In this document: piece by piece, positions 1-64,000 of the stretch
Layout: the number at the start of each line of letters is the position of its first letter
Numbering within the stretch: position 1 is the first letter of the stretch
Assembly (NCBI GenBank): GCA_023250955.1
Contig: JAHEZQ010000006.1
Coordinates: forward strand, 1-64,000
DNA: 64,000 bases
Origin: Melioribacter sp.
GTDB taxonomy: Bacteria > Bacteroidota > Ignavibacteria > Ignavibacteriales > Melioribacteraceae
Direction: 5' to 3'
Made by a program: the position numbers and the translations under genes
The notes under the pieces: model-generated
Databases searched by the model: none
The model's input: the letters and a program-made list of their open reading frames with translations, nothing else
Told to the model about the DNA's origin: nothing

Positions 1-39
1 CCAAGGGGCTAAACTTCTCATCCGCGCCATCATAGGCAT
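1..39 (-). CDS. 5' end of a gene cut by the left edge, probably a SurA/PpiD-like peptidyl-prolyl isomerase
   Basis: Only 13 codons lie in the window, read leftwards from an ATG at 37-39 (MPMMARMRSLAPW). A good Shine-Dalgarno GGAGG sits at 48-52, 8 bases upstream. The Met-rich start followed by MRSLAPW resembles, from memory, the N-terminus of SurA-N-domain isomerases of Ignavibacteria and relatives, just before their membrane anchor. That family guess rests on very little sequence. The presence of a real start is better supported than the product. Confidence 0.4.
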   Translation of the reverse strand, partial: MPMMARMRSLAPW

Positions 40-320
40 AAAAACAACCTCCGCTTTAGAAATAGTAAAAATTTAGGCGGTTAATTTAGAAACACAGCGT
101 CTCAAATGCAATTTTTGTTTATCGAACAAATTTCTGGCTTAATAGGTAGAATTCATTTGCGTCTACGGCGAGTGCCCACTAATTTGTCCAGCAACTTTTG
201 AAAATTTATTTTTAGTTACATTTTACTTTCATAAAAGACGGAAAATTTTGAAACACAAAAAGTTATAACGTCTTCTTATTTGAAAGTTTAACATTACAAT
301 AAATAATAACCTGGATTATT
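40..320. other. intergenic region between divergent genes
   Basis: These 281 bases separate the leftward gene at the edge from the rightward MFS gene, so they should hold both promoters. Apart from the GGAGG ribosome site for the leftward gene at 48-52, no RNA gene, repeat or convincing operator was recognised. A small inverted repeat (AATAAT / ATTATT) lies just before the MFS start codon, but in such AT-rich DNA it is not evidence of regulation. Confidence 0.4.
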
Positions 321-1664
321 ATGATTAAGAAATTAATCAACTTTTTTCAGCCCGATTTGCCAATACCCCGAGAAACTGAAAAAACAAAAATTGATAAAAA
401 TTATAAAAAATATCGCTGGTCGGTTTTTTTATCTTCAACTATAGGTTATTCAATTTATTACATCTGTCGTCTGAGTATCAACGTCATAAAAAAACCGATT
501 ATTGATGAAGGTCTTTTGACGGAAACCCAACTCGGCATAATAGGTTCAGCATTATTTTTTTCTTATGCAGCGGGAAAATTAGTGAATGGATTTATTGCTG
601 ATCACATTAACATCCGTCGTTTCATGGCAACTGGATTATTTATCTCTGCAATTGTTAATCTAATTCTTGGCTTTCAATCATTGTTTCTTTTCTTTATTAT
701 TTTATGGGGTATCAACGGATGGTTCCAATCAATTGGTTCTACTACAAGTGTGGTTGGTTTAGTTAGATGGTTCAGCAAAAAAGAAAGAGGAACTTATTAC
801 GGATTAGGCAGCTCGGGCTTGAGCATAGGAGAAGTATTTACATTTATCGTTACATCCTTAATAGTTACAGCTACAGGTTGGAGATTTGGTCTTTGGAGTT
901 CCGGAATTATTGGACTGGTTGGAGCTTTCCTAGTATTTAAATTTTTCCATGACACCCCCGAAAGCAAAGGATTAATGCCGATAGCTGAATATAAAAATGA
1001 CTACGAAGAAAAACCCACGAAAGAAAATTCCGTTATCTCACTTCAGTTTGGATTATTGAAAAATCCTGCGATCTGGATTTTAGCTTTATCAAGTTTGTTT
1101 ATTTATATCGTTCGGTATTCCGTCAACAGTTGGGGAATGTTATTTCTTCAAACACAAAAAGATTATTCTGCTTTAGAAGCTAGTTCTATTATTTCCGTCA
1201 GTTCTATTTTCAGTCTGGTCGGAACAATGTCGTCAGGTTTGATTTCAGATAAATTATTTATGGCAAGAAGAAATATACCTGCTTTAACCTTTGGAATTTT
1301 AAATGCAGCAGCTTTATCAGTTTTTTTACTAAACCCTAAAAGCAATCCTTGGCTTGATATAATTAGTATGGTTTTTTTCGGATTGTCAATCGGAGTGCTG
1401 GTCTGTTACCTTGGTGGATTGATGGCAATTGATATTTCACCTAAAAAGGCATCGGGGGCAGTGATGGGATTAATGGGAGTTGCCAGTTATGTCGGTGCAG
1501 GTATTCAGGATATTATTAGCGGATACTTGATGGGACATAACAAAACTATTGTTAATGGAATCACCTCGTATGATTTTTCTCTTATAAATATTTTTTGGAT
1601 TGGTTCCGCTATTTTATCTTGTTTGTTGGCTCTCCTAGTGTGGAATGCAAAAACAAACAGATAA
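321..1664 (+). CDS. MFS transporter, organophosphate:phosphate antiporter (GlpT/UhpT/UhpC-like)
   Basis: A 447-residue inner-membrane protein with about 12 hydrophobic segments, the usual length for the OPA family, which exchanges sugar or glycerol phosphates for inorganic phosphate. The two arginines that bind phosphate in GlpT appear conserved: Arg50 in YYICRLSIN and Arg265 in YIVRYSVNSWG. These lie at equivalent places in the N and C halves. Substrate cannot be assigned. UhpC-type members act as sensors, but no UhpA/UhpB neighbours are present, so transport is more likely. It is convergent with the sodium/solute symporter, with only 20 bases between the stops. Confidence 0.82.
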   Translation: MIKKLINFFQPDLPIPRETEKTKIDKNYKKYRWSVFLSSTIGYSIYYICRLSINVIKKPIIDEGLLTETQLGIIGSALFFSYAAGKLVNGFIADHINIRRFMATGLFISAIVNLILGFQSLFLFFIILWGINGWFQSIGSTTSVVGLVRWFSKKERGTYYGLGSSGLSIGEVFTFIVTSLIVTATGWRFGLWSSGIIGLVGAFLVFKFFHDTPESKGLMPIAEYKNDYEEKPTKENSVISLQFGLLKNPAIWILALSSLFIYIVRYSVNSWGMLFLQTQKDYSALEASSIISVSSIFSLVGTMSSGLISDKLFMARRNIPALTFGILNAAALSVFLLNPKSNPWLDIISMVFFGLSIGVLVCYLGGLMAIDISPKKASGAVMGLMGVASYVGAGIQDIISGYLMGHNKTIVNGITSYDFSLINIFWIGSAILSCLLALLVWNAKTNR

Positions 1665-1684
1665 AATAATTAAGAACTTAACCG

Positions 1685-3487
1685 TTACCCTTTCGTCCAA
1701 AGTTTATTTACTACTCCAATCAATATTATTCCGCTAACAATAAATACTGCTAACAGAATAAAAGCATAAGTCATTCTTCCATACAAAAAATTACCAATTG
1801 TAAAAAGTGCAGACCAAATAACGACACATCCTGAAAACCAGCCAAGCAATCCGAGCGGAATATTTTCATGTGACGATTTTGCATCGGCTTCCGATATTCC
1901 TGCTTCTTCACGTATCTTTTTCCAACCAGGACCAAACGGACGAATGTTTTTATAAAACTCGATTAATGTTTTACGGTTAGTTTGTGGTCCTAAATAAGCA
2001 GTTACAACCCAGCTTATAGTTGTAAATATAATTGTAATTATCAATGCAATGTGAGGACTAAAATGTAATCCGCTTTTGTTTAATATCAATAAAAGTATCG
2101 AAATGAAAAATGAACTTGCCATTGCGGCAACTTCGCACCATGCATTTATTCTCCACCAGAACCATCGCAATAAATAAAGTAATCCCGTTCCTGCTCCAAT
2201 CTGAAGAATGACATTAAATGCGTCATAAGCAGTATCCAAGAAAAATACAAGTGCGGATGCGCTAAAGAATAATACAACTGTTGCAACCCGTCCCATTAAT
2301 ACATAATGTTTTTCGCTTTTATCTTTACGAATGAACCGCCTATAAAAATCATGAACTAAGTAAGATGCGCCCCAATTGAGATGAGTTAATATTGTTGATG
2401 AATTAGCGGCGATTAATCCGCCAACCATTAAACCGATAAATCCAACCGGAAGAAATTTTAACATTGCAGGATAGGCTATATCATGCCCAAGTAATTTGGG
2501 ATCTAGATTCGGAAATGCATTTTGAATATCTGACAACTGGGGGTAAATAATTATTGAACAAAGTCCGACAAGAATCCATGGCCATGGTCTTAAAACATAG
2601 TGGGCAATATTGAAAAATAAAACTGCACCTAGAGAATCTTTTTCCGATTTAGATGCGAGCATTCTTTGAGCAATATAACTTCCACCGCCTGGTTCTGCAC
2701 CCGGATACCAAACAGCCCACCACTGAACAGCAACCGGCATTATAAAAACTGCTATTGCTATATCCCAATTGTTGGAAAAATCCGGAAGTATATTTAAATA
2801 ATTTATTCCACCCGGCCCTTTTATTTTTGAAAGTTTATCAACAAGACCACTCAATCCACCAATTTGCGGTAACTGCAATGCAAAATAAGCTGCGGCAATC
2901 ACTGCTGTCATCTTAATAAAAAATTGAATCATATCAATTACTAAAACTCCCCAGAGACCAGAATAAGTTGCAAAGACAACATTTAATACACCAACAAGTA
3001 AAAGTGTTTGCCATCGTTCAAAACCAAATAATATTCCTGCAATCTTACAAGCAGCAAGATTTACTGTTGCCATAATCATACAGTTAAAGAAAAATCCTAA
3101 ATAAACTGAACGGAATCCTCTGACAAAACTTGCGGCTTTGCCTGAGTAACGAAGTTCATAAAACTCAAGATCGGTCATTACACCCGAGCGCCTCCATAAA
3201 CGTGCGTAGAAAAAAACTGTTGAAACTCCTGTTAACACGAAAGCCCACCAAACCCAGTTTCCGGCTACACCGTTTGTGCGGACAATGTTTGTTACAAGGT
3301 TTGGAGTATCACTACTGAATGTTGTTGCAACCATCGAAAGTCCAGCTAACCACCAAGGAACAGAACGTCCGGAGGCAAAAAATTCTGATGTGCTCTTTCC
3401 CGCTCTTCTACCAAAAAATAGGGCTGGGACAAAACAAATAAGGAGAGAAGCTACTATGATAATCCAGTCTAATAGTTGCAGATGCAT
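1685..3487 (-). CDS. sodium:solute symporter (SSS family)
   Basis: A 600-residue protein made almost entirely of hydrophobic helices. It starts with a membrane segment followed by FFGRRAGKSTSEFFASGRSVPWWLAGLSM, the SSS signature region near residues 24-55, where transporter families such as PutP, SglT and sialic-acid symporters begin. Expected role: sodium-driven uptake of a small solute across the inner membrane. It has roughly 14 membrane segments, somewhat more than the 13 of the family core. The substrate cannot be told from sequence. The gene stands alone between convergent MFS and co-directional coaD, 45 bases away. Confidence 0.85.
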   Translation of the reverse strand: MHLQLLDWIIIVASLLICFVPALFFGRRAGKSTSEFFASGRSVPWWLAGLSMVATTFSSDTPNLVTNIVRTNGVAGNWVWWAFVLTGVSTVFFYARLWRRSGVMTDLEFYELRYSGKAASFVRGFRSVYLGFFFNCMIMATVNLAACKIAGILFGFERWQTLLLVGVLNVVFATYSGLWGVLVIDMIQFFIKMTAVIAAAYFALQLPQIGGLSGLVDKLSKIKGPGGINYLNILPDFSNNWDIAIAVFIMPVAVQWWAVWYPGAEPGGGSYIAQRMLASKSEKDSLGAVLFFNIAHYVLRPWPWILVGLCSIIIYPQLSDIQNAFPNLDPKLLGHDIAYPAMLKFLPVGFIGLMVGGLIAANSSTILTHLNWGASYLVHDFYRRFIRKDKSEKHYVLMGRVATVVLFFSASALVFFLDTAYDAFNVILQIGAGTGLLYLLRWFWWRINAWCEVAAMASSFFISILLLILNKSGLHFSPHIALIITIIFTTISWVVTAYLGPQTNRKTLIEFYKNIRPFGPGWKKIREEAGISEADAKSSHENIPLGLLGWFSGCVVIWSALFTIGNFLYGRMTYAFILLAVFIVSGIILIGVVNKLWTKG

Positions 3488-3532
3488 ATTCTAATTCCCT
3501 ATTTGATGAATTGAGACTGTTAAAAAATCAGT

Positions 3533-4015
3533 TTATTTGTAGCCAAATTTTTTCTTTAATCTCTCATAGACATGCGGCGGAACGAATTCGGAAATGTCGC
3601 CGTGAAATTGTGCAAGGTTACGAACAATTGTAGAATTTAGATAAGTATATTTTGCATGCGGCATCAAAAGAATTGTTGTAATTTCTCCGGCAAGTTTACG
3701 ATTCATTAATGCCATCTGAAATTCATATTCGAAATCACTTATTGCACGAAGTCCTCGGATTATTCCTATGGCATTTAAATTTCTTGCATGATCAACAACC
3801 AAACCGTCGAATGAATCAACTACAACTTTTTTCAAATCCTTAAAACTTTCTCTAAGCATTTCTACTCGTTCATCAACTGAAAATAAAATTGTCTTAGAGG
3901 GATTTTTAGCAACCGTTACAATTACTTCATCGAACAACTCAACAGCTCTGTAAACAATATCAATGTGACCGTTAGTTACAGGATCAAATGTTCCGGGATA
4001 AATTACTTTAGCCAT
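3533..4015 (-). CDS. coaD: phosphopantetheine adenylyltransferase
   Basis: A 160-residue cytoplasmic enzyme of full family length. It catalyses the fourth step of coenzyme A synthesis, joining 4'-phosphopantetheine and ATP to dephospho-CoA. The N-terminal nucleotidyltransferase signature YPGTFDPVTNGHID is present, with the active-site His at residue 17. The later RGLRAISDFEYEFQMALMNRKL block is typical of CoaD, as is YLNSTIVRNLA near residue 125, the second ATP-binding motif. It lies 74 bases downstream of rsmD in the same direction, the rsmD-coaD order common in bacteria. Confidence 0.97.
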   Translation of the reverse strand: MAKVIYPGTFDPVTNGHIDIVYRAVELFDEVIVTVAKNPSKTILFSVDERVEMLRESFKDLKKVVVDSFDGLVVDHARNLNAIGIIRGLRAISDFEYEFQMALMNRKLAGEITTILLMPHAKYTYLNSTIVRNLAQFHGDISEFVPPHVYERLKKKFGYK

Positions 4016-4089
4016 GGTAATTCTCTGATTTTGTTGCTGATAAAATATAATTCTTTAGATTCAATAAAAAATCGTTGATGAAAGTTATT

Positions 4090-4635
4090 TCACAATTTAA
4101 ATTGATAAATCAAACTATCACCCAACCGCTTAAACGGTTCCATGTTAAATGCTTCTTGATCTTCTTTCTTAGTTTGAATTGATCTTTCCACTAGAAATAA
4201 TCCGTCTTCGCAAAGAAAATTCTTCTCTAAAATGTTTTTTACAACCAGATGAATATCATCTTTAAAAAAAGGCGGGTCGGCAAGAATCAGATTATATTTT
4301 TCATGTTCTGTCATTTTCGTAAAACGAATAGCATCCATTTTGTATATCTTACATGAATCCTCTGCTTTAAGAGATGAAATATTATCATGCAGCATTTTTG
4401 AAACATGAAAATCATTCTCAACAAAATGAATTACTTCAGCACCATGGCTCAATGCTTCCAAACCAAGCGAACCGGAGCCTGCGTAAATGTCACAAACTTT
4501 TATTCCGTCAAAATCTATTGAGTGGACCAAATAATTAAATATTGATTCTTTTGTTTTATCCGTGGTTGGTCGTACTAACTTTGAATTAGGGAATTTAATT
4601 GTTCTTCCTTTGAACTTTCCGGCGATGATTCTCAT
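4090..4635 (-). CDS. rsmD: 16S rRNA (guanine(966)-N(2))-methyltransferase
   Basis: A 181-residue SAM-dependent methyltransferase that modifies G966 of 16S rRNA in the assembling small subunit. The start MRIIAGKFKGRTI and the RPTTDKTKESIFN block are hallmarks of the family. The SAM-binding motif is DIYAGSGSLGLEALS, and the catalytic motif for N2 methylation is ADPPF near residue 120. Its ATG overlaps the stop codon of the upstream PilM-like gene by one base (TAATG), which implies translational coupling. coaD follows downstream. Confidence 0.95.
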   Translation of the reverse strand: MRIIAGKFKGRTIKFPNSKLVRPTTDKTKESIFNYLVHSIDFDGIKVCDIYAGSGSLGLEALSHGAEVIHFVENDFHVSKMLHDNISSLKAEDSCKIYKMDAIRFTKMTEHEKYNLILADPPFFKDDIHLVVKNILEKNFLCEDGLFLVERSIQTKKEDQEAFNMEPFKRLGDSLIYQFKL

Positions 4636-5549
4636 TAGACAATTCTGATTGCTATGCCAGTTGCGGCTGTGAAAGAATTGTTTTTGTATTTATAGAGAGG
4701 ATTATTCAGCAAATTTTCTTCCGCCTTTAATCTTTCAAACGGATTAACTTTATGCAAAGGAAGACCGAAAAAATTTTTCAGGTTGCTTTCAAATTCTCCT
4801 GTTACGTCTTGTCCGTATAGAAGAATTTTTTTGAAATCGCCCAATGTTAGATTGAATTCTTTCAACTTATTTACTGCTGATGTTAGCTCATCAAAAATAT
4901 TCGGCACTTCGGGGTTTAATACTTTGAAATAGAATGGGAATACACCGTCTATCGCTGATAAAGAAGAATATTTTGAATCAATATAAATGCTGAGAGAAAT
5001 TTCATTTGTAGTCTTGGGTTTATCTAAATATAAAAAAGCATTCGATGCAAGATGAACATTATCAATGTATTTTAACTCTAAAAAGTTCTGAATACAAAAT
5101 TTGTTGATGGCGGTTATTATATTCTTGTCAATCGCAAAAATGATTGCTTTTTTTTCAGTACGAATAGTACTTTTATCAACTTCGACGTGCTGTATATAAA
5201 AATTATCTTTATCAAATTGGGGAAAAAGCACTGATATTTCCCAACGGAAATGTTCGTTCAAATCTTTTTTCACAAGTGATTCTTCGTAAGGGATTTCAAA
5301 GATTTTGAAAAAATTATTCGGGAGAGCGAATGAAATACTTTTCGAACTTATTTGTTTTTTCTTTGTGATCTTAGCAAACGATTCATTCAAAATCGAAATG
5401 ATCTTGCTTTCATTGAGATCAGGGGTTAAACTTTCAAAATGAACTGCCTGCTCTACATTCTCTAAATAAAATGAATTCACTTTATAACAGATCTCAACGA
5501 GCTGCAGTCTTGATTCTGTTAAATTTATTCCTGCATGATTATTAAACAT
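4635..5549 (-). CDS. PilM-like actin-fold protein (hypothetical)
   Basis: A 304-residue soluble protein without signal peptide. The layout resembles PilM/type IV pilus assembly ATPase-fold proteins: an N-terminal AGINLTESRLQLVEI strand, a central IYIDSKYSSLSAIDG block near residue 190 and a C-terminal AATGIAIRIV ending. Sequence support is weak, since the phosphate loops are poorly conserved. It is coupled to rsmD downstream and lies 38 bases downstream of the ComEA-like gene. That neighbourhood fits a pilus or DNA-uptake role, but no pilN, pilO or pilQ is nearby. Confidence 0.5.
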   Translation of the reverse strand: MFNNHAGINLTESRLQLVEICYKVNSFYLENVEQAVHFESLTPDLNESKIISILNESFAKITKKKQISSKSISFALPNNFFKIFEIPYEESLVKKDLNEHFRWEISVLFPQFDKDNFYIQHVEVDKSTIRTEKKAIIFAIDKNIITAINKFCIQNFLELKYIDNVHLASNAFLYLDKPKTTNEISLSIYIDSKYSSLSAIDGVFPFYFKVLNPEVPNIFDELTSAVNKLKEFNLTLGDFKKILLYGQDVTGEFESNLKNFFGLPLHKVNPFERLKAEENLLNNPLYKYKNNSFTAATGIAIRIV

Positions 5550-5587
5550 AGGTTTCTTTATAATTTATTATTGTCATTACATCATTA

Positions 5588-6097
5588 TTAGATTGATATT
5601 CTATCTTTGATCTTGCTTAGTTTTGCTTTACCGATTCCTTTTATTTTTAATAGTTCGTCTAGATTTTTTATTCTCCCGTGTTTTTCGCGGTACTCAATAA
5701 TTCCCTTTGCTGTTTTTTCACCTACACCGGGTAACGAACTTAATTCAGAAATTGTGGCAGTATTGATATTAATAATCTTCGATGGTGAAGCCGGTTTTTC
5801 AGCTTTAGGTTTAGTCAATTTCTCTTTAGTAAAATCCAAAAGTTCACGGTGAGAATCAATCTTTTTTTCTTCTTTATTCTTTAGGGAATCCACCATTAAT
5901 GGTTCATTCGATACGGCGTTGAAAAGAGAGTCTTGCTTTTTATAATCAAACTCAAGATAAGATTGATCATTTTTGATGTTTTTGAAAATGTTAACGGCAA
6001 GACCAATTAGACAAGCTGATAAGATGAAAAGAATCACATTTGTTTCTGTGCGGGTAAAACCGAATTTTTTTGAGACCCTCTCTAATACTTTCATCAA
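5588..6097 (-). CDS. ComEA-like helix-hairpin-helix DNA-binding protein
   Basis: A 169-residue protein with one membrane segment near residues 20-38 (NVILFILSACLIGLAVNIF), a charged linker, and a C-terminal pair of helix-hairpin-helix motifs. The C-terminal part reads ININTATISELSSLPGVGEKTA at about 108-130, followed by LDELLKIKGIGKAKL. This is the ComEA layout: an anchored domain outside the membrane that binds double-stranded DNA during natural transformation. ATG codons at positions 1 and 2 are both usable. ComEA-like proteins also occur in organisms not shown to be competent, so the uptake role is an inference. Confidence 0.8.
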   Translation of the reverse strand: MMKVLERVSKKFGFTRTETNVILFILSACLIGLAVNIFKNIKNDQSYLEFDYKKQDSLFNAVSNEPLMVDSLKNKEEKKIDSHRELLDFTKEKLTKPKAEKPASPSKIININTATISELSSLPGVGEKTAKGIIEYREKHGRIKNLDELLKIKGIGKAKLSKIKDRISI

Positions 6098-6145
6098 CCC
6101 CCCGTTTAATTAATTGGCTGAATAAATAGGAGATATTTCTTACTA

Positions 6146-7264
6146 TTAACTGCTAATTTTTATATTAGGCAATTTCTGAAGTTCTTTTAATATTTCTTTT
6201 TCTTTTGCCGTAACATTTTTAGGAACGTGAATATTAATTTTTACTAGCTGATCACCGGCACCATGACTGTTAAGATGTTGAATTCCTTTCTCACGCATCT
6301 TTAGAAATTTTCCTGGTAAAGTCCCGGGTTCAATTTTTAATTTCGCTCTTCCGTTTAATGTTGGAACTTCTACTTCAGTTCCTAAAACAGCTTCCGGAAA
6401 ACTTATGAACAGTTCATAAATTACGTTGTCGCCGTCGCGAGTAAAAAACTCATGATGCAACTCTTCGAAAATTACAATTATATCGCCCGCTGGTCCTCCA
6501 TTTTTGCCTGCATTACCTTCGCCGCGCAATGTCATGTAATTTCCATCGAACACACCTGCAGGAACATTTATCTTTATTGTAGACTCATCTTGAATTCTTC
6601 CGTCACCCGAACAAGTAGAACATGGTTCGGAAATTATTTTCCCCGTTCCGCCACAATTATTGCAAGGAGCTATGTTAACGAACTGTCCAAATATTGATCT
6701 AGATACTTGACGAACTTCTCCTGTACCGTTGCAGACTGAACAAGATTTAAATGCAGATGAACTTTTTGCACCTGTGCCGTTACAGGTTGTACATTTATTA
6801 TATTTTTTGATCTTAACTTTTTTTGTAGTGCCGGCAGCAATTTCTTCAAGTGTTAACTTCAATGTAATTTTTAGATCGGAACCGGGTTGTCCTGTTGAAC
6901 GCTGACGTGATCTTTGCTGTGATGAGCCGCCGAAGAAATCATCAAAGATTGATGAACCGCCGAAAGCACCACCGAAAATATCCGAGAAGTGTGAGAAGAT
7001 ATCATTTACATTTGTGTAGCTGTGAAAATCTTGTCCTCCGCGCAAACCGCTGTGACCAAAACGATCATACTTTGCACGTTTCTCATCGTTGCTTAGAACT
7101 TCATAAGCTTCTGCAGCTTCCTTAAAATTTTCTTCAGCTTCTTTATTTCCGGGATTTCGATCCGGATGAAACTGCATTGCAAGTTTTCTGTATGCTTTTT
7201 TAATTTCATCCTGGGATGCACTCTTTCCAACTCCTAAGATTTCGTAATAATCTCTCTTTGCCAT
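6146..7264 (-). CDS. dnaJ: chaperone protein DnaJ
   Basis: A full-length 372-residue type I DnaJ. The J-domain is at 1-70 with the HPD tripeptide at 33-35, which stimulates the DnaK ATPase. A Gly/Phe-rich stretch covers about 70-130. Four CxxCxGxG zinc repeats follow ([32 protein letters not shown]) at about 157-228, then the C-terminal client-binding domains. It is the last gene of hrcA-grpE-dnaJ, 7 bases after grpE. dnaK is not in the window. Confidence 0.98.
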
Positions 7265-7271
7265 TCTTTAC

Positions 7272-7913
7272 TTATCCTTCTTGATTAGAATCTGACTGAT
7301 TTTCGGGATTTAATTCTTCATTGGAAGCGGTTTCCGAACTCACAATTACTTTCGCATGTCTTAAAACTCGATCTTTATACATATAACCCGGTTCAAGAAC
7401 ATCTAGTACAGTATGGGGAGCAACTCCTTCAGCAGGCTGTTGCATTAAAGCTTCGTGAAGATGAACGTCAAACGGTTTACCTTTTGCGTCCATTTTTTTT
7501 ATGCCTTGATTCTCTAAAATTTTTCCAAATTTTTCAAAGACCAACAGCAAACCTTTTTTTGTGGAATCAAAATTGTTTTCTTCATCAATATGTGAAAGCG
7601 AACGTTCAAGATCATCATAAACCGGTAAAATATTTCGGATGAAAGACTCGGCCGCATATTTCAAAATATTCAGTTGATCGTTTTCATTACGTCGTTTATA
7701 ATTTTCAAATTCGGCTGCTTTTCTTAATAGTGCATCTTTCAATTCGGTGATTTGTTTTTCCATTACTGCAATTTTTTGAGTTGCCGATTCTAGTTCTGTA
7801 ATTTTTAATGCAGACTCTGTTTTTGATTCGGATGTTTCTTCTCTTTCGATTGGAATATTGTTTTCATTTTCTTGTGATGTATTCTCTTCTTTATTCAATT
7901 TCTTTTCTTCCAT
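7272..7913 (-). CDS. grpE: nucleotide exchange factor GrpE
   Basis: A 213-residue protein. Residues 1-45 are a Glu/Asn-rich disordered tail. Residues 45-110 form the long coiled coil (KQITELKDALLRKAAEFENYKRR). The C-terminal beta domain carries GKPFDVHLHEALMQQP and the closing YMYKDRVLRHAKVIVS signature. It releases ADP from DnaK. It lies between hrcA (10 bases upstream) and dnaJ (7 bases downstream), so the three are almost certainly co-transcribed. Confidence 0.96.
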   Translation of the reverse strand: MEEKKLNKEENTSQENENNIPIEREETSESKTESALKITELESATQKIAVMEKQITELKDALLRKAAEFENYKRRNENDQLNILKYAAESFIRNILPVYDDLERSLSHIDEENNFDSTKKGLLLVFEKFGKILENQGIKKMDAKGKPFDVHLHEALMQQPAEGVAPHTVLDVLEPGYMYKDRVLRHAKVIVSSETASNEELNPENQSDSNQEG

Positions 7914-7923
7914 AATTTAATTT

Positions 7924-8970
7924 CTATCTCTGTTTGGTTAATTCTTGAGTTAGTTGTTGAGCTATATAAACTACAGCGGCAACAATTTTTGAGTAATCCA
8001 TCCTTTTAGGTCCCATAATCCCAAGAGTACCGGTTAAATCGCCGATTTTATATTCTTTGGTGATCATACTGTAATCAGATAATTTTTCATCACGATTCTC
8101 TTCGCCAATTGTAATAGTAAAATCATCAAGAGGCAGCGTTTTGTTTTTATCAAGAATGTGAATGATTATATCTCTATTCTCAATTAATTCTATTACGCTC
8201 TGAAAATTTTGTGAGTCTTCAAATTCCGGCTGCATCAAAATATTTTTGGTGCCGGAGATAATTGCTTTTTCACTGCTTAAGTCGGTAAATATTTTATCAA
8301 CCGAATCCAGAAAAACACGAATGATTGGTCTGTAAACTTCCGAATTAAAATCTTTAACTCTCTCTTCGATTGTATTTCTTATTTCAGAAAATCGTAATCC
8401 GGAAAGACGTTCATTTAAAAGCTGTTGAACAATTGCTATCTGCTCTTCTTTTACTTCAGCATCTATTTCAAGCGTAATAGTTTTTATCAAGCCGGATATA
8501 ACACTTACAACTACTAATATTCTTGTTGATGAAAGCTGAACGATCTGAATTTTTTCAAGAACCGCTTGTTCAAATTTTGGATATGTTACCATAGCAAGTT
8601 GATTCGTCAACTCACTTAAAATGCTTGAGGTAATTTTTAGAAGATCTTCAGTTTCAGATGCTGCAGAACCTAAATTAGCATCAATAATTTGCTTTACTTT
8701 TTCCTCCAGTCTGGGAGGATCCATAAGTGAATCAACATAAACACGGTAACCTTTATCTGTAGGTACTCTGCCTGCAGAAGTATGAGGATGATTTAAAAAT
8801 CCTAATTCTTCAAGGTCTGCCATAACATTCCTAATGGAAGCCGGCGATAATCCCAGATCGTACCGCTTCGAAACGTTACGCGAACCTACCGGATTTGCCG
8901 TTAGAATAAATTGGTGGATAACAAACCGGAGAATCGCCTTTTCCCTATCTTTTAATAGATATTCATCCAT
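7924..8970 (-). CDS. hrcA: heat-inducible transcription repressor HrcA
   Basis: A 348-residue HrcA of normal length. The N-terminal winged helix carries the family motif SPASIRNVMADLEELGFLNHPHTSAGR at about 42-68, followed by PTDKGYRVYVDSL. The C-terminal half is the GAF-like HrcA domain ending in GIMGPKRMDYSKIVAAVVYIA. In other bacteria HrcA binds CIRCE (TTAGCACTC-N9-GAGTGCTAA). I searched 8971-9112 by eye and found no CIRCE, so autoregulation by that route is not supported here. Confidence 0.97.
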   Translation of the reverse strand: MDEYLLKDREKAILRFVIHQFILTANPVGSRNVSKRYDLGLSPASIRNVMADLEELGFLNHPHTSAGRVPTDKGYRVYVDSLMDPPRLEEKVKQIIDANLGSAASETEDLLKITSSILSELTNQLAMVTYPKFEQAVLEKIQIVQLSSTRILVVVSVISGLIKTITLEIDAEVKEEQIAIVQQLLNERLSGLRFSEIRNTIEERVKDFNSEVYRPIIRVFLDSVDKIFTDLSSEKAIISGTKNILMQPEFEDSQNFQSVIELIENRDIIIHILDKNKTLPLDDFTITIGEENRDEKLSDYSMITKEYKIGDLTGTLGIMGPKRMDYSKIVAAVVYIAQQLTQELTKQR

Positions 8971-8977
8971 TGTAAAT

Positions 8978-8985
8978 CAAACATA
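8978..8985 (-). promoter_or_regulatory. possible -7 promoter element of hrcA-grpE-dnaJ
   Basis: The minus strand reads TATGTTTG, matching the TAnnTTTG -7 element of the Bacteroidota primary sigma factor. A TTTG lies 17 bases upstream, a little closer than the usual 19-21. The element ends only 7 bases before the hrcA ATG, so transcripts from it would have almost no 5' leader. This is a visual match in AT-rich DNA only. Confidence 0.3.
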
Positions 8986-9112
8986 CTCAATTTTTGCGGG
9001 TTCAAAGTTATTAAAAATTAAGAAAAGTTGCTGAGTGTTTCGGAAAGTGAGTCAAAAGTGAAACGGAAAACGAATTGGAAAATTATAATTGTTTAACGTC
9101 TCCGTTCTTTGA

Positions 9113-12100
9113 TTATTTAAGTAATATCATTTTCTTTGTTTGTGTGAATTCTCCAGTTTGTAATTTGTAAAAATAAATTCCATTAGGTAATTCAGTAGCA
9201 TCAAAATCAACTGAATAGGCGCCGCGGGATAATTGTAGATTGACTAACACTGCTATTTCTTGTCCGAGAGTGTTGTAAACACTTAGTCTCACAACTACAT
9301 CTTTTGGTAAACCAAACTGAATTTTTGTTGTTGGATTGAAAGGATTAGGATAGCTTTGTGCTAAATAAAAATTGGCGATTAATTCATTTTGATTATCTCT
9401 AATGGAAGTCGAAAGAGTATTGAATGAAATATCATTTCCTAAGGTAGCACCTGCTGAACTAACAGCTTTTACTCTAAAATGATATGAAGTATTAGGGTTA
9501 AGCAAATTGATAGTTGCTGTAACATTTATGTTTGTAGATCCAGTTACAGGACTTTCATTTGCAGTAATTATATTTCCATAACTTGTTGTAAGTCCGAATT
9601 CGAATGTCACAATTGTTGAAACACCATTTGCATTTACAGCTCCATTCAGCAATGCACTTTGATTAGAAATATTAGAAGCTGAATTTGAAATGGCAAGAGG
9701 AGCAATAGCATTTGTAGCAAATGATTGATCATTGCCATAAGTTGTTCCACCAGAATTAACACCTTTTACTCTAAAATGGTATGTAGTATTTGGGCTAAGT
9801 GAATTTATAGTTGCTGTAACATTTGTGTTTGTTGATCCACTTACCGGACTTTCAATTGCAGCAATTGTATTTTCATAACTTGTTGTAGTTCCGTATTCAA
9901 ATGACACAATCGTTGAGACACCGTTCGCATTTACAGTTCCATTTAATAGAGCGCTATTTGAAGTGATACTCGAAGATGAATTTGTAGTTACTGTTGGCGC
10001 AATAGGATTTGTAGTAAACGATTGATCACTGCCGTATGTAGTTCCGCCAGAACTAACACCTTTTACTCTAAAATGGTATGTAGTATTTGGGCTAAGTGAA
10101 TTGATAGTTGCCGTAACATTTGTGTTTGTAGATCCAGTTACCGGACTTTCAATTGCAGTAATTGTATTTTCATAACTCGTTGTGGTTCCATATTCAAATG
10201 TAACTGTTGTTGATATATCGTTAGCATTAATACTACCATTTAATTTTGCACTATTTGATGTAATGTTAGATGCTGCATTTGTCGTTGCATTAGGTATACC
10301 GGCAGTTGTAATAAATGATTGATCGCTGCCGTATGTAGTACCGCCAGAACTAACACCTTTTACTCTAAAATGGTATGTGGTATTTGGGTTTAGTGAATTG
10401 ATAGTTGCTGTAACATTTGTGTTTGTTGAACCACTTACCGGACTTTCATTCGAAATAATTGTATTTCCATAACTCGTAGTTGTTCCGTATTCAAATGTTA
10501 CAATTGTTGAAACACCATTTGCATTTACAGTTCCGTTTAATAGAGCACTATTTGCAGTTATACCCGATGCTGAATTTGTTGTTACAATTGGTGCACTGAC
10601 AATTGTTGTAAACGATTGATCACTACCATAAGTTGTTCCAACGGAACTGACACCTTTCACTCTAAAATGATATGTAGTATTTGGGTTTAACGAATTAATA
10701 GTTGCAGAAACAGTTGTGTTAGTTGAACCGTTCACCGGGCTTTGATTTGCAGTAATAGTGTTTCCATAGCTTATTGTCGGTCCATATTCAAATGTGACTA
10801 CAGTCGAATTTCCATTCGCATTTACAATTCCGTTTAATGTACCTGAAACTGTTGTAATTCCATTTGCAGAATTTGTTATAGCAGATGGAGGCAAAGATGG
10901 TGTACCACTGCCATAAATCCATCTTATTCCATTTTGTTCATCTATTGATAAATTTCTTTTGATGGAACCGGAAGAAACAAATCCATACATTATTTTACTT
11001 GCATCTGCATTACCATATAAATCGCGTAAATTCAACCAATGGCCTAACTCATGTAATGCCACTGTTTGCACATCAAAATTGGAACCATCCTTACTAAAAT
11101 TGTATGAGTCATTGAAAACAATATCCGCTTCAATCATGTTACTGCCAATAAACAAATAAGAAGCAGTAGCTACTGATCCAGAAGTTGTTCCCCACATGAT
11201 CTCGTTAATTCCATCTATCGTCGATGTAGTGTTGGTAGTAGGGCCATCATAAATAAAAGAAAAATTTGAGCCTGCCGAGTTCCAAGAAGATGCTGCGGCA
11301 ACAATTTCATCACCTTCACCAATTAAATCATTTGTGTTTTCATTTATACGTAAATGAATTACTGGTGTACTTCCAGCCCATTTAACCCCACCATAACTAA
11401 ATGTGATCTGAAAAGTATATCCGGCACTAGTTCCATTAGTGGTAGTAACTGTAACCGGGCCACTACCTGCTGAAGCAGGATAATCATTTATAGTACCGAT
11501 TGGTACTACACAAATTATTTGAGTATCGGACCAAGAAGAATAACTGCTTGGTTCTATCTTGGGCTCACCGTCTTTGTAGAAAAACTCAACTTTATTTGTC
11601 CCCCTAGTATTTCCGAAATTGGAGCCTGTAATGGTAACACTTGTATTTGTACCTGCAGATGCAGAAGAAGGGGAAATGTTTGTTATTCGTGGTAATCCGG
11701 CAACAGGCTGAATAGTAATGGTCTTTGTGAAATCATTATCTGCCTCATTACTTTCAGCAATTACGCTGGTAGCGTCGGCCGAAATTTTTATTGTGTGCGA
11801 ACCTGCAGAAAGAGTTCCTATATTATAATCTTCTATATAGCTATAATAACTGTATTGTAAACCCGGAACACTGAAATCAGCAACTGTAATTCCATCAACG
11901 TATAGTCTTACTATAAAAGTGGCAGTAATATCGGCTGGACCGTAATTTGCAACTGCCCAATCAATATAAATATTATCTGTCTCCAGAATTGCCCCAGCAT
12001 CTAGATGAGTGCTTGTGACTATGGAAGTTACAATTTCTGCAGACCAGCCTGTGGGTTTGTAAGGTTTTAGATTTACCGCATCTAAAGTTGTGACATAATT

Positions 12101-12688
12101 TTTTTTTTTAATTACTTGAAGTGAATCAACACCACCAATTGGAGCGGAATTGTTTTTAAATTTCAATTCATCAATTTTAATCTCTGCATCAGCTAAATTT
12201 TGAGGGGGTTCAATTTTATTTTTAATTACATCTGATAAGTAGGTAATCAAATTCTCTGCTGGTACATATTTATTCTTTAGATAAACTTTTTCATCAATAA
12301 TATTAACCTTGCTAAGAATTTTTGACAAAGAAATGTTATTGTCCTTGGAAGAGAATAAAATCATTTCTTGTCCATCCTTGACTGAAAAGGAATTTGAAAC
12401 AACCTCCGATGTATCTCCTATTTTTCCGCCACTAATTTCAAATATAACTTGATTACTGGGGGAATATCCTTTCAAAATCTCCAATATTTGAAATGTTGCA
12501 TAAGTGTAAATGTGCTTTCCACGATTATCATTAACCCACTTTGCTTCTTGGTTAACAACTTTAGCTTTCATTATCAGATCAGATTTTAATAATAATTGAG
12601 GGAAATTTTTTAGACCACTTTCTTGGGCGATGGAAGAAGAGACTATCAAGATAAATATAAATAAAAAAGTAACAGAATTATTCTTCAT
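9113..12688 (-). CDS. secreted metzincin-like metalloprotease with CARDB, IPT/TIG and five tandem repeats, type IX sorting domain
   Basis: A 1191-residue protein. Signal peptide about 1-21. Residues 22-160 match nothing I recognise. A CARDB-like domain (IYIDWAVANYG...ADITATFIVRLYVDG) covers about 235-325 and an IPT/TIG domain (SPSSASAGTNTSVTITGSNFG) about 335-430. A peptidase domain at about 430-600 has HELGHWLNLRD, an HExxHxxxxxD zinc site with Asp as third ligand, and SKIMYG as the Met-turn. Five repeats of about 98 residues (NANGxST.VTFEYG...PNTTYHFRVKG) follow at about 605-1090. The last 84 residues are the type IX secretion sorting domain (SYPNPFNPTTKIQFGLP). It is probably exported and cell-surface attached, or released. 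Its substrate is unknown. Confidence 0.85.
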   Translation of the reverse strand: MKNNSVTFLFIFILIVSSSIAQESGLKNFPQLLLKSDLIMKAKVVNQEAKWVNDNRGKHIYTYATFQILEILKGYSPSNQVIFEISGGKIGDTSEVVSNSFSVKDGQEMILFSSKDNNISLSKILSKVNIIDEKVYLKNKYVPAENLITYLSDVIKNKIEPPQNLADAEIKIDELKFKNNSAPIGGVDSLQVIKKKNYVTTLDAVNLKPYKPTGWSAEIVTSIVTSTHLDAGAILETDNIYIDWAVANYGPADITATFIVRLYVDGITVADFSVPGLQYSYYSYIEDYNIGTLSAGSHTIKISADATSVIAESNEADNDFTKTITIQPVAGLPRITNISPSSASAGTNTSVTITGSNFGNTRGTNKVEFFYKDGEPKIEPSSYSSWSDTQIICVVPIGTINDYPASAGSGPVTVTTTNGTSAGYTFQITFSYGGVKWAGSTPVIHLRINENTNDLIGEGDEIVAAASSWNSAGSNFSFIYDGPTTNTTSTIDGINEIMWGTTSGSVATASYLFIGSNMIEADIVFNDSYNFSKDGSNFDVQTVALHELGHWLNLRDLYGNADASKIMYGFVSSGSIKRNLSIDEQNGIRWIYGSGTPSLPPSAITNSANGITTVSGTLNGIVNANGNSTVVTFEYGPTISYGNTITANQSPVNGSTNTTVSATINSLNPNTTYHFRVKGVSSVGTTYGSDQSFTTIVSAPIVTTNSASGITANSALLNGTVNANGVSTIVTFEYGTTTSYGNTIISNESPVSGSTNTNVTATINSLNPNTTYHFRVKGVSSGGTTYGSDQSFITTAGIPNATTNAASNITSNSAKLNGSINANDISTTVTFEYGTTTSYENTITAIESPVTGSTNTNVTATINSLSPNTTYHFRVKGVSSGGTTYGSDQSFTTNPIAPTVTTNSSSSITSNSALLNGTVNANGVSTIVSFEYGTTTSYENTIAAIESPVSGSTNTNVTATINSLSPNTTYHFRVKGVNSGGTTYGNDQSFATNAIAPLAISNSASNISNQSALLNGAVNANGVSTIVTFEFGLTTSYGNIITANESPVTGSTNINVTATINLLNPNTSYHFRVKAVSSAGATLGNDISFNTLSTSIRDNQNELIANFYLAQSYPNPFNPTTKIQFGLPKDVVVRLSVYNTLGQEIAVLVNLQLSRGAYSVDFDATELPNGIYFYKLQTGEFTQTKKMILLK
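9420..10890 (-). repeat. five in-frame tandem repeats of about 295 bp inside the secreted protease gene
   Basis: A unit of about 294-297 bp recurs five times. It is easily followed by the block encoding TYHFRVKG, which starts near 9470, 9770, 10065, 10365 and 10660 on the plus strand. Units share long nearly identical stretches at DNA level, which points to recent duplication or homogenisation. Each encodes a fibronectin-III-like beta domain. The copy number may vary between strains or be mis-assembled. Confidence 0.8.
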
Positions 12689-13032
12689 AAATTAATTTCT
12701 TATATAAAAAGTAAATGTTAAATAAAAAACATTTTTTACATTCTATATTATAGAATTCAAAAAGCCATTAGAATATACAAATTATTCATAAAGACTGATG
12801 CAAATAATCCCCGAAAAAGTATGCATACTTCAACTTCTGATATCAATTCAAAATTTAGGAGAGACTATGTGTAACAAACCTGAAAAACCTTCTATCAAAT
12901 GTGTAACACCTAATGCTGTGGCAGTTCTTATACTTAAGGATATCATAATTTTTCGGTTAAAATATTCCTTTTCAACACAAACGAACTAATTCATTTCTTC
13001 ACATAAGCCAAGTATTAAAAACTCTCCGATTT
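12689..13032. other. AT-rich intergenic region upstream of purM
   Basis: 344 bases between the protease gene (leftward) and purM (rightward). The first 100 bases are very AT-rich and should carry the protease promoter. A 40-codon open frame with a good ribosome site lies at 12867-12989 and is listed separately. No RNA gene, riboswitch or strong hairpin was recognised. Confidence 0.45.
12867..12989 (+). CDS. possible small protein of unknown function (40 aa)
   Basis: ATG at 12867 is preceded by AGGAGAG at 12857-12863, one of the better ribosome sites in the window. The frame encodes 40 residues beginning MCNKPEKPSIKCVTPNAV, with cysteines at positions 2 and 12, a short hydrophobic stretch (AVAVLILKDIIIF) and a basic tail. 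I recognise no family. The frame could be extended upstream to 12798, but the ribosome site supports 12867. In AT-rich intergenic DNA a frame this short can arise by chance. Confidence 0.25.
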   Translation: MCNKPEKPSIKCVTPNAVAVLILKDIIIFRLKYSFSTQTN

Positions 13033-13068
13033 ATGGTTATATTTAGAGAGAAATTTTTTGAGGAAATC

Positions 13069-14067
13069 TTGACCATTACTTACAAATCTGCTGGTGTCGA
13101 TATTCACGCTGGCGACGAAACAGTTGAAAAAATAAAATCGCTTGCCAAATCAACATTTAATAAAAATGTTCTTTCCGGAATCGGTCTTTTTGGCGCGTTC
13201 TATAATGTTGATCTTAACAAATGGAAAAATCCTGTTCTTGTTTCAAGTGTTGATGGTGTAGGTACAAAATTAAAAGTTGCTTTCGCAATGGATAAACATG
13301 ATACTGTCGGACAAGATCTGGTGAATCATTGTGTTAATGATATTGCAGTGTGCGGTGCAGAACCGCAATATTTTATGGATTACCTTGCTTTCGGAAAACT
13401 CTTTCCTGAGAAAGCTGAACAGATCATAAAAGGTTTTTCGATTGCATGTAAAGAGAATAATGTTGCGCTGATTGGCGGAGAGACGGCAGAGATGCCCGGG
13501 CTTTATAATGAGAATGAGTATGATATGTCGGGAACGATAGTTGGACTTGTAGAACGTGAAAAAGTAATTGACGGAAGAAACGTAAAGAAGGGCGACATAT
13601 TAATTGGTTATAAATCAACCGGACTTCATACCAATGGTTACTCATTGGCAAGAAAAATTCTGTTTGAAAAATTTTCTGTGAATGATACACACGATCTACT
13701 TGAACTTTCTATTGGTGAAGAATTGTTGAGAGTTCATAGATCATACTTAAAACTAATACATGAATTAAAAGAAAATATCTCCATAAATGCTTTTTCCCAT
13801 ATAACTGGTGGAGGAATAATCGGGAATACAAAACGTGTTGTTCCTAAAAATTTACAATTAAAAATTGACTGGAATGCTTGGAAAGTGTTACCGATTTTTA
13901 AGTTGATACAACAAATTGGAAATGTTGCAGATGAAGAGATGAGAAAGGTTTTTAATTTAGGAATTGGTTTGATTGCAATTGTTGATAAGAATGATGTTGA
14001 TAAAACTCTTTTTCTCTCAAATAGGATTAATGAAACCGGAATTGTGATTGGAGAAGTGACATCATAA
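13069..14067 (+). CDS. purM: phosphoribosylformylglycinamidine cyclo-ligase (AIR synthase)
   Basis: Converts FGAM and ATP to aminoimidazole ribonucleotide in purine synthesis. The start chosen is TTG at 13069, preceded by GAGGA. It gives MTITYKSAGVDIHAG, the normal PurM N-terminus; an in-frame ATG at 13033 would add 12 unusual residues. Family motifs are visible: LVSSVDGVGTKLKVA, HCVNDIAVCGAEPQYFMDYLAFGKL, LIGGETAEMPG and HITGGGIIGN. Length about 332 residues is slightly short of E. coli PurM. The gene stands alone, with no other pur genes in the window. Confidence 0.95.
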   Translation: MTITYKSAGVDIHAGDETVEKIKSLAKSTFNKNVLSGIGLFGAFYNVDLNKWKNPVLVSSVDGVGTKLKVAFAMDKHDTVGQDLVNHCVNDIAVCGAEPQYFMDYLAFGKLFPEKAEQIIKGFSIACKENNVALIGGETAEMPGLYNENEYDMSGTIVGLVEREKVIDGRNVKKGDILIGYKSTGLHTNGYSLARKILFEKFSVNDTHDLLELSIGEELLRVHRSYLKLIHELKENISINAFSHITGGGIIGNTKRVVPKNLQLKIDWNAWKVLPIFKLIQQIGNVADEEMRKVFNLGIGLIAIVDKNDVDKTLFLSNRINETGIVIGEVTS

Positions 14068-14069
14068 AA

Positions 14070-14147
14070 GTCATTCTGAATCCCGATTTATCGGGATGAA
14101 GAATCTCAAGAGCAATTTTGAGATTCCTCGCTTCGCTCGGAATGATA
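14070..14147. repeat. palindromic intergenic repeat with nested hairpins
   Basis: Between purM and the tatD fusion lies a compound palindrome. It contains a perfect hairpin TCCCGAT-ATCGGGA at 14081-14096, a second one AATCTC (14102-14107) with GAGATT (14120-14125), and outer ends TCATTC and GGAATGA. Elements with GTCATTCTGAA and CTTCGCTCGGAATGA ends are a familiar dispersed intergenic repeat in this group of bacteria, from memory. It may also act as an mRNA 3' end structure for purM. No U-tract follows. Confidence 0.6.
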
Positions 14148-14171
14148 CATAACTAAATTCGATGAAAAAAT

Positions 14172-15530
14172 ATGTTTATAGATACACACACACATCTTTT
14201 CTATCCAAACTTTGAAGGTGACGTTGACAAAGTAATTGAACGTGCTATTCAATCAGGCGTTGATTATATGATAATTCCCGGGACTGATCTTGCAACTTCA
14301 TTACAAGCGATCGAACTTGCAGAGAAATACGACAATATTTATGCCGCTGTTGGTGTACATCCGCACGATTCAAAAGATTGGAATGATTCTTTAATTGAAA
14401 AATTGGAATATCTTGCTAAGAATAAAAAAGTTATTGCGATTGGTGAAATCGGTTTGGATTACTATTATGATTTCTCTCCTCGCGAAATTCAAATCAAAGC
14501 TTTCGAATCACAAATTCAGCTTGCTTTAAAATTAAATCTGCCGATCATAGTTCATAATCGCGAAGCCAACGATGATATAATGAACATCGCTCGCATATAC
14601 AAAGATTCAGGTTTACGAGCGCAGTATCATTGTTTTGCAGGATCAATTGCTGATGCACGCGAACTTGTAGAAATGCATCATTACATTTCGTTTCCTGGAA
14701 TTGTTACATTTAAGAATGCCGAGAGCGTTCGCAAAGTTTTAAGCCGTGTTGCTATAGAAAATTTATTGCTTGAAACCGATTCACCATTTATGACACCTGT
14801 TCCTCACCGTGGAGAACGGAATGAACCGGCATATATAAAATTGATCGCTGAAAAAATTGCAGAGGTTCATCACTTGACAACTGAAGATGTTGGTAAAGCT
14901 ACCACTTACAATGCCCATAAACTTTTTGGCATTGGAGAAAAACCCAAATTGAGTTTTACATATAGAATTGGAGAAGTTCTTTATATCAATGTTACTAACC
15001 GCTGTAATGCCGATTGTGTTTTCTGTGACCGTAAAGGTGAAGCTGTTATTAACGGCTACAATTTAAAAATGTCGAAATCGGAAGAGCCTGAAGCCGAAGT
15101 TTATATTAACGAAATCGGCGATCCGAAAAAATATAAAGAAATTGTTTTTTGCGGATACGGAGAACCAACTATCAGATGGAACGTTGTTAAGCAAGTTGCA
15201 AAGTATGTAAAAGATTTTGGCGGTAATACCCGGATGAATTCAGACGGACATGGAAACTTTATCAACAAGAGAGATATCACGCCAGAATTGAAAGGATTGA
15301 TCGACACGGTTTCAATTAGTTTGAACTCAACCGATCCGGTTCAATACGGAAAGTTGATGCGTGTTGATCAATCAATGCACAAAGAGATGTTGGACTTTGC
15401 AAGAAAAGCGAAAAATTATACTCATGTTGTTCTTTCTATTGTTGGACTTAGCGGGGTTGATTCTGAAGCAGCTAAAAAATTCGTTTCTGAAGAAGTTGGC
15501 GTTGATTTCCGTGAGCGGGAATATTTCTAA
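14172..15530 (+). CDS. tatD: TatD-family metal-dependent nuclease fused to a radical SAM domain
   Basis: A 452-residue fusion. Residues 1 to about 257 form a complete TatD amidohydrolase-fold nuclease: DTHTHL with metal ligands His6 and His8, GEIGLDYYYD, IVHNRE, YHCFAGS and LLETDSPF. From about 262 a radical SAM domain follows, with the cluster motif CNADCVFC (Cys278, Cys282, Cys285), FCGYGEPTIRWN and the ending VDFREREYF. The second part matches the small radical SAM proteins known to sit beside tatD; here they are one chain. I see no stop or frameshift at the junction. The reaction of the radical SAM part is not known. Confidence 0.88.
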   Translation: MFIDTHTHLFYPNFEGDVDKVIERAIQSGVDYMIIPGTDLATSLQAIELAEKYDNIYAAVGVHPHDSKDWNDSLIEKLEYLAKNKKVIAIGEIGLDYYYDFSPREIQIKAFESQIQLALKLNLPIIVHNREANDDIMNIARIYKDSGLRAQYHCFAGSIADARELVEMHHYISFPGIVTFKNAESVRKVLSRVAIENLLLETDSPFMTPVPHRGERNEPAYIKLIAEKIAEVHHLTTEDVGKATTYNAHKLFGIGEKPKLSFTYRIGEVLYINVTNRCNADCVFCDRKGEAVINGYNLKMSKSEEPEAEVYINEIGDPKKYKEIVFCGYGEPTIRWNVVKQVAKYVKDFGGNTRMNSDGHGNFINKRDITPELKGLIDTVSISLNSTDPVQYGKLMRVDQSMHKEMLDFARKAKNYTHVVLSIVGLSGVDSEAAKKFVSEEVGVDFREREYF

Positions 15531-15538
15531 AAAAATAA

Positions 15539-16987
15539 ATGAGAATTATGATTGCTCGGAAAAATTTTTTACTCATTCTCTTAATCTTACTCTTGTCCAT
15601 ATTTCAAGCATGCGCTTCTTTTCAATCAACTAATCAGATTAATCAAAATAGAATAGACAGCCTGCTCTCTTCAGATTTTTTCAATTCGTCTCAAGCAGGA
15701 ATCTCATTTTATGATCTAACTGAGAACAAACTGTTATTTAAAAGAAACGAAAAACTTTTATTCCGTCCCGCATCAAACGAAAAGATATTAACAACAGCTG
15801 CGGGGTATTTATTTCTTGGTGAGAATTACAAGTTCAAAACTTCTGTTTACCATACAGGAGAAGTTAATGATTCAATATGTAATGGTGATATTTACATTGT
15901 TGGCGGATTCGATCCGGATTTTACATCACACGATTTGGACTCAATTGTTAGTGAAATAAAACATTCTGGGATAAAAGAAATTAGCGGCAATATTTATGGC
16001 GATGTCTCGGCTATGGATTTTTTATTCTGGGGTGAAGGTTGGATGTGGAATGATGATCCGGAACCATATGCTGCTTATCTTACGCCCTTAACCATAAATA
16101 AAAACAGTGTTCAAATCGCTTATGGGCCGGGTGAAATTGGCAAAGAGGCAATCATTGAATTAATTCCCAAGACAGATTTTCTCCCAATACGCAATTCATC
16201 AGTAACAGTTGATACTGGGAAAACAACTATAAGAGTCACTCGAGATTGGATCAATCGAAACAATACAATTCTTGTGTCTGGAAATATTACAAAAACATCA
16301 AAACGGGATACGATTTCAATAAATGTTTTTAATCCGGCTTTTTATTTTCTAAATCTTATGAAAGAAAGCATAAAACAAAACGGCATCTCTTTCAAAGGAA
16401 AAGTTGATACTTTAACTCTACCACAACAAGCAAAAAAAATATTTTCTTTTGAACGCAACATAGAACCAGTAATTACTAACACAAATAAAATAAGTGATAA
16501 CCTTAGTGCGGAAATGATCCTGCGTGCGCTTGCATTAAATCCTACTAATAAACCAGCTACTGCAGAAAAAGGAATTCGGTTCGTTGATAGTCTAATCACA
16601 CTAGCAGGGTTAAATCCTAAAAGTTATAGAATTGTTGACGGATCGGGACTTTCTAATTATAATCTTATCTCGGCAGAATTATTATCTGAGATATTAAAAT
16701 ATTATTATTTCAAAAAGCCTGATCTCTTCCCAAAACTTTTAAGTTCGTTTCCTATATCAGGTGTTGACGGAACTTTGAAAAATCGTATGAAAGAAAGCAA
16801 GGCGTTCAAACGTGTTCATGCCAAAACCGGAACTATAAGCGGAGTAAGTAGTCTCTCAGGATATCTTGAAAGTAAGAGCGGACATATGATTGCCTTTTCA
16901 ATATTAATTCAGAATTTTGTCGGTTCATCAGCTCATGCACGTTCTATTCAAGATAAATTATGTGAAATTATTTTCGAGATGAATTAA
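15539..16987 (+). CDS. dacB: D-alanyl-D-alanine carboxypeptidase/endopeptidase (PBP4, DacB-type)
   Basis: A 482-residue penicillin-binding protein that trims or cleaves peptide cross-links in the periplasm. The three active-site motifs of the serine peptidase S13 family are visible: SNEK (Ser79, Lys82), SNYN in DGSGLSNYN near 370 and KTGT near 430. The inserted PBP4 domain lies between the first two. The N-terminal hydrophobic stretch ends at Cys25 (IFQAC), so it could be a lipoprotein, although the lipobox is poor. It starts 8 bases after the TatD fusion and 11 bases before prmA. Confidence 0.9.
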   Translation: MRIMIARKNFLLILLILLLSIFQACASFQSTNQINQNRIDSLLSSDFFNSSQAGISFYDLTENKLLFKRNEKLLFRPASNEKILTTAAGYLFLGENYKFKTSVYHTGEVNDSICNGDIYIVGGFDPDFTSHDLDSIVSEIKHSGIKEISGNIYGDVSAMDFLFWGEGWMWNDDPEPYAAYLTPLTINKNSVQIAYGPGEIGKEAIIELIPKTDFLPIRNSSVTVDTGKTTIRVTRDWINRNNTILVSGNITKTSKRDTISINVFNPAFYFLNLMKESIKQNGISFKGKVDTLTLPQQAKKIFSFERNIEPVITNTNKISDNLSAEMILRALALNPTNKPATAEKGIRFVDSLITLAGLNPKSYRIVDGSGLSNYNLISAELLSEILKYYYFKKPDLFPKLLSSFPISGVDGTLKNRMKESKAFKRVHAKTGTISGVSSLSGYLESKSGHMIAFSILIQNFVGSSAHARSIQDKLCEIIFEMN

Positions 16988-16998
16988 GAATTCAATAA

Positions 16999-17847
16999 AT
17001 GAAAACATTTAAAAAATTTATTATTACAACCAAACCAACTAACAATGACCTGGTCAGCGGATTATTATGGCAATTGGATATTGACGGTATCAATGAGACT
17101 GATAACGGAGTAATAGTATTCGCAAACTCATCTAAAAATATTTCCCGTGATGATATTGGAATTATTTTAAGAGAGATGATTGATGAAAAACTTATAGAAT
17201 CATTTTACATTCAGGAAGAAACACTTGAAGACAAGAATTGGAACGAGGAATACGAAAAAAATGTGCGGGTTATTGAAGTAACTGAAAAGATTGTTATTAA
17301 ACCTTCATTTAAGGAATACATTTCTAAACCTGGACAAATCATTATTACAATTGATCCTAAAATGTCATTTGGCACCGGCGAGCATGCTACAACTCAACTG
17401 GTTCTTCAATTGATTGAAAAATATATACACGGTGGAGAAAAAGTTTTGGATGTTGGTTCCGGAACTGCAGTCTTAGGCATTAGTACTGTTTTGCTGAGCG
17501 CAGCTTCTTCCCTTTGTATTGATAATGATGAATGGTGCGTTCTAAACGGTAATGAGAATGTTAATGCTAATTATCTTAGTAGTAAGGTAGAAATTCGGTT
17601 GGCAGAGATTAAGCAAATTGAAGAAAAAGAATTTGATCTAATCGTTGCAAATATTAATAAACATATTTTATTAGAAATTGCTGATGAAATAAAAATTAAG
17701 ATAAAAAAAAATGGTACAATTATTTTATCAGGACTACTAATCTCAGATGAGAATGATATTGTAGAAAAATATACACAGCTTCAATTTAAGCTTATAGAAA
17801 AAATCACAATGGATGAATGGTGCGCACTGGTGTTTCAATTACAATAA
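16999..17847 (+). CDS. prmA: ribosomal protein L11 methyltransferase
   Basis: A 282-residue SAM-dependent enzyme that trimethylates ribosomal protein L11. The diagnostic motif MSFGTGEHATTQL precedes the SAM-binding DVGSGTAVLGIS, and the catalytic-region motif is VANINKHILLEIA. The N-terminal substrate-recognition domain (residues 1-90) is present but diverged. It follows the PBP4 gene by 11 bases and is convergent with the MarR gene, with only 6 bases between the ends. Confidence 0.93.
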   Translation: MKTFKKFIITTKPTNNDLVSGLLWQLDIDGINETDNGVIVFANSSKNISRDDIGIILREMIDEKLIESFYIQEETLEDKNWNEEYEKNVRVIEVTEKIVIKPSFKEYISKPGQIIITIDPKMSFGTGEHATTQLVLQLIEKYIHGGEKVLDVGSGTAVLGISTVLLSAASSLCIDNDEWCVLNGNENVNANYLSSKVEIRLAEIKQIEEKEFDLIVANINKHILLEIADEIKIKIKKNGTIILSGLLISDENDIVEKYTQLQFKLIEKITMDEWCALVFQLQ

Positions 17848-17853
17848 TAAAAA

Positions 17854-18282
17854 CTAAAACCTGTCGAGTAAATTGATAATCGCCATTTGTTCATTTTCAC
17901 TGAGTGAAGAAACCATTGTAGAAATGTTTGTATAATATTCAGGCAAAATAGATTCTATCTTATCTCTACCCGAGTCTGTTAGGTCCGCAAGAATAACCCG
18001 CCTATCTTCTTTCGAATGAGTTCTTTTTACAAATCCTTCTTTCTCAAGATTGTCAACAACACATGTAATATTAGCTCCTGTGACCATCATTTCATCACTG
18101 ATTTTTTTCAATGATAAAGATCCGGATTTGTGAAGAATCTCAAGAACACCAAACTGTGGAGAGGTTAATTTTTGCTCAAACATTTGTTTTGCTTGAACTT
18201 TACGAAATTTATCGTTTGCTCTAGAAATTTTTTCACATAATTCTAAAGCAAGAACTTTTTTATCATTAAACATTACGGCCAA
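17854..18282 (-). CDS. MarR-family transcriptional regulator
   Basis: A 142-residue winged-helix regulator. The recognition region reads LKKISDEMMVTGANITCVVDNLEKEGFV, followed by the MarR wing RTHSKEDRRVILADLTDSG, with the conserved DRR. Helices at both ends should form the dimer. It is divergent from the menaquinone operon across 271 bases that contain an AT-rich 11-bp-arm palindrome at 18438-18461. Control of itself or of menF is an inference from position. The ligand is unknown. Confidence 0.88.
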   Translation of the reverse strand: MAVMFNDKKVLALELCEKISRANDKFRKVQAKQMFEQKLTSPQFGVLEILHKSGSLSLKKISDEMMVTGANITCVVDNLEKEGFVKRTHSKEDRRVILADLTDSGRDKIESILPEYYTNISTMVSSLSENEQMAIINLLDRF

Positions 18283-18437
18283 TCCTTTCCATTATTTTCG
18301 AAAACTATGATAATTCGTGAATTTTGAATATTTCATCGTAATTTTACTAATAATAGCTAATGGATAATTTAATCAACGTTTTAGCAAAAATAAATTAATA
18401 AGGAGTTAAAAAGACATAAAATTTTTAATTTGGTTTT

Positions 18438-18461
18438 GAATAATAAAAAGTTTTATTGTTC
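18438..18461. promoter_or_regulatory. candidate MarR operator (palindrome between marR and menF)
   Basis: Left arm GAATAATAAAA (18438-18448), a 2-base centre, and right arm TTTTATTGTTC (18451-18461). The arms match at 10 of 11 positions. Size and AT-richness suit a MarR dimer, and the site lies between the divergent regulator gene and menF. In DNA this AT-rich a chance palindrome is possible, so confidence is low. Confidence 0.3.
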
Positions 18462-18553
18462 ACTAAAGTTTTATATAATATGTATGCGTTTGAATCTACA
18501 AACAGATAAACTATATTATCAAAATAAAAGAATGCAATTCTAAATCAATATTT

Positions 18554-19936
18554 ATGATAAATAGAAAAGAATTTATAAAGTTTATTAACAGCTTAAGATT
18601 GAAAGAATTATCCCAAGAGTCTGTTATAAGTTATACACAACCAATCCTTGAAAAAGATTACAAAAGTTTAGTAGCTGATCTTATCAACAACCATGAAATT
18701 TCGTTTTATTGGTCTCAGCCGAATGAATCATTTTCATTTTTTGGTTATAAGGAATTTTTTTCTTTCCCGTTAGATAATTCAATATCAAAAAATAAATCAT
18801 TAGGCGATCTCTCAAGGCGGTTTTATTCAAATATTCCCCAGAGATCAAAGCATCCATTATTTATTGGCGGAATAAAATTTCCTTCTTCAAAAAATGATTT
18901 AATGTGGAAAAATTTTAATTCAGAAAAATGGTTTATGCCTAAAACCCTTCTTCTCAAAATTAATGATGAATATTCGATTACTTTTAACTTCTCGCCAATC
19001 ATTTTCAATCTTGACGATACAGATGATATAGTTGCTAGTCTAACTTCTGATCTAAAATTCAATTCAGAGAGAATGAATGATTCAGAACCCGAACTTTCTA
19101 TAAAAAATCCTCTGGATTCTGAAATTCTTAACTGGTCAAATCAAATTGATAATGCTTTAAAAAAAATTTCTGATGGCCGATTAAGCAAGGTGGTTCTTGC
19201 AAGATATAAAGATTTGCAGTTTATAGAACGGCAGAATATTTTTTCTCTACTTCAGCGATTGGAAGAGAATTTTGAGAATTGTTATATGTTCGCTTATCGA
19301 AATGGTGATTCGGTATTTTTGGGTGCTTCTCCAGAAAAACTTTTTAAAATTTCAGATGGATATATTGAAACAGATGCACTCGCCGGTTCAATTTCACGGG
19401 GAATCTCTGTTGAAGAAGATGAAAATTTTACTGCCGAGCTATTATGCAGCAACAAAAATATAGCCGAGCATAAAAGTGTTGTTGATTTTTTTCTTAAACA
19501 GCTTACACCTGTTACTGAAAAAATCCTTTTCGATTCACAACCATCAATTAAAAAATACAGAAATATTCAACATCTCTATGCACAGATTAGAGCAAAACTA
19601 AAACAGGATACAAATTTATTTTCCTTATTAGAATTGCTTCACCCTACACCTGCAGTTTGCGGGACGCCAAAATCTGAAGCATTAAAAACCATAAATGATC
19701 TTGAAGATTTCGACCGCGGCATGTACGCCGGAGTTTTGGGTTGGTTCAATCTTGAAAATGAAGGTGAATTTATTGTAGGAATAAGATCCGCATTATTGAA
19801 AGAAGGATTCTTGCGTGCATTCGCCGGATGCGGAATCGTTGAGGGTTCAGAAAGTTTATCTGAATTCAATGAAACAGAATTAAAACTAAGACCAATATTA
19901 TCTCTATTTACAAATGAAACTATCAATAAATCGTAA
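18554..19936 (+). CDS. menF: isochorismate synthase
   Basis: A 460-residue chorismate-binding enzyme that converts chorismate to isochorismate, the first committed step of menaquinone synthesis. The C-terminal catalytic half shows the family blocks: LSKVVLARYKDL (general base Lys), GASPEKLFKI, TDALAGSISRG, HPTPAVCGTPK, FDRGMYAGVLGW and the closing FAGCGIVEGSES. The N-terminal third is diverged, as usual. Annotation as isochorismate rather than salicylate or anthranilate synthase rests on the men neighbours. Its end overlaps menD by 23 bases. Confidence 0.93.
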   Translation: MINRKEFIKFINSLRLKELSQESVISYTQPILEKDYKSLVADLINNHEISFYWSQPNESFSFFGYKEFFSFPLDNSISKNKSLGDLSRRFYSNIPQRSKHPLFIGGIKFPSSKNDLMWKNFNSEKWFMPKTLLLKINDEYSITFNFSPIIFNLDDTDDIVASLTSDLKFNSERMNDSEPELSIKNPLDSEILNWSNQIDNALKKISDGRLSKVVLARYKDLQFIERQNIFSLLQRLEENFENCYMFAYRNGDSVFLGASPEKLFKISDGYIETDALAGSISRGISVEEDENFTAELLCSNKNIAEHKSVVDFFLKQLTPVTEKILFDSQPSIKKYRNIQHLYAQIRAKLKQDTNLFSLLELLHPTPAVCGTPKSEALKTINDLEDFDRGMYAGVLGWFNLENEGEFIVGIRSALLKEGFLRAFAGCGIVEGSESLSEFNETELKLRPILSLFTNETINKS

Positions 19937-21680
19937 TACTTTTTGGTGTGATGTTTTTGTCCACAGACTTGTCGAGCTCGGTGTTCGCTATGCATGTATC
20001 TCACCCGGTTCAAGAAGTACACCGCTGACTTTAGCGTTTGCATCTAATAAATCAATTAATCTTTTCCCAATAGTGGATGAACGCTCATCTGCATTTTTTG
20101 CACTGGGCATTGCAAAGAGCACTCAATCGCCTGTTGCTGTTGTAACAACATCTGGGACTGCAGTTGCTGAATTATATCCGGCAATAATCGAAGCATATTA
20201 CCAGCGTATTCCACTAATTATTTGTACTGCCGACCGACCGCCAGCTCTTAGAAACAGCGGTGCAAACCAAACCATTAATCAACAAAATATTTTTAAGAAT
20301 CACATCCGTTATTTTGCAGACGCAGGCTTACCTAATCTTAAAAACATAAATTTTATAAATGATTTAGCTGATAACCTGATTATAAATTCTAGTATAGCGG
20401 ATAAAGGTCCCGTTCACATAAATTTTTCATTCGAGAAACCTTTTGAACCTAAAAGTTATACGGATAAGATTGAGATAAGTAAAATTCAAAAGACATTTTC
20501 AAAATCTTCTCTTGTTGTAAATAAGAAGAAACAAGCAATGATTGATTTTGATAACCTCATAAAAAAATTTCTTGGTATTGAACGCGGACTTATACTGGTT
20601 GGTTCTAAATATTACAGCAAAGATTTTACAAATAATCTTGTTCGATTTTCAAAAACTTTTGGATATCCAATATTTGCCGACGGATCATCTTCATTAAGGT
20701 TTGGAGACCATTCTAAAGAATATTTCATTGATAATTTTACTGCATTTGCCAGGGTTAAAAATTTCCAAAAATATTTTGACCCCAAATTAATCATTCAGTT
20801 CGGAGGAACTCCAACATCAAATGTTCTCCTTGAATTTTTTAAAAATTCTAAAGCAGAAAAAATATTAGTTAACGAATTCGGAGACAAGAACGATCCATCC
20901 CATACTGCAAAAAAAATCTTTGCGCTTAATCCTAATGATTTTTGCACTTCAATATTAAAAAATATTGGGAAAAATATTAAACGTGATAGTTGCTGGCTAA
21001 TTGATCTTCAAGTAATGAATAATAAAGCATCTGAATTAAAAAATAAATTGATCAACAATGCTTACTTCCCTTTCGAGGGAAGAATAGCAAATGAATTGAT
21101 CAAATCATTACCCATAAAATCAAATCTGATGGTCTCAAACTCATTGCCTATAAGAGATATTGATTTCTTTGCTTCATCAAATAATAAAAAGATAAATATT
21201 TTTTCAAACCGCGGTGCAAGCGGGATAGACGGAATAAACTCTACAGCGCTTGGTATTGCAAAGACATCGAATGATCCAACATATCTTTTAATCGGTGATC
21301 TAGCTTTTTATCACGATATGAATGGTCTTCATAATGCAATTAAGTACAAAATTCCACTAACAGTAGTTCTTATCAACAATAATGGTGGTGGGATATTCGA
21401 ATCATTGCCTATTTCTAACTATAAAGAATTCCTTCTCGAAAATTTCATAACCCCATTGGAACTTGATCTTTCTAAATTAGTTAAAGCTTATGGTGGAAAA
21501 TTTATCCGTATAAAAAATTGGAGAAACTTTAGCTCTGCCATCAGTTCTTCGAAAAAGAGTAAGAAGATTACAGTTCTTGAAATTTGTACCAATGCGAAAA
21601 AATCAAAAGAACAAAGAGAGAAATATTGGAAAGCAGTTTCAAACGAAGTAGATTTATATATAAATGAAATTAAAAGTTGA
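19914..21680 (+). CDS. menD: SEPHCHC synthase (2-succinyl-5-enolpyruvyl-6-hydroxy-3-cyclohexene-1-carboxylate synthase)
   Basis: A 588-residue thiamine-diphosphate enzyme that joins isochorismate and 2-oxoglutarate. The N-terminal domain shows CISPGSRSTPLTLAF and the activating Glu region FPIVDERSSAFFALGIAK, then VVTTSGTAVAELYPAIIEA. The C-terminal ThDP-binding motif is LLIGDLAFYHDMNGL...INNNGGGIFE (about 457-500). The ATG at 19914 lies inside menF, and the 3' end overlaps menH by 17 bases, so translation is probably coupled. Confidence 0.96.
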   Translation: MKLSINRNTFWCDVFVHRLVELGVRYACISPGSRSTPLTLAFASNKSINLFPIVDERSSAFFALGIAKSTQSPVAVVTTSGTAVAELYPAIIEAYYQRIPLIICTADRPPALRNSGANQTINQQNIFKNHIRYFADAGLPNLKNINFINDLADNLIINSSIADKGPVHINFSFEKPFEPKSYTDKIEISKIQKTFSKSSLVVNKKKQAMIDFDNLIKKFLGIERGLILVGSKYYSKDFTNNLVRFSKTFGYPIFADGSSSLRFGDHSKEYFIDNFTAFARVKNFQKYFDPKLIIQFGGTPTSNVLLEFFKNSKAEKILVNEFGDKNDPSHTAKKIFALNPNDFCTSILKNIGKNIKRDSCWLIDLQVMNNKASELKNKLINNAYFPFEGRIANELIKSLPIKSNLMVSNSLPIRDIDFFASSNNKKINIFSNRGASGIDGINSTALGIAKTSNDPTYLLIGDLAFYHDMNGLHNAIKYKIPLTVVLINNNGGGIFESLPISNYKEFLLENFITPLELDLSKLVKAYGGKFIRIKNWRNFSSAISSSKKSKKITVLEICTNAKKSKEQREKYWKAVSNEVDLYINEIKS

Positions 21681-22482
21681 CAATATTCAATTTAATCTTC
21701 TTATCAATGAATCCGATTTTAATAATGAAAAAACACCGATAGTTTTTCTACACGGATTTACTGGAAGAGCCGCCGATTGGCAATTTATCTTCAATAAAAT
21801 TCCTCCGAAATTTTCCCCGGTTGCAATTGATCTTATAGGACATGGTAAAACTGAATCACCCGCAAATCCCGATTACTATTCTTGTCATGCTATTGTTCAT
21901 CAGATTGATTCTATCCTTGATCAGCTTAATATTAAAAAATTTATTATCACCGGTTACTCAATGGGCGGAAGAGCCGCTCTTGCTTATAGTTTTAAGAATC
22001 CTCAAAAAATTAAAGCCGCAATTTTAGAAAGCACGTCGCCTGGAATTGAAGATTTCCGTCTAAAGAAAGAAAGGGTAGAATTTGATTTTTTACTTTCAGA
22101 TAAAATAAAAAAGGAAGGTGTTGAATCATTTATTGAATACTGGTTCAATATTCCCCTTTTCGAATCGTTAAAAAAACATCCGTACTTTGGAGATGAAAAG
22201 AAATTGCGGAATCAAAATAGTACAACCGGATTAGCAAATATACTTTCAAGTTTTAGTACAGGATTAATGCCCAGCTTGTGGGAAAAACTTCCACAGCTCA
22301 AATTCCCCGTTCTTTTATTAAATGGTGAGTTAGATGAAAAATACACTGATATAAACAATGAAATGAAGAATAAACTGTCAAACGCAACACATAAATCAAT
22401 TTCTGAATGCGGTCACAATGTTCACTTAGAAAAGCCAGAGCTTTTTACTAAATTTGTCGTGGAATTTTTGAACTCTCTCTAA
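21664..22482 (+). CDS. menH: SHCHC synthase, alpha/beta hydrolase
   Basis: A 272-residue alpha/beta hydrolase-fold enzyme that removes pyruvate from SEPHCHC. It has [12 protein letters not shown] (oxyanion region) at about 29-40, the nucleophile elbow [10 protein letters not shown] near residue 100, [11 protein letters not shown] with the Asp, and the final [10 protein letters not shown] with the His. It lies between menD (overlapping) and menB (7 bases on), so assignment to MenH rather than another hydrolase is strongly supported by context. Confidence 0.92.
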
Positions 22483-22489
22483 GGCATTT

Positions 22490-23323
22490 ATGAATTATAA
22501 ATGGAAGAAAGCTAAAAAATATCAAGATATCATTTATGAAAAAATGGATGGTATAGCAAAGATTTCTATCAATCGTCCGGAGAAAAGAAATGCATTTAGA
22601 CCGGAAACAACTAAAGAACTTTATGATGCATTTACAGATGCGCGCGAAGATAACAGTATCGGTGTAATTCTTTTAACCGGTAAAGGTCCGGCTAAAGATG
22701 GTAAGTATGCATTTTGTTCAGGTGGTGACCAATCAATTCGAGGCAACAAAGGTTATGTAGGAAAAGATGGCGTCCCACGATTAAATATCCTTGATGTTCA
22801 GAAACAAATTCGAAGTATTCCAAAACCAGTAATCGCTCTTGTTGCGGGTTATGCAATTGGCGGTGGACATGTACTGCATGTTGTTTGCGATTTAACCATA
22901 GCTGCGTATAATGCTGTCTTTGGGCAGACTGGCCCAAAGGTCGGAAGTTTCGATGGCGGATTTGGTGCAAGTTATTTAGCAAGAATTGTCGGACAAAAAA
23001 AAGCAAGAGAAATATGGTACTTGTGTCATCAATATAATGCTCAAGATGCTTTCGCAATGGGACTTGTTAATAAAGTAGTCCCATTAAATAAACTTGAAGA
23101 AGAAGGAATTAAATGGGCAAAAGAAATTTTAGAAAAAAGTCCGCTTGCAATTCGATTACTCAAATCCGCATTTAATGCAGAACTTGATGGTCAAGCTGGA
23201 ATTCAGGAGCTTGCCGGCAATGCGACTTTGCTTTATTACATGAGCGATGAGGCACAAGAAGGAAGAAATGCATACAATGAAAAACGCAAACCTGATTTCA
23301 AAAAATTCCCAAGAGTGCCATAA
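22490..23323 (+). CDS. menB: 1,4-dihydroxy-2-naphthoyl-CoA synthase
   Basis: A 277-residue crotonase-fold enzyme that cyclises o-succinylbenzoyl-CoA to DHNA-CoA. Typical MenB blocks are visible: [53 protein letters not shown] (oxyanion hole), [31 protein letters not shown] and the closing [12 protein letters not shown]. The second-to-last block is nearly invariant in MenB and separates it from other crotonases. It is followed 5 bases later by menA. Confidence 0.97.
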
Positions 23324-23328
23324 TTATT

Positions 23329-24228
23329 ATGATCGAATCTCAGACAAATACAATTTCTAAATTTGATGCTTGGATACTTGCCAGCCGTCCAAGAACGTTA
23401 GCGGCAGCAGTCATGCCAGTTATAGTTGGCAGTTCCATTGCAATAAACGACGGCGTATTCCGTCCAATTGCAGCTCTTGTTGCTTTGTTATGTTCATTAT
23501 TAATTCAAATAGGAACGAATTTAGTAAATGATCTTTTTGATTTTTTACACGGATCCGATAAAAAAGATAGAGTTGGTCCTCAACGCGCTACAGCTTCAGG
23601 TTTATTAACTAAATTTGAAATGAAAGTTGGAATATTTTTTACTTTTGGAATGAGTTTCATCCTCGGATTATATCTTGTTTATCTTGGCGGAGTTTTCATT
23701 TTACTAATTGGAATTTTTTCGATACTAGCCGGTATAGCCTACACTGCGGGACCATTTCCACTTGCTTACAACGGTCTTGGTGATATTGCAGTATTTATTT
23801 TCTTTGGATTTATTGGCACAGTAGGAACATATTATGTCCAAGCTAATGAAATTACTGCAATGGTGTTTTGGTCATCAATTCCTGTTGGCGCGCTAATAAC
23901 AAATATTTTAGTTGTAAATAATTACCGCGACCGTGAAGAAGATCATTCAAACGGAAAGAATACTCTTGCTGTAATCTTTGGTGAAAAGTTTGCCCGTATT
24001 CAGTATGTTTTTTTTATGATAGTTTCATATGCCATTCTGTTTGTTGTTTATTTCACATTCAAAAAAAGTCTTTTGATATTTCTTCCTCTCTTTTCACTTC
24101 CATTATCTATAAAATTAATTCATATGATTTACACCTTACGCGGACGCGAATTAAACAAAACTCTCGAGCTGACGGCTAAACTTTCGGCTCTTTACGGTTT
24201 GCTCTTTGCAGCCGGAATTCTTTTATGA
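23329..24228 (+). CDS. menA: 1,4-dihydroxy-2-naphthoate polyprenyltransferase
   Basis: A 299-residue inner-membrane UbiA-family prenyltransferase that attaches the isoprenoid tail to DHNA. It opens with WILASRPRTLAAAVMPVIVGSS. The first Asp-rich motif is NLVNDLFDFLHGSDKKDRVGPQRATASG at about 65-93 and the second NNYRDREEDHSNGKNTLAV at about 200-218. Around eight membrane helices are visible. The stop overlaps the menC start (ATGA), as expected for a coupled operon. Confidence 0.96.
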   Translation: MIESQTNTISKFDAWILASRPRTLAAAVMPVIVGSSIAINDGVFRPIAALVALLCSLLIQIGTNLVNDLFDFLHGSDKKDRVGPQRATASGLLTKFEMKVGIFFTFGMSFILGLYLVYLGGVFILLIGIFSILAGIAYTAGPFPLAYNGLGDIAVFIFFGFIGTVGTYYVQANEITAMVFWSSIPVGALITNILVVNNYRDREEDHSNGKNTLAVIFGEKFARIQYVFFMIVSYAILFVVYFTFKKSLLIFLPLFSLPLSIKLIHMIYTLRGRELNKTLELTAKLSALYGLLFAAGILL

Positions 24229-25292
24229 TAATAAAAGATTTCAAATACTTTCCTTATTCACTTCAACTAAAAATTCCTTTTCAATCTTCAGCTCAAACAA
24301 TAAAACAAAGAGATGGATTTATTATTTCTTTAATTGATGAATTAGGAAATCAATCTTTCGGTGAAGCTTCTCCACTTTCAGGATTTAGTATAGAAACTCA
24401 TAATGATTTAATTCAAAATTTATCTGAGATAAGGTCTAAGTTTGTAGATTTTTTTTTATCAGAAGATCTTACAGCTATCAACAATCAACTTTCCACACTC
24501 AAGTTAGTTCCTTCGCTTCGTTTTGCACTTGAACAGGCAATCTTATCTTTAGTGATCAAAAGGAATAAAAGTTTTGTAAATCAATTTGTTGGAGCATTAA
24601 AATCTGAAATTAATGTTAATGCGGTGTTTGGATTTGGAGAAACCAATGAAATTTTATCGGCAGTCGAAGAAAAAATAAATGATGGTTATAACACAGTTAA
24701 AATCAAAATCGGCAGAAGCAACTTTGAAGATGATCTTAAATTAATTAGTATGATAAGACAAAAATTTGGAGAAGGAGTTAATCTCCGCTTAGACGTAAAT
24801 GGAAAGTGGGAATTTGAAGAAGCAAAAAAATATTTAAAACTGCTCTCTCCTTTCAATATTCAATACATTGAAGAACCATGCAATAATTTGAGCAGCTTGA
24901 TAAAACTTTCTGAAGTTTCACTAATTCCAATTGCTGTGGACGAATCAGCCTATACAATTGATGATTTTTTTGAGGTGATAAATAATTCTAATATTGAATT
25001 TATTGTTTTGAAACCGATGGTTTTAGGAGGATTAATTTCTTCATTGGAAATAATTAAAAAAGCTGAGAAAAAAAATAAAAAAATAATTATCTCCTCTTCA
25101 TTCGAAAGCGCTGTCGGGAAAAGCGGATTGGCTTTACTTGCCGCAATTACAAATCATAATTTTGCACATGGGCTTGATACATCACGATTTTTTGAGAATG
25201 ATATTTGCGCAGATCCGTTCATTGTAAAAGCTGGAAAGATAAATTTATCTCGTGAAAATTATCCACCACACTTTAATCTAAAATTCACATGA
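24225..25292 (+). CDS. menC: o-succinylbenzoate synthase
   Basis: A 355-residue enolase-superfamily enzyme that dehydrates SHCHC to o-succinylbenzoate. It shows FGEASPLSGFS near 45, the K-x-K acid/base motif in YNTVKIKIGR near 155, metal ligands in LRLDVNGKW, YIEEPC and IAVDESA, and the second catalytic Lys in IVLKPMVLGG. MenC is poorly conserved between phyla, but fold motifs plus position between menA and menE make the call firm. It overlaps both neighbours by 4 bases. Confidence 0.95.
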   Translation: MIIKDFKYFPYSLQLKIPFQSSAQTIKQRDGFIISLIDELGNQSFGEASPLSGFSIETHNDLIQNLSEIRSKFVDFFLSEDLTAINNQLSTLKLVPSLRFALEQAILSLVIKRNKSFVNQFVGALKSEINVNAVFGFGETNEILSAVEEKINDGYNTVKIKIGRSNFEDDLKLISMIRQKFGEGVNLRLDVNGKWEFEEAKKYLKLLSPFNIQYIEEPCNNLSSLIKLSEVSLIPIAVDESAYTIDDFFEVINNSNIEFIVLKPMVLGGLISSLEIIKKAEKKNKKIIISSSFESAVGKSGLALLAAITNHNFAHGLDTSRFFENDICADPFIVKAGKINLSRENYPPHFNLKFT

Positions 25293-26740
25293 TTACGATA
25301 AGCAATAAAGAACATTGGTTATTTGAACAGGCCTCCAAACATCCAAACAACAAAGCAATCCAAACGGAACAGGGCTTCATTTCATATCAAAAATTTTTCG
25401 AAGAGTGTAATCTCTCAGCTAATTATTTACAGACACATGGAGTTAAAGAAAATGATCATATAGGAATCTTATATTCACACAGTTACAAATTTTTCATAAT
25501 AGTTAATGCATTATGGTTCATCGGAGCTATTCCTGTCCCATTAAATACGAGAAAGACAACAAATGAAATTGAAAATGAAATCCATCTTGCCGATATAAAT
25601 ATTTTGATTATTGATGATGCACTCAAATCACAATTTTCAACTTTGAATTTTAAGAACATACTTGATATAAACGTAATTAAGATACATGAAACACGAGATC
25701 ACAATTTCATAATTCAAAATTCAAAATTCATAATTCATAATTCTGCATTAATAATGTTCACTTCCGGCAGCACAGGAAGCTCCAAAGCAGTTGTACATAC
25801 ATTCCAAAGTTTGTACGAAAGCGTGCTGGCACTGGATTCATTCGCTCAATTATCACCAAATGATATTTGGCTCGCCTCATTACCGTTCTATCATATCGGT
25901 GGATTTATGATTTTAATCCGATCCTTGATAGCTGGGAGTTCAATCGTATTTCCTGCATCAATAAAATTTGGAGAAATCAATCAAACAATCAAACAATCAA
26001 ACCCAACATTCGTTTCTTTAGTACCGACAATTCTAGACCGCTTAATCAAAGGAAACATATCCCCAAATAAAAATCTTAAATACGTCTTTCTAGGTGGTGG
26101 ACCTTTGCAAAATGAATTAATTATGGAAGCAGTAGAAAAATTATGGCCGATAGTAAAAGTTTACGGATCAACAGAAACCTGTTCTATGATAACAGCGCTT
26201 CATCCGGATGATATAAAGTCTAAACCGGATTCGGCAGGAAAACTTATTGGACATAATAAGATCAAGATAATTAGCAAGAATGATTTAGGTGAAATTGCTG
26301 TTTCTTCAAAATCACTCTTTCAAGAATATTACAACGATCAAATAACAACCAACAACAAGTTACAAAATGGCTGGTATCATACCAGCGATTACGGACGGAT
26401 TGACGATGAAGGATACATCTACATCGAGTCGCGCAGAGATGATCTGATAATTTCCGGCGGAGAGAATATAAGTGCGTACGAGGTTGAATTAATTATAAGA
26501 AAGTACCCGTTGGTGAAAGACGTCTTAGTTTTTGGCCATCAAGATAAAACGTGGGGACAAATAATTTGTGCTGCAATTGTTTCAGAAACTATTTCAGAAG
26601 ATGCGATAAAAGATTTTCTTAAAGAGAAAATTGCTTCATATAAAATTCCTAAACGCTTTTTTACTGTTGATGAAATTCCGCGTAATGAAATGGGCAAAGC
26701 AAATAGAATTGAATTATTGAAACAGCTTAAGCTAAGTTAG
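25289..26740 (+). CDS. menE: o-succinylbenzoate--CoA ligase
   Basis: A 483-residue AMP-forming acyl-CoA ligase that makes OSB-CoA. The P-loop-like motif is IMFTSGSTGSSKAVVHTF near 150-167. It also has YGSTETCSM, the hinge region GWYHTSDYGRIDDEGYIYIESRRDDLIISGGENI and the C-terminal Lys in EIPRNEMGKANR. The start overlaps menC by 4 bases. The 3' end overlaps the convergent thioesterase gene by 14 bases. Confidence 0.95.
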   Translation: MITISNKEHWLFEQASKHPNNKAIQTEQGFISYQKFFEECNLSANYLQTHGVKENDHIGILYSHSYKFFIIVNALWFIGAIPVPLNTRKTTNEIENEIHLADINILIIDDALKSQFSTLNFKNILDINVIKIHETRDHNFIIQNSKFIIHNSALIMFTSGSTGSSKAVVHTFQSLYESVLALDSFAQLSPNDIWLASLPFYHIGGFMILIRSLIAGSSIVFPASIKFGEINQTIKQSNPTFVSLVPTILDRLIKGNISPNKNLKYVFLGGGPLQNELIMEAVEKLWPIVKVYGSTETCSMITALHPDDIKSKPDSAGKLIGHNKIKIISKNDLGEIAVSSKSLFQEYYNDQITTNNKLQNGWYHTSDYGRIDDEGYIYIESRRDDLIISGGENISAYEVELIIRKYPLVKDVLVFGHQDKTWGQIICAAIVSETISEDAIKDFLKEKIASYKIPKRFFTVDEIPRNEMGKANRIELLKQLKLS

Positions 26741-27128
26741 TTTTCAGTTTATCGTAACATTCCTTTGGTAACTCAATCTTCTTAAATTGTTCTTTAAGCA
26801 CACACACATGAACGGTTTTGGCAATTGCTGCAAATGTGTCGTCATCTTTGTAGAATTTATAGCTTAATTCAAAAGAAGAATTCTTTAGAAGACTAACCAT
26901 AACATCAATGCGAAGTTCGTCCCCCACTTTTATTGGTCTAACATAATCGGCTTCAGCATGAATGATGGGTAAGATGTATTCTTTATCAAAAAAATAATCT
27001 CTCTCGGTATGAAAGCTTCTCATCATATCTTCATATGCAGCATGAACATATTTAAATAAACTTGCGTAAAAAATAATCCCCGCGGGGTCGGCATCATAAA
27101 AATAGACTTTAACTTTTGTGGTGAACAT
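26727..27128 (-). CDS. hot-dog-fold acyl-CoA thioesterase, likely DHNA-CoA hydrolase (MenI-type)
   Basis: A 133-residue 4-hydroxybenzoyl-CoA thioesterase-family protein with the DxDPAGIIFYASLFKYVHAAYE signature at 12-33, which contains the catalytic Asp. Full length for the family. In other bacteria a hot-dog protein hydrolyses DHNA-CoA to DHNA, the one CoA-release step not otherwise covered by the adjacent men genes. It is on the opposite strand and overlaps the end of menE by 14 bases. Its function is inferred from context; a general YbgC-like thioesterase is the alternative. Confidence 0.7.
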   Translation of the reverse strand: MFTTKVKVYFYDADPAGIIFYASLFKYVHAAYEDMMRSFHTERDYFFDKEYILPIIHAEADYVRPIKVGDELRIDVMVSLLKNSSFELSYKFYKDDDTFAAIAKTVHVCVLKEQFKKIELPKECYDKLKTNLA

Positions 27129-27224
27129 AGTTTCTCTTTTTTTATTATTGCAAATTTAATCAACTCTTATCCATTTCACATTAACTTTTTTGTGATTAAT
27201 TTGGTGCAAAATTTTATTGAATAA

Positions 27225-28502
27225 ATGCGATTTATAAAAATCAAATACCTTTTAGCCATAATATTCTTTGCCATCTCGTATTTATTATCCGCTCAGAGTG
27301 AGATTAAAAAAGAATATTATTCAAACGGCCAACTTAAATCCGAAGGAGCATTAGTTAACGGTCTAAAAAATGGTCTTTATAAAGAATATTATGAAAGCGG
27401 TAAACTTTGGAAGGAATGGAATTTTGAAAACGGGAAAGAAGAAGGAGTTTCAATCTGGTACTTTGAGGAAGGTAAAAAAAGTATGGAGTGGAATTACCGC
27501 AGCGGAAAACTTGAAGGAAAATCCAAATGGTATTATGAAACGGGAGAACTTTGGGCAGAACCGGTTTATGTAAATGATATTCAAAGCGGCCCAAGCAGCA
27601 CCTACTACAAAAGCGGTAAACTTCAAGCGATATGGAATTACATTAATGGCAAACTCAATGGCGAATCAAAAATATTTTTTGAGAACGGAAAAGTTGAAGT
27701 AGAACGTAATTATATTAATGATAAACTCGACGGCAAAAGCAAAGTATATTATGATTTTGGTACGATTGCATTAGATGCAAATTACAAGAACGATCAGCTC
27801 GATGGAATCTCCTATCTCTATTATCCAGATGGTAAAATAAAAGTAATAGATACTTACGAGAAGGGTCAGATTATCAAACGTGAACGTTTTGATTACGGTG
27901 CTAAAGTTAGCAAGGTAGAAGAGAATTTTGATGAGTATTGGGATGAAGGTACTTTGAAAAGACAAGTTACTTTTAAGGAAGGAAAACTTGACGGATTGAT
28001 AAAAGAATATTACGTAAGCGGATTTATCAAATCTGAATTAAACTATAAGGCCGGTACTTTAGAAGGAGAAAGTAAATATTACAACGATGGCGGAACTATT
28101 GCGGAGATTGCACAATATATTAGCAATATGAAAAACGGTATATCAACAAAATTCAATAAAGAAGGTGTTAAAGTAGCTGAAGTAAACTATACGAATGGTT
28201 TGCGGGAAGGTTCTGCAAAAACATTTTATCCAAGTGGAGAAGTTGAATCAGAGCAGATTTACGGAAACGACAAACTAAACGGAATTATAAAAAATTTTTC
28301 CAAATCCGGAACCCTTAATGCTGAGGTTGAATATCAGAACGGATTAAAAAATGGAATTACAAAATATTATTTCCCGAGCGGCAACGTTTCTGATTTCCAG
28401 ACTTATAAAAATAATCTGCTTGATGGAAGATGTTTTACGTACGATGAGAGTGGGAAGACTATTTCATCAACTGAATATAAAGAAGGTGAGCCGGTTAAAT
28501 AA
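27225..28502 (+). CDS. secreted YwqK/MORN-like repeat protein
   Basis: A 425-residue protein with a signal peptide (about 1-21, ending LLSAQS) and then about 17 units of roughly 23 residues with the pattern YYxSGKLxxExNYxNGKLdGxxK. These are the repeats called YwqK-type or MORN-variant. They form extended beta sheets and are common in exported Bacteroidota proteins. No catalytic domain is visible. The molecular role is unknown; the antitoxin label attached to some YwqK proteins should not be transferred. Its last 8 bases overlap the convergent next gene. Confidence 0.75.
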   Translation: MRFIKIKYLLAIIFFAISYLLSAQSEIKKEYYSNGQLKSEGALVNGLKNGLYKEYYESGKLWKEWNFENGKEEGVSIWYFEEGKKSMEWNYRSGKLEGKSKWYYETGELWAEPVYVNDIQSGPSSTYYKSGKLQAIWNYINGKLNGESKIFFENGKVEVERNYINDKLDGKSKVYYDFGTIALDANYKNDQLDGISYLYYPDGKIKVIDTYEKGQIIKRERFDYGAKVSKVEENFDEYWDEGTLKRQVTFKEGKLDGLIKEYYVSGFIKSELNYKAGTLEGESKYYNDGGTIAEIAQYISNMKNGISTKFNKEGVKVAEVNYTNGLREGSAKTFYPSGEVESEQIYGNDKLNGIIKNFSKSGTLNAEVEYQNGLKNGITKYYFPSGNVSDFQTYKNNLLDGRCFTYDESGKTISSTEYKEGEPVK

Positions 28503-29553
28503 TTTTTTTGATAACAAACTGATCCATAAACTCACTTCCGAATGCAAGTGACGGAGTGTAAGTTCCGGGTTTAAGAGTATTTTTCAAAACTCTTTCTACA
28601 CTCTCAGCGGCTCCAATTGCAGTTAGATTATATCCTTCCATAACTTGATAAACTTCCTCAATCATTTTCCCTTTTGAATTTTCTACTCTGCCCCATACAT
28701 ACGTTTTAGTCGAATCGCGTTTTGATTTTACAGGTCCGGTTAAGATTTTCTTCATAAATATTGATACAATATTTTTTATTAAGGGTATCTTTAAAATTTT
28801 CAAGAAGAAAAGAACAAGTGATTTTAATTTAACCATTAGCCTCGGCAAAGCAATATAAACTTCTACATTGGGAATTTTTGTTGATTGATACGATGAATAA
28901 ACATCGCCCCACGGAATTGAAAGTCCGCAAAACAAAAAATTTTTTATTTTAATATCAACCGTAAACTCGCCAATATTTGATTCGATCATTTTTCCATCAC
29001 GCCGTATTCTTCCGGTTCCGCCAAGGAATTCCAGAGTTGTTAACCATGTACCTCTTGAAATTTTTCCGCCCTTGTTTGAAAAACCTAATTTCAAATTAGT
29101 TGCGTCTGGCATTTGTTCGCTTAATCTCTTTGCTAGACAATCAGTTGGGATAATATCAAAACCAACACTCGGTAGGAATACAACTCCCTTTTCTTTTGCT
29201 TTTTGATTCAGATAAAATGCCAAATACATAGCGGGAATTTCGCCCGTGATATCAAGGTAGTTGCATTTACATCTTAAACACGCTTCCATAATTTCTTTTG
29301 CAGTGAACTTAAACGGACCGGCACAATTTAAAACAGTATGTACTCCGTTTAATACGGCATCTAATTTTTCATTATCATAAAGATCAACAGCTCTATATTC
29401 ACAATTATATTTTTGAGAAAGTTCTCTCAAGGCTGGTTCATTTCTTCCGGAAAGAATTGGCCTTATTCCTCTTGAAATTAGTTCTTCTATAATTAATTGT
29501 GCAGAATATCCATTCGCACCGTAAACCATTAATTTATTATTTAGTATTGCCAT
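28495..29553 (-). CDS. saccharopine dehydrogenase-like NAD(P)-binding protein (trans-acting enoyl reductase type)
   Basis: A 352-residue protein with an N-terminal Rossmann motif, VYGANGYSAQLIIEELISRG, and the block VLNCAGPFKFTAKEIMEACLRCKCNYLDITGE near 70-100. That block is typical of saccharopine-dehydrogenase-fold proteins such as trans-acting enoyl reductases and their relatives. The C-terminal half includes a hydrophobic stretch near 235-265. True lysine metabolism is unlikely: neighbouring genes do not fit, and the family is mainly linked to lipid or unknown reductions. Confidence 0.75.
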   Translation of the reverse strand: MAILNNKLMVYGANGYSAQLIIEELISRGIRPILSGRNEPALRELSQKYNCEYRAVDLYDNEKLDAVLNGVHTVLNCAGPFKFTAKEIMEACLRCKCNYLDITGEIPAMYLAFYLNQKAKEKGVVFLPSVGFDIIPTDCLAKRLSEQMPDATNLKLGFSNKGGKISRGTWLTTLEFLGGTGRIRRDGKMIESNIGEFTVDIKIKNFLFCGLSIPWGDVYSSYQSTKIPNVEVYIALPRLMVKLKSLVLFFLKILKIPLIKNIVSIFMKKILTGPVKSKRDSTKTYVWGRVENSKGKMIEEVYQVMEGYNLTAIGAAESVERVLKNTLKPGTYTPSLAFGSEFMDQFVIKKII

Positions 29554-29655
29554 TTTAGTTGCTCATAAAATTTTTATTCTGAATATGGATTTATTAAAAA
29601 ATTGAAGAGGTAACGCCAATATTATTTTCCTATTCAACTATTATTAATTTAGAAA

Positions 29656-30468
29656 TTATTTTAGCAAAGTATTGGGATTTAAGTTTAGTGCTTCTATATC
29701 CTTAAAATAATTTACTGTCCCTACTTTTAATTCAACTGTTGAAGCATCGTCACAAACAATAATTGCTTTGGGATGAAGCTGTAATGCACTTACCGTCCAC
29801 ATGTGATTTAGTCCTTCTTCAACCACTTTATTCAGTGCCCTTGCTTTATTATGGCCGATTATTATTACTAAAACTTCTTTTGCGTCCATTACCGTTTTAA
29901 CTCCAACTGTTAAAGCAGTTTTGGGGACTTTATTAATATCGTTATCAAAAAATCTTGAGTTGGCCATTATTGTATCCATTGTTAAAGTTTTAACACGTGT
30001 TAAAGAGCCTAAAGAAGAGCCGGGTTCGTTAAATGCAATATGTCCGTCAGGACCCACACCGCCGAGAAACAAATCAATGCCTCCAATACTTTTAATTTTT
30101 TCTTCATATTTCTCACATTCTGCTTCTAAATTTTCAACATTTCCATTTAAGATATTTACATTACTTTTTTTAATATCAATGTGACTGAAGAATTTACTCC
30201 ACATAAAATAATGATAACTCTCTGGATGAGATTCGGGAAGACCGACGTATTCATCCATATTGAATGTGACTACATTTTTAAAAGAAATCTTTCCAGAACT
30301 GCAAAGCTTTATCAGTTCTTTATACATTCCAATCGGCGAAGAACCTGTAGGTAATCCAAGTACAAAAGGTTTTGACGGAGATGGATTAAATTCTAAAAGT
30401 TTTGATGCGACATAATTAGCTGCCCATTTCGAGACTAATTCATAATTCGGTTGAATTATTAATCTCAT
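29656..30468 (-). CDS. nagB: glucosamine-6-phosphate deaminase
   Basis: A 270-residue enzyme that interconverts glucosamine-6-phosphate with fructose-6-phosphate and ammonia. Motifs: [16 protein letters not shown] (phosphate loop), [22 protein letters not shown] with the catalytic Asp, and [16 protein letters not shown] with the catalytic His. Length and spacing match E. coli NagB. It is preceded 32 bases upstream by the alternative GlmU gene in the same direction, which suggests a joint role in amino-sugar supply. No nagA is present nearby. Confidence 0.95.
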
Positions 30469-30500
30469 TTTTGCTCCTGAAGTTTATGAACAATTAATTT

Positions 30501-31760
30501 CTAATCTGATATCCCTCTTCGTATTCTTTCATTTTTTGTTAATTCAAATACCTTTGATAATAAATTTTTGTCGGCTTTAGTAAATTCAATCTTTCTTCTT
30601 GCCATTACTTTTTTTGCAACTTCAATTCCGTTATCCAAATTATAAGTAGTCATCGAATCAGCACCGCCCCATGCAAAAGAAGGAATATATTTTGGAGGAA
30701 ACCCAGAACCAAAAACATTACTAGCTACACCGCAAACCGTTCCTGTATTAAACATAGAGTTTATTGAGGTCTTGGAATGATCACCCATTATTAGACCGAC
30801 AAACATCTTTCCTGAATCAACTTGTTTATCGTTTATAATTACTTTTATGTTTCCGTAATTGTTCTTTAAGTCGCTGTTATTTGTATCTGCCCCTAAATTG
30901 CACCATGGTGAAATATATGAATGGCCAATAAATCCGTCGTGCTGTTTATTTGCGTAAGAATGAATTATAGAACCTTCAACTTCACCGCCCACTTTGCAGA
31001 ATTCACCAATGCTGGTATTTTCATAAATTTTAGCAGCTATCTTAATCGTCGAATTATCGCCCACGAAACACGGTCCAACAATTACGGAATTGGACATAAC
31101 TTTTACATTCTTACCAATATAAACCGGACCTTCCTCTGCATCTATAACAACTCCGGGTTTTATTACAGAATTTTCTCCGATAAAAATATTTTTTTTGTTT
31201 AATAAAACAGCGCTTTTATAAACTTTACCACGAATATTTTTTTGGGGGGGGTTGAGAAGAACAAAATCGGAGAGTATTTGTTCGCCATTGTTTGAAATCA
31301 AATCCCATGGGAAATTAATAATTGTCGCTTCACAATTTGCACTTTCAATTCCTTCGAAAAGATTTTTAGTAAGAACAGAGTCTAATTTTGAAATAATTTT
31401 TTTCAAATTATTACCGCTTAGTTTAGCAGCTACAAAAACATCTCCTGAATAATAAAGAGCATCTCCTTTTTTAGAAATCAGTTTAATTGTTTTCGAATTT
31501 AGAATTACTCTGCCGTTTACGAATAAACATGAATCGAGTCCGCTCAAATTATTTACTAATAAGTTCTTATTAATCTCTTTTACTTTTTCTTCAAGATACT
31601 TGCGACAATGCAGAAATATTTTAGCTGAAGGAAACGAATTTTCAATCTTTTCTCTTAATGTTAAAATGCCGCAGCGCAGATCATAAACAGGTCGCATATA
31701 AACAAGAGGTAATAGATTCTCATATTTTTCGTCTTCAACAATGCAAATATTCTTTATCAT
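30501..31760 (-). CDS. GlmU-like sugar nucleotidyltransferase with left-handed beta-helix (Bacteroidetes alternative type)
   Basis: A 419-residue protein. The N-terminal half lacks the usual LAAGxGTRM signature of nucleotidyltransferases and instead starts ICIVEDEKYENLLPLVYMRPVYDLRCGILTLREK. The C-terminal half (about 190-350) is a hexapeptide beta-helix: IFIGENSVIKPGVVI, VYIGKNVKVMSNSVIVG, FVGDNSTIKIAAKI. The block GLIMGDHSKTSINSMFNTGTVCGVASNVFG follows. This pattern matches the alternative GlmU family described for Bacteroidetes, proposed to acetylate glucosamine-1-phosphate and make UDP-GlcNAc. Pairing with nagB supports an amino-sugar role. Confidence 0.8.
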   Translation of the reverse strand: MIKNICIVEDEKYENLLPLVYMRPVYDLRCGILTLREKIENSFPSAKIFLHCRKYLEEKVKEINKNLLVNNLSGLDSCLFVNGRVILNSKTIKLISKKGDALYYSGDVFVAAKLSGNNLKKIISKLDSVLTKNLFEGIESANCEATIINFPWDLISNNGEQILSDFVLLNPPQKNIRGKVYKSAVLLNKKNIFIGENSVIKPGVVIDAEEGPVYIGKNVKVMSNSVIVGPCFVGDNSTIKIAAKIYENTSIGEFCKVGGEVEGSIIHSYANKQHDGFIGHSYISPWCNLGADTNNSDLKNNYGNIKVIINDKQVDSGKMFVGLIMGDHSKTSINSMFNTGTVCGVASNVFGSGFPPKYIPSFAWGGADSMTTYNLDNGIEVAKKVMARRKIEFTKADKNLLSKVFELTKNERIRRGISD

Positions 31761-31949
31761 TTATTTGCCTTCTTTAATTGTTAATTTAAAATAGAAAAAA
31801 AAGATATCATTTAAATGACGTCCTTAATAAATACGTATTAAATCTTTCAATTCGCTCACAAACTCAATATCCATCTTAGGCAAGAAATAATTAAATTAAT
31901 ATTGAAAGAATGAGAAAATATCGAATTTGACTTGGTAAATCTTCTCGTC

Positions 31950-31964
31950 TTAACAATTTGTTAA
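31950..31964. promoter_or_regulatory. candidate operator: perfect 15-bp palindrome, with further half-sites
   Basis: TTAACAA-T-TTGTTAA is a perfect palindrome 74 bases upstream of the polysaccharide island. The 9-mer TTAACAATT recurs at 31950, 31972 and 32017, offsets of 22 and 45 bases, close to two and four helical turns. That geometry suits a regulator bound on one face. No regulator gene is adjacent, and the DNA is AT-rich, so this is a suggestion only. Confidence 0.3.
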
Positions 31965-32037
31965 TCAATTTTTAACAATTTAGTAATAGGCAAATTCTAT
32001 TATTGTTGTGGTTTTCTTAACAATTAACAAATAAACC

Positions 32038-33057
32038 ATGTATAAGAAAAAAATTCTTTTCATTTGTGGATCGCTTAATCAGACTTCGATGATGCATCAA
32101 ATCTCGCAGCATATGCAAGATTTCGATTGCTACTTTACGCCATACTATACCGATGGATTTATAAACTATCTAGTCAGTATCGGTTATATAAAATTTTCAA
32201 TACTCAACGGCCAATTCCGGTTAAAAACGGAAGACTACATTCATAAAAATAATCTTCAACTTGATTACCGTGGAGTCAATAATGATTATAATTTGATATA
32301 TACATGCGCCGATTTGATCATGCCTAAAAACATCCGCAAGAAAAAAGTAATTCTTGTTCAGGAAGGAATGACCGATCCGGAAACATTAATGTTTCATCTG
32401 GTCAAGTATCTCAAACTTCCGCGTTGGCTTGCAAGTACTTCAACTATGGGAATGTCGGATCAGTATACTTTATTCTGCGTTGCTTCCGAAGGTTATAAAG
32501 ATTTTTTTGTCAGCAAGAAAGGTGTAAAGCCGGAGAAAATTATTGTGACCGGAATTCCGAACTTTGACAACCTGCAGCAATTCGCAAACAACGATTTCCC
32601 TCATAAAAATTTTGCACTTGTGGCAACCTCAGATGCACGCGAAACCTATAAAATTGAGAATAGAAAAAAGTTGATTAACGATTGCGTTAATATTGCAAGT
32701 GGCCGGCAGCTTATTTTTAAGTTGCATCCAAACGAAAATATTGAACGCGCAACGGAAGAGATTAATCAATACGCTCCCGGTGCACTTGTCTTCCCTAGTG
32801 GAAATATTAACCAGATGATCGCCAACTGTGATATTCTTATTACCAAATTTTCTTCAGTGGTTTATGTAGGAATATTGTTCGGCAAGGAAGTTCATTCCGC
32901 TTTTAATATTGAAGAGCTGAAACAATTGATGCCGATTCAAAACAATGGAACATCTGCAGAAAAAATTGCACAGATTGGAAAACATTTTCTCGAGTATCCA
33001 CAAGCATCTTTAGATGAAATTCACACAAAGTTTGAATTAAGTTTGGTTAAACGGTGA
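32038..33057 (+). CDS. GT-B-fold transferase, CDP-glycerol glycerophosphotransferase/polysialyltransferase-like
   Basis: A 339-residue cytoplasmic protein without membrane segments, first gene of the surface-sugar island. Motifs seen: VILVQEGMTDPE near residue 105, IVTGIPNFDN near 180, FKLHPNENIERA near 230 and a TKFSSVVYVG block near 267. An acidic-Gly motif, HP and SS in this order are features of CMP-sugar-using bacterial polysialyl and KpsS-type transferases. TagF-type enzymes share the HP and SS parts. It probably transfers the island's activated sugar to a glycan or lipid. Donor and acceptor are inferred from neighbours only. Its stop overlaps the next start (GTGA). Confidence 0.65.
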   Translation: MYKKKILFICGSLNQTSMMHQISQHMQDFDCYFTPYYTDGFINYLVSIGYIKFSILNGQFRLKTEDYIHKNNLQLDYRGVNNDYNLIYTCADLIMPKNIRKKKVILVQEGMTDPETLMFHLVKYLKLPRWLASTSTMGMSDQYTLFCVASEGYKDFFVSKKGVKPEKIIVTGIPNFDNLQQFANNDFPHKNFALVATSDARETYKIENRKKLINDCVNIASGRQLIFKLHPNENIERATEEINQYAPGALVFPSGNINQMIANCDILITKFSSVVYVGILFGKEVHSAFNIEELKQLMPIQNNGTSAEKIAQIGKHFLEYPQASLDEIHTKFELSLVKR

Positions 33058-33857
33058 AAATAATTACAGTCATACAAGCACGAATGTCATCAACACGGTT
33101 GCCTGGTAAAGTTATGCTGCCGTTATTAGGTAAACCTCTTTTGATTCGTATGATTGAACGTGTTAATTCGACACAACATGTCGGTGATGTAATAGTTGCA
33201 ACTTCAACAAATCACGATGATGATGAAATCGAAAGTTTGTGTGTTCAAAACGACTTGATTTGCTTCCGCGGTCACTTAACCGACCTCTTAGACAGACACT
33301 ATCAAGTTGCAAAGCAATTCAATGCAGATGCAGTAGTAAAAATTCCGTCCGATTGCCCACTTATAGATCCTAAAGTGATTGATAAAGTTATCGAGCATTA
33401 TGTTGGTTCCGATGAGTTTGATTTTGTAAGTAATCTGCATCCGGCAACATATCCGGATGGAAACGATGTCGAAATATTTTCATTCGAATCGCTTGAGTGT
33501 GCTTGGAAAGATGCAACAAAAGATTACGAACGCGAGCATACAACACCATTTATTTGGGAACATCAAGATGTTTTTTCCGTTGGCAATGTTACTTGGGAAA
33601 CCGGATATGATTATTCTTCTACTCATAGGTGGACAATTGATTTCCCTGAAGATTATGAGTTTATTAGAAAAGTTTATGATGAACTCTATTCAAAAAATCC
33701 CGCTTTTAGTCTAAACGATATATTAACTTTGCTTAAACAAAAACCGGAAATCGCAGAAATAAATCAGCAATATCTCGGCAAATACTGGTACGAAGACCAT
33801 CTTAATGAATTAACTCACATTGACGAATACAAAAACAAAATCAAACGAAATGAATAA
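33054..33857 (+). CDS. SpsF-like cytidylyltransferase
   Basis: A 267-residue nucleotidyltransferase starting at GTG 33054, which overlaps the previous stop by 4 bases. The N-terminal signature VIQARMSSTRLPGKVMLPLLGKPLL is that of SpsF/CMP-KDO-synthetase-like enzymes, and KIPSDCPLIDPKVIDKVI contains the metal-binding Asp. Expected reaction: activation of an acidic or 3-deoxy sugar with CTP. The NeuB-like synthase and KdsC-like phosphatase downstream support a CMP-sugar product. SpsF was first named for spore-coat polysaccharide, which is irrelevant in this lineage. Confidence 0.8.
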   Translation: MKIITVIQARMSSTRLPGKVMLPLLGKPLLIRMIERVNSTQHVGDVIVATSTNHDDDEIESLCVQNDLICFRGHLTDLLDRHYQVAKQFNADAVVKIPSDCPLIDPKVIDKVIEHYVGSDEFDFVSNLHPATYPDGNDVEIFSFESLECAWKDATKDYEREHTTPFIWEHQDVFSVGNVTWETGYDYSSTHRWTIDFPEDYEFIRKVYDELYSKNPAFSLNDILTLLKQKPEIAEINQQYLGKYWYEDHLNELTHIDEYKNKIKRNE

Positions 33858-34707
33858 GAAAAAATTAAACGATCTTGAGCAGACAGCTTTACGTGTACGT
33901 GAACATATTATTCGAATGAGCGGCAACGGCGGATGTTTTATCGGTGCATCATTATCATGTGCCGACCTTATCGTTTACCTTTACAAAGAATTTTTAAATG
34001 TCTCACCAAAAAAATTTCAAGATCCAAACCGTGATTATTTTTTCCTCTCGAAAGGACACGATGTTCCTGCGCTTTATGGTACATACGTTGAACTTGGCTG
34101 GCTTGAAGAAGAGAGACTAAAGAATCATCTTAAAACGACCGACAATATTTATTGGCATCCAAACAGAAACATTCCCGGTATTGAGTTTCATTCCGGTTCA
34201 TTAGGACATAATCTTTCTGTAGCAATGGGCGTTGCAATGGATTGCAAACTTCGTAAACAGAAAAATAAAATTGTCGTTGTTGTCGGCGACGGCGAACTTA
34301 ATGAAGGATCTATGTGGGAAGCTTTACTCGTGGCATCTGCCTACAAACTTGATAACCTTTTGATAGTTGTTGACCGGAATCAATTTCAGGCAAATATGCA
34401 GACCGAAGATTTAATACCACTTAAACCTTTAACTAAAAAGTTTTCAGCATTTGGATGTTCAATTAAGAAAATTAACGGACATAATTTTGAACAGATGGAA
34501 AAAGCTTTTTCAAAAACTCCATTTGAGAAAAATAAAGTCTCCGTTGTAATTGCAGAAACGGTACGCGGTAAAGGATTACCCAGTATTCAGAAACGCGCTG
34601 ATCGCTGGTTTGTAAATTTTAAGGAAGAAGAAATAGAACAATTATTAAAAGAGCTTCATGGCAGTAAAAAAACAAAATTAACTTCAGAAACCATTGTGGC
34701 GAGATAA
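33850..34707 (+). CDS. transketolase, N-terminal (thiamine-diphosphate-binding) subunit
   Basis: 285 residues from ATG 33850, which overlaps the cytidylyltransferase stop by 8 bases; an upstream in-frame start at 33820 would overlap more. It has the transketolase ThDP motif VVVGDGELNEGSMWEALLVASAYKLDNL near 147-174 and FLSKGHDVPALYG near the start. It corresponds to the N-terminal half of full transketolase, and the partner half is the next gene. Located in a surface-sugar island, it more likely makes a special precursor than serving the pentose pathway. Confidence 0.88.
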   Translation: MNKKKLNDLEQTALRVREHIIRMSGNGGCFIGASLSCADLIVYLYKEFLNVSPKKFQDPNRDYFFLSKGHDVPALYGTYVELGWLEEERLKNHLKTTDNIYWHPNRNIPGIEFHSGSLGHNLSVAMGVAMDCKLRKQKNKIVVVVGDGELNEGSMWEALLVASAYKLDNLLIVVDRNQFQANMQTEDLIPLKPLTKKFSAFGCSIKKINGHNFEQMEKAFSKTPFEKNKVSVVIAETVRGKGLPSIQKRADRWFVNFKEEEIEQLLKELHGSKKTKLTSETIVAR

Positions 34708-34708
34708 G

Positions 34709-35614
34709 ATGACTTACGAAGATTTAATATTTGAACTCATAAATAAAGATGACCGATATATGATTATGACTTCCGAGAATAGATCGGCGATGAGAAACAT
34801 TACAACAAAAATTAAAAATAATTTTATCGATACAGGAATAACTGAACAAACATTAATCGGGATGGCAGCTGGACTTGCTTTACGCGGTAGAATTCCCATT
34901 GTTCATGCACTTGCAACATTTTTAACTATGCGCGCATTCGAATTTATTCGCACTGATGTTGGAATCGGAAATCTTCCGGTTAAAATTGTCGGGGCTGTTC
35001 CAGGATTTTTATCAGACGGTAACGGTCCAACTCACCAAGCAATAGAAGACGTTTCAATCATGCGCGGAATTCCGAATATAAATGTATTTTGTCCGGCAGA
35101 CGAAGATGATATGCTGAAATGTTTGCCAAAAATTTTTGAATACCCTTCCCCATTTTACATCCGTTATAACAATACAAAACCAGTTGCGGAGCATAGCAAA
35201 TTTGAATTTGGTAAAGCTGAAATGTTTGGTGAAGGAAAGGATGTAGCAATTCTTGTTTATGGATTTCTTTTCGGGCAAGCATTCAAAGCAAAGGAGATTT
35301 TAGAATCAAATGGTATTTCAGTTAGATTGATTAACATCCGCACACCAAAACCAGTTGATGAAAATGCAATATTGAAAGCTGTCGAGGAATGCAAGCTGAT
35401 TGTTACTATCGAAGATCATTTTATAACTGGTGGACTATATTCAATTCTAGCCGAAGTACTTTTACGAAACAGAAAAACTGCCAATGTTCTTCCATTCGCT
35501 TTTATGAATAAATGGTTTAAGCCAGGTTTATTGAATGACGTTCTGGAGTATGAGGGATTTACTGCTAAACAGATATCACACAAAATTATTAAGCAATTAG
35601 CTGTTAGCCATTAG
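34709..35614 (+). CDS. transketolase, C-terminal (pyrimidine-binding) subunit
   Basis: About 301 residues from ATG 34709, one base after the preceding stop; a TTG at 34694 would overlap it. It carries the activating Glu region NFIDTGITEQTLIGMAAGLALRG, then FLSDGNGPTHQAIEDVSIMRGIPN near 105-130, typical of the Pyr domain, and the C-terminal LINIRTPKPVDENAI...VTIEDHFITGGL. With the previous protein it should form an alpha2beta2 ThDP enzyme transferring a two-carbon ketol unit. The substrate is not identifiable from sequence. Confidence 0.88.
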   Translation: MTYEDLIFELINKDDRYMIMTSENRSAMRNITTKIKNNFIDTGITEQTLIGMAAGLALRGRIPIVHALATFLTMRAFEFIRTDVGIGNLPVKIVGAVPGFLSDGNGPTHQAIEDVSIMRGIPNINVFCPADEDDMLKCLPKIFEYPSPFYIRYNNTKPVAEHSKFEFGKAEMFGEGKDVAILVYGFLFGQAFKAKEILESNGISVRLINIRTPKPVDENAILKAVEECKLIVTIEDHFITGGLYSILAEVLLRNRKTANVLPFAFMNKWFKPGLLNDVLEYEGFTAKQISHKIIKQLAVSH

Positions 35615-35627
35615 CCGGAGTATTTGA

Positions 35628-36962
35628 ATGCCGAACAAAATAAGTTTAACAAACAATTTCCCCGAAATAAAAAAATCAAACGAGCTTTACAATCGTGCAC
35701 TGGGATTAATTCCATCTGTAACACAAACACTTGCTAAAGGTCCAGGACAATGGATCAACGGAGTTGCACCAAAATATTTAGTAAAAGGAAAAGGATCTCA
35801 TGTGTGGGATGCTGATGGTAACGAATACATTGATTACATGATGGGCGTTGGTCCACTATCGCTTGGTTATGCATATCCAAAAGTTGATGAAGCAATAAAG
35901 AAACAATTGGAAGATGGAATTACATTTTCGATGATGCACCCGCTCGAAGTTGAAGTTGCTGAAATGATTAGAAATATTATTCCGAACGCAGAAGCAATCC
36001 GTTACAGTAAAACCGGCGCTGATGCAACAAGTGCAGCAGTCCGACTTGCGCGTGCATACACAGGAAAAAATAAAATATTATGTTGTGGCTATCACGGCTG
36101 GCATGATTGGTATATTGCTGTTACAGCACGCAACCAAGGAATTCCTGAAGTTGTACAAGCTCTTTCTTTTACATTCAATTATAATGATATTGATTCCGTA
36201 AAGAATTCAATTGATAATGATGTTGCGGCAATAATTCTTGAGCCGGTTGTGTTCGCTGAACCGAAAGATAATTTTCTTCACAAACTTGCCGAGTTGTGTG
36301 AGCAAAAAGGGATCGTTTTGATCTTTGATGAAATGTGGACGGGATTTAGAATGGCTCTTGGCGGTGCGCAAGAATATTTTGGAATCACTCCCGATCTCGC
36401 TACATATTCAAAAGCAGTTGCCAACGGGATGCCGATCTCGATTCTGACTGGCAAAAGAAAAATTATGGATCTTGCCGATGAAGATATTTTCTTCTATACA
36501 ACTTTCGGCGGAGAAGCTTTGTCTCTTGCGGCTGCAAAAGCAACAATCGAAGAATTACGTGATAAGAACGTTCCAAAGTTCTTAAACGACCAAGGCAAGA
36601 AATTAAAAGATGGATATAATTTAATTACAAATAAATTAGGATTAGATTTCACAAAAACAATTGGCTACAATTGGCGTTCGATGGCAACGTTTGATGAAAA
36701 AGCCGGTGATTCGCTAATTCAAAAATCTTTGATGCAGCAGGAGATGATAAAGCGCGGAGTTCTCTGGCAAGGATTTTTTAATATGTCATACTCTCACAGC
36801 AATACAGATGTAGATTATACGCTTCAAGCATTAGATGAATCTCTTTCTGTTCTGAAAAAAGCAGTCCAGGAAAATAAATTGAAAGAATCATTACGTGGAA
36901 TTCCGGTACAGCCAGTATTTAGAAAGGTGGATAATTTTAATATGAAGCCGGTTAGAAAATAG
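35628..36962 (+). CDS. class III aminotransferase (glutamate-1-semialdehyde aminomutase-like)
   Basis: A 444-residue PLP enzyme. Motifs: GSHVWDADGNEYIDYMMGVGPLSLGYAYP at the N-terminus, IRYSKTGADATSAAVRLARAYTGKNKI, CCGYHGWHDWY, IFDEMWTGFRMA with the PLP-binding Asp, and the Schiff-base Lys in ATYSKAVANGMPISILTG near 265. It resembles HemL, but the genomic setting (SDR, NeuB-like and cytidylyltransferase genes) argues for a sugar aminotransferase acting on a carbonyl made by the transketolase or SDR. A GGAG ribosome site precedes the ATG by 7 bases. Confidence 0.85.
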   Translation: MPNKISLTNNFPEIKKSNELYNRALGLIPSVTQTLAKGPGQWINGVAPKYLVKGKGSHVWDADGNEYIDYMMGVGPLSLGYAYPKVDEAIKKQLEDGITFSMMHPLEVEVAEMIRNIIPNAEAIRYSKTGADATSAAVRLARAYTGKNKILCCGYHGWHDWYIAVTARNQGIPEVVQALSFTFNYNDIDSVKNSIDNDVAAIILEPVVFAEPKDNFLHKLAELCEQKGIVLIFDEMWTGFRMALGGAQEYFGITPDLATYSKAVANGMPISILTGKRKIMDLADEDIFFYTTFGGEALSLAAAKATIEELRDKNVPKFLNDQGKKLKDGYNLITNKLGLDFTKTIGYNWRSMATFDEKAGDSLIQKSLMQQEMIKRGVLWQGFFNMSYSHSNTDVDYTLQALDESLSVLKKAVQENKLKESLRGIPVQPVFRKVDNFNMKPVRK

Positions 36963-37003
36963 TATAGAGTGAAGAACATAAAGTGCATTTAAGGAATTTA
37001 TAG

Positions 37004-37807
37004 ATGGAAATATTTTCACTTAAAAATAAAACTGCAATTGTAACCGGTGCATTAGGATTGATCGGTAAAGAACACTGCAAAGCATTAAGCGAAGCCGGAG
37101 CTAATGTTGTTGTAGCTGATATTGATGGATCAAAATGCTCCGAACTTGCAAAAACATTATCCACTGAATCAATTGGTGTTTCGCTCGATGTAACTAAAAA
37201 GGATTTGATTCAAAATTTTCGTGATAATGTTTTGAATAGATTTGGACACATTGATATTCTTGTTAACAATGCTGCTATTAATGATATGTTCGAAGATCCA
37301 AAAGCCGCAACTGAGCAATCAAAATTTGAAAATTATCCGCTTGAGCTTTGGCAAAAATCAATTGATGTTAATTTAACAGGAGTATTTTTGTGTTCGCAAA
37401 TTCTTGGAACTGAAATGGCAAAACAAAAGTGCGGAAGCATCATTAATATTGCTTCTACATACGGTATTACTGCGCCGGATCAATCACTATACATAAAAAA
37501 TGATGACACTCAATCATTCTTTAAGCCGCCGGCTTATTCTGCAACTAAAGGCGCCGTAATAATGTTTACTAAATATCTTGCAGCGTATTGGGGAAAAGAC
37601 GGAGTCCGTGTAAATACTTTAACACCAGGTGGAGTAGAAAATAATCAAGATGAATTTTTTATTGAAAAATATTCTTCTAAAACCCCTTTGGGAAGAATGG
37701 CGAAGCCATCAGATTACAAAGGCGCATTAATTTTCCTCGCGAGCGATGCATCAAGTTATATGACTGGTGCAAATTTAATAGTTGACGGCGGATGGACTTG
37801 CTGGTAA
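37004..37807 (+). CDS. short-chain dehydrogenase/reductase
   Basis: A 267-residue classical SDR. The cofactor motif is TGALGLIGKEHCKAL near 14-28, with acidic VADIDG afterwards suggesting NAD preference. NNAA lies near 91, IINIASTYG has the catalytic Ser, and YSATK is the YxxxK motif near 180. The ending TGANLIVDGGWTCW is typical. The role proposed is oxidation or reduction of a hydroxyl/keto group of the sugar intermediate made in this island. The exact substrate is unknown. Confidence 0.88.
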   Translation: MEIFSLKNKTAIVTGALGLIGKEHCKALSEAGANVVVADIDGSKCSELAKTLSTESIGVSLDVTKKDLIQNFRDNVLNRFGHIDILVNNAAINDMFEDPKAATEQSKFENYPLELWQKSIDVNLTGVFLCSQILGTEMAKQKCGSIINIASTYGITAPDQSLYIKNDDTQSFFKPPAYSATKGAVIMFTKYLAAYWGKDGVRVNTLTPGGVENNQDEFFIEKYSSKTPLGRMAKPSDYKGALIFLASDASSYMTGANLIVDGGWTCW

Positions 37808-37836
37808 TTTTATAACTCAGTACTTAGGAATTTTAT

Positions 37837-38388
37837 ATGTCAAAGAAAAAACTAACTAAGAAACAGCTTTTAAAACGTGCTTCAAAAATTAAATTAGTGT
37901 TAGCAGATTGCGATGGTGTTTTAACCGATACAGGAGTTTATTACTCATCCCAAGGGGAAATGATGAAACGTTTTTCCATTCGTGATGGAATGGGTGTTGA
38001 GCGTTTAAGAAAATATGCAAATGTTGAAACCGGAATTGTAACAGGAGAAGACACCGAAATTGTCCGTGTACGCGCGAACAAACTTCAGATGAAAGAAATA
38101 CACTTGGGTATAAACCGTAAAGATGAAGTATTCAATGAAATATTATCCAGAAGAAATTTAAAAGCAGATGAAGTAGCTTTCATTGGCGACGACTCAAACG
38201 ATGTTACCATTATGAAACTTGCCGGCTTAACGGCTTGTCCTAAAGATGCAACCATGTTTGCTAAAAATATCGCAGATGTTATTGTTGACAGCAAAGGTGG
38301 AAATGGAGCGTTTCGTGATTTTGCCGAATTAATTATCGAAGCTAAGACAAAAAAGAAAGTATTTAGAAAGGATGATGATGCCAACTAA
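37837..38388 (+). CDS. KdsC/YrbI-like HAD phosphatase
   Basis: A 183-residue HAD-superfamily hydrolase of the small C0-type. Motif I is LVLADCDGVLTDTGVYYSSQGE (nucleophile Asp in DxDG), motif II TGIVTGEDTE, motif III Lys in NRKDEVF and motif IV FIGDDSNDVTIMKLAG. Family members dephosphorylate 3-deoxy-octulosonate-8-phosphate or N-acylneuraminate-9-phosphate. Here it would remove phosphate from the product of the NeuB-like enzyme whose gene starts before this stop (17-base overlap, or 11 if the third ATG is used). Confidence 0.87.
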   Translation: MSKKKLTKKQLLKRASKIKLVLADCDGVLTDTGVYYSSQGEMMKRFSIRDGMGVERLRKYANVETGIVTGEDTEIVRVRANKLQMKEIHLGINRKDEVFNEILSRRNLKADEVAFIGDDSNDVTIMKLAGLTACPKDATMFAKNIADVIVDSKGGNGAFRDFAELIIEAKTKKKVFRKDDDAN

Positions 38389-39271
38389 AGTTAAAATCGG
38401 AAATAAATTTATTGGTGAAGGTCAGCCCGTTTATATAGTTGCTGAGATTGGAATCAATCACAACGGTTCTTTGTCACTAGCAAAAAAACTGATTGACGGG
38501 GCTGTCTATGCCGGGTGTGATGCGGTTAAATTTCAAAAACGAACACCTGAACTTTGTGTCCCTAAGGACCAATGGTATATTGAACGCGATACACCATGGG
38601 GACGAATAACTTATATCGAATACCGTCACAAAATTGAATTTGGATTTGAAGAATTTCTTGAGATAGATGGATATTGCAGAGAAAAAAGAATTGATTGGTT
38701 CGCCTCACCCTGGGATGAAAACTCTGTGGATTTTTTAGAAAAGTTTAAACCTTTGATTTACAAAGTTCCTTCAGCTTCTTTAACTGATCATTCGCTTCTT
38801 CGAAAAATAAAAGCAACAGGAAGACCGATTATTATTTCAACCGGTATGTCAACAATTCAGGAAATAGAAGATGCTGTTTTCATTCTTGGTACAGAAAATC
38901 TTTTGATCGCACAAGCGACATCTACTTATCCGTGCCCTATTGAAGAATTAAATTTACAGGTAATCCAGAATTACAAGGAAATTTTCCCAGAGGTTCCGAT
39001 AGGTTACTCGGGACATGAGACGGGTTTAGCGCCAACGCTCGCAGCAGTTGCAATTGGAGCAAAATTTGTTGAACGGCATATCACACTCGACCGTGCAATG
39101 TGGGGAACAGATCAGGCGGCATCCGTTGAAATAAGCGGTATGCAAAAACTCGTGCATGATATTCGCGATATTGAAAAAGCTTTGGGCGATGGAATAAAAA
39201 AAGTTTATGAGAGTGAGCATAAAAACATTGAAAAACTCAGAAGAGTAAAACCAAATATTACTGTTCCCTAA
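38372..39271 (+). CDS. NeuB-family synthase lacking the C-terminal SAF domain
   Basis: A 299-residue TIM-barrel enzyme of the N-acetylneuraminate synthase family, which condenses phosphoenolpyruvate with an aldose to give a 3-deoxy-2-ulosonic acid. Motifs: YIVAEIGINHNGSLSLAKKLIDGA, VKFQKRTPE, WFASPWDENSVDFLE, IISTGMSTIQEIEDA, GYSGHETG and VERHITLDRAMWGTDQAAS. Canonical NeuB (about 345 residues) ends in a SAF/antifreeze-like domain. This protein stops after IEKLRRVKPN, just where that domain would begin. Three consecutive ATGs (38372, 38375, 38378) are possible starts. Confidence 0.87.
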   Translation: MMMPTKVKIGNKFIGEGQPVYIVAEIGINHNGSLSLAKKLIDGAVYAGCDAVKFQKRTPELCVPKDQWYIERDTPWGRITYIEYRHKIEFGFEEFLEIDGYCREKRIDWFASPWDENSVDFLEKFKPLIYKVPSASLTDHSLLRKIKATGRPIIISTGMSTIQEIEDAVFILGTENLLIAQATSTYPCPIEELNLQVIQNYKEIFPEVPIGYSGHETGLAPTLAAVAIGAKFVERHITLDRAMWGTDQAASVEISGMQKLVHDIRDIEKALGDGIKKVYESEHKNIEKLRRVKPNITVP

Positions 39272-39273
39272 TT

Positions 39274-40071
39274 ATGCTGGAGAAAATATCAAATATTTTT
39301 TTTACTCTCTCTACATACGAAAGATTTTCCTATTCATTTATATTTGGCGCCGCTCTTCTTTTTATAATCCTTGAAAGATTATTTCCCTACAATAAAGATC
39401 AAAAAATATTACGTGAAGGATTTTTTAACGATCTTGCTCTTTATACAATTGCTCAGAGTTATATTCTCGGAATTATCATATTCACATTAATTATCAAAAC
39501 CATTGATGCCTCAACCGGGCTTTCTCGCTTTCATTTATTTGCTGAAGTTCCTATTTGGATTCAACTAATCTTCTTCACAATAACACATGATTTATATATT
39601 TATTGGATGCACCGCTGGCAGCACAGCAATAAATACCTTTGGCGTTTACATGAAGCACATCACTCACCAAAAAAAGTAGATTGGCTTTCCGGTTCCCGCT
39701 CCCATGCTTTTGAAATTTTAATTAACCAGACAATAGAATTTTTACCGATTGTTTTGCTCGGCTCACCGCCGGAAGTGATTGCTTATAAAGGTGTGATAAG
39801 TGCGGTTTGGGGAATGTATATCCACTCTAACTTAAATATTCACAGTGGTGTTTTACAAAAAATTATAAATGGTCCAGAGATGCATCGTATTCATCATACA
39901 ACCAGTAAAGGGCGGAACAGAAATTTTGCAACTAAGTTTGCAATTTGGGACTGGATTTTCGGAACTGCTTTTTTGCCGGAAGAAAAAGCAAATGAATACG
40001 GATTAAAAATTTTCTTCCCGAATAATTTTTTCAGACAATTTGTTTTTGCATTTAGAAGTTTTAAGAAGTAG
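39274..40071 (+). CDS. sterol desaturase/fatty acid hydroxylase-family membrane protein
   Basis: A 265-residue protein with about four membrane helices and the histidine clusters of the di-iron hydroxylase family: HDLYIYWMHRWQH near 110-122, HEAHHSPKK near 130 and HRIHHTT near 208. Such enzymes hydroxylate or desaturate lipid chains at the membrane. It starts 2 bases after the NeuB-like gene and is the last gene of the island, so it may modify the lipid carrying the new sugar. The link is positional only. Confidence 0.85.
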   Translation: MLEKISNIFFTLSTYERFSYSFIFGAALLFIILERLFPYNKDQKILREGFFNDLALYTIAQSYILGIIIFTLIIKTIDASTGLSRFHLFAEVPIWIQLIFFTITHDLYIYWMHRWQHSNKYLWRLHEAHHSPKKVDWLSGSRSHAFEILINQTIEFLPIVLLGSPPEVIAYKGVISAVWGMYIHSNLNIHSGVLQKIINGPEMHRIHHTTSKGRNRNFATKFAIWDWIFGTAFLPEEKANEYGLKIFFPNNFFRQFVFAFRSFKK

Positions 40072-40091
40072 GGGCTGAATACATTCAGTCC
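40072..40091. terminator. hairpin between convergent genes
   Basis: GGGCTGAAT (40072-40080), 2-base loop and ATTCAGTCC (40083-40091): a 9-bp stem with one G-U pair, starting right after the hydroxylase-like gene's stop codon. No U-tract follows, so it is either a weak terminator of the polysaccharide island, an mRNA-protecting 3' end, or part of a dispersed intergenic repeat. Confidence 0.45.
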
Positions 40092-40110
40092 TTACAAATC
40101 GGAATGAATC

Positions 40111-41715
40111 CTACAAACCTTGAATCTGTTTATCTCCCGGATATTTAACAGTGTAAACCATTTTTTTAGAAATTGATTTCCACGCTTCAATCTCAACCAT
40201 CCATTTTAATTTTCCGTTTTGCTGATCATAATTCGCACCGGATGAATCAATTAGTTTTACTTCAATGTCTTCATTCTTGGAAATTGGTATTTGATCTTCA
40301 ACAATAATTTTAACTGCTGATTTTTTGTTATTCTTAATTTTAATATCGGATGCAAATGTTCTCTCAACATTACTGCTCAAAAATTTATCTTCCGAAAAAT
40401 CTTTCAGCACTTCCCGGGAAATAGAAATATTCTGATCTCTTCCAAGAGAAAGTGTAAGTGTATCTTTTGTCGTTGCCGGATTAATTGTTGATTGCCCTAC
40501 ATAAGAATTTTCGAAATAGATGTTGGCTTGTCCTGGTAATAAATTATAATTTGCCCAATCGGTTAAACGTGCAACGAGAAATGCATTGTTGTCAAGCTTA
40601 GGCGCAGCATAATATTCATATTTTGCCGGTACGGAAAATTCCTGCAGTGCAACAGAATGCGGTTTATTATCTGATGGAATTGAGTATTTGATAGTGGGAG
40701 TAAATTCAACAGAGAGTTGAGTTTCAATTACTTCGAAATAATCTGCCATTGTTTCTGCTTGAGCAACTTCATCTTTAATTGACATTTGGGCTTGTGAAGC
40801 CACTGCATTTGATACAGCTCCGGCTTTCATTATTTCACGATATGCAACGGGCCGCATAAAATCAATGAACCAAGGGTAAAGTTCCGGCTTATTGTTATTT
40901 ATGTTAGGATTTCTTGTTGAAAGAACAATCTCAATATTTTTCCAATTGAATCCGCTGTTTTGCCAAACATTTGCTTTGTAACTCAATTGTGCAGGTGAAT
41001 TAATTTTATCAACTCTAACATCATAAGTAGGCTGCCATCCGGCATCATAAATCAAATATGACAGATCAATATCAACAGTACCGGAAGTTTTACCCGATAC
41101 TGTTACTACAATTTCATTGGTCGGTTTATTTAATTGATTGTTCAATTCATTTAACTGATTTTGAATACGTTCAATATTTTTCTGAATTTTTTTTGAATTT
41201 ATGGAAAGATCGAACATTTTGTTTTTTATTTCGGAAAGACGTTTCCGGTAGAACTCAGCCATTTTCTGTAATTCTGCAACCGACACACCAATTTTTTCAT
41301 TCCCGATATTTTTATTAGCCAGAATTAAATCAATTTCATATTTCAGAACTTCTATTTCATTTTGATTGAATACTAATAACTTATTTTGTGATTCAAGCGA
41401 ATCTTCCAGCATTTTTATTTGAGGGGTTTTTTCCATAGTGCGTAAATAATCGAATCGCTGAACAACGGACATAATGATTGCATCTCCTTTTGCGGAAATA
41501 TTAATGCTGTTCCTATCAATGTTAGATGCCAATCCCGTAAAAACAATATCATTAAAACCTTTATCAACTTTAACACTTGCAAAATAACTTAGCTGTGCAC
41601 CTCTTAAAAAAATTTTTACATTGGAAAGAGATGGTTTAACTAAGATATCCTCTGCAGCATAAAAAGCCTGCGATATCAATAATGATGTAATTAAAGTATA
41701 AATAACTTTTTTCAT
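40111..41715 (-). CDS. DUF4139 (mucoidy inhibitor MuiA-like) exported protein
   Basis: A 534-residue protein with a signal peptide (about 1-20, ending SQAFYA). An N-terminal DUF4140-type beta domain contains VKIFLRGAQLSYFASVKVDKGFNDIVFTGL. A coiled coil (about 90-195) is rich in Lys/Asn/Gln, and the C-terminal DUF4139 region starts SLSYLIYDAGWQPTYDVRVD. This is the MuiA-like layout, widespread in Bacteroidota. Proteins of this family are named for an effect on mucoidy, but a biochemical function is not known. Confidence 0.8.
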   Translation of the reverse strand: MKKVIYTLITSLLISQAFYAAEDILVKPSLSNVKIFLRGAQLSYFASVKVDKGFNDIVFTGLASNIDRNSINISAKGDAIIMSVVQRFDYLRTMEKTPQIKMLEDSLESQNKLLVFNQNEIEVLKYEIDLILANKNIGNEKIGVSVAELQKMAEFYRKRLSEIKNKMFDLSINSKKIQKNIERIQNQLNELNNQLNKPTNEIVVTVSGKTSGTVDIDLSYLIYDAGWQPTYDVRVDKINSPAQLSYKANVWQNSGFNWKNIEIVLSTRNPNINNNKPELYPWFIDFMRPVAYREIMKAGAVSNAVASQAQMSIKDEVAQAETMADYFEVIETQLSVEFTPTIKYSIPSDNKPHSVALQEFSVPAKYEYYAAPKLDNNAFLVARLTDWANYNLLPGQANIYFENSYVGQSTINPATTKDTLTLSLGRDQNISISREVLKDFSEDKFLSSNVERTFASDIKIKNNKKSAVKIIVEDQIPISKNEDIEVKLIDSSGANYDQQNGKLKWMVEIEAWKSISKKMVYTVKYPGDKQIQGL

Positions 41716-41917
41716 AATTAACCCCGCTCTGTTTGTTCAAAGATAATCAAACTCCTTCTTATACATAAGATGATTTTTTCTGTTCCCTAAAGATTGATGC
41801 GCAATATCATTTAGACTAATCACCTTTTTTTATAGAGTCACTTTCATTATTTTTCATGCGATTTAATTGAGGACTCACCTCATTTCATCTGATCTGTTAA
41901 GTATAATTATTGAGAAT

Positions 41918-43414
41918 ATGAAAAAAATATTAACCGAACTTATAAAAAAACATTTTGTTACAATTGTTGAAAATTGGGCAGCCCAGCTTATTAAAACCAG
42001 TAATAAGCTTACCGATATACAAATCCACACTTTTGTTGAACAGAGTCTTAATACAATTTTAGATGTAATGGAAACGGGTGATTACAGTTCAGCTGATCAA
42101 TATTTAATTGATATCTATACACTATTCTCAAATTCCAATTTAAATCTTTTTGAAGTTAGTCTACTTTTTAGTAGTGGAAGATTCGCTGTAGTCAATTGTA
42201 TTGATAAAGATAAGGCAGAGAATACTGATCCTATAATCTTATTAGGTTTCTTTGATGAACTGATAGAGAAAATCTACGCGCGTTACGGAATGCTGCATCA
42301 GGAAACTAAGATGAAAGAGCTGGAAGGAGACCGTGACCGACTTGCTGCAAAACTTGAGCTGAATAATCAATATTTAAAAAATATATTATACACGTCAGAT
42401 CAGGCTATAATGATAGTTGATGATAACGAGATTTTTATTTCATGGAACAAAGGTGCTGAAAAAATATTTGGTTATTCAGAAAGTGAAGTTATTGGAAAAC
42501 CTTCTTCACTTCTTTTACCCGAAGGGAAAAGATTTGTAGACGAACTCAAAAAAATTCAAAATGATGTTAAAAGAAACGGGCAATCTTTAATTCTCGAAAC
42601 TGAAAGAAAAACCAAGAACGGCGATATTATAAGTGTAAGATTAAGTGTATCAAGATTACCGAATAAAAAAAATGAATATGCCGGCCGTTCTATTATCATA
42701 AAAGATCATACGGAATTCAAACGTCTTCAAGCGCAAATCGATCAATCAGAAAAATTAGCAGTAATTGGACAAATAGCTGCCGGTGTTGCTCACGAGATTG
42801 GAAACCCGCTAACTTCAATTTCTTCTCTTGTACAAATACTACAACGAAAAAGTCAAGATTCATTTATGAATGAACAACTTGTTAACATCAAAGAGAACAT
42901 TGACCGTATTACAAAGATTGTTCGCGAACTGGTGGATTTTTCCCGCCCGCCCAGTTACGAGACATCTGCTCAAGATATTACCGATGTTATTAAAACTGCA
43001 TTAGGGATTGTAAAATATGATAAGCGGGTTCGTAAAGTTAATTTTGAAACTGATTTGAAAACAAATCTTCCAAATGTAAATATAGCCGCAGACCAGCTTC
43101 TTCAAGTATTTGTAAATATTCTGATAAACGCACTGGATGCAATTAAAGGCAACGGAATTATTACAGTTAAATCGAATTTCGATTTAAGGAATATTTATAT
43201 TGAACTAAGCGATGACGGATGCGGTATGGATGATGCAATATTAGAAAAAATATTCGATCCTTTTTTTACAACAAAAGAAGTTGGCAAAGGCACCGGGCTT
43301 GGTCTTTCTGTTAGTTACGGAATTATTAATAGATTTAACGGTGAGATAAAAGTAAAAAGTAAATCAAATGAAGGAAGTACATTTACAATAATTCTTCCAA
43401 TTCATAACAACTGA
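41918..43414 (+). CDS. PAS-containing sensor histidine kinase (NtrB-like)
   Basis: 498 residues from ATG 41918; a TTG at 41867 would add 17 residues without support. Residues 1-130 are an all-helical RsbR-N-like sensor region, 155-275 a PAS domain ([31 protein letters not shown]), then HisKA with phosphorylated His292 in [15 protein letters not shown]. The ATPase domain has [18 protein letters not shown] and [20 protein letters not shown]. No membrane segment is seen, so it is a cytoplasmic kinase. It sits 10 bases before the NtrC-type regulator, its probable partner. Confidence 0.92.
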
Positions 43415-43424
43415 CGGAGAAATA

Positions 43425-44792
43425 ATGCCGGCAAAAATTCTAGTAGTTGATGACGAGAAACCAATACGCGATTCATTAAAATTAATTTTAGATGAGGAAG
43501 GTTATTCCACAGCTGTTGCAAGCGATGGTGAGGACGCACTTCAAAGACTTCAAAAAGATGTTTATGATGTTGTAATTACAGATATTAAAATGCCCCGAAT
43601 GGACGGAATGCAACTTTTAGAATCCGCTTCTAAGATTTCACCCGAAACCTTTTTTATAATAATGACAGCTTATGCTTCAGTTAAAACTGCGATTGATTCC
43701 CTACGCCAAGGCGCTTATGATTATTTAATCAAACCGGTCGAGTTTGATGATGTGATTATACGCGTAAAACGGTTGATTGAGTTTAGAAAACTTGCCGCAG
43801 AAAATAAATCTTTACGTCAAAGAATATCGCTTGATACAGGATTTACAAATCTGATCGGTAGAAGTGAGCCGATGAAAAAAGTTTTTGAATTAATTAAACA
43901 TGTTGCACCAACAAATTCTAATGTTCTGATCTATGGCAAAAGCGGAACAGGAAAAGAACTTGTTGCAAAAGCAATTCATCACAACAGTAATAGAAAAGAA
44001 AAAATATTTCTCCCTATAAACTGCGGTGCAATCTCTGAGAATCTAATTGAGAGCGAACTTTTTGGACATAAAAAAGGTGCGTTCACCGGTGCTACAGATG
44101 ATAAACTTGGACTTTTTAAAGTTGCTGATGGTGGAACACTATTCTTAGATGAGATTGGTGAACTACCAATTAATTTACAAGTAAAACTTTTACGTGCAAT
44201 AGAAGACAAAGAATTTATTCCAGTAGGTGGTGTAAAATCCGTTAGTACAGATGTTAGAATAATTGCTGCAACAAACCAGGATTTATTTGAACGAACCAAA
44301 TTGGGCGAGTTTAGAGAAGATCTTTTTTACCGCTTAAATGTAGTTGAAATAAAACTTCCCTCACTCAATGACCGTAAAGAAGATATTCCGCTTCTCATCA
44401 ATCATTTTATTGAAAAATATTGTAATGAAATGGGTAAAAAAATCCTTGGTGTTGATAATGAAACGATGAAAGTGCTTTTGTATCATGATTGGCGCGGCGG
44501 CGTTCGTGAATTAGAAAATGTAATTGAGCGTGCTGTAATTTTTGCCGGGAAGGAATTTCTTACTGTTGATGATCTTGCAGAACACATTAAAGGAAATACC
44601 CAGCTTGGCTATCCAGATTCCTTAAAAGATGCATTAAGAGATTTCGAGCGGGAACATATTCTTAAAACAATCAGAAAATTCGATTATAATAAAGATGAAG
44701 CTTCTAAAGCTTTAGAGATCGGTCTATCATCGCTTTACAGAAAGATGGATGAGTTGAATATTCCTACAAAGTCATCAAAAGAGGAAGAATAA
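43425..44792 (+). CDS. sigma-54-dependent response regulator (NtrC family)
   Basis: A 455-residue protein: receiver domain 1-120 with phosphorylation site Asp53 (ITDIKMPRMDG), AAA+ domain about 140-375 with Walker A GKSGTGKE and an intact GAFTGA sigma-54 loop at 218-223, Walker B GTLFLDEIGELP, and a C-terminal Fis-type helix-turn-helix (DEASKALEIGLSSLYRKMDEL). It activates sigma-54 promoters after phosphorylation by the upstream kinase. A GGAG site precedes the ATG. Targets are unknown. Confidence 0.95.
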   Translation: MPAKILVVDDEKPIRDSLKLILDEEGYSTAVASDGEDALQRLQKDVYDVVITDIKMPRMDGMQLLESASKISPETFFIIMTAYASVKTAIDSLRQGAYDYLIKPVEFDDVIIRVKRLIEFRKLAAENKSLRQRISLDTGFTNLIGRSEPMKKVFELIKHVAPTNSNVLIYGKSGTGKELVAKAIHHNSNRKEKIFLPINCGAISENLIESELFGHKKGAFTGATDDKLGLFKVADGGTLFLDEIGELPINLQVKLLRAIEDKEFIPVGGVKSVSTDVRIIAATNQDLFERTKLGEFREDLFYRLNVVEIKLPSLNDRKEDIPLLINHFIEKYCNEMGKKILGVDNETMKVLLYHDWRGGVRELENVIERAVIFAGKEFLTVDDLAEHIKGNTQLGYPDSLKDALRDFEREHILKTIRKFDYNKDEASKALEIGLSSLYRKMDELNIPTKSSKEEE

Positions 44793-44809
44793 AATTTTTG
44801 TGTTGTAAT

Positions 44810-47088
44810 TTAAAACTCTAAGCTTACCCCAATCGAAGGCAGTATTCCAATTGATGATTGATTATCTATCTGACCCTTACGATAATCCCAGCGGATCGTA
44901 TTAGTGTTCTTGTTGTTGTAGATGTTTTGTATGTCAAAGTATGTTATCAATGACCAGCTATCAAAATCCCATCTTCTATCAACACGAAGATCTAAAGAGT
45001 GAACAGCTTTGAAACGTTCGCTATTGTAATTAGCAACACTCTGTGCACCATTGCTGTTAAATGGTGTATATGGATTGCCTGTGGCTAATCTAAATCTGAT
45101 TGAAGCTTCCCACTTTTTATTAAAAATATATCCGCCCGTCAAATTTACAATCCAATTTTGATCGAAGCTGCCAACACGTTTAATTCCATCAAGCGCGGTG
45201 AAGTAAGATTCGCTCCATGTTAAACTGAAAATTCCATAGAACGGAGTGTCTGATGATTTTTTTTGCAAAGAAAATTCAACACCGTAAACTTCTCCCGATC
45301 CGGCACTGGAGAGTTTTTCCAATCCGAAGGAGGCAAAATTTTCGTCGCCTCCGCCAAAACCAGCACCCGTATTAGCTAACACCAGATAGGGGCGCAATAC
45401 ACTTGCCGGATAATTTTTGTAATCTTTATAAAATCCCTCCAATTTCATCCTTATATCATCATACAATCTTCTTTCGTATCCCAATACAAACTGATTTACC
45501 TGTACAGTTTTCAAATTTTTATTTGATTCATCTGCCACCAGCCAAATATATGATGGACTCTGATGATAAATGCCCGCGCTGAAATTTATATTTGCAAGAT
45601 CACTGAACATGTATGCAATCGAAAATCTTGGGCTGATATAGAAACTTGTATTTATCTCGCTGAAGTAATCTTCTCTTACACCAATATTGATTCTTAACCG
45701 TTCATACATTGTGTTTGAGTATTGTGTGTATAATCCAAACTTTGTAAAATTCCTTTGCGTGTTTAGCGACGTGATATTTAATTTCTCACCAAATGTTGTT
45801 AAAAAATTTGCAAGTTTTATATCAGCAGAAAATTTGATCAATTTTGCAGAAACTCCAACATTTAATTCAGAAGAGGTAGAAAGTTTATAAATCAGGTCAC
45901 CTTTTAATTCATTCTCCCCTTCCCGAGATTTATTTAAGAAAATAGGATTGAGCAAGGTATCAGCTGTGAAGAATCAAAGTCAGTGAAATTTCTGCTAAGA
46001 GTTAAAGTAATAAATCCTTTCTCAAAAAGATGACGGTATGATAGTCCGGTGACATATGCGTTTTGATTGGAACCGAGTATTCTGGAATTCTCATACAGAT
46101 CTTCTGAGTCTTTGTTGTTAAACTTTACATTATCGAATGCGCCTATGAACAAATATGAAATACGATTCTTCTCATCAAGATTAAATGTAAATTTTGTAAG
46201 CGCATCGTAATACTCCGGCACAAAATTGAAGCCAGCAGCGTTAAAAATAAAATCGAGATAACTTCTTCTTATTGAAAAAATAAAATTCCCTTTTTGTCCA
46301 ACCGGTCCTTCCAAATTTAAGCCGAATTGCGAAGCGGCAATTGTTCCTTTCCCGCCTAGATGATCTTTCCTTCCATCCCTTAAGTCAATTGACAGTACAG
46401 AAGAAAGTTTATCGCCATAGAGTGAAGAGAATCCTCCGCTTGAGAAGCTTGTCTCACGAACAAAATCTAAATTTATGAAACTGATCGGTCCTCCCGTTGC
46501 GCCCTGGCTTCCAAAGTGATTAATATTAGGAACAATGAACCCATCTACTATATAAAGGTTCTCTGAAGGCGCACCGCCTCTTACAATCAGATCATTTCTA
46601 CCGGCACTTGCTTGTGCCACCCCCGGTAAAACTGAAAGAGCACGAACAACATCTTCAAATCCGCCTGGCGCACGCCTGATTTCTTCATAACTCAGATTAG
46701 TCACACCGCTTATTTCACTCGGATCCATTTCAAAATAATCTGAGCGGACTGTTATTTCATTTAACTCAATTAAAGAAGATGTCATTTTAATCAGAATAGA
46801 TGTAGGCTTTGCACTATTAACTATTATATCAGATTTTATTAAAGTTTTATAACCTATAGCAGAAACTTTTATTTGATATGAGCCAATTTCAAGACCCGAT
46901 ATTCTAAACTCCCCCTCAAGATTTGTTGCGGATCCAAAGCCTGTTCCTATAATAAGTACATTAACCCCGGGAATCGGTTCTTTTGTAACTTCATCTTCTA
47001 CTGTACCGACAATAGTTCCTTTTGAATTTTGACCGAATGAATTTGATATGATTGTTAAAGAGAATAATAAGATTATTATGTATTTCAT
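44810..47088 (-). pseudogene. TonB-dependent outer-membrane receptor, split by a frameshift near 45934-45964
   Basis: Two overlapping minus-strand frames encode one receptor. The 5' frame (47088-45934) has a signal peptide (ending NSFGQ), a carboxypeptidase-regulatory-like domain (GTIVGTVEDEVTKEPIPGVNV), and a plug (LPGVAQASAGRNDLIVRGGAPSENLYIVDG). It stops after NFTDFDSSQ plus ten frame-shifted residues. The second frame continues as ADTLLNPIFLNKSREGENELKG and runs to the barrel end, closing SIGVSLEF with a terminal Phe. One missing base in the 30 bases where both frames are open would restore a receptor of about 760 residues. No homopolymer is present there. It may be a real mutation or a sequencing error. 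Confidence 0.85.
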
Positions 47089-47237
47089 TCTATTTTTGAA
47101 TTAGTGATAGATAAATTATTAACATGATTACTCACAAATTAGTTTCTAAATATAATTTTTTTGTTACTCAACACAGAATACGAGATTAAGATTAATTTTA
47201 TTATATTTGATTTAGTACTCATCAAATTGCGAGAGGA

Positions 47238-48728
47238 ATGGAACCGAGCAAGATTGATTTGAAGACCCTAGAGAACTTTAACAAAGGCCTTAACGGTATA
47301 TTTTTTACCGTCAAGTATTTCAACGGTTCTGATGAAAACTATGTTTCTGATTCTGTACAAATTATTACCGGATATTCCCCCTCGGAAATAAAAAAATTTC
47401 CAGAAAATCATTATTCATTAATTACCCCTGATGATAAACCAAGAATAGCTAAAGAGCTAATTGAATTTTATAATAATGATAAACTCAACACGCTCGATCT
47501 CACCTATAAAATCAAGAACAAAGACGGAAAAGAGATTTGGTTAAAAGAATCAATCAATGTAGAAAGAGCAATAAAAGGTTCTACAATTGTTGCAGTTAAA
47601 AGTGTTATACAAAATATAACTGATATAAAAATCAGTGAGTGCGAATTGCAAAAAACCAGTGATGCACTAAAAGAAATTAATACAACTAAAGATAAATTCA
47701 TTTCTATTATATCACACGATTTACGCGCCCCGTTTACTACTTTGCTTGGATTTTCAGAAATTCTACTAAACGAACAGGATCTGACTGAAGATGAAAAAAA
47801 TGAATATTTGCGCTACATCTATGATGCATCAAAAAGCCAGCTTGAATTAATCAACTGTTTACTTGATTGGTCGCGTTTGCAGACCGGAAGAATTAAAATT
47901 GATCCTGTTCGCTTGAATGTTAAGTCAATGGTATCTACTGCAATTACGCCTCTAACTGGTGATGCAGTTCGAAAAAATATTGATGTAAAAATTGATATTC
48001 CCCCCGATTTAAATATTAATGCTGATGAGCGTTTAATCAGCCAAGCTGTTTATAATCTTACGAGTAACGCAATCAAGTTTACACCTGAAGGTAAAGAAGT
48101 GATGGTTTCATCAAGCCGCTTTAAGGAAGGAATGATTGAAATAGTTATTAAGGATGAAGGTTTAGGAATTGCTGAAGAGAATCAAACAAAGCTTTTTAAG
48201 ATTGATCAAAAATTTTCTCTTGTTGGTACTACAGGTGAAAAAGGAAGCGGACTTGGTTTAACTCTTGTAAAAGAAATTATTGATAAACACGGCGGACAAA
48301 TTTGGTTTTATACACAGTTAGGCGAAGGAAGTGAATTTCATTTTACCGTAACTGAATCTAAAAATGTTATTCTTTTGGTTGAAGATGATAAAGAAATTCA
48401 GACACAATACAAAAATATTATTGAACAAGCTTTGCCAAATTTTGAAGTCAAATTTGCCGATAACGGTTATCAAGCAATCGGATTATACCATGATCTTATT
48501 CCTACAATTATTATTACCGATCACGACATGCAGTTAATGAACGGAATTCAATTAGTGGAAGCTATACAGAAAAAAGAATCTAATAGAACTGTCCCGATTA
48601 TTGTTATTTCGGAAATTATAAATGAGGATATTTCCAAAAAATATAATAAGCTTGGTGTTGATAGACTTATTACTAAGCCGGTTGATAATGATAAATTCGT
48701 TCAAATGATAAGAGAATGTTTGTACTAA
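47238..48728 (+). CDS. PAS-containing hybrid histidine kinase
   Basis: A 496-residue cytoplasmic protein. The PAS domain covers about 20-135 (QIITGYSPSEIKKFPENHYSLI...DGKEIWLKES). HisKA has His160 in SIISHDLRAPFTTLLGFSE. The ATPase domain at 210-370 has NLTSNAIKFT, DEGLGIAEEN and GEKGSGLGLTLVKEI. A C-terminal receiver covers 375-496, with Asp in IIITDHDMQLMNG and Lys in LITKPVDN. It can therefore pass phosphate internally. No membrane segments or adjacent regulator. A GAGAGGA stretch lies just before the ATG. Confidence 0.92.
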   Translation: MEPSKIDLKTLENFNKGLNGIFFTVKYFNGSDENYVSDSVQIITGYSPSEIKKFPENHYSLITPDDKPRIAKELIEFYNNDKLNTLDLTYKIKNKDGKEIWLKESINVERAIKGSTIVAVKSVIQNITDIKISECELQKTSDALKEINTTKDKFISIISHDLRAPFTTLLGFSEILLNEQDLTEDEKNEYLRYIYDASKSQLELINCLLDWSRLQTGRIKIDPVRLNVKSMVSTAITPLTGDAVRKNIDVKIDIPPDLNINADERLISQAVYNLTSNAIKFTPEGKEVMVSSSRFKEGMIEIVIKDEGLGIAEENQTKLFKIDQKFSLVGTTGEKGSGLGLTLVKEIIDKHGGQIWFYTQLGEGSEFHFTVTESKNVILLVEDDKEIQTQYKNIIEQALPNFEVKFADNGYQAIGLYHDLIPTIIITDHDMQLMNGIQLVEAIQKKESNRTVPIIVISEIINEDISKKYNKLGVDRLITKPVDNDKFVQMIRECLY

Positions 48729-48888
48729 AATTTGTCGATCTAATATATCGTCTGGTTGTATTACTACTGCCGGGAAAAGCGGCATCAAAATTCTAGAAAA
48801 GTAATTCTTCAATCCTACATGCTTCAAGCAGATCAGATTATTTTTTAGTAAATTGAATTATCATTACACACCCAAATTATGACGAATT

Positions 48889-49851
48889 ATGCTTGATCAA
48901 AAAGATCTTAATGATTTATCCATCGGTGATGATTTTACAATGTTTCTTATCGTCACCAAAAGTGAAGTTAAAACTTCTATAAATGGAAAACAATTTCTAA
49001 ATCTTGAACTGCGCGATAAATCTTCTGCACTTCCATCAAAAGTTTGGGATAATGCTGAAGTGTATTCAAAAAAATTAAAAGAAGGAACTGTTGTAAACGT
49101 TACAGGACAAATAGAAGATTTTAAAGGTGCTTTGCAGATCAAGATCGGAAAAATTAGTCCAGCAAAAGAGAGCGATAACGTTAAGCCAGAAGATTTTCTA
49201 CCCAAATCTCAAAGATCGCTTTCCGAAATGTTTAATGAATTAGACCAAGTTATAGCGTCAATTAAGAATCCATTTCTTAATCAATTGATAAAAATAATAT
49301 TAGCAGACGGTAAGCTTGAAAAATATTCTAAGGTGCCTGCAGGAAAAGGATGGCATCATGCTTATATTCATGGATTATTGGAACACACTTTAGAAATAAT
49401 TAGAATCTGCGAATTGATGTGTTCAATCCACCTGGAGTTAAAAAGAGATCTCTTGATCACCGGTGCACTTCTTCATGATTTCGGTAAAACAGAAGAACTT
49501 ACTTACGATTCCATTTTTGATTATTCAGACAAAGGAAAATTAATTGGACATATCGTAATAGGTGCTTTAGAAGTTGAAAAAACTGCTGCATCAATTCAAA
49601 ATTTTCCTGAAGATTTGAAAGATCAATTGATACATTTGATACTTAGTCATCAAGGTAAATTGGAATTTGCTTCACCTGTTGAACCTCGTACTCTTGAGGC
49701 AATTGTACTTTATCAGGCTGATGAATTAAGCGCTAAAACAAATGCATATAAAAAAGCAATCGAAGCAGATAAAAACAAAGGAGGAAGATGGACTAGATTT
49801 CTTCCGCTTGCAAATACTGCTTTATATATACCGGATGAAAATTCAGATTAG
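48889..49851 (+). CDS. YhaM-like 3'-5' exoribonuclease (OB-fold plus HD domain)
   Basis: A 320-residue protein. The N-terminal OB-fold nucleic-acid-binding domain covers about 10-90 (FLIVTKSEVKTSINGKQFLNLELRDKSSALPSKVWD). The HD phosphohydrolase domain starts near 155 with HHAYIHGLLEHTLEI and has the HD pair in LLHDFGKTEEL and VIGALEVE later. This order is that of YhaM, a 3'-5' exoribonuclease of Gram-positive bacteria, also annotated as CMP-binding factor. Function in this lineage is inferred. Confidence 0.82.
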   Translation: MLDQKDLNDLSIGDDFTMFLIVTKSEVKTSINGKQFLNLELRDKSSALPSKVWDNAEVYSKKLKEGTVVNVTGQIEDFKGALQIKIGKISPAKESDNVKPEDFLPKSQRSLSEMFNELDQVIASIKNPFLNQLIKIILADGKLEKYSKVPAGKGWHHAYIHGLLEHTLEIIRICELMCSIHLELKRDLLITGALLHDFGKTEELTYDSIFDYSDKGKLIGHIVIGALEVEKTAASIQNFPEDLKDQLIHLILSHQGKLEFASPVEPRTLEAIVLYQADELSAKTNAYKKAIEADKNKGGRWTRFLPLANTALYIPDENSD

Positions 49852-49895
49852 TAGAATTAAATTCATTAATCAGCCAACTAACAAGGAACCATATC

Positions 49896-50675
49896 ATGAA
49901 AAGAACAAACTATTATTTCTTTTTCATATTCCTTATCACTGCTTTATTAAGAGTCCAGGCACAATCATTGGATGCTCTTCTTGAAGAAGGGGAAAAATAT
50001 TACAAACAATTCAATAATGAAAAAGCTCTTGAGGTTTTTAAAAAAGCTGAGAAGATAGATGCAAATAATGCCGAAGTACTTTGGAAATTATCACGTACTT
50101 ATGTTGATATTGCCGATCGTATGCCTACAAGTACGGGTGAACAAGAAGATGCTCAGTTAGCAGTTTTTCAAAAAGCACTTGATTACGCCGATAAATCAGT
50201 TAAACAAAAACCGGATCTGTCTGCAGGTTTCTTGCGCCGTGCAATTGCAAATGGCAAAATTGCTTTGTTCAAAGGCGTATTCTCTGTTGCCGGTGTTGTT
50301 AATAGTGTTAGAGCTGATGTTGAAAAAGCAATTCAATTAGGTAACGGTGGAAATTTTATTCAGGGTGTTGCCCATTACGTTTTAGGAAGAACACATGCTA
50401 AGACTAGTGAGAAATGGAAGCCGGCAAGATCTATTCTTGGACTAGGTTGGGCTGATAACGAAATTGCTCTTACTGAATACAAGAAAGCAATTGAGATCTA
50501 TCCTGGTTACATGATGTTCTATGTTGATTATGCTAATTCATTAATCCGTGAAGATGACTACAAAACTGCACGCGAGATGTTAAATAAGGCACTCACTTGT
50601 CAATTCCAACATCAAGATGATGAAAAGAGATTAGCCGAAACAAAGAAAACTTTGAACGATATTAAGGACGAATAA
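49896..50675 (+). CDS. exported TPR-repeat protein
   Basis: A 259-residue protein with a signal peptide (about 1-23, ending RVQAQS), then helical repeats of TPR type: LLEEGEKYYKQFNNEKALEVFKKAEKIDANNAEVLWKLSRTY, a middle region with ALDYADKSVKQKPDLSAGFLRRAI, and ALTEYKKAIEIYPGYMMFYVDYANSLIREDDYKTAREMLNKAL. It probably acts as a periplasmic protein-interaction scaffold. The partner is unknown. It lies 44 bases after the YhaM-like gene, and a strong hairpin follows. Confidence 0.75.
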   Translation: MKRTNYYFFFIFLITALLRVQAQSLDALLEEGEKYYKQFNNEKALEVFKKAEKIDANNAEVLWKLSRTYVDIADRMPTSTGEQEDAQLAVFQKALDYADKSVKQKPDLSAGFLRRAIANGKIALFKGVFSVAGVVNSVRADVEKAIQLGNGGNFIQGVAHYVLGRTHAKTSEKWKPARSILGLGWADNEIALTEYKKAIEIYPGYMMFYVDYANSLIREDDYKTAREMLNKALTCQFQHQDDEKRLAETKKTLNDIKDE

Positions 50676-50686
50676 CTAGTTTGTCA

Positions 50687-50721
50687 TTCTTCGTCCTCCA
50701 TATTAAGCGGAGGGCGAAGAA
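50687..50721. terminator. 13-bp hairpin downstream of the TPR gene
   Basis: TTCTTCGTCCTCC (50687-50699) pairs with GGAGGGCGAAGAA (50709-50721) through 13 positions with a single G-U pair and a 9-base loop. The 5' sequence GTCATTCTTCG resembles the ends of the repeat at 14070, so it may be a member of a dispersed intergenic palindrome family. It may also work as a 3' end structure. There is no U-tract after the stem. Confidence 0.55.
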
Positions 50722-50760
50722 TCTCTTAACAAAAACTTCATGTAAATTTCATTTTTGTCA

Positions 50761-51501
50761 ATGCAATTCAAACAAGAATTTCTAGACAAACTCAAAGACG
50801 CAAAAAAAATTGTGTTTTTCACCGGTGCGGGAATTTCTGCAGAGAGCAACATTCCAACATTCCGCGGTAAAGATGGAATTTGGAACAAGATGAAGCCGGA
50901 AGAACTTGCTAGCTTTGATGCCTTTATTCGCAATCCCGATCTGGTTTGGGAGTGGTATCAACATAGAAGAAATATCGTTAATAACGCTCTACCGAATGCA
51001 GGACACACTGCAATTGCCGAATTAGAAAAATTTTATGATGTATCAGTTGTAACACAAAACATAGATAATCTGCACAGACGTGCTGGTTCAACAAAAATAT
51101 TTGAACTGCACGGCAACATCGAAAGAAATTTCTGCATCGAGTGTCACACTTTTTATAATTCTCCGGAACTTGAAATAACTAACACCGCACCAAAATGTAA
51201 AAAGTGCGGTGGACTTGTTCGTCCAGATGTTGTTTGGTTTGGCGAGATGTTGCCTCAAGATGAATTTAGCGGAGGAGAAAAAGCTGCCGAGTGGAGCGAT
51301 ATTTGTTTTGTTGTTGGAACCAGCGCAGTTGTTTATCCCGCAGCATACATTCCAATAAGTGCAAAGAGAGCCGGTTCTTTTTTAGTTGAAATTAATATTG
51401 AACCAACAGAATTATCGAGGTATGCGGATTATTCCTTGTTTGGAAAAGCCGGAGAGATATTACCAAAGATTGTTGAAGAGGTTAAAAAGATTAAAAGTTA
51501 A
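50761..51501 (+). CDS. cobB: NAD-dependent protein deacylase (sirtuin, CobB/SIRT5-like)
   Basis: 246 residues from ATG 50761; a TTG at 50755 adds only two residues. It has NAD-binding FTGAGISAESNIPTFRGKDGIW (20-41), QNIDNLHRRAG and catalytic His117 in FELHGN. The zinc cysteines are Cys125, Cys128, Cys146 and Cys149. Tyr66 and Arg69 (WYQHRR) form the Y-x-x-R pair that in SIRT5 and CobB recognises acidic acyl groups, so desuccinylation is likely beside deacetylation. It is convergent with queD, overlapping by 4 bases. Confidence 0.93.
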   Translation: MQFKQEFLDKLKDAKKIVFFTGAGISAESNIPTFRGKDGIWNKMKPEELASFDAFIRNPDLVWEWYQHRRNIVNNALPNAGHTAIAELEKFYDVSVVTQNIDNLHRRAGSTKIFELHGNIERNFCIECHTFYNSPELEITNTAPKCKKCGGLVRPDVVWFGEMLPQDEFSGGEKAAEWSDICFVVGTSAVVYPAAYIPISAKRAGSFLVEINIEPTELSRYADYSLFGKAGEILPKIVEEVKKIKS

Positions 51502-51911
51502 ATTTTAGTTTCTTCTTCCGCATAACTATTTTCAGTTTCCAAAACACGTATTTTAATTGAGTGAATATTCTGTGGAAGTTTTGCTGACCTAATTCTATTA
51601 AGTAAATAAATACAAATATTCTCTGCTGTTGTTTCAAAATCTACTACTACTTTACGAGAGTTAAGTTTATCAAGTGCTTCAATCATTTCAAAATCTTTCT
51701 TGTAAACCATAAAAGAATGATCTAATTCATCGAGAATTGGTTCAACTACTTTTTTCAAATCGTAATAATCCATTACCATTCCGTTTTTATCCGGATCACC
51801 AGTTAATTCAATCAAACATTTGTAAGAATGCCCGTGAAGGTTTTTACATTTGCCTGTATGAAAAGGAAGACGATGCCCCATTTCCCAAGTAAACTCTTTT
51901 GCAATTTTCAT
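51498..51911 (-). CDS. queD: 6-carboxy-5,6,7,8-tetrahydropterin synthase
   Basis: 137 residues from ATG 51911, which overlaps the queE stop by one base (TAATG); a longer frame from 51938 is not needed. QueD converts dihydroneopterin triphosphate to 6-carboxytetrahydropterin for queuosine synthesis. Zinc ligands His13, His26 and His28 (MGHRL, NLHGHSY) and catalytic Cys22 (GKCKNLHGH) are visible, as are MVMDYYDLK and the ending RVLETENSYAEEE. Coupling to queE makes the pathway assignment firm. Confidence 0.95.
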   Translation of the reverse strand: MKIAKEFTWEMGHRLPFHTGKCKNLHGHSYKCLIELTGDPDKNGMVMDYYDLKKVVEPILDELDHSFMVYKKDFEMIEALDKLNSRKVVVDFETTAENICIYLLNRIRSAKLPQNIHSIKIRVLETENSYAEEETKI

Positions 51912-52549
51912 TAAACACCTTTTTTGCTTGGTTCCCAAATAAATTTATGCGCTTGTAATTGAAATCTAACTTGAAGATTATCATTTAAAATCCATTCTAC
52001 AAGTTTTGCAGGTTCGAGTAAGCTGAAAACCGTCGAAAATAAAATTGAACATTTTTTAATCACATTATATTTGTTGATAATCTCTTTTGCCCATTCATAG
52101 TCTTCGAATGTACCGATTACAAATTTTATTTCATCGGTTGATTTTATAAAATTTAAATTATCGTACAAATTTTTTTTCATCATTTTACTTGATGGACATT
52201 TCAAATCTAAAATGATCATTACGCGTTTATCAACATTTTGGATTGGTAAACTTCCGCCGGTTTCTAGCATAACATCAAAACCTTCATCACATAACTGTTT
52301 TATCAACAGTAAACATTCATCTTGAAATAAGGGTTCGCCGCCAGTTATTTCAACTAATTTGCAATTATATTTTTTTACTTGATCAATAATTGCCTCTATA
52401 GTCATATCACTTCCATCATAGAATGCATATTCCGTATCGCAGTAAGAACATCGAAGATTACAGTAGGTTAATCTAACAAAGACGCATGGCAGCCCGGTTT
52501 TGGAGCTCTCTCCTTGGATTGAGTAATATATCTCGTTGATCTTGAGCAT
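51911..52549 (-). CDS. queE: 7-carboxy-7-deazaguanine synthase
   Basis: A 212-residue radical SAM enzyme that contracts the pterin ring made after QueD to 7-carboxy-7-deazaguanine, a precursor of preQ0 and queuosine. It begins INEIYYSIQGESSKTGLPCVFVRLTYCNLRC. The cluster motif is Cys30, Cys34, Cys37, and VEITGGEPLFQDE is the second SAM motif. The C-terminus (QVRFQLQAHKFIWEPSKKGV) matches QueE. queC and queF are not in the window. No preQ1 riboswitch was recognised upstream. Confidence 0.95.
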   Translation of the reverse strand: MLKINEIYYSIQGESSKTGLPCVFVRLTYCNLRCSYCDTEYAFYDGSDMTIEAIIDQVKKYNCKLVEITGGEPLFQDECLLLIKQLCDEGFDVMLETGGSLPIQNVDKRVMIILDLKCPSSKMMKKNLYDNLNFIKSTDEIKFVIGTFEDYEWAKEIINKYNVIKKCSILFSTVFSLLEPAKLVEWILNDNLQVRFQLQAHKFIWEPSKKGV

Positions 52550-52578
52550 AAATGATGTAATTCATCCTTAAAGTGGCG

Positions 52579-52586
52579 CAAAGATA
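52579..52586 (-). promoter_or_regulatory. -7 promoter element of queE-queD
   Basis: The minus strand reads TATCTTTG followed by C, an exact match to the TAnnTTTG -7 element of Bacteroidota promoters, 29 bases upstream of the queE ATG. A convincing TTTG -33 element is not present at the usual distance; a T-rich stretch lies there instead. Confidence 0.45.
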
Positions 52587-52625
52587 ATAACACTATGTTT
52601 GAGAAAAAAGTAAATCATCTCTAAG

Positions 52626-52657
52626 TTTGATTTGTTAACCCTTGAGTGCTATATTTA
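52626..52657 (+). promoter_or_regulatory. promoter of rpsT (TTTG-N20-TATATTTAC)
   Basis: TTTG at 52626-52629, a 20-base spacer and TATATTTA at 52650-52657, followed by C. The same layout, to the letter in both boxes and in spacer length, lies upstream of tRNA-Lys at 59457-59488. It fits the Bacteroidota housekeeping sigma consensus (TTTG, 19-21, TAnnTTTG) except for the last base. The rpsT ATG is 32 bases downstream. Confidence 0.6.
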
Positions 52658-52689
52658 CACCCGATTTTCAATAAAATAAGGTTTTATTA

Positions 52690-52953
52690 ATGGCGCATCA
52701 CAAATCAGCTAAAAAAAGAGTTAGATCAACAAAAAAACGTGCAGAGAGAAACAAAGCAGCTTTAACTAAAGTTAAAACGCTTGTAAAAAAAGTATTAGAC
52801 TTAAAAGACACGGCTAAGGCACAGGAATCTTTGAAAGAAGCAGTTGCTTATCTAGATAAAACAGCTTCAAAGCGCAGAATGCATAAAAATACTGTAGCCA
52901 GAAAAAAATCTGCTCTTACAAAACACGTCAATAAATTAACTGCAGCTAAGTAA
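52690..52953 (+). CDS. rpsT: 30S ribosomal protein S20
   Basis: An 87-residue, very basic helical protein of full S20 length that binds 16S rRNA early in small-subunit assembly. MAHHKSAKKRVRSTKKRAERNKA and the central KRRMHKNTVARKKSALTKHVNKL are diagnostic. It is a single-gene transcription unit here, with its own promoter at 52626-52657 and a strong terminator at 52982-53013. Confidence 0.97.
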   Translation: MAHHKSAKKRVRSTKKRAERNKAALTKVKTLVKKVLDLKDTAKAQESLKEAVAYLDKTASKRRMHKNTVARKKSALTKHVNKLTAAK

Positions 52954-52981
52954 TAGTTCTAAATTTGAAAATGAATAGCAG

Positions 52982-53013
52982 GGCAACTCGTAATTAGAGT
53001 TGCCTTTTTTTTT
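52982..53013 (+). terminator. rho-independent terminator of rpsT
   Basis: GGCAACTC (52982-52989), 7-base loop, GAGTTGCC (52997-53004), then nine T residues (53005-53013). A perfect 8-bp stem with a strong U-tract, 28 bases after the rpsT stop. The U-tract overlaps the stop region of the convergent GlmU-like gene. Confidence 0.9.
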
Positions 53014-54514
53014 ATAAATCTTGTACAGCTTCAATACCCTCTGCCTCGGGCAAAATATATTTTACATTGAAACTATCCGTTTTTACACGACTCGGTCTGG
53101 ATATTTTTTTTCTTAAAAGAATTGAATGTTCAATTAGAATATTATTTCCAACATCCGATCCATAAATGTATGTGAGTCCTTTGATAACCACATGTGATCC
53201 AATTATAGCCGGATACTGATCACTCCCCGTAATTCTAACACCGGATTCTATTCGTGTGTTTTCACCAATGGTAACACTTCCTTTGATTGTATTACTAGAA
53301 TAAATTTCAACATTATTACCGATAACAATAGCTTGACCGTAATAACATGAAATTTTCGTATTCTCCCTTACTGTTACATTCTTGCCAAATCTTATATCCC
53401 CTTCTAAAAAAACATTCTTTGACATAACTAAATTATAATTTAGCTTAACGCCATTACCGATATAAACTCCCTTGCCGATATTAATATCTAACGGTAATCC
53501 TTGCTGATCCATTTTTAAAATTTCATCAACTACATTTTCTTCAATAAAAAAATCATCTTCATCTTCAATGGTGATAATATCTTTCAACCTTTCGTATGTC
53601 AGTTTACGAGCTTTAGCATCCATTTCTTTTAAAACGGATTTATTATTGAAACCCATGAGCACATACTGTTCTTTAGGACTAATGGCTCCAACTGAATAGC
53701 CGTTGTTATTAAATAGTCCGATTAAATCCGTAAGATAGATTTCGTTTTGAACATTGTTACTCTGAATTTTGCTTATAAGATCATTCAACGGTTTAAACTT
53801 AAAAGCATAAACACCGGAATTAAATTCTCGGTTTTCTAAAAGCTCTTTTTGAGTAAACTTATAATTTCTTTTGCTATAGATTGTTGTATAAGGTTTTTTC
53901 TTATCAAGATTAAGTATGTCTTTGTATTCAAGTATTTCAATTACCTTATTCTTGTTTTTCGATTTTATACCCATTACATCTTTATCCTTTACACGTAATA
54001 TCCTACCATAATAATTATCTTCAACAGCGCCTTCAAAAATTCCGGTTAAAACCATCATATCGGCGTTTAATTTTTCAAACTCTTCTTTGAAAAATTTTAC
54101 TGTTTTTGCATCAATTAAACCCATATCGCCCGGGAAAATGTAAACAGTGCCGTTATAATTCTTGTCTTTAATTTTATCAAGTGCAATTTGTACCGCATGA
54201 CCGGTTCCATTTTGAATTTCTTGATATGCAAATGAAACTGTTTTTTTCCCCCCGATCGTTTTAATTACATCTTCAGCTTTGATGCCAACAACAATAATTA
54301 TATTTGAATTGGTCAGTCCTTTGTTGCATGCATTATAAACACGTTCTACAGTCGGTACTTCCCAAATTTTATGAAGCATTTTTGAGGTTTGAGATTTTAT
54401 TCGCTTACCATGTCCGGCAGCTAATATTATTGCGGTCTCTTTATTTTTATATTCAAATGGAGATGAGTATGATTCAACAGTACTAAGAACCGACGAAGGA
54501 TTATTTGATTCCAA
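53012..54514 (-). CDS. GlmU-like nucleotidyltransferase with left-handed beta-helix
   Basis: A 500-residue protein, longer than GlmU (about 456). After a 25-residue leader it has the nucleotidyltransferase signature ILAAGHGKRIKSQTSKMLHKIWEVP, then AYQEIQNGTGHAVQIAL and IFPGDMGLIDAKT, as in GlmU uridyltransferase domains. A linker near 300-350 is followed by hexapeptide repeats (VYIGNGVKL, VFLEGDIRFGKNVTVRENTKI, IVIGNNVEIYSSNTIKGSVTIGENTRIESG). The acetyltransferase active-site region of classic GlmU is not recognisable. It may be the UDP-GlcNAc uridyltransferase or act on another sugar phosphate. Confidence 0.8.
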   Translation of the reverse strand: MESNNPSSVLSTVESYSSPFEYKNKETAIILAAGHGKRIKSQTSKMLHKIWEVPTVERVYNACNKGLTNSNIIIVVGIKAEDVIKTIGGKKTVSFAYQEIQNGTGHAVQIALDKIKDKNYNGTVYIFPGDMGLIDAKTVKFFKEEFEKLNADMMVLTGIFEGAVEDNYYGRILRVKDKDVMGIKSKNKNKVIEILEYKDILNLDKKKPYTTIYSKRNYKFTQKELLENREFNSGVYAFKFKPLNDLISKIQSNNVQNEIYLTDLIGLFNNNGYSVGAISPKEQYVLMGFNNKSVLKEMDAKARKLTYERLKDIITIEDEDDFFIEENVVDEILKMDQQGLPLDINIGKGVYIGNGVKLNYNLVMSKNVFLEGDIRFGKNVTVRENTKISCYYGQAIVIGNNVEIYSSNTIKGSVTIGENTRIESGVRITGSDQYPAIIGSHVVIKGLTYIYGSDVGNNILIEHSILLRKKISRPSRVKTDSFNVKYILPEAEGIEAVQDL

Positions 54515-54670
54515 TTTATAACCTCTAAATTATTAATTGTCCCCGCACAAATTTAATAATAATCGGATTATTAATCGAAGAAACTGTTAGATAGTTGAAT
54601 AGTTCCCATTCTTGCTTCTTTATTCTTCCGCTTAATATTATTTTTGAAGCAACCTTCTGGCGGAGTAAAT

Positions 54671-56860
54671 ATGACAATTCATTTTATGTTACCTAGACCA
54701 ATCAAATTATTAATCTCGTTAGTTTTGTTTTCCTTCATACTTGGATTGATTCCGGTTTCTCCGGAAGAAGGAATGTATCCTTTAAGTGAGATAGATAAAA
54801 TTGATCTGCAGAAAGCCGGATTAAAAATTGATCCTAAAGAAGTTTATAATCCTAATGGAGTTAGTCTTGTGGATGCGCTTGTAAGTCTTGGCGGATGTAC
54901 CGGATCTTTTATATCAGATAATGGTTTGATTATAACCAATCATCATTGTGCATTTGGTGCAATTACAAGAGCCAGCACAGTAGAAAATAATTATCTTGAA
55001 AATGGTTTTCATGCCAAAACATACGCAGAAGAAATTCCATCACAAGGAGGAATTTGCAGAATTACCGAATCATATCAGGATGTTTCAGATATAATTCTCA
55101 ATGCAATTAAAAATGTAACCGATCCGGTAGAACGTACAAAGGTAATCGCACAAAAAATAAAAGAACTTTCAGATGCGGCAGCAAATGAAAAAGAATCTAT
55201 CGTTGCAGATGTTTCAGAAATGTTTGCAGGCAAAACATATGTACTGTTCAAGTATAGAGTAATCCGCGATGTAAGACTTGTATATGCCCCTCCTCAATCA
55301 ATAGGGAATTTTGGCGGTGAAACAGATAATTGGGTTTGGCCCAGACATACAGGAGATTTTTCGTTAATGCGTGCTTATGTTGCACCGGATGGTAAAGCTG
55401 CTACTTACTCAAAAGATAATGTTCCATACAAACCGAAAAAGTTCTTAAAAATAAATCCTAACGGAGTTGAAGAAGGAGACTTTGTTTTTCAACTCGGTTA
55501 TCCCGGCAGAACATTTCGCCATCGTCCTGCACAGTATATGAAATATCAGCAGGATTATTTGCTTCCGTACATTTCCGATCTTTACCAGTATGCAATTGAA
55601 ACAATGCAAGAACTTAGTGCAGGGAACAAAGAACTTACACTCGCTTTTGCGAACCGCATAAAGGGACTTGCCAACACAATGAAAAATTATCAAGGTAAGA
55701 TTAAAGGATTGAAGAAAATAAATCTTGTTGCACAAAAACAAGAAGAAGAAAGACAGCTGCAGATATTTATAAATTCAGATCTAGAGCTGAAGGCAAAATA
55801 TGGTAACCTTTTAGAAGAGATTAAAATTGTATTTGAGAGGGTCAATCAAAATGCACAGGCCGATTTATGGCTGAGGCAGTTAAATAGTTTTTCTCCAACA
55901 CTAGCACATGCACTTTTTGTCTTGAATTACACTGAAGAGAATCAGAAACCTGATGCCGAGAAAACTCCTGCATTCCAAGAAAAAAATATCAAACGGTCTC
56001 TTGCACAATTGGAGAATACAAAACAAAATTACAATACCGATTTTGAAGAGACAATGTTGATGAAAATGCTGATTGATGCAAATGGATTCAAAAACTCCTC
56101 GCGAATAATTGCTGTTGATGAAATATTGGAAGGAAATGGAGTAGATCCGGAAGAAACTTTTCAATCATTTATTAGTAATAATATTATCAACTCAAAAATC
56201 CGCGATAAAGAATATTTTAATTCACTATTAACAAAAAAACCGGAAGAGATTGCCGCTTTACAAGATCCTCTCTTTATCTTTACCAAAAAAATTAAACAGC
56301 AAAACCAGGTTAGTGATAAAGAAAATCAAAAGAATGAAGGCAAACTTAATAAACTTTACGGCGATCTTGTTGATGTAAAAATGTTATGGAAGAAAACCAA
56401 TTTCATTCCCGATGCAAACAGTACACTACGGCTCACATACGGACACATTAAAGGTTATAATCCCTCAGATGCAGTTTATATGGAACCGTTTACTTCTGTA
56501 GATGGAGTAATTGAAAAAGGCGCAACCGGCGGTGAAGATTTTGTTATCCCTGATAAATTAAGAACTGTATATGATAAAAAGGATTTTGGAAAATATGTCA
56601 GCAAGAAAACAGGCAAACTTCCGGTTGCCATGCTATATGATATGGATACGACCGGTGGAAATTCCGGCAGCCCAGTTTTAGATGCTTATGGAAATTTGAT
56701 AGGAGTAAATTTCGATCGTGCATACGAAGCTACTATAAATGATTTTGCATGGAATGAAACATACAGCCGTTCGATTGGTGTGGATATACGATATGTTTTA
56801 TGGGTTATGGATAAAATCGGCGGTGCAGATAATTTGTTAAAGGAAATTGGAATAAACTAA
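54671..56860 (+). CDS. S46-family dipeptidyl-peptidase (DPP11-like)
   Basis: 729 residues from ATG 54671, which has GGAG 5 bases upstream; a TTG at 54644 is less likely. A signal peptide covers about 1-32. It has GGCTGSFISDNGLIITNHHCAFGAI with the catalytic His next to Cys (about 92), FGGETDNWVWPRHTGDFSLMRAYV and the Ser motif TGGNSGSPVLDAYGNLIG, followed by VNFDRAYE and SIGVDIRYVLWVMDKIGG. In S46 enzymes the residue after FD sets specificity: Arg in DPP11 (acidic residues), Gly in DPP7. Arg here predicts cleavage after Asp/Glu in the periplasm. Confidence 0.9.
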   Translation: MTIHFMLPRPIKLLISLVLFSFILGLIPVSPEEGMYPLSEIDKIDLQKAGLKIDPKEVYNPNGVSLVDALVSLGGCTGSFISDNGLIITNHHCAFGAITRASTVENNYLENGFHAKTYAEEIPSQGGICRITESYQDVSDIILNAIKNVTDPVERTKVIAQKIKELSDAAANEKESIVADVSEMFAGKTYVLFKYRVIRDVRLVYAPPQSIGNFGGETDNWVWPRHTGDFSLMRAYVAPDGKAATYSKDNVPYKPKKFLKINPNGVEEGDFVFQLGYPGRTFRHRPAQYMKYQQDYLLPYISDLYQYAIETMQELSAGNKELTLAFANRIKGLANTMKNYQGKIKGLKKINLVAQKQEEERQLQIFINSDLELKAKYGNLLEEIKIVFERVNQNAQADLWLRQLNSFSPTLAHALFVLNYTEENQKPDAEKTPAFQEKNIKRSLAQLENTKQNYNTDFEETMLMKMLIDANGFKNSSRIIAVDEILEGNGVDPEETFQSFISNNIINSKIRDKEYFNSLLTKKPEEIAALQDPLFIFTKKIKQQNQVSDKENQKNEGKLNKLYGDLVDVKMLWKKTNFIPDANSTLRLTYGHIKGYNPSDAVYMEPFTSVDGVIEKGATGGEDFVIPDKLRTVYDKKDFGKYVSKKTGKLPVAMLYDMDTTGGNSGSPVLDAYGNLIGVNFDRAYEATINDFAWNETYSRSIGVDIRYVLWVMDKIGGADNLLKEIGIN

Positions 56861-56881
56861 GTTTGCTTTAAAATTCAGATT

Positions 56882-56970
56882 GTCATTGCGAGATGTTCTG
56901 AGCCTGTCGAAGAACAAGGAAGCAATCTTTTAATTTCTGAATAGGATCGCTTGGTTGCACTCGCGATGAC
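56882..56970. repeat. palindromic intergenic repeat (GTCATTGCGAG type)
   Basis: Outer arms GTCATTGCGAG (56882-56892) and CTCGCGATGAC (56960-56970) match at 10 of 11 positions. Inside, GTTCT and AGAAC flank GAGCCTGTCGA, the familiar TTCTTCGACAGGCTCAGAA sequence of dispersed intergenic elements. It lies between convergent genes and probably has no coding role. Confidence 0.6.
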
Positions 56971-56980
56971 AATTGTGGTT

Positions 56981-57634
56981 TTAATACTCCACAAAAAAAG
57001 CGAGTACGCCAACAATAATTAAAACAATTCCGCTAATCAGTTTATCGTGATGTTCCAGAAAATGCCAGTTCAGTTTTCGCACACCCTTAGATGCAAAATG
57101 CACAAGAAACATCATTCCCAAAACTGTAACAAAAAAATAAACTATAGAAACAATTCCAATTCCCAACCAGCCTAAACGACTTGCGGTGAAATAGTAAACT
57201 TCAATTTCCAAACATGGAGAGAAGAACATTGCAACACTGAGTGTTAGTACAATTGATCTTTTACTTTTCCGTTTTTCAATTATATCATCAATGTGGATAT
57301 GATGATGGTGATGAGCCGCTTTTATTAAACTGTGCCTGTATTCCAAATAGAAATAGATTAAACCAAGAGCTATTAATATTGTTGGTGCTACATAATGAGT
57401 AATGTAATGATAAGACTCTGATAGTTTATAGCCGACCAAGCCAACAATAATTCCGATCATAACTGTACTGATTGTATGTGAAGCCCCGGTGATTGCAGTA
57501 ACTGTCAACGTTTCTGTATCGGTCCATTTCTCAGCCTTTCCGATTGCAATTAACGGAAGCCAGTGACTTGGTATTGTAGCATGAACCAAGCTAAGCAGAA
57601 GACTTCCTAAAAATATTTGTATAATTGAATTCAC
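56981..57634 (-). CDS. NicO/HupE-like membrane protein with His-rich loop
   Basis: A 217-residue inner-membrane protein with six to seven helices. The first helix carries SLVHATIPSHWLPL, the second region ITGASHTISTVMIG, both typical of nickel/cobalt efflux or TauE/NicO-like families. A cytoplasmic or periplasmic loop at about 106-117 is AAHHHHHIHIDDI, a likely metal-binding stretch. Metal transport is thus probable, but the metal and direction are not determinable. It is downstream of trpB2 in the same direction, separated by 99 bases holding a palindrome. Confidence 0.7.
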   Translation of the reverse strand: MNSIIQIFLGSLLLSLVHATIPSHWLPLIAIGKAEKWTDTETLTVTAITGASHTISTVMIGIIVGLVGYKLSESYHYITHYVAPTILIALGLIYFYLEYRHSLIKAAHHHHHIHIDDIIEKRKSKRSIVLTLSVAMFFSPCLEIEVYYFTASRLGWLGIGIVSIVYFFVTVLGMMFLVHFASKGVRKLNWHFLEHHDKLISGIVLIIVGVLAFFVEY

Positions 57635-57676
57635 TAACCCAAAATATCAAAAAAAATTGTATGTGTGGAAAGTAAT

Positions 57677-57726
57677 GTAGAGACGGGGGTATGCCGACAA
57701 GTCGGGACAAGTTATCCAGTCTCTAC
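57677..57726. repeat. palindromic intergenic element between trpB2 and the NicO-like gene
   Basis: Outer arms GTAGAGAC (57677-57684) and GTCTCTAC (57719-57726) are perfectly complementary, and an inner CCGAC-AA-GTCGG hairpin lies at 57694-57705. Such GTAGAGAC palindromes are a dispersed intergenic type in this lineage, from memory. It could terminate trpB2 transcription weakly, though no U-tract is present. Confidence 0.55.
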
Positions 57727-57733
57727 TAGATTA

Positions 57734-59080
57734 TTATACTACTGCAACCTTAGCGTAATTTGTCTTTCCAGAATAATTATCAAGCTGATCTTTCAAAAAC
57801 ATTTCGTAAGAACCTAAATCTAAAAATCCATTTCCCGATAAATTGAACAAAATTGTTTTTCTTTCTCCTGTTTCTTTACAATGCAATGCTTGAACAATTG
57901 TTTCCTTAATTGCATGAGAACTTTCCGGTGCCGGAACAATCCCTTCTGTCTGAGCAAATAACTGTGCTGCTTGAAAGACTTCCATCTGCTCATAAGCATT
58001 TGCATTAATAGCCCCGATATTATACAGCAAGGAAATTAAAGGTGCTGCACCATGATAACGCAATCCACCCGCGTGTATCTTAGGAGGAATGAAGTTATGA
58101 CCAAGCGTGTACATCTTTAGAAGCGGAGTCATTCCTGCTTCATCGCCAAAATCATATTCATAATTACCTTTGGTAAGAGAGGGACAAGATGCCGGTTCAA
58201 CAGCAATTACTTTTAGATTTTTCTTAACGCCCGTAAGTTTATCCCGCAAAAAAGGAAATGCAATTCCGGCAAAGTTACTGCCGCCACCTACACAACCAAT
58301 AACTACATCGGGATATTCATCAAACATTTCCATTTGTATCCGCGCTTCCTCGCCAATAATTGTTTGATGCAGCAATACATGATTCAATACGCTTCCCAAG
58401 CTGTAATTCGTATCATCACGCTGAACTGCCATTTCAATTGCTTCACTTATGGCAATTCCCAGAGAACCCGGAGATTCGGGATCTTTGTTCAAAACATTTC
58501 GTCCTGCATTAGTTAGAATTGATGGACTTGCATGAACTTCAGCGCCAAATAATTTCATAAATGTTTTGCGATATGGTTTTTGATTATAGCTCACTTTTAC
58601 CATAAATACTTCGCACTCCATTCCAAAATGTTTACAAGCCATTGCAAGCGCACTTCCCCACTGTCCTGCCCCGGTTTCAGTTACAAGTTTTTTTATTCCA
58701 GCTTGCTTATTGTAATATGCCTGCGCATAGGAAGTGTTTGTCTTGTGGCTTCCGGTTGGATTAGCCCCTTCATACTTAAAAAATATTTTTGCAGGCGTTT
58801 GCAATGCTTTTTCAAGATTGGTTGCGCGTATTAACGGAGTTGGCCTGCTAAGTTTATAAAGATCACGAACCTCATCCGGAATTTCTATAAAGCGTTCTTG
58901 TGTTACTTCTTGTTTGATCAACTCCATTGGGAAAATAGCGGATAGATCATGCGGACCAACCGGTTGTTTGGTGCCTGGATGAAGCGGCGGATCCATTGGT
59001 ACAGGAATATCTACCATAACATTGTAATAATGAGTTGGCATTTTGGTTTGATCAAGAAAAACTATTTTACTGCTTGACAT
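57734..59080 (-). CDS. trpB: tryptophan synthase beta-like enzyme (TrpB2 type)
   Basis: A 448-residue PLP enzyme, about 50 residues longer than TrpB1. PLP-binding Lys113 lies in NPTGSHKTNTSYAQ. It also has VTETGAGQWGSALAMACKHFGMECEVFMVK, VIGCVGGGSNFAGIAFPFL (phosphate loop) and FNLSGNGFLDLGSYE. The long N-terminal extension and KPYRKTFMKLFGAEV mark the TrpB2 group, which can make tryptophan from indole and serine without TrpA. No trpA is nearby. A perfect AAAGGAGG lies 5 bases before the ATG, and a Trp-codon leader with tandem terminators precedes it (59099-59263). Confidence 0.93.
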   Translation of the reverse strand: MSSSKIVFLDQTKMPTHYYNVMVDIPVPMDPPLHPGTKQPVGPHDLSAIFPMELIKQEVTQERFIEIPDEVRDLYKLSRPTPLIRATNLEKALQTPAKIFFKYEGANPTGSHKTNTSYAQAYYNKQAGIKKLVTETGAGQWGSALAMACKHFGMECEVFMVKVSYNQKPYRKTFMKLFGAEVHASPSILTNAGRNVLNKDPESPGSLGIAISEAIEMAVQRDDTNYSLGSVLNHVLLHQTIIGEEARIQMEMFDEYPDVVIGCVGGGSNFAGIAFPFLRDKLTGVKKNLKVIAVEPASCPSLTKGNYEYDFGDEAGMTPLLKMYTLGHNFIPPKIHAGGLRYHGAAPLISLLYNIGAINANAYEQMEVFQAAQLFAQTEGIVPAPESSHAIKETIVQALHCKETGERKTILFNLSGNGFLDLGSYEMFLKDQLDNYSGKTNYAKVAVV

Positions 59081-59085
59081 ATGAA

Positions 59086-59093
59086 CCTCCTTT
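59086..59093 (-). promoter_or_regulatory. strong ribosome binding site of trpB2
   Basis: The minus strand reads AAAGGAGG, fully complementary to the 16S rRNA 3' end, 5 bases before the ATG. It is the strongest ribosome site I noticed in the window. It begins just after the U-tract of the second attenuator terminator, so translation depends on transcription passing both terminators. Confidence 0.75.
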
Positions 59094-59098
59094 GGTTT

Positions 59099-59133
59099 AA
59101 AAAGAAAAAGCCGATGAATGGAAGTTCACGGCT
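59099..59133 (-). terminator. second attenuator terminator (segments D:E) before trpB2
   Basis: On the minus strand AGCCGTGAA (59133-59125) pairs with TTCATCGGCT (59118-59109) with one bulged T. The loop is 6 bases. It is followed by TTTT-C-TTT-TT (59108-59099). Segment D can instead pair with segment C (59145-59154), which would destroy this terminator. Confidence 0.75.
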
Positions 59134-59139
59134 GGATAC

Positions 59140-59173
59140 AAAAAAGCCGTGAACGTTTTTACCATCCACGGCT
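59140..59173 (-). terminator. first attenuator terminator (segments B:C) in the trpB2 leader
   Basis: On the minus strand AGCCGTGGA (59173-59165) pairs with TTCACGGCT (59153-59145), nine pairs including one G-U. Six T residues run from 59145 to 59140. Segment B overlaps the part that pairs with the end of the leader peptide frame, the classical arrangement for amino-acid attenuation. Confidence 0.8.
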
Positions 59174-59197
59174 TGTTGTTAATTTTTATTTAAAGCA

Positions 59198-59263
59198 TTA
59201 GGATGGCAAAGAATTGTTTCTCCACCACCAATTATTGCTTAATATGTTATTTGTGTTTGTCAT
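59198..59263 (-). CDS. trpL: tryptophan leader peptide upstream of trpB2
   Basis: A 21-codon frame, ATG at 59263-59261 and TAA at 59200-59198. Trp codons occupy positions 12-14 (TGG TGG TGG at 59230-59222), a run that is very unlikely by chance. The peptide starts MTNTNNILSNN and ends RNNSLPS. The last two codons plus preceding bases form segment A of the attenuator. There is no Shine-Dalgarno; the promoter places the transcript start only a few bases before the ATG, so translation may be leaderless. Its function is to sense charged tRNA-Trp, not as a product. Confidence 0.85.
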   Translation of the reverse strand: MTNTNNILSNNWWWRNNSLPS

Positions 59264-59271
59264 CCTAAGAA

Positions 59272-59302
59272 TAAAAGTATAATTGTTATGCGGTTTTGTC
59301 AA
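59272..59302 (-). promoter_or_regulatory. promoter of the trp leader-trpB2 unit
   Basis: On the minus strand TTG (59302-59300), a 20-base spacer, and TACTTTTA (59279-59272), the TTG-N20-TAnnTTTA layout seen at rpsT and tRNA-Lys. The same bases also read as a sigma-70-like TTGACA (59302-59297) with TATACT (59281-59276) at 15-base spacing. Only 8 bases separate the downstream box from the leader ATG. Confidence 0.55.
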
Positions 59303-59363
59303 TGTTTAACTCTTCTTTTATCAAAAAAAAATCTAAACTTTTAAATGAAATCGAGCATTTATG

Positions 59364-59435
59364 TGAGCGCGGGTGGGCTCGAACCACCGACCTTCACCTT
59401 AAAAGGGTGTTGCTCTACCACTGAGCTACGCGCCC
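59364..59435 (-). tRNA. tRNA-Lys (anticodon UUU)
   Basis: On the minus strand the acceptor stem is GGGCGCG paired with CGCGCTC (one G-U). The D arm is GCTC-AGTGGTA-GAGC. The anticodon loop CTTTTAA has UUU at 34-36, in a stem with four good pairs. The T arm is GGTGG-TTCGAGC-CCACC, and the discriminator is A. The CCA end is not encoded. It is 72 bases long and lies upstream of, and in the same direction as, the trp leader, which has its own promoter. Confidence 0.95.
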
Positions 59436-59456
59436 TCACCATTAAAATTGCGGGCG

Positions 59457-59488
59457 TAAATATAAACCTCTCCCCTTTAAATTCCAAA
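59457..59488 (-). promoter_or_regulatory. promoter of tRNA-Lys (TTTG-N20-TATATTTAC)
   Basis: On the minus strand TTTG (59488-59485), 20-base spacer (59484-59465), TATATTTA (59464-59457), then C. Both boxes and the spacer length are identical to those of the rpsT promoter at 52626-52657. The element ends 21 bases before the first tRNA base, which allows a short 5' leader for RNase P. Confidence 0.6.
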
Positions 59489-59565
59489 ACAGCTTATAAG
59501 TGCACAAAAAATTATTTTTCTCACTCTTTTTTTATATATTAAAACTCAAGTAAAAATTACCACTT

Positions 59566-60909
59566 ATGAAAGACTCAAGAATATTAGTAGCTGATGATGA
59601 TGAAACCCTTTGTTACCTTTTAAAAGAAGAATTGGTAAACGAGGGTTACTTAGTAGATGTTGTCTATGATGGTAAAGATGCCATCGAAAACCTGAAGAAA
59701 CGTTTTTATGATATTCTGTTGCTCGATCTTGAAATGCGCGAAGTTCATGGAGAAAAAGTTTTAAGTTATGCTAAAGAGAATCATCCATCTTTACAAGTAA
59801 TTGTTTTAACTGCAAAATCAGATATGCGCACAGCTATTGACTGCATTAAGCAAGGTGCATATGATTTCATTACTAAGCCTTACGAGTTTGGTCAACTTTG
59901 TGTAATTATAGAACGAGCACTTGATCATAAAGATTTGCTGTTAAAAAATAAAATCCTTTCATCAAAAATTAATCAACTCCCTACTAATAATATTATCGGT
60001 GAGAGTGATGTAATTAAAAAAATTATTCATTTAGCAGAACGTGCTGCAAAATCCGATTCCAATATTTTGCTTGAGGGCGAAACGGGAACCGGCAAAGAAC
60101 TATTCGCTGAATTTATTCACAACCATTCTAATCACGCTGATAAACCATTTGTCGCAATCAATTGCGCTTCTCTTCCGGATCAATTGATAGAGAGCGAACT
60201 TTTCGGTTATGAAAAAGGAGCATTCACTGATGCTAAAGCATCTAAACAGGGATTGGTTGAAATAGCAAATGGAGGTACACTTTTTCTCGATGAGATTGGT
60301 GAATTGAGTTTAGCATTACAACCTAAACTTTTACGATTTCTTGAAAATGGGGAATTTAGAAGAGTTGGTGGAGTTGTAAATTTAAATTCTTCTGTCCGTG
60401 TTATTGGTGCGACAAATAAAAATTTAATGGAAGAGGCGGAAAAGAAAAATTTTCGCCGCGATCTTTTGTTTAGATTAAATGTAATTACGTTAACAATTCC
60501 TCCGTTAAGGGATCGAGATGGTGATGTACTACTGCTTTCAGAATATTTTCTTCAGAAAAAATCACCAGTACGTTCTCTTAAAAAACTTTCTCCCGACGCA
60601 AAAAATGATTTACAACGATATAATTTTCCAGGTAATGTTAGAGAGCTTGAACATATAATTGAACGTGCGATAATATTTTCCGAAAGTGACACAATCCAAT
60701 CTAAAGATTTAAATGTGCCTAAAGAAGATTTTGATTTTACCAATTTTGTAAAAGATGATGGAACACTTCTAACTATGGATGAATTGGAAAAAATTCATAT
60801 CAAGCGGGCATTGGAACTTCATAGTTGGAACCGCGAAAATACTGCCCGCGCTTTAGATATAAGCCAGAAGACACTTTATTCAAAAATTCTAAAATACAGT
60901 CTAAAATAG
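59566..60909 (+). CDS. NtrC-family response regulator with variant GAFTDA loop
   Basis: A 447-residue protein: receiver 1-120 with Asp54 (LLLDLEMREVHG), AAA+ domain about 140-370 with Walker A GETGTGKE and Walker B GTLFLDEIGELS, and a Fis-type helix-turn-helix at the end (NTARALDISQKTLYSKI). The sigma-54-contacting loop reads GAFTDA (218-223), with Asp222 in place of the second Gly. The paired NtrC-like protein at 43425 keeps GAFTGA. It may therefore contact sigma-54 differently. It is followed one base later by the kinase gene at 60911. Confidence 0.92.
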   Translation: MKDSRILVADDDETLCYLLKEELVNEGYLVDVVYDGKDAIENLKKRFYDILLLDLEMREVHGEKVLSYAKENHPSLQVIVLTAKSDMRTAIDCIKQGAYDFITKPYEFGQLCVIIERALDHKDLLLKNKILSSKINQLPTNNIIGESDVIKKIIHLAERAAKSDSNILLEGETGTGKELFAEFIHNHSNHADKPFVAINCASLPDQLIESELFGYEKGAFTDAKASKQGLVEIANGGTLFLDEIGELSLALQPKLLRFLENGEFRRVGGVVNLNSSVRVIGATNKNLMEEAEKKNFRRDLLFRLNVITLTIPPLRDRDGDVLLLSEYFLQKKSPVRSLKKLSPDAKNDLQRYNFPGNVRELEHIIERAIIFSESDTIQSKDLNVPKEDFDFTNFVKDDGTLLTMDELEKIHIKRALELHSWNRENTARALDISQKTLYSKILKYSLK

Positions 60910-60910
60910 A

Positions 60911-61945
60911 ATGAAAGCGGATTCATCTGTAAAACATCTTGCACATGATCTTAATAATATTTTCACTCGTATATTAAATAGTATAGACCTACTTAAAAGA
61001 AAAGTCGCGAACATTGATACAGTACTCCCTCTTCTGAACAACATTGAAAGCGGTACTTATCTTGCATCTGAGATGATTGATGATACATTTGGCAATACTT
61101 CCAATAAAATTACCCAGCGGAAGATTAATTTAAATTCGATTATTGCTGACATTATCCGTTCATATACTTTACAGCAAAAAGATAAAATTGAATTTCACCT
61201 TTCACTCGATAAAAATCTTAATCTGGTAGTTGGTAAGTATTCTGATTTTTACCGTGTAATTTTAAATCTTGTGACTAATTCAATTGAAGCCATTGAAGAG
61301 AAAGGATCAATAAGAATCAGAACATGTAATTTAAATAACGAAGATAAAATCCAAATCATTATCAACGACAACGGAAGCGGCATTGAAAATGAGTTACTTG
61401 CACAAGTGTTCAATGAAGATTATTCTACAAAAAATAAAAACAAAATCTCGGGAGTTGGTTTATCCATAGTTAAAGAAATTATTGAGAATTATGACGGATC
61501 TATTTCAGTTTTAAGTGAAGTAGGCAAAGGTTCTGAATTTATTGTCACATTAAATTCTGCACCGTTATTAAATGAAAAACCTGCTTTAAGCGGAAAAACA
61601 ATTTTGATTGCAGAAGATGAAGATATTCTTCGTGAACTTCTTTCTGAACTTTTACAATCTTATGATTATACAATACTTACTGCTTCAAACGGAATTGAAG
61701 TTTTGGAGTTACTTAAAGTGAGAACTCCAGATTTGTTGATCATTGACCGGAAAATGCCGGAGATGGACGGAATACTTTGTCTTCAAGAGATTGAACAAGG
61801 CGGTTACATTTTACCAATCATTCTTGCTTCAGGTTCACCTTCTGAATTTGATGAAACTCTGCCCGATAATTTAGTAAGTAAAATTATTAACAAGCCGTAC
61901 AACTTTGAGGAATTACTTTCTTTAGTAAAAGAATTAATCGGGTAG
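60911..61945 (+). CDS. histidine kinase with C-terminal receiver (no sensor domain)
   Basis: A 344-residue protein starting directly with the phosphorylation helix: His12 in HLAHDLNNIFTRIL. The ATPase domain at 70-220 has NLVTNSIEAI, DNGSGIENELL and SGVGLSIVKEI. A receiver at about 230-344 has Asp in LIIDRKMPEMDG and Lys in INKPYNFEEL. No sensory or membrane region precedes the His box, so its signal must come from a partner. Its start 1 base after the regulator gene implies co-expression. The end overlaps the convergent next gene by 12 bases. Confidence 0.9.
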   Translation: MKADSSVKHLAHDLNNIFTRILNSIDLLKRKVANIDTVLPLLNNIESGTYLASEMIDDTFGNTSNKITQRKINLNSIIADIIRSYTLQQKDKIEFHLSLDKNLNLVVGKYSDFYRVILNLVTNSIEAIEEKGSIRIRTCNLNNEDKIQIIINDNGSGIENELLAQVFNEDYSTKNKNKISGVGLSIVKEIIENYDGSISVLSEVGKGSEFIVTLNSAPLLNEKPALSGKTILIAEDEDILRELLSELLQSYDYTILTASNGIEVLELLKVRTPDLLIIDRKMPEMDGILCLQEIEQGGYILPIILASGSPSEFDETLPDNLVSKIINKPYNFEELLSLVKELIG

Positions 61946-62617
61946 GCCCTTCTTCTCGTCTGACTTTAGATCAATAATATTAAGATCATTTACGTAAGGT
62001 GTTATAACTGGTTTTTTAATGGATCCTAGTTTATCAAGAACTGAAATAATTTCTCTTGCGGCATTTTCTATAAATTCAATTCTCTTTAGGATGTTTTCTG
62101 AAGAATAATTTGCTTTAGCAATTTCTCTTCGAATAGCCGCTGTAGAAAGATTGATCAATGTTAAAGGTTGTTTTATCTCGTGATTTGTAGTTACAACAGT
62201 TGCAGCGAATGTTTTAATTTTTTCTATTTCAATAAGAAATTTATTTGTTTCACTGAATCTAAGCGCTGAATTTATTCGTGCAATTAATTCAGTACGGTTA
62301 AAAGGTTTCTTAATATAATCGAAGGCACCTGACTGTAATCCTTGTTGTAAATTATCAGCTTCTGTTAAAGCCGTTAATAAAATTATTGGGATAAGTTTTG
62401 TCTCTTCTTTAGATGATAATGTCTTGCAGACGTCAAAACCGGAAATATCGGGCATCATAACATCTAAAAGTATTAGATCCGGTTTTTCATTAACAGCTTT
62501 TTGAATCCCCATTTCACCATTGTAAGCTTTTGCGGTTTCAAAACCCTCACGTTCAAGTCTGTCTTGTAGTAAAAAGACGCTATCCGGACTGTCGTCAATA
62601 ATCAGAATTTTTTTCAT
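61934..62617 (-). CDS. response regulator with C-terminal HisKA-like helices, no ATPase domain
   Basis: A 227-residue protein. The receiver domain at 1-120 has Asp52 (LLDVMMPDISG) and Lys in YIKKPFNRTEL. Residues 125-200 are helical and contain TTNHEIKQPLTLINLSTAAIRREI, with His146 in the position of a kinase phospho-accepting His. No nucleotide-binding motifs follow, and the protein ends after a short tail. It could be a phosphotransfer intermediate or a diverged output. It begins 6 bases after the upstream multi-receiver kinase gene, a likely partner. Confidence 0.85.
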   Translation of the reverse strand: MKKILIIDDSPDSVFLLQDRLEREGFETAKAYNGEMGIQKAVNEKPDLILLDVMMPDISGFDVCKTLSSKEETKLIPIILLTALTEADNLQQGLQSGAFDYIKKPFNRTELIARINSALRFSETNKFLIEIEKIKTFAATVVTTNHEIKQPLTLINLSTAAIRREIAKANYSSENILKRIEFIENAAREIISVLDKLGSIKKPVITPYVNDLNIIDLKSDEKKGLPD

Positions 62618-62623
62618 TGGTGA

Positions 62624-64000
62624 TTAACCAACTTTGGCTTTTAAATATTTTTTCAATTTTGAAGCAAGTACTTGTGAGTTTATCGGTTTTGTTACAAGAT
62701 CATTGAAACCATTTTTTTCAATAACCTCTTTATTATCCAGCATTGCATATGCTGTTAGAGCAATTACAGGTATATTTTCAAATTTTTTCTCTTTGCGTAT
62801 TTGTTTTATTGTTTCGAATCCATCCATTTGCGGCATCATTATATCCAAAAATATTAAGTCTGGTTCAACATGATTCAATGTTAACAAACACTCCATACCA
62901 TTATGTGCAAAAATGGTATTACAGTTCATTTCTTTAACGAACTCACCGATTGTAAAAAGTGCATCGTTATTATCATCAACAATCAAAATGGTTGGTTTTG
63001 AATCTTTGTTATTTTCGCTCTTTAGGTGATAATTTTTTTGTTCATTTGTATATACTTCTTCAATAAGATTATTTTTTCTATTTGTAACATCGTCATCAAT
63101 TTTTAATCTATCGCGTAATACTTTCAATACATCCATCGGGTGAGATTTTACAGTTAAAGCTATTTCCTTAAACTTAATGTTAAGTCTCTCTACTTGATCA
63201 TGAGTTAATAATTTGGGTAATTTTAAGATGACCGGAACATTTTTTAACAGTCTGTCTTGAGATATATCATAAATAATTTGCAATGATTGTTCCATAAAAG
63301 TAGTAATATCTATTATAACCAGATGCGGTTGTTCGTTTCGAATTTTCTTATTAACATCTGTTGAGGAAGAAATAATAGCAACATCAAAAGTATCTCCAAA
63401 AGATTTTTTGAATGCTTCATATTCATCATGATTGGTATCAACAAAAACAATCTTGCGAATATTTTTTTCAAAATGCGATTCAACCTTCGATATTAATTCG
63501 TTAAACTCATTGAAATTGATTTTTTCAATAATAAAATCGAAGACCCCTGGTTCCCAACCGACTTTCTCTTCTTCTACAATTATTGTAAGTACAATTGGGA
63601 TATACCGTGTTTCTGAATAGCTTTTCATAGAAGGGATAAAAGACCAAAGATTGCCTTCATTTATAAAGGGATTAAATATAACTGCATATGGTAATTTTTC
63701 TTTTGCCAACTTTAAACCATCATCAGAGTTTGAAGTTATTATAACATCATAATCATAAGAAGCTAAATAATCACCGATTAACTTTTGTGAATCCGAATTA
63801 TCATTAATTATGAGTATAGATTTCGTCAGCCGTTTTTCTTTTTCGGGATCAGTTATAGTTAAGAATTGATGCTCTTTTATTTCAACAACATCAAGCACGG
63901 CTTCGGGTAAAACAAAATAAAATCGTGAACCCTCACCCAGAGTACTTTGAAGAGAAAGTGTTCCTCCAAGCAATTCAACATATTTTTTACAGATAGCTAG
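62624..64000 (-). CDS. hybrid histidine kinase, C-terminal part (gene runs off the right edge)
   Basis: The frame is open to the window edge; the first visible residues LAICKKYVELLGGTLSLQSTLGEGSRFYFVLP are the end of a kinase ATPase domain. A TTG at 63973 is therefore not a real start. Three receiver-like domains follow. The first (SILIINDNSDSQKL...AVIFNPFINE) has Asn where the phospho-Asp should be. The second (KIVFVDTNHDEYEA...VIIDITTFME) has an Asp but lacks the usual MP-x-x-G. The third (ILIVDDNNDALF...FLDIMMPQMDGFE, LVTKPINS) is canonical. About 458 residues are visible. Confidence 0.88.
   Translation of the reverse strand, partial: LAICKKYVELLGGTLSLQSTLGEGSRFYFVLPEAVLDVVEIKEHQFLTITDPEKEKRLTKSILIINDNSDSQKLIGDYLASYDYDVIITSNSDDGLKLAKEKLPYAVIFNPFINEGNLWSFIPSMKSYSETRYIPIVLTIIVEEEKVGWEPGVFDFIIEKINFNEFNELISKVESHFEKNIRKIVFVDTNHDEYEAFKKSFGDTFDVAIISSSTDVNKKIRNEQPHLVIIDITTFMEQSLQIIYDISQDRLLKNVPVILKLPKLLTHDQVERLNIKFKEIALTVKSHPMDVLKVLRDRLKIDDDVTNRKNNLIEEVYTNEQKNYHLKSENNKDSKPTILIVDDNNDALFTIGEFVKEMNCNTIFAHNGMECLLTLNHVEPDLIFLDIMMPQMDGFETIKQIRKEKKFENIPVIALTAYAMLDNKEVIEKNGFNDLVTKPINSQVLASKLKKYLKAKVG

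Follow-up and report, generated by a model that had tools for sequence, protein, structure and literature searches.

The trpB2 gene in the analysed stretch of a Melioribacter sp. genome (hereafter the window, 64,000 nucleotides in all) is preceded by an element that, judging from its letters, is a ribosome-mediated tryptophan attenuator. We consider it fairly probable that this attenuator contains a relay, in which a single stalled ribosome would free segment C, and C would capture segment D, thereby disarming a second terminator (T2) and freeing the trpB2 ribosome site. The relay is proposed on the basis of the leader peptide, the alternative pairings, the two-sided changes in helices 1:2, A:B and B:C, the finding that D and its complement in the ribosome site are kept or missing together, and the pathway genes missing from the genome; from these we infer the order of folding, termination, translational masking and induction. 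Two terminators behind one leader peptide are already known from erm(K), and the new feature here is a complementarity between arm D and the ribosome site of trpB2, seen in the clade of the window. Overall, the interpretation given in an initial annotation of this DNA is partly supported.

Leader, alternating segments and upstream region

The features of the element are listed below in the direction of transcription; the names in brackets follow the segment scheme of the Escherichia coli trp attenuator.

59297..59302, minus strand: TTGACA, promoter-like hexamer 5' of the leader (sequence; candidate promoter)
59272..59279, minus strand: TACTTTTA, putative -7-like box (sequence, relatives)
59198..59263, minus strand: leader peptide MTNTNNILSNNWWWRNNSLPS, 21 codons, followed by the stop, which the coordinates include (sequence; orthologue leaders)
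59230-59222, minus strand: three consecutive Trp codons, TGGTGGTGG (sequence)
59218..59229, minus strand: segment 1, GGUGGUGGAGAA, overlapping the Trp codons, with its partner at 59213-59202 (fold; two-sided changes)
59201..59210, minus strand: segment A (classical segment 2), UUUGCCAUCC (sequence; two-sided changes in A:B)
59161..59172, minus strand: segment B (classical segment 3), 5' arm of terminator T1 (two-sided changes in A:B and B:C)
59145..59154, minus strand: segment C (classical segment 4), 3' arm of T1 (B:C and C:D comparison)
59140..59145, minus strand: T1 U-tract, six U (sequence)
59124..59133, minus strand: segment D, possible partners C (10 bp), E (in T2) and the trpB2 ribosome site (duplexes, modelled pairing)
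59120..59129, minus strand: GUGAACUUCC, reaching from D into the D-E loop, with 10 pairs to the Shine-Dalgarno region including two G-U (duplex of -15.1 kcal/mol)
59109..59118, minus strand: segment E, 3' arm of terminator T2 (T2 hairpin analysis)
59099..59109, minus strand: T2 U-tract, UUUUUCUUUUU (sequence)
59081..59090, minus strand: trpB2 ribosome-binding region, GGAGGUUCAU (sequence)
57734..59080, minus strand: trpB2 (TIGR01415), 448 aa (NCBIfam match)

The initial annotation had described five alternately pairing segments behind a leader of 21 codons that includes a run of three for Trp. The leader is present, and the letters bear out the pairings: A pairs with GGAUGGUAAA (B plus loop) through 10 pairs, one of them G-U; B and C form a hairpin (59172-59146, minus strand) followed by six U (59145-59140); C and D match perfectly over 10 bp; and D and E form a hairpin (59133-59109) followed by UUUUUCUUUUU. 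The segment count has to be raised to at least six, the classical 1:2 hairpin having been missed (in the minimum-energy fold, 59213-59202 pairs with 59229-59218, which overlaps the Trp codons), and to seven if the ribosome site is included. The second terminator, present as described, is weak in the window (about -9 to -10 kcal/mol), and a simple terminator scan picked up T1 and not T2. In sequence B resembles D and C resembles E, and GUUCAC in C resembles the stretch GUUCAU of the ribosome site. The element is more than chance folding: the 183 nt fold with -52 kcal/mol (z -4.84), which is equalled by 0 of 200 shuffles, as is the fold begun right after the leader stop codon (z -4.88).

Stretches like the TTGACA region occur in many near relatives, and the hexamer is not listed by the scan that picked up T1. 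TACTTTTA resembles what we take to be the Bacteroidota-type -7 box, and a start from this box would leave at most a few nucleotides of 5' untranslated region ahead of the leader ATG. A TAnnTT(T/A)-like box ends 4-8 nt 5' of the leader start in 20 of 36 leaders, counted without a chance control (59264-59279 in the window), and this placement suggests a leaderless or nearly leaderless leader mRNA. In L141 and L142 (about 2987-3067, minus strand), the leader ATG lies approximately 5 and 7 nt past the 3' end of a tRNA-Lys gene, a gap that leaves no room for a promoter of its own, so that tRNA processing might make the 5' end of the attenuator mRNA. The counterpart tRNA-Lys of the window is located at 59363-59435, approximately 100 nt upstream.

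Comparative support among relatives

Close TrpB2 proteins (E at most 1e-190) were present in 38 of 164 genomes of the order to which the window belongs, and the upstream region was readable in 37 of the 38, L143 having been dropped since its contig ends before the leader. In the TrpB2 tree, the 37 regions comprise a near clade of 21 (support 100/99), which includes the window, and 16 outer relatives. The nearest relatives are metagenome-assembled genomes (MAGs), labelled mostly Ignavibacteria, Melioribacter or Stygiobacter and in some cases Bacteroidetes. Apparent repeats of counted loci (L031-L035, L038, L040 and L042) were left uncounted, as was L043, an apparent repeat of L145; L036, L037 and L039 are L137, L138 and L141, respectively. 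L041, in which T2 is unclear, stands outside the segment counts, and L167 and L173, trpB2-type loci found with a model of the element, stand outside the 37, L167 being used for the C:D comparison only.

A leader with at least 2 Trp codons was found in 36 of the 37 upstream regions, the exception being L137, which was therefore omitted from the 36-row alignment. T1 reaches -13.8 kcal/mol or better in 36 of 37 and only -4.0 kcal/mol in L137. The latter locus (= L036) has no Trp leader and a weak T1 remnant, yet retains the CACGGC-U end, and is perhaps a decaying attenuator.

In the 36-row alignment, cells changed on both sides of a pair number 33 in 1:2 (slid-partner controls at most 11), 30 in A:B (at most 13) and 12 in B:C (at most 3). 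Since B cannot hold A and C simultaneously, mutually exclusive helices are each supported, and the alignment of orthologous upstream regions, with its recurrent Trp leaders, left the initial interpretation unrefuted. Further pair types in 1:2, A:B and B:C were not clearly above shuffles (reached by 60, 186 and 197 of 500, respectively), nor was the number of 1:2 pairs showing two-sided change (reached by 271 of 500), in controls that ignore the relatedness of the rows.

A metabolite riboswitch or a protein-binding leader, for example one like the Rfam trpB motif RF04312, appears very improbable. The point in its favour is a sub-threshold RF04312 match over the 1:2 hairpin and T1 (28.4 bits, cut-off 59), but the cut-off is exceeded in 0 of the 164 genomes of the order and the leader with in-frame Trp codons recurs in 36 of the 37 regions. 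RF04312 was accordingly rejected as the identity of the element, as was RF01692 (Bacteroid-trp; 21.5 versus 49 bits), and a sub-threshold match to RF00426 (SCARNA15; 28.5 versus 65) was taken as chance. The Rfam search returned no family at cut-off here other than tRNA, and Trp_leader was not among the matches listed for the window.

Beyond the close TrpB2 group, inspection of 23 upstream regions from less closely related TrpB2 genes in the order (L027-L030, L111-L129; L130 was too short) revealed the element in none. Nine of the 23, L027, L029, L116 (WPWRR stop), L111, L118 (WWPPRGL stop), L112, L123 (WWLSC stop), L128 and L030, carry a leader that contains Trp and has a GC-rich, hairpin-like stretch where its Trp or stop codons lie, with no terminator seen, and perhaps use a Rho-dependent or translational mechanism. 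Among L044-L110, from other phyla, a crude screen found WWW solely in L051, from a MAG labelled Syntrophus aciditrophicus, where a WWW leader and a single terminator-like hairpin lie approximately 324 nt upstream of trpB2. Inspection of 20 model hits assigned 11 to trpE-like genes, 2 to the trpB2 type (L167 and L173) and 7 to chance-like terminators. The trpE-like genes, from the same order, are preceded by Trp-rich leaders with a single terminator (L158-L164, L166, L169, L171 and L172), and the downstream genes of all 6 that were checked, of the 11, matched PF04715.

A genome from another family of the same class (G286, locus L181) has WWW codons, T1 and a D complementary to C, with no clear T2. 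The frame of the Trp codons is interrupted upstream by a TAA, and the stretch from this stop to the Trp codons offers no ATG, GTG or TTG, so that the leader may be broken or unusually started. The GUUCA match described below is missing in G286; the ribosome site of this genome, GAGGUUAU, has a different complement, AUAACCUC, located between T1 and D (-12.0 kcal/mol), a single case.

Order of synthesis, the second terminator and the ribosome site

The outcome of attenuators is generally set by the order of RNA synthesis. At equilibrium with T1 complete, B:C beats A:B in 29 of 29 RNAs when the ribosome occupies the last Trp codon, and a ribosome placed at the first gives the same outcome in 27 of 29 (energies throughout refer to free RNA), and the window alone folds into a B:E helix enclosing C:D. 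Because B:C wins at equilibrium, the switch must rest mainly on the order of synthesis, the ON state being kinetic. Equilibrium folding, as a poor proxy for that order (B:C in 29 of 29), was therefore set aside as a test of the first switch, and RNAs cut before C and before E were used. In the footprint model, RNA ending before C forms A:B in all 36 cases when the ribosome occupies the last Trp codon. Moving it on to the stop codon leaves A:B below 3 expected pairs in 30 of the 36, and 4 of the 36 retain 6 or more. RNA ending before E forms C:D in 24 of 25 D-bearing RNAs (a set without L136, L139, L140, L142 and others), the miss being L037, identical to L138.

The relay would thus run as follows. 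When charged tRNA-Trp is scarce, the leader ribosome would stall on WWW and cover segment 1; A would take B ahead of the synthesis of C, blocking T1 and leaving C free, and free C would take D ahead of the synthesis of E, disarming T2 and, in the clade of the window, keeping D away from the trpB2 ribosome site. When tryptophan is plentiful, the ribosome would reach the stop codon and cover A, so that B:C terminates, and in RNA that is read through nonetheless, free D would form T2 or mask the ribosome site.

When E is included and C is unpaired, C:D is the winning helix in 14 of the 15 near-clade members whose D is intact; among the 16 outer relatives it prevails in only 4, the remaining 12 favouring D:E. 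As modelled, the relay is energetically favoured in the clade of the window and mostly only kinetic elsewhere; the proposal of the initial annotation that one stall flips both switches is thus energetically favoured in that clade and in just 4 of the outer relatives. Support from C:D itself is slighter than for the upstream helices, with two-sided changes in 9 cells in 4 pairs against slid controls of up to 7 cells in 4 pairs; pair D+4 is G-C in L146 and L167 in place of A-U.

A hairpin with a U-rich tail corresponding to T2 was detected in 26 of the 37 regions, namely, in every one of the 16 outer relatives (-9.5 to -19.8 kcal/mol) and in 10 of 21 near-clade members (-5.0 to -9.4 kcal/mol), and was undetected in 11 (L007, L009, L137, L011, L012, L014, L010, L136, L139, L140 and L138). 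In an unlikely alternative, T1 would be the sole switch: T2 and D would have arisen from a duplication of T1, C:D would be a by-product and T2 would merely cut leakage. The likeness of B to D and of C to E fits a duplication, as do the preference for D:E over C:D in 12 of 16 outer relatives despite free C and the occurrence of T1 without T2 in L007, L009, L011 and L012. Against this, D is still complementary to C where E has decayed, and the D+4 pair is kept in L146 and L167 by the G-C exchange.

The relay would gain a further output from the complementarity of D (GUGAAC) to GUUCA of the trpB2 ribosome site. In the window, GUGAACUUCC and GGAGGUUCAU form the 10 pairs listed above; in the 160 nt upstream, the ribosome site has no better partner than D, and the match is the strongest of its kind among 23 window genes examined, with 6 of 31,992 sampled window 16-mers matching the ribosome site equally well. 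Among the 21 near-clade members, 15 have both D and the ribosome-site match and 6 have neither, the latter being L138 and a clade of 5 around L007. GAGGUUCA precedes the AUG in all 15 members whose D is intact, in none of the 6 lacking D and in none of 17 outer regions (the 16 plus L041). The D:ribosome-site duplex amounts to -9.8 to -17.1 kcal/mol in the 15 D-bearing members versus -1.9 to -5.3 kcal/mol in the 16 outer relatives. The combined state changes 3 times on the TrpB2 tree, where well-supported branches force at least 2 changes, and the pattern is readable as one gain and two joint losses. The letters of D and of the ribosome site are nearly invariant, and the association is one of co-occurrence, not covariation.

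Modelled exposure gave a mixed picture. With C taken, the highest pair probability in D:ribosome site exceeds 0.6 in 13 of the 15; in the other two, D:E prevails, with 0.91 versus 0.09 in the window and 0.99 versus 0.01 in L008. In L006, D:ribosome site stays (0.88) even with C free. Taking C raises the cost of opening the ribosome site in 13 of 15, by 4.0-6.1 kcal/mol in L010, L136, L139 and L140, with a mean change of +2.3 kcal/mol in the 15 D-bearing members versus -0.35 kcal/mol in the 16 outer relatives (rank test, p 0.0004, a purely descriptive value as the rows are related). The opening cost is not specific to D:ribosome-site pairing, because it also rises in L138 (+3.7 kcal/mol), which is without this pairing. 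In 13 of 15, the stretch from the Shine-Dalgarno (SD) sequence to the AUG loses openness once C is taken; in the window, its openness is unchanged (0.47 and 0.48). The SD core GAGG is less open in only 7 of 15 and not lower in 8; in L139 and L140, the clearest cases without T2, it becomes more open (0.03 to 0.38 and 0.09 to 0.47, respectively), because the core is already paired elsewhere in the ON model. An anti-SD arm is therefore well supported as conserved complementarity and only partly by modelled exposure, and in the window anti-SD action would be at most secondary to T2.

These results also bear on a plain tandem-terminator attenuator of the initially annotated kind, in which T2 would be a second transcription decision or a backup stop and the match between D and the ribosome site an accident of shared ancestry. 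We regard this explanation as improbable, albeit less so than T1 acting alone. It would account for T2 in 26 of 37 regions, including every outer relative at up to -19.8 kcal/mol, for the advantage of D:E over D:ribosome site in the window and L008, and for an SD core that, in 8 of 15, is no better hidden once C is taken. It sits poorly, however, with the 5 of 15 members that keep D and its ribosome-site complement without a detected T2 (L010, L136, L139, L140 and L014), with the joint lack of both in L138 and the L007 clade of 5, and with a match that in the window is the strongest among the 23 genes. The relay remains our preferred reading, weakened since D:E outcompetes D:ribosome site in the window and the SD core loses no modelled exposure in 8 of 15, and since C:D two-sided changes barely exceed the slid controls and L006 keeps D:ribosome site with C free.

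A wider proposition, to which we give slightly less than an even chance, is that of a seven-segment chain (1, A, B, C, D, then E and the ribosome site), in which one stalled ribosome would set two terminators and the translation start, with the relatives recording the change of T2 into a translational lock. The comparison suggests a series from strong T2 without the SD match, through T2 with the SD match and the SD match without T2, to the loss of both.

TrpB2, indole and known attenuators

That the target is trpB2, as initially annotated, was corroborated by the TIGR01415 score of the downstream gene product (665 bits versus a cut-off of 518.85); on the same protein the TrpB model TIGR00263 stays below its cut-off (170.7 versus 392.45). 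In the genome of the window, estimated to be 100% complete, searches did not find TrpA or TrpC. No TrpB1-level match was found; there were five matches, and those shown besides trpB2 were weak and partial. The two chorismate-binding enzymes are isochorismate synthase and PabB, leaving no TrpE. Two PRAI-like proteins score above the Pfam cut-off and below the NCBIfam PRAI cut-offs among those listed. On this gene content, TrpB2 would be the only visible route from indole to tryptophan, and it is expected to join indole and serine. The suggestion of the initial annotation that the enzyme scavenges indole fits a genome without TrpA, TrpC, TrpE and TrpB1, indole salvage by this TrpB2 being itself an inference. 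Across 96 genomes searched, TrpA is missing in 9 of the 26 that have this TrpB2, one of them 66% complete and one with a sub-cutoff match. In the accessible text of PMC11085991, TrpB-type enzymes are reported to use indole in Bifidobacterium, and the same is cited for TrpB1 and TrpB2 of Thermococcus kodakarensis. The protein adjoining trpB2 (56981-57634, minus strand) has no NCBIfam match and, in Pfam, only a sub-cutoff MFS match.

The trp operon of Bacillus subtilis is under dual control by TRAP. The E. coli-type trp attenuator (trpL; Rfam Trp_leader) shares with the window element a Trp-codon leader, the 1:2/2:3/3:4 alternation and an intrinsic terminator; the window adds D, E, the second terminator and the match of D to the ribosome site, and the target is trpB2, not trpE. 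The trpE-like leaders of the same order likewise combine a Trp-rich leader with a terminator, one each by inspection, with no D or E seen. In tlrB (yxjB) of B. subtilis, no overlapping antiterminator was identified and the ribosome itself blocks both hairpins, whereas in the window release would pass from C to D. The principle of trp attenuation is summarised in PMC3641672. The initial view of the element as a two-terminator extension of classical attenuation is correct for the window, but such an extension has a precedent in erm(K) of Bacillus licheniformis, described in the available part of PMC4335068 as two adjacent terminators behind one leader peptide, and T2 is absent or undetected in 11 of the 37 regions. 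T1 plus T2, in 26 of 37, is the erm(K)-type architecture, a likeness in which we claim no homology; the signal for erm(K) is macrolides, according to the accessible text of PMC5418344, and here it is tryptophan. Salmonella mgtCBR likewise has two attenuators in one leader, and its authors noted that one of the stem-loops could in addition block access to the ribosome site of mgtC; as far as the available text goes, it differs in having two open reading frames, two signals and stem-loops unlike intrinsic terminators (PMC3641672). In Corynebacterium diphtheriae, attenuators are predicted ahead of trpB2A, where trpB2 shares an operon with trpA, and the accessible part of that report mentions no tandem element (PMC1262725). 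According to the portion of PMC11109978 available, the RF04312 trpB motif consists of a hairpin with a terminator behind it and occurs in Firmicutes and Fusobacteria; RF04312 and RF01692 are linked to trp genes like the window element, both being below cut-off here. A literature search of titles and the starts of abstracts, with subscription journals mostly outside its reach, found no description of the element or of an attenuator arm shared between a terminator and an SD sequence.

Attenuators are usually classed as transcriptional or translational, and the series seen among these relatives suggests conversion from one to the other with the sensor unchanged, by a route in which a terminator arm would become an anti-SD arm. 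The relay offers an account of why a second gate would be added. The element would also provide a concrete case of tryptophan sensing ahead of an indole-using enzyme in organisms in which the tryptophan pathway is missing.
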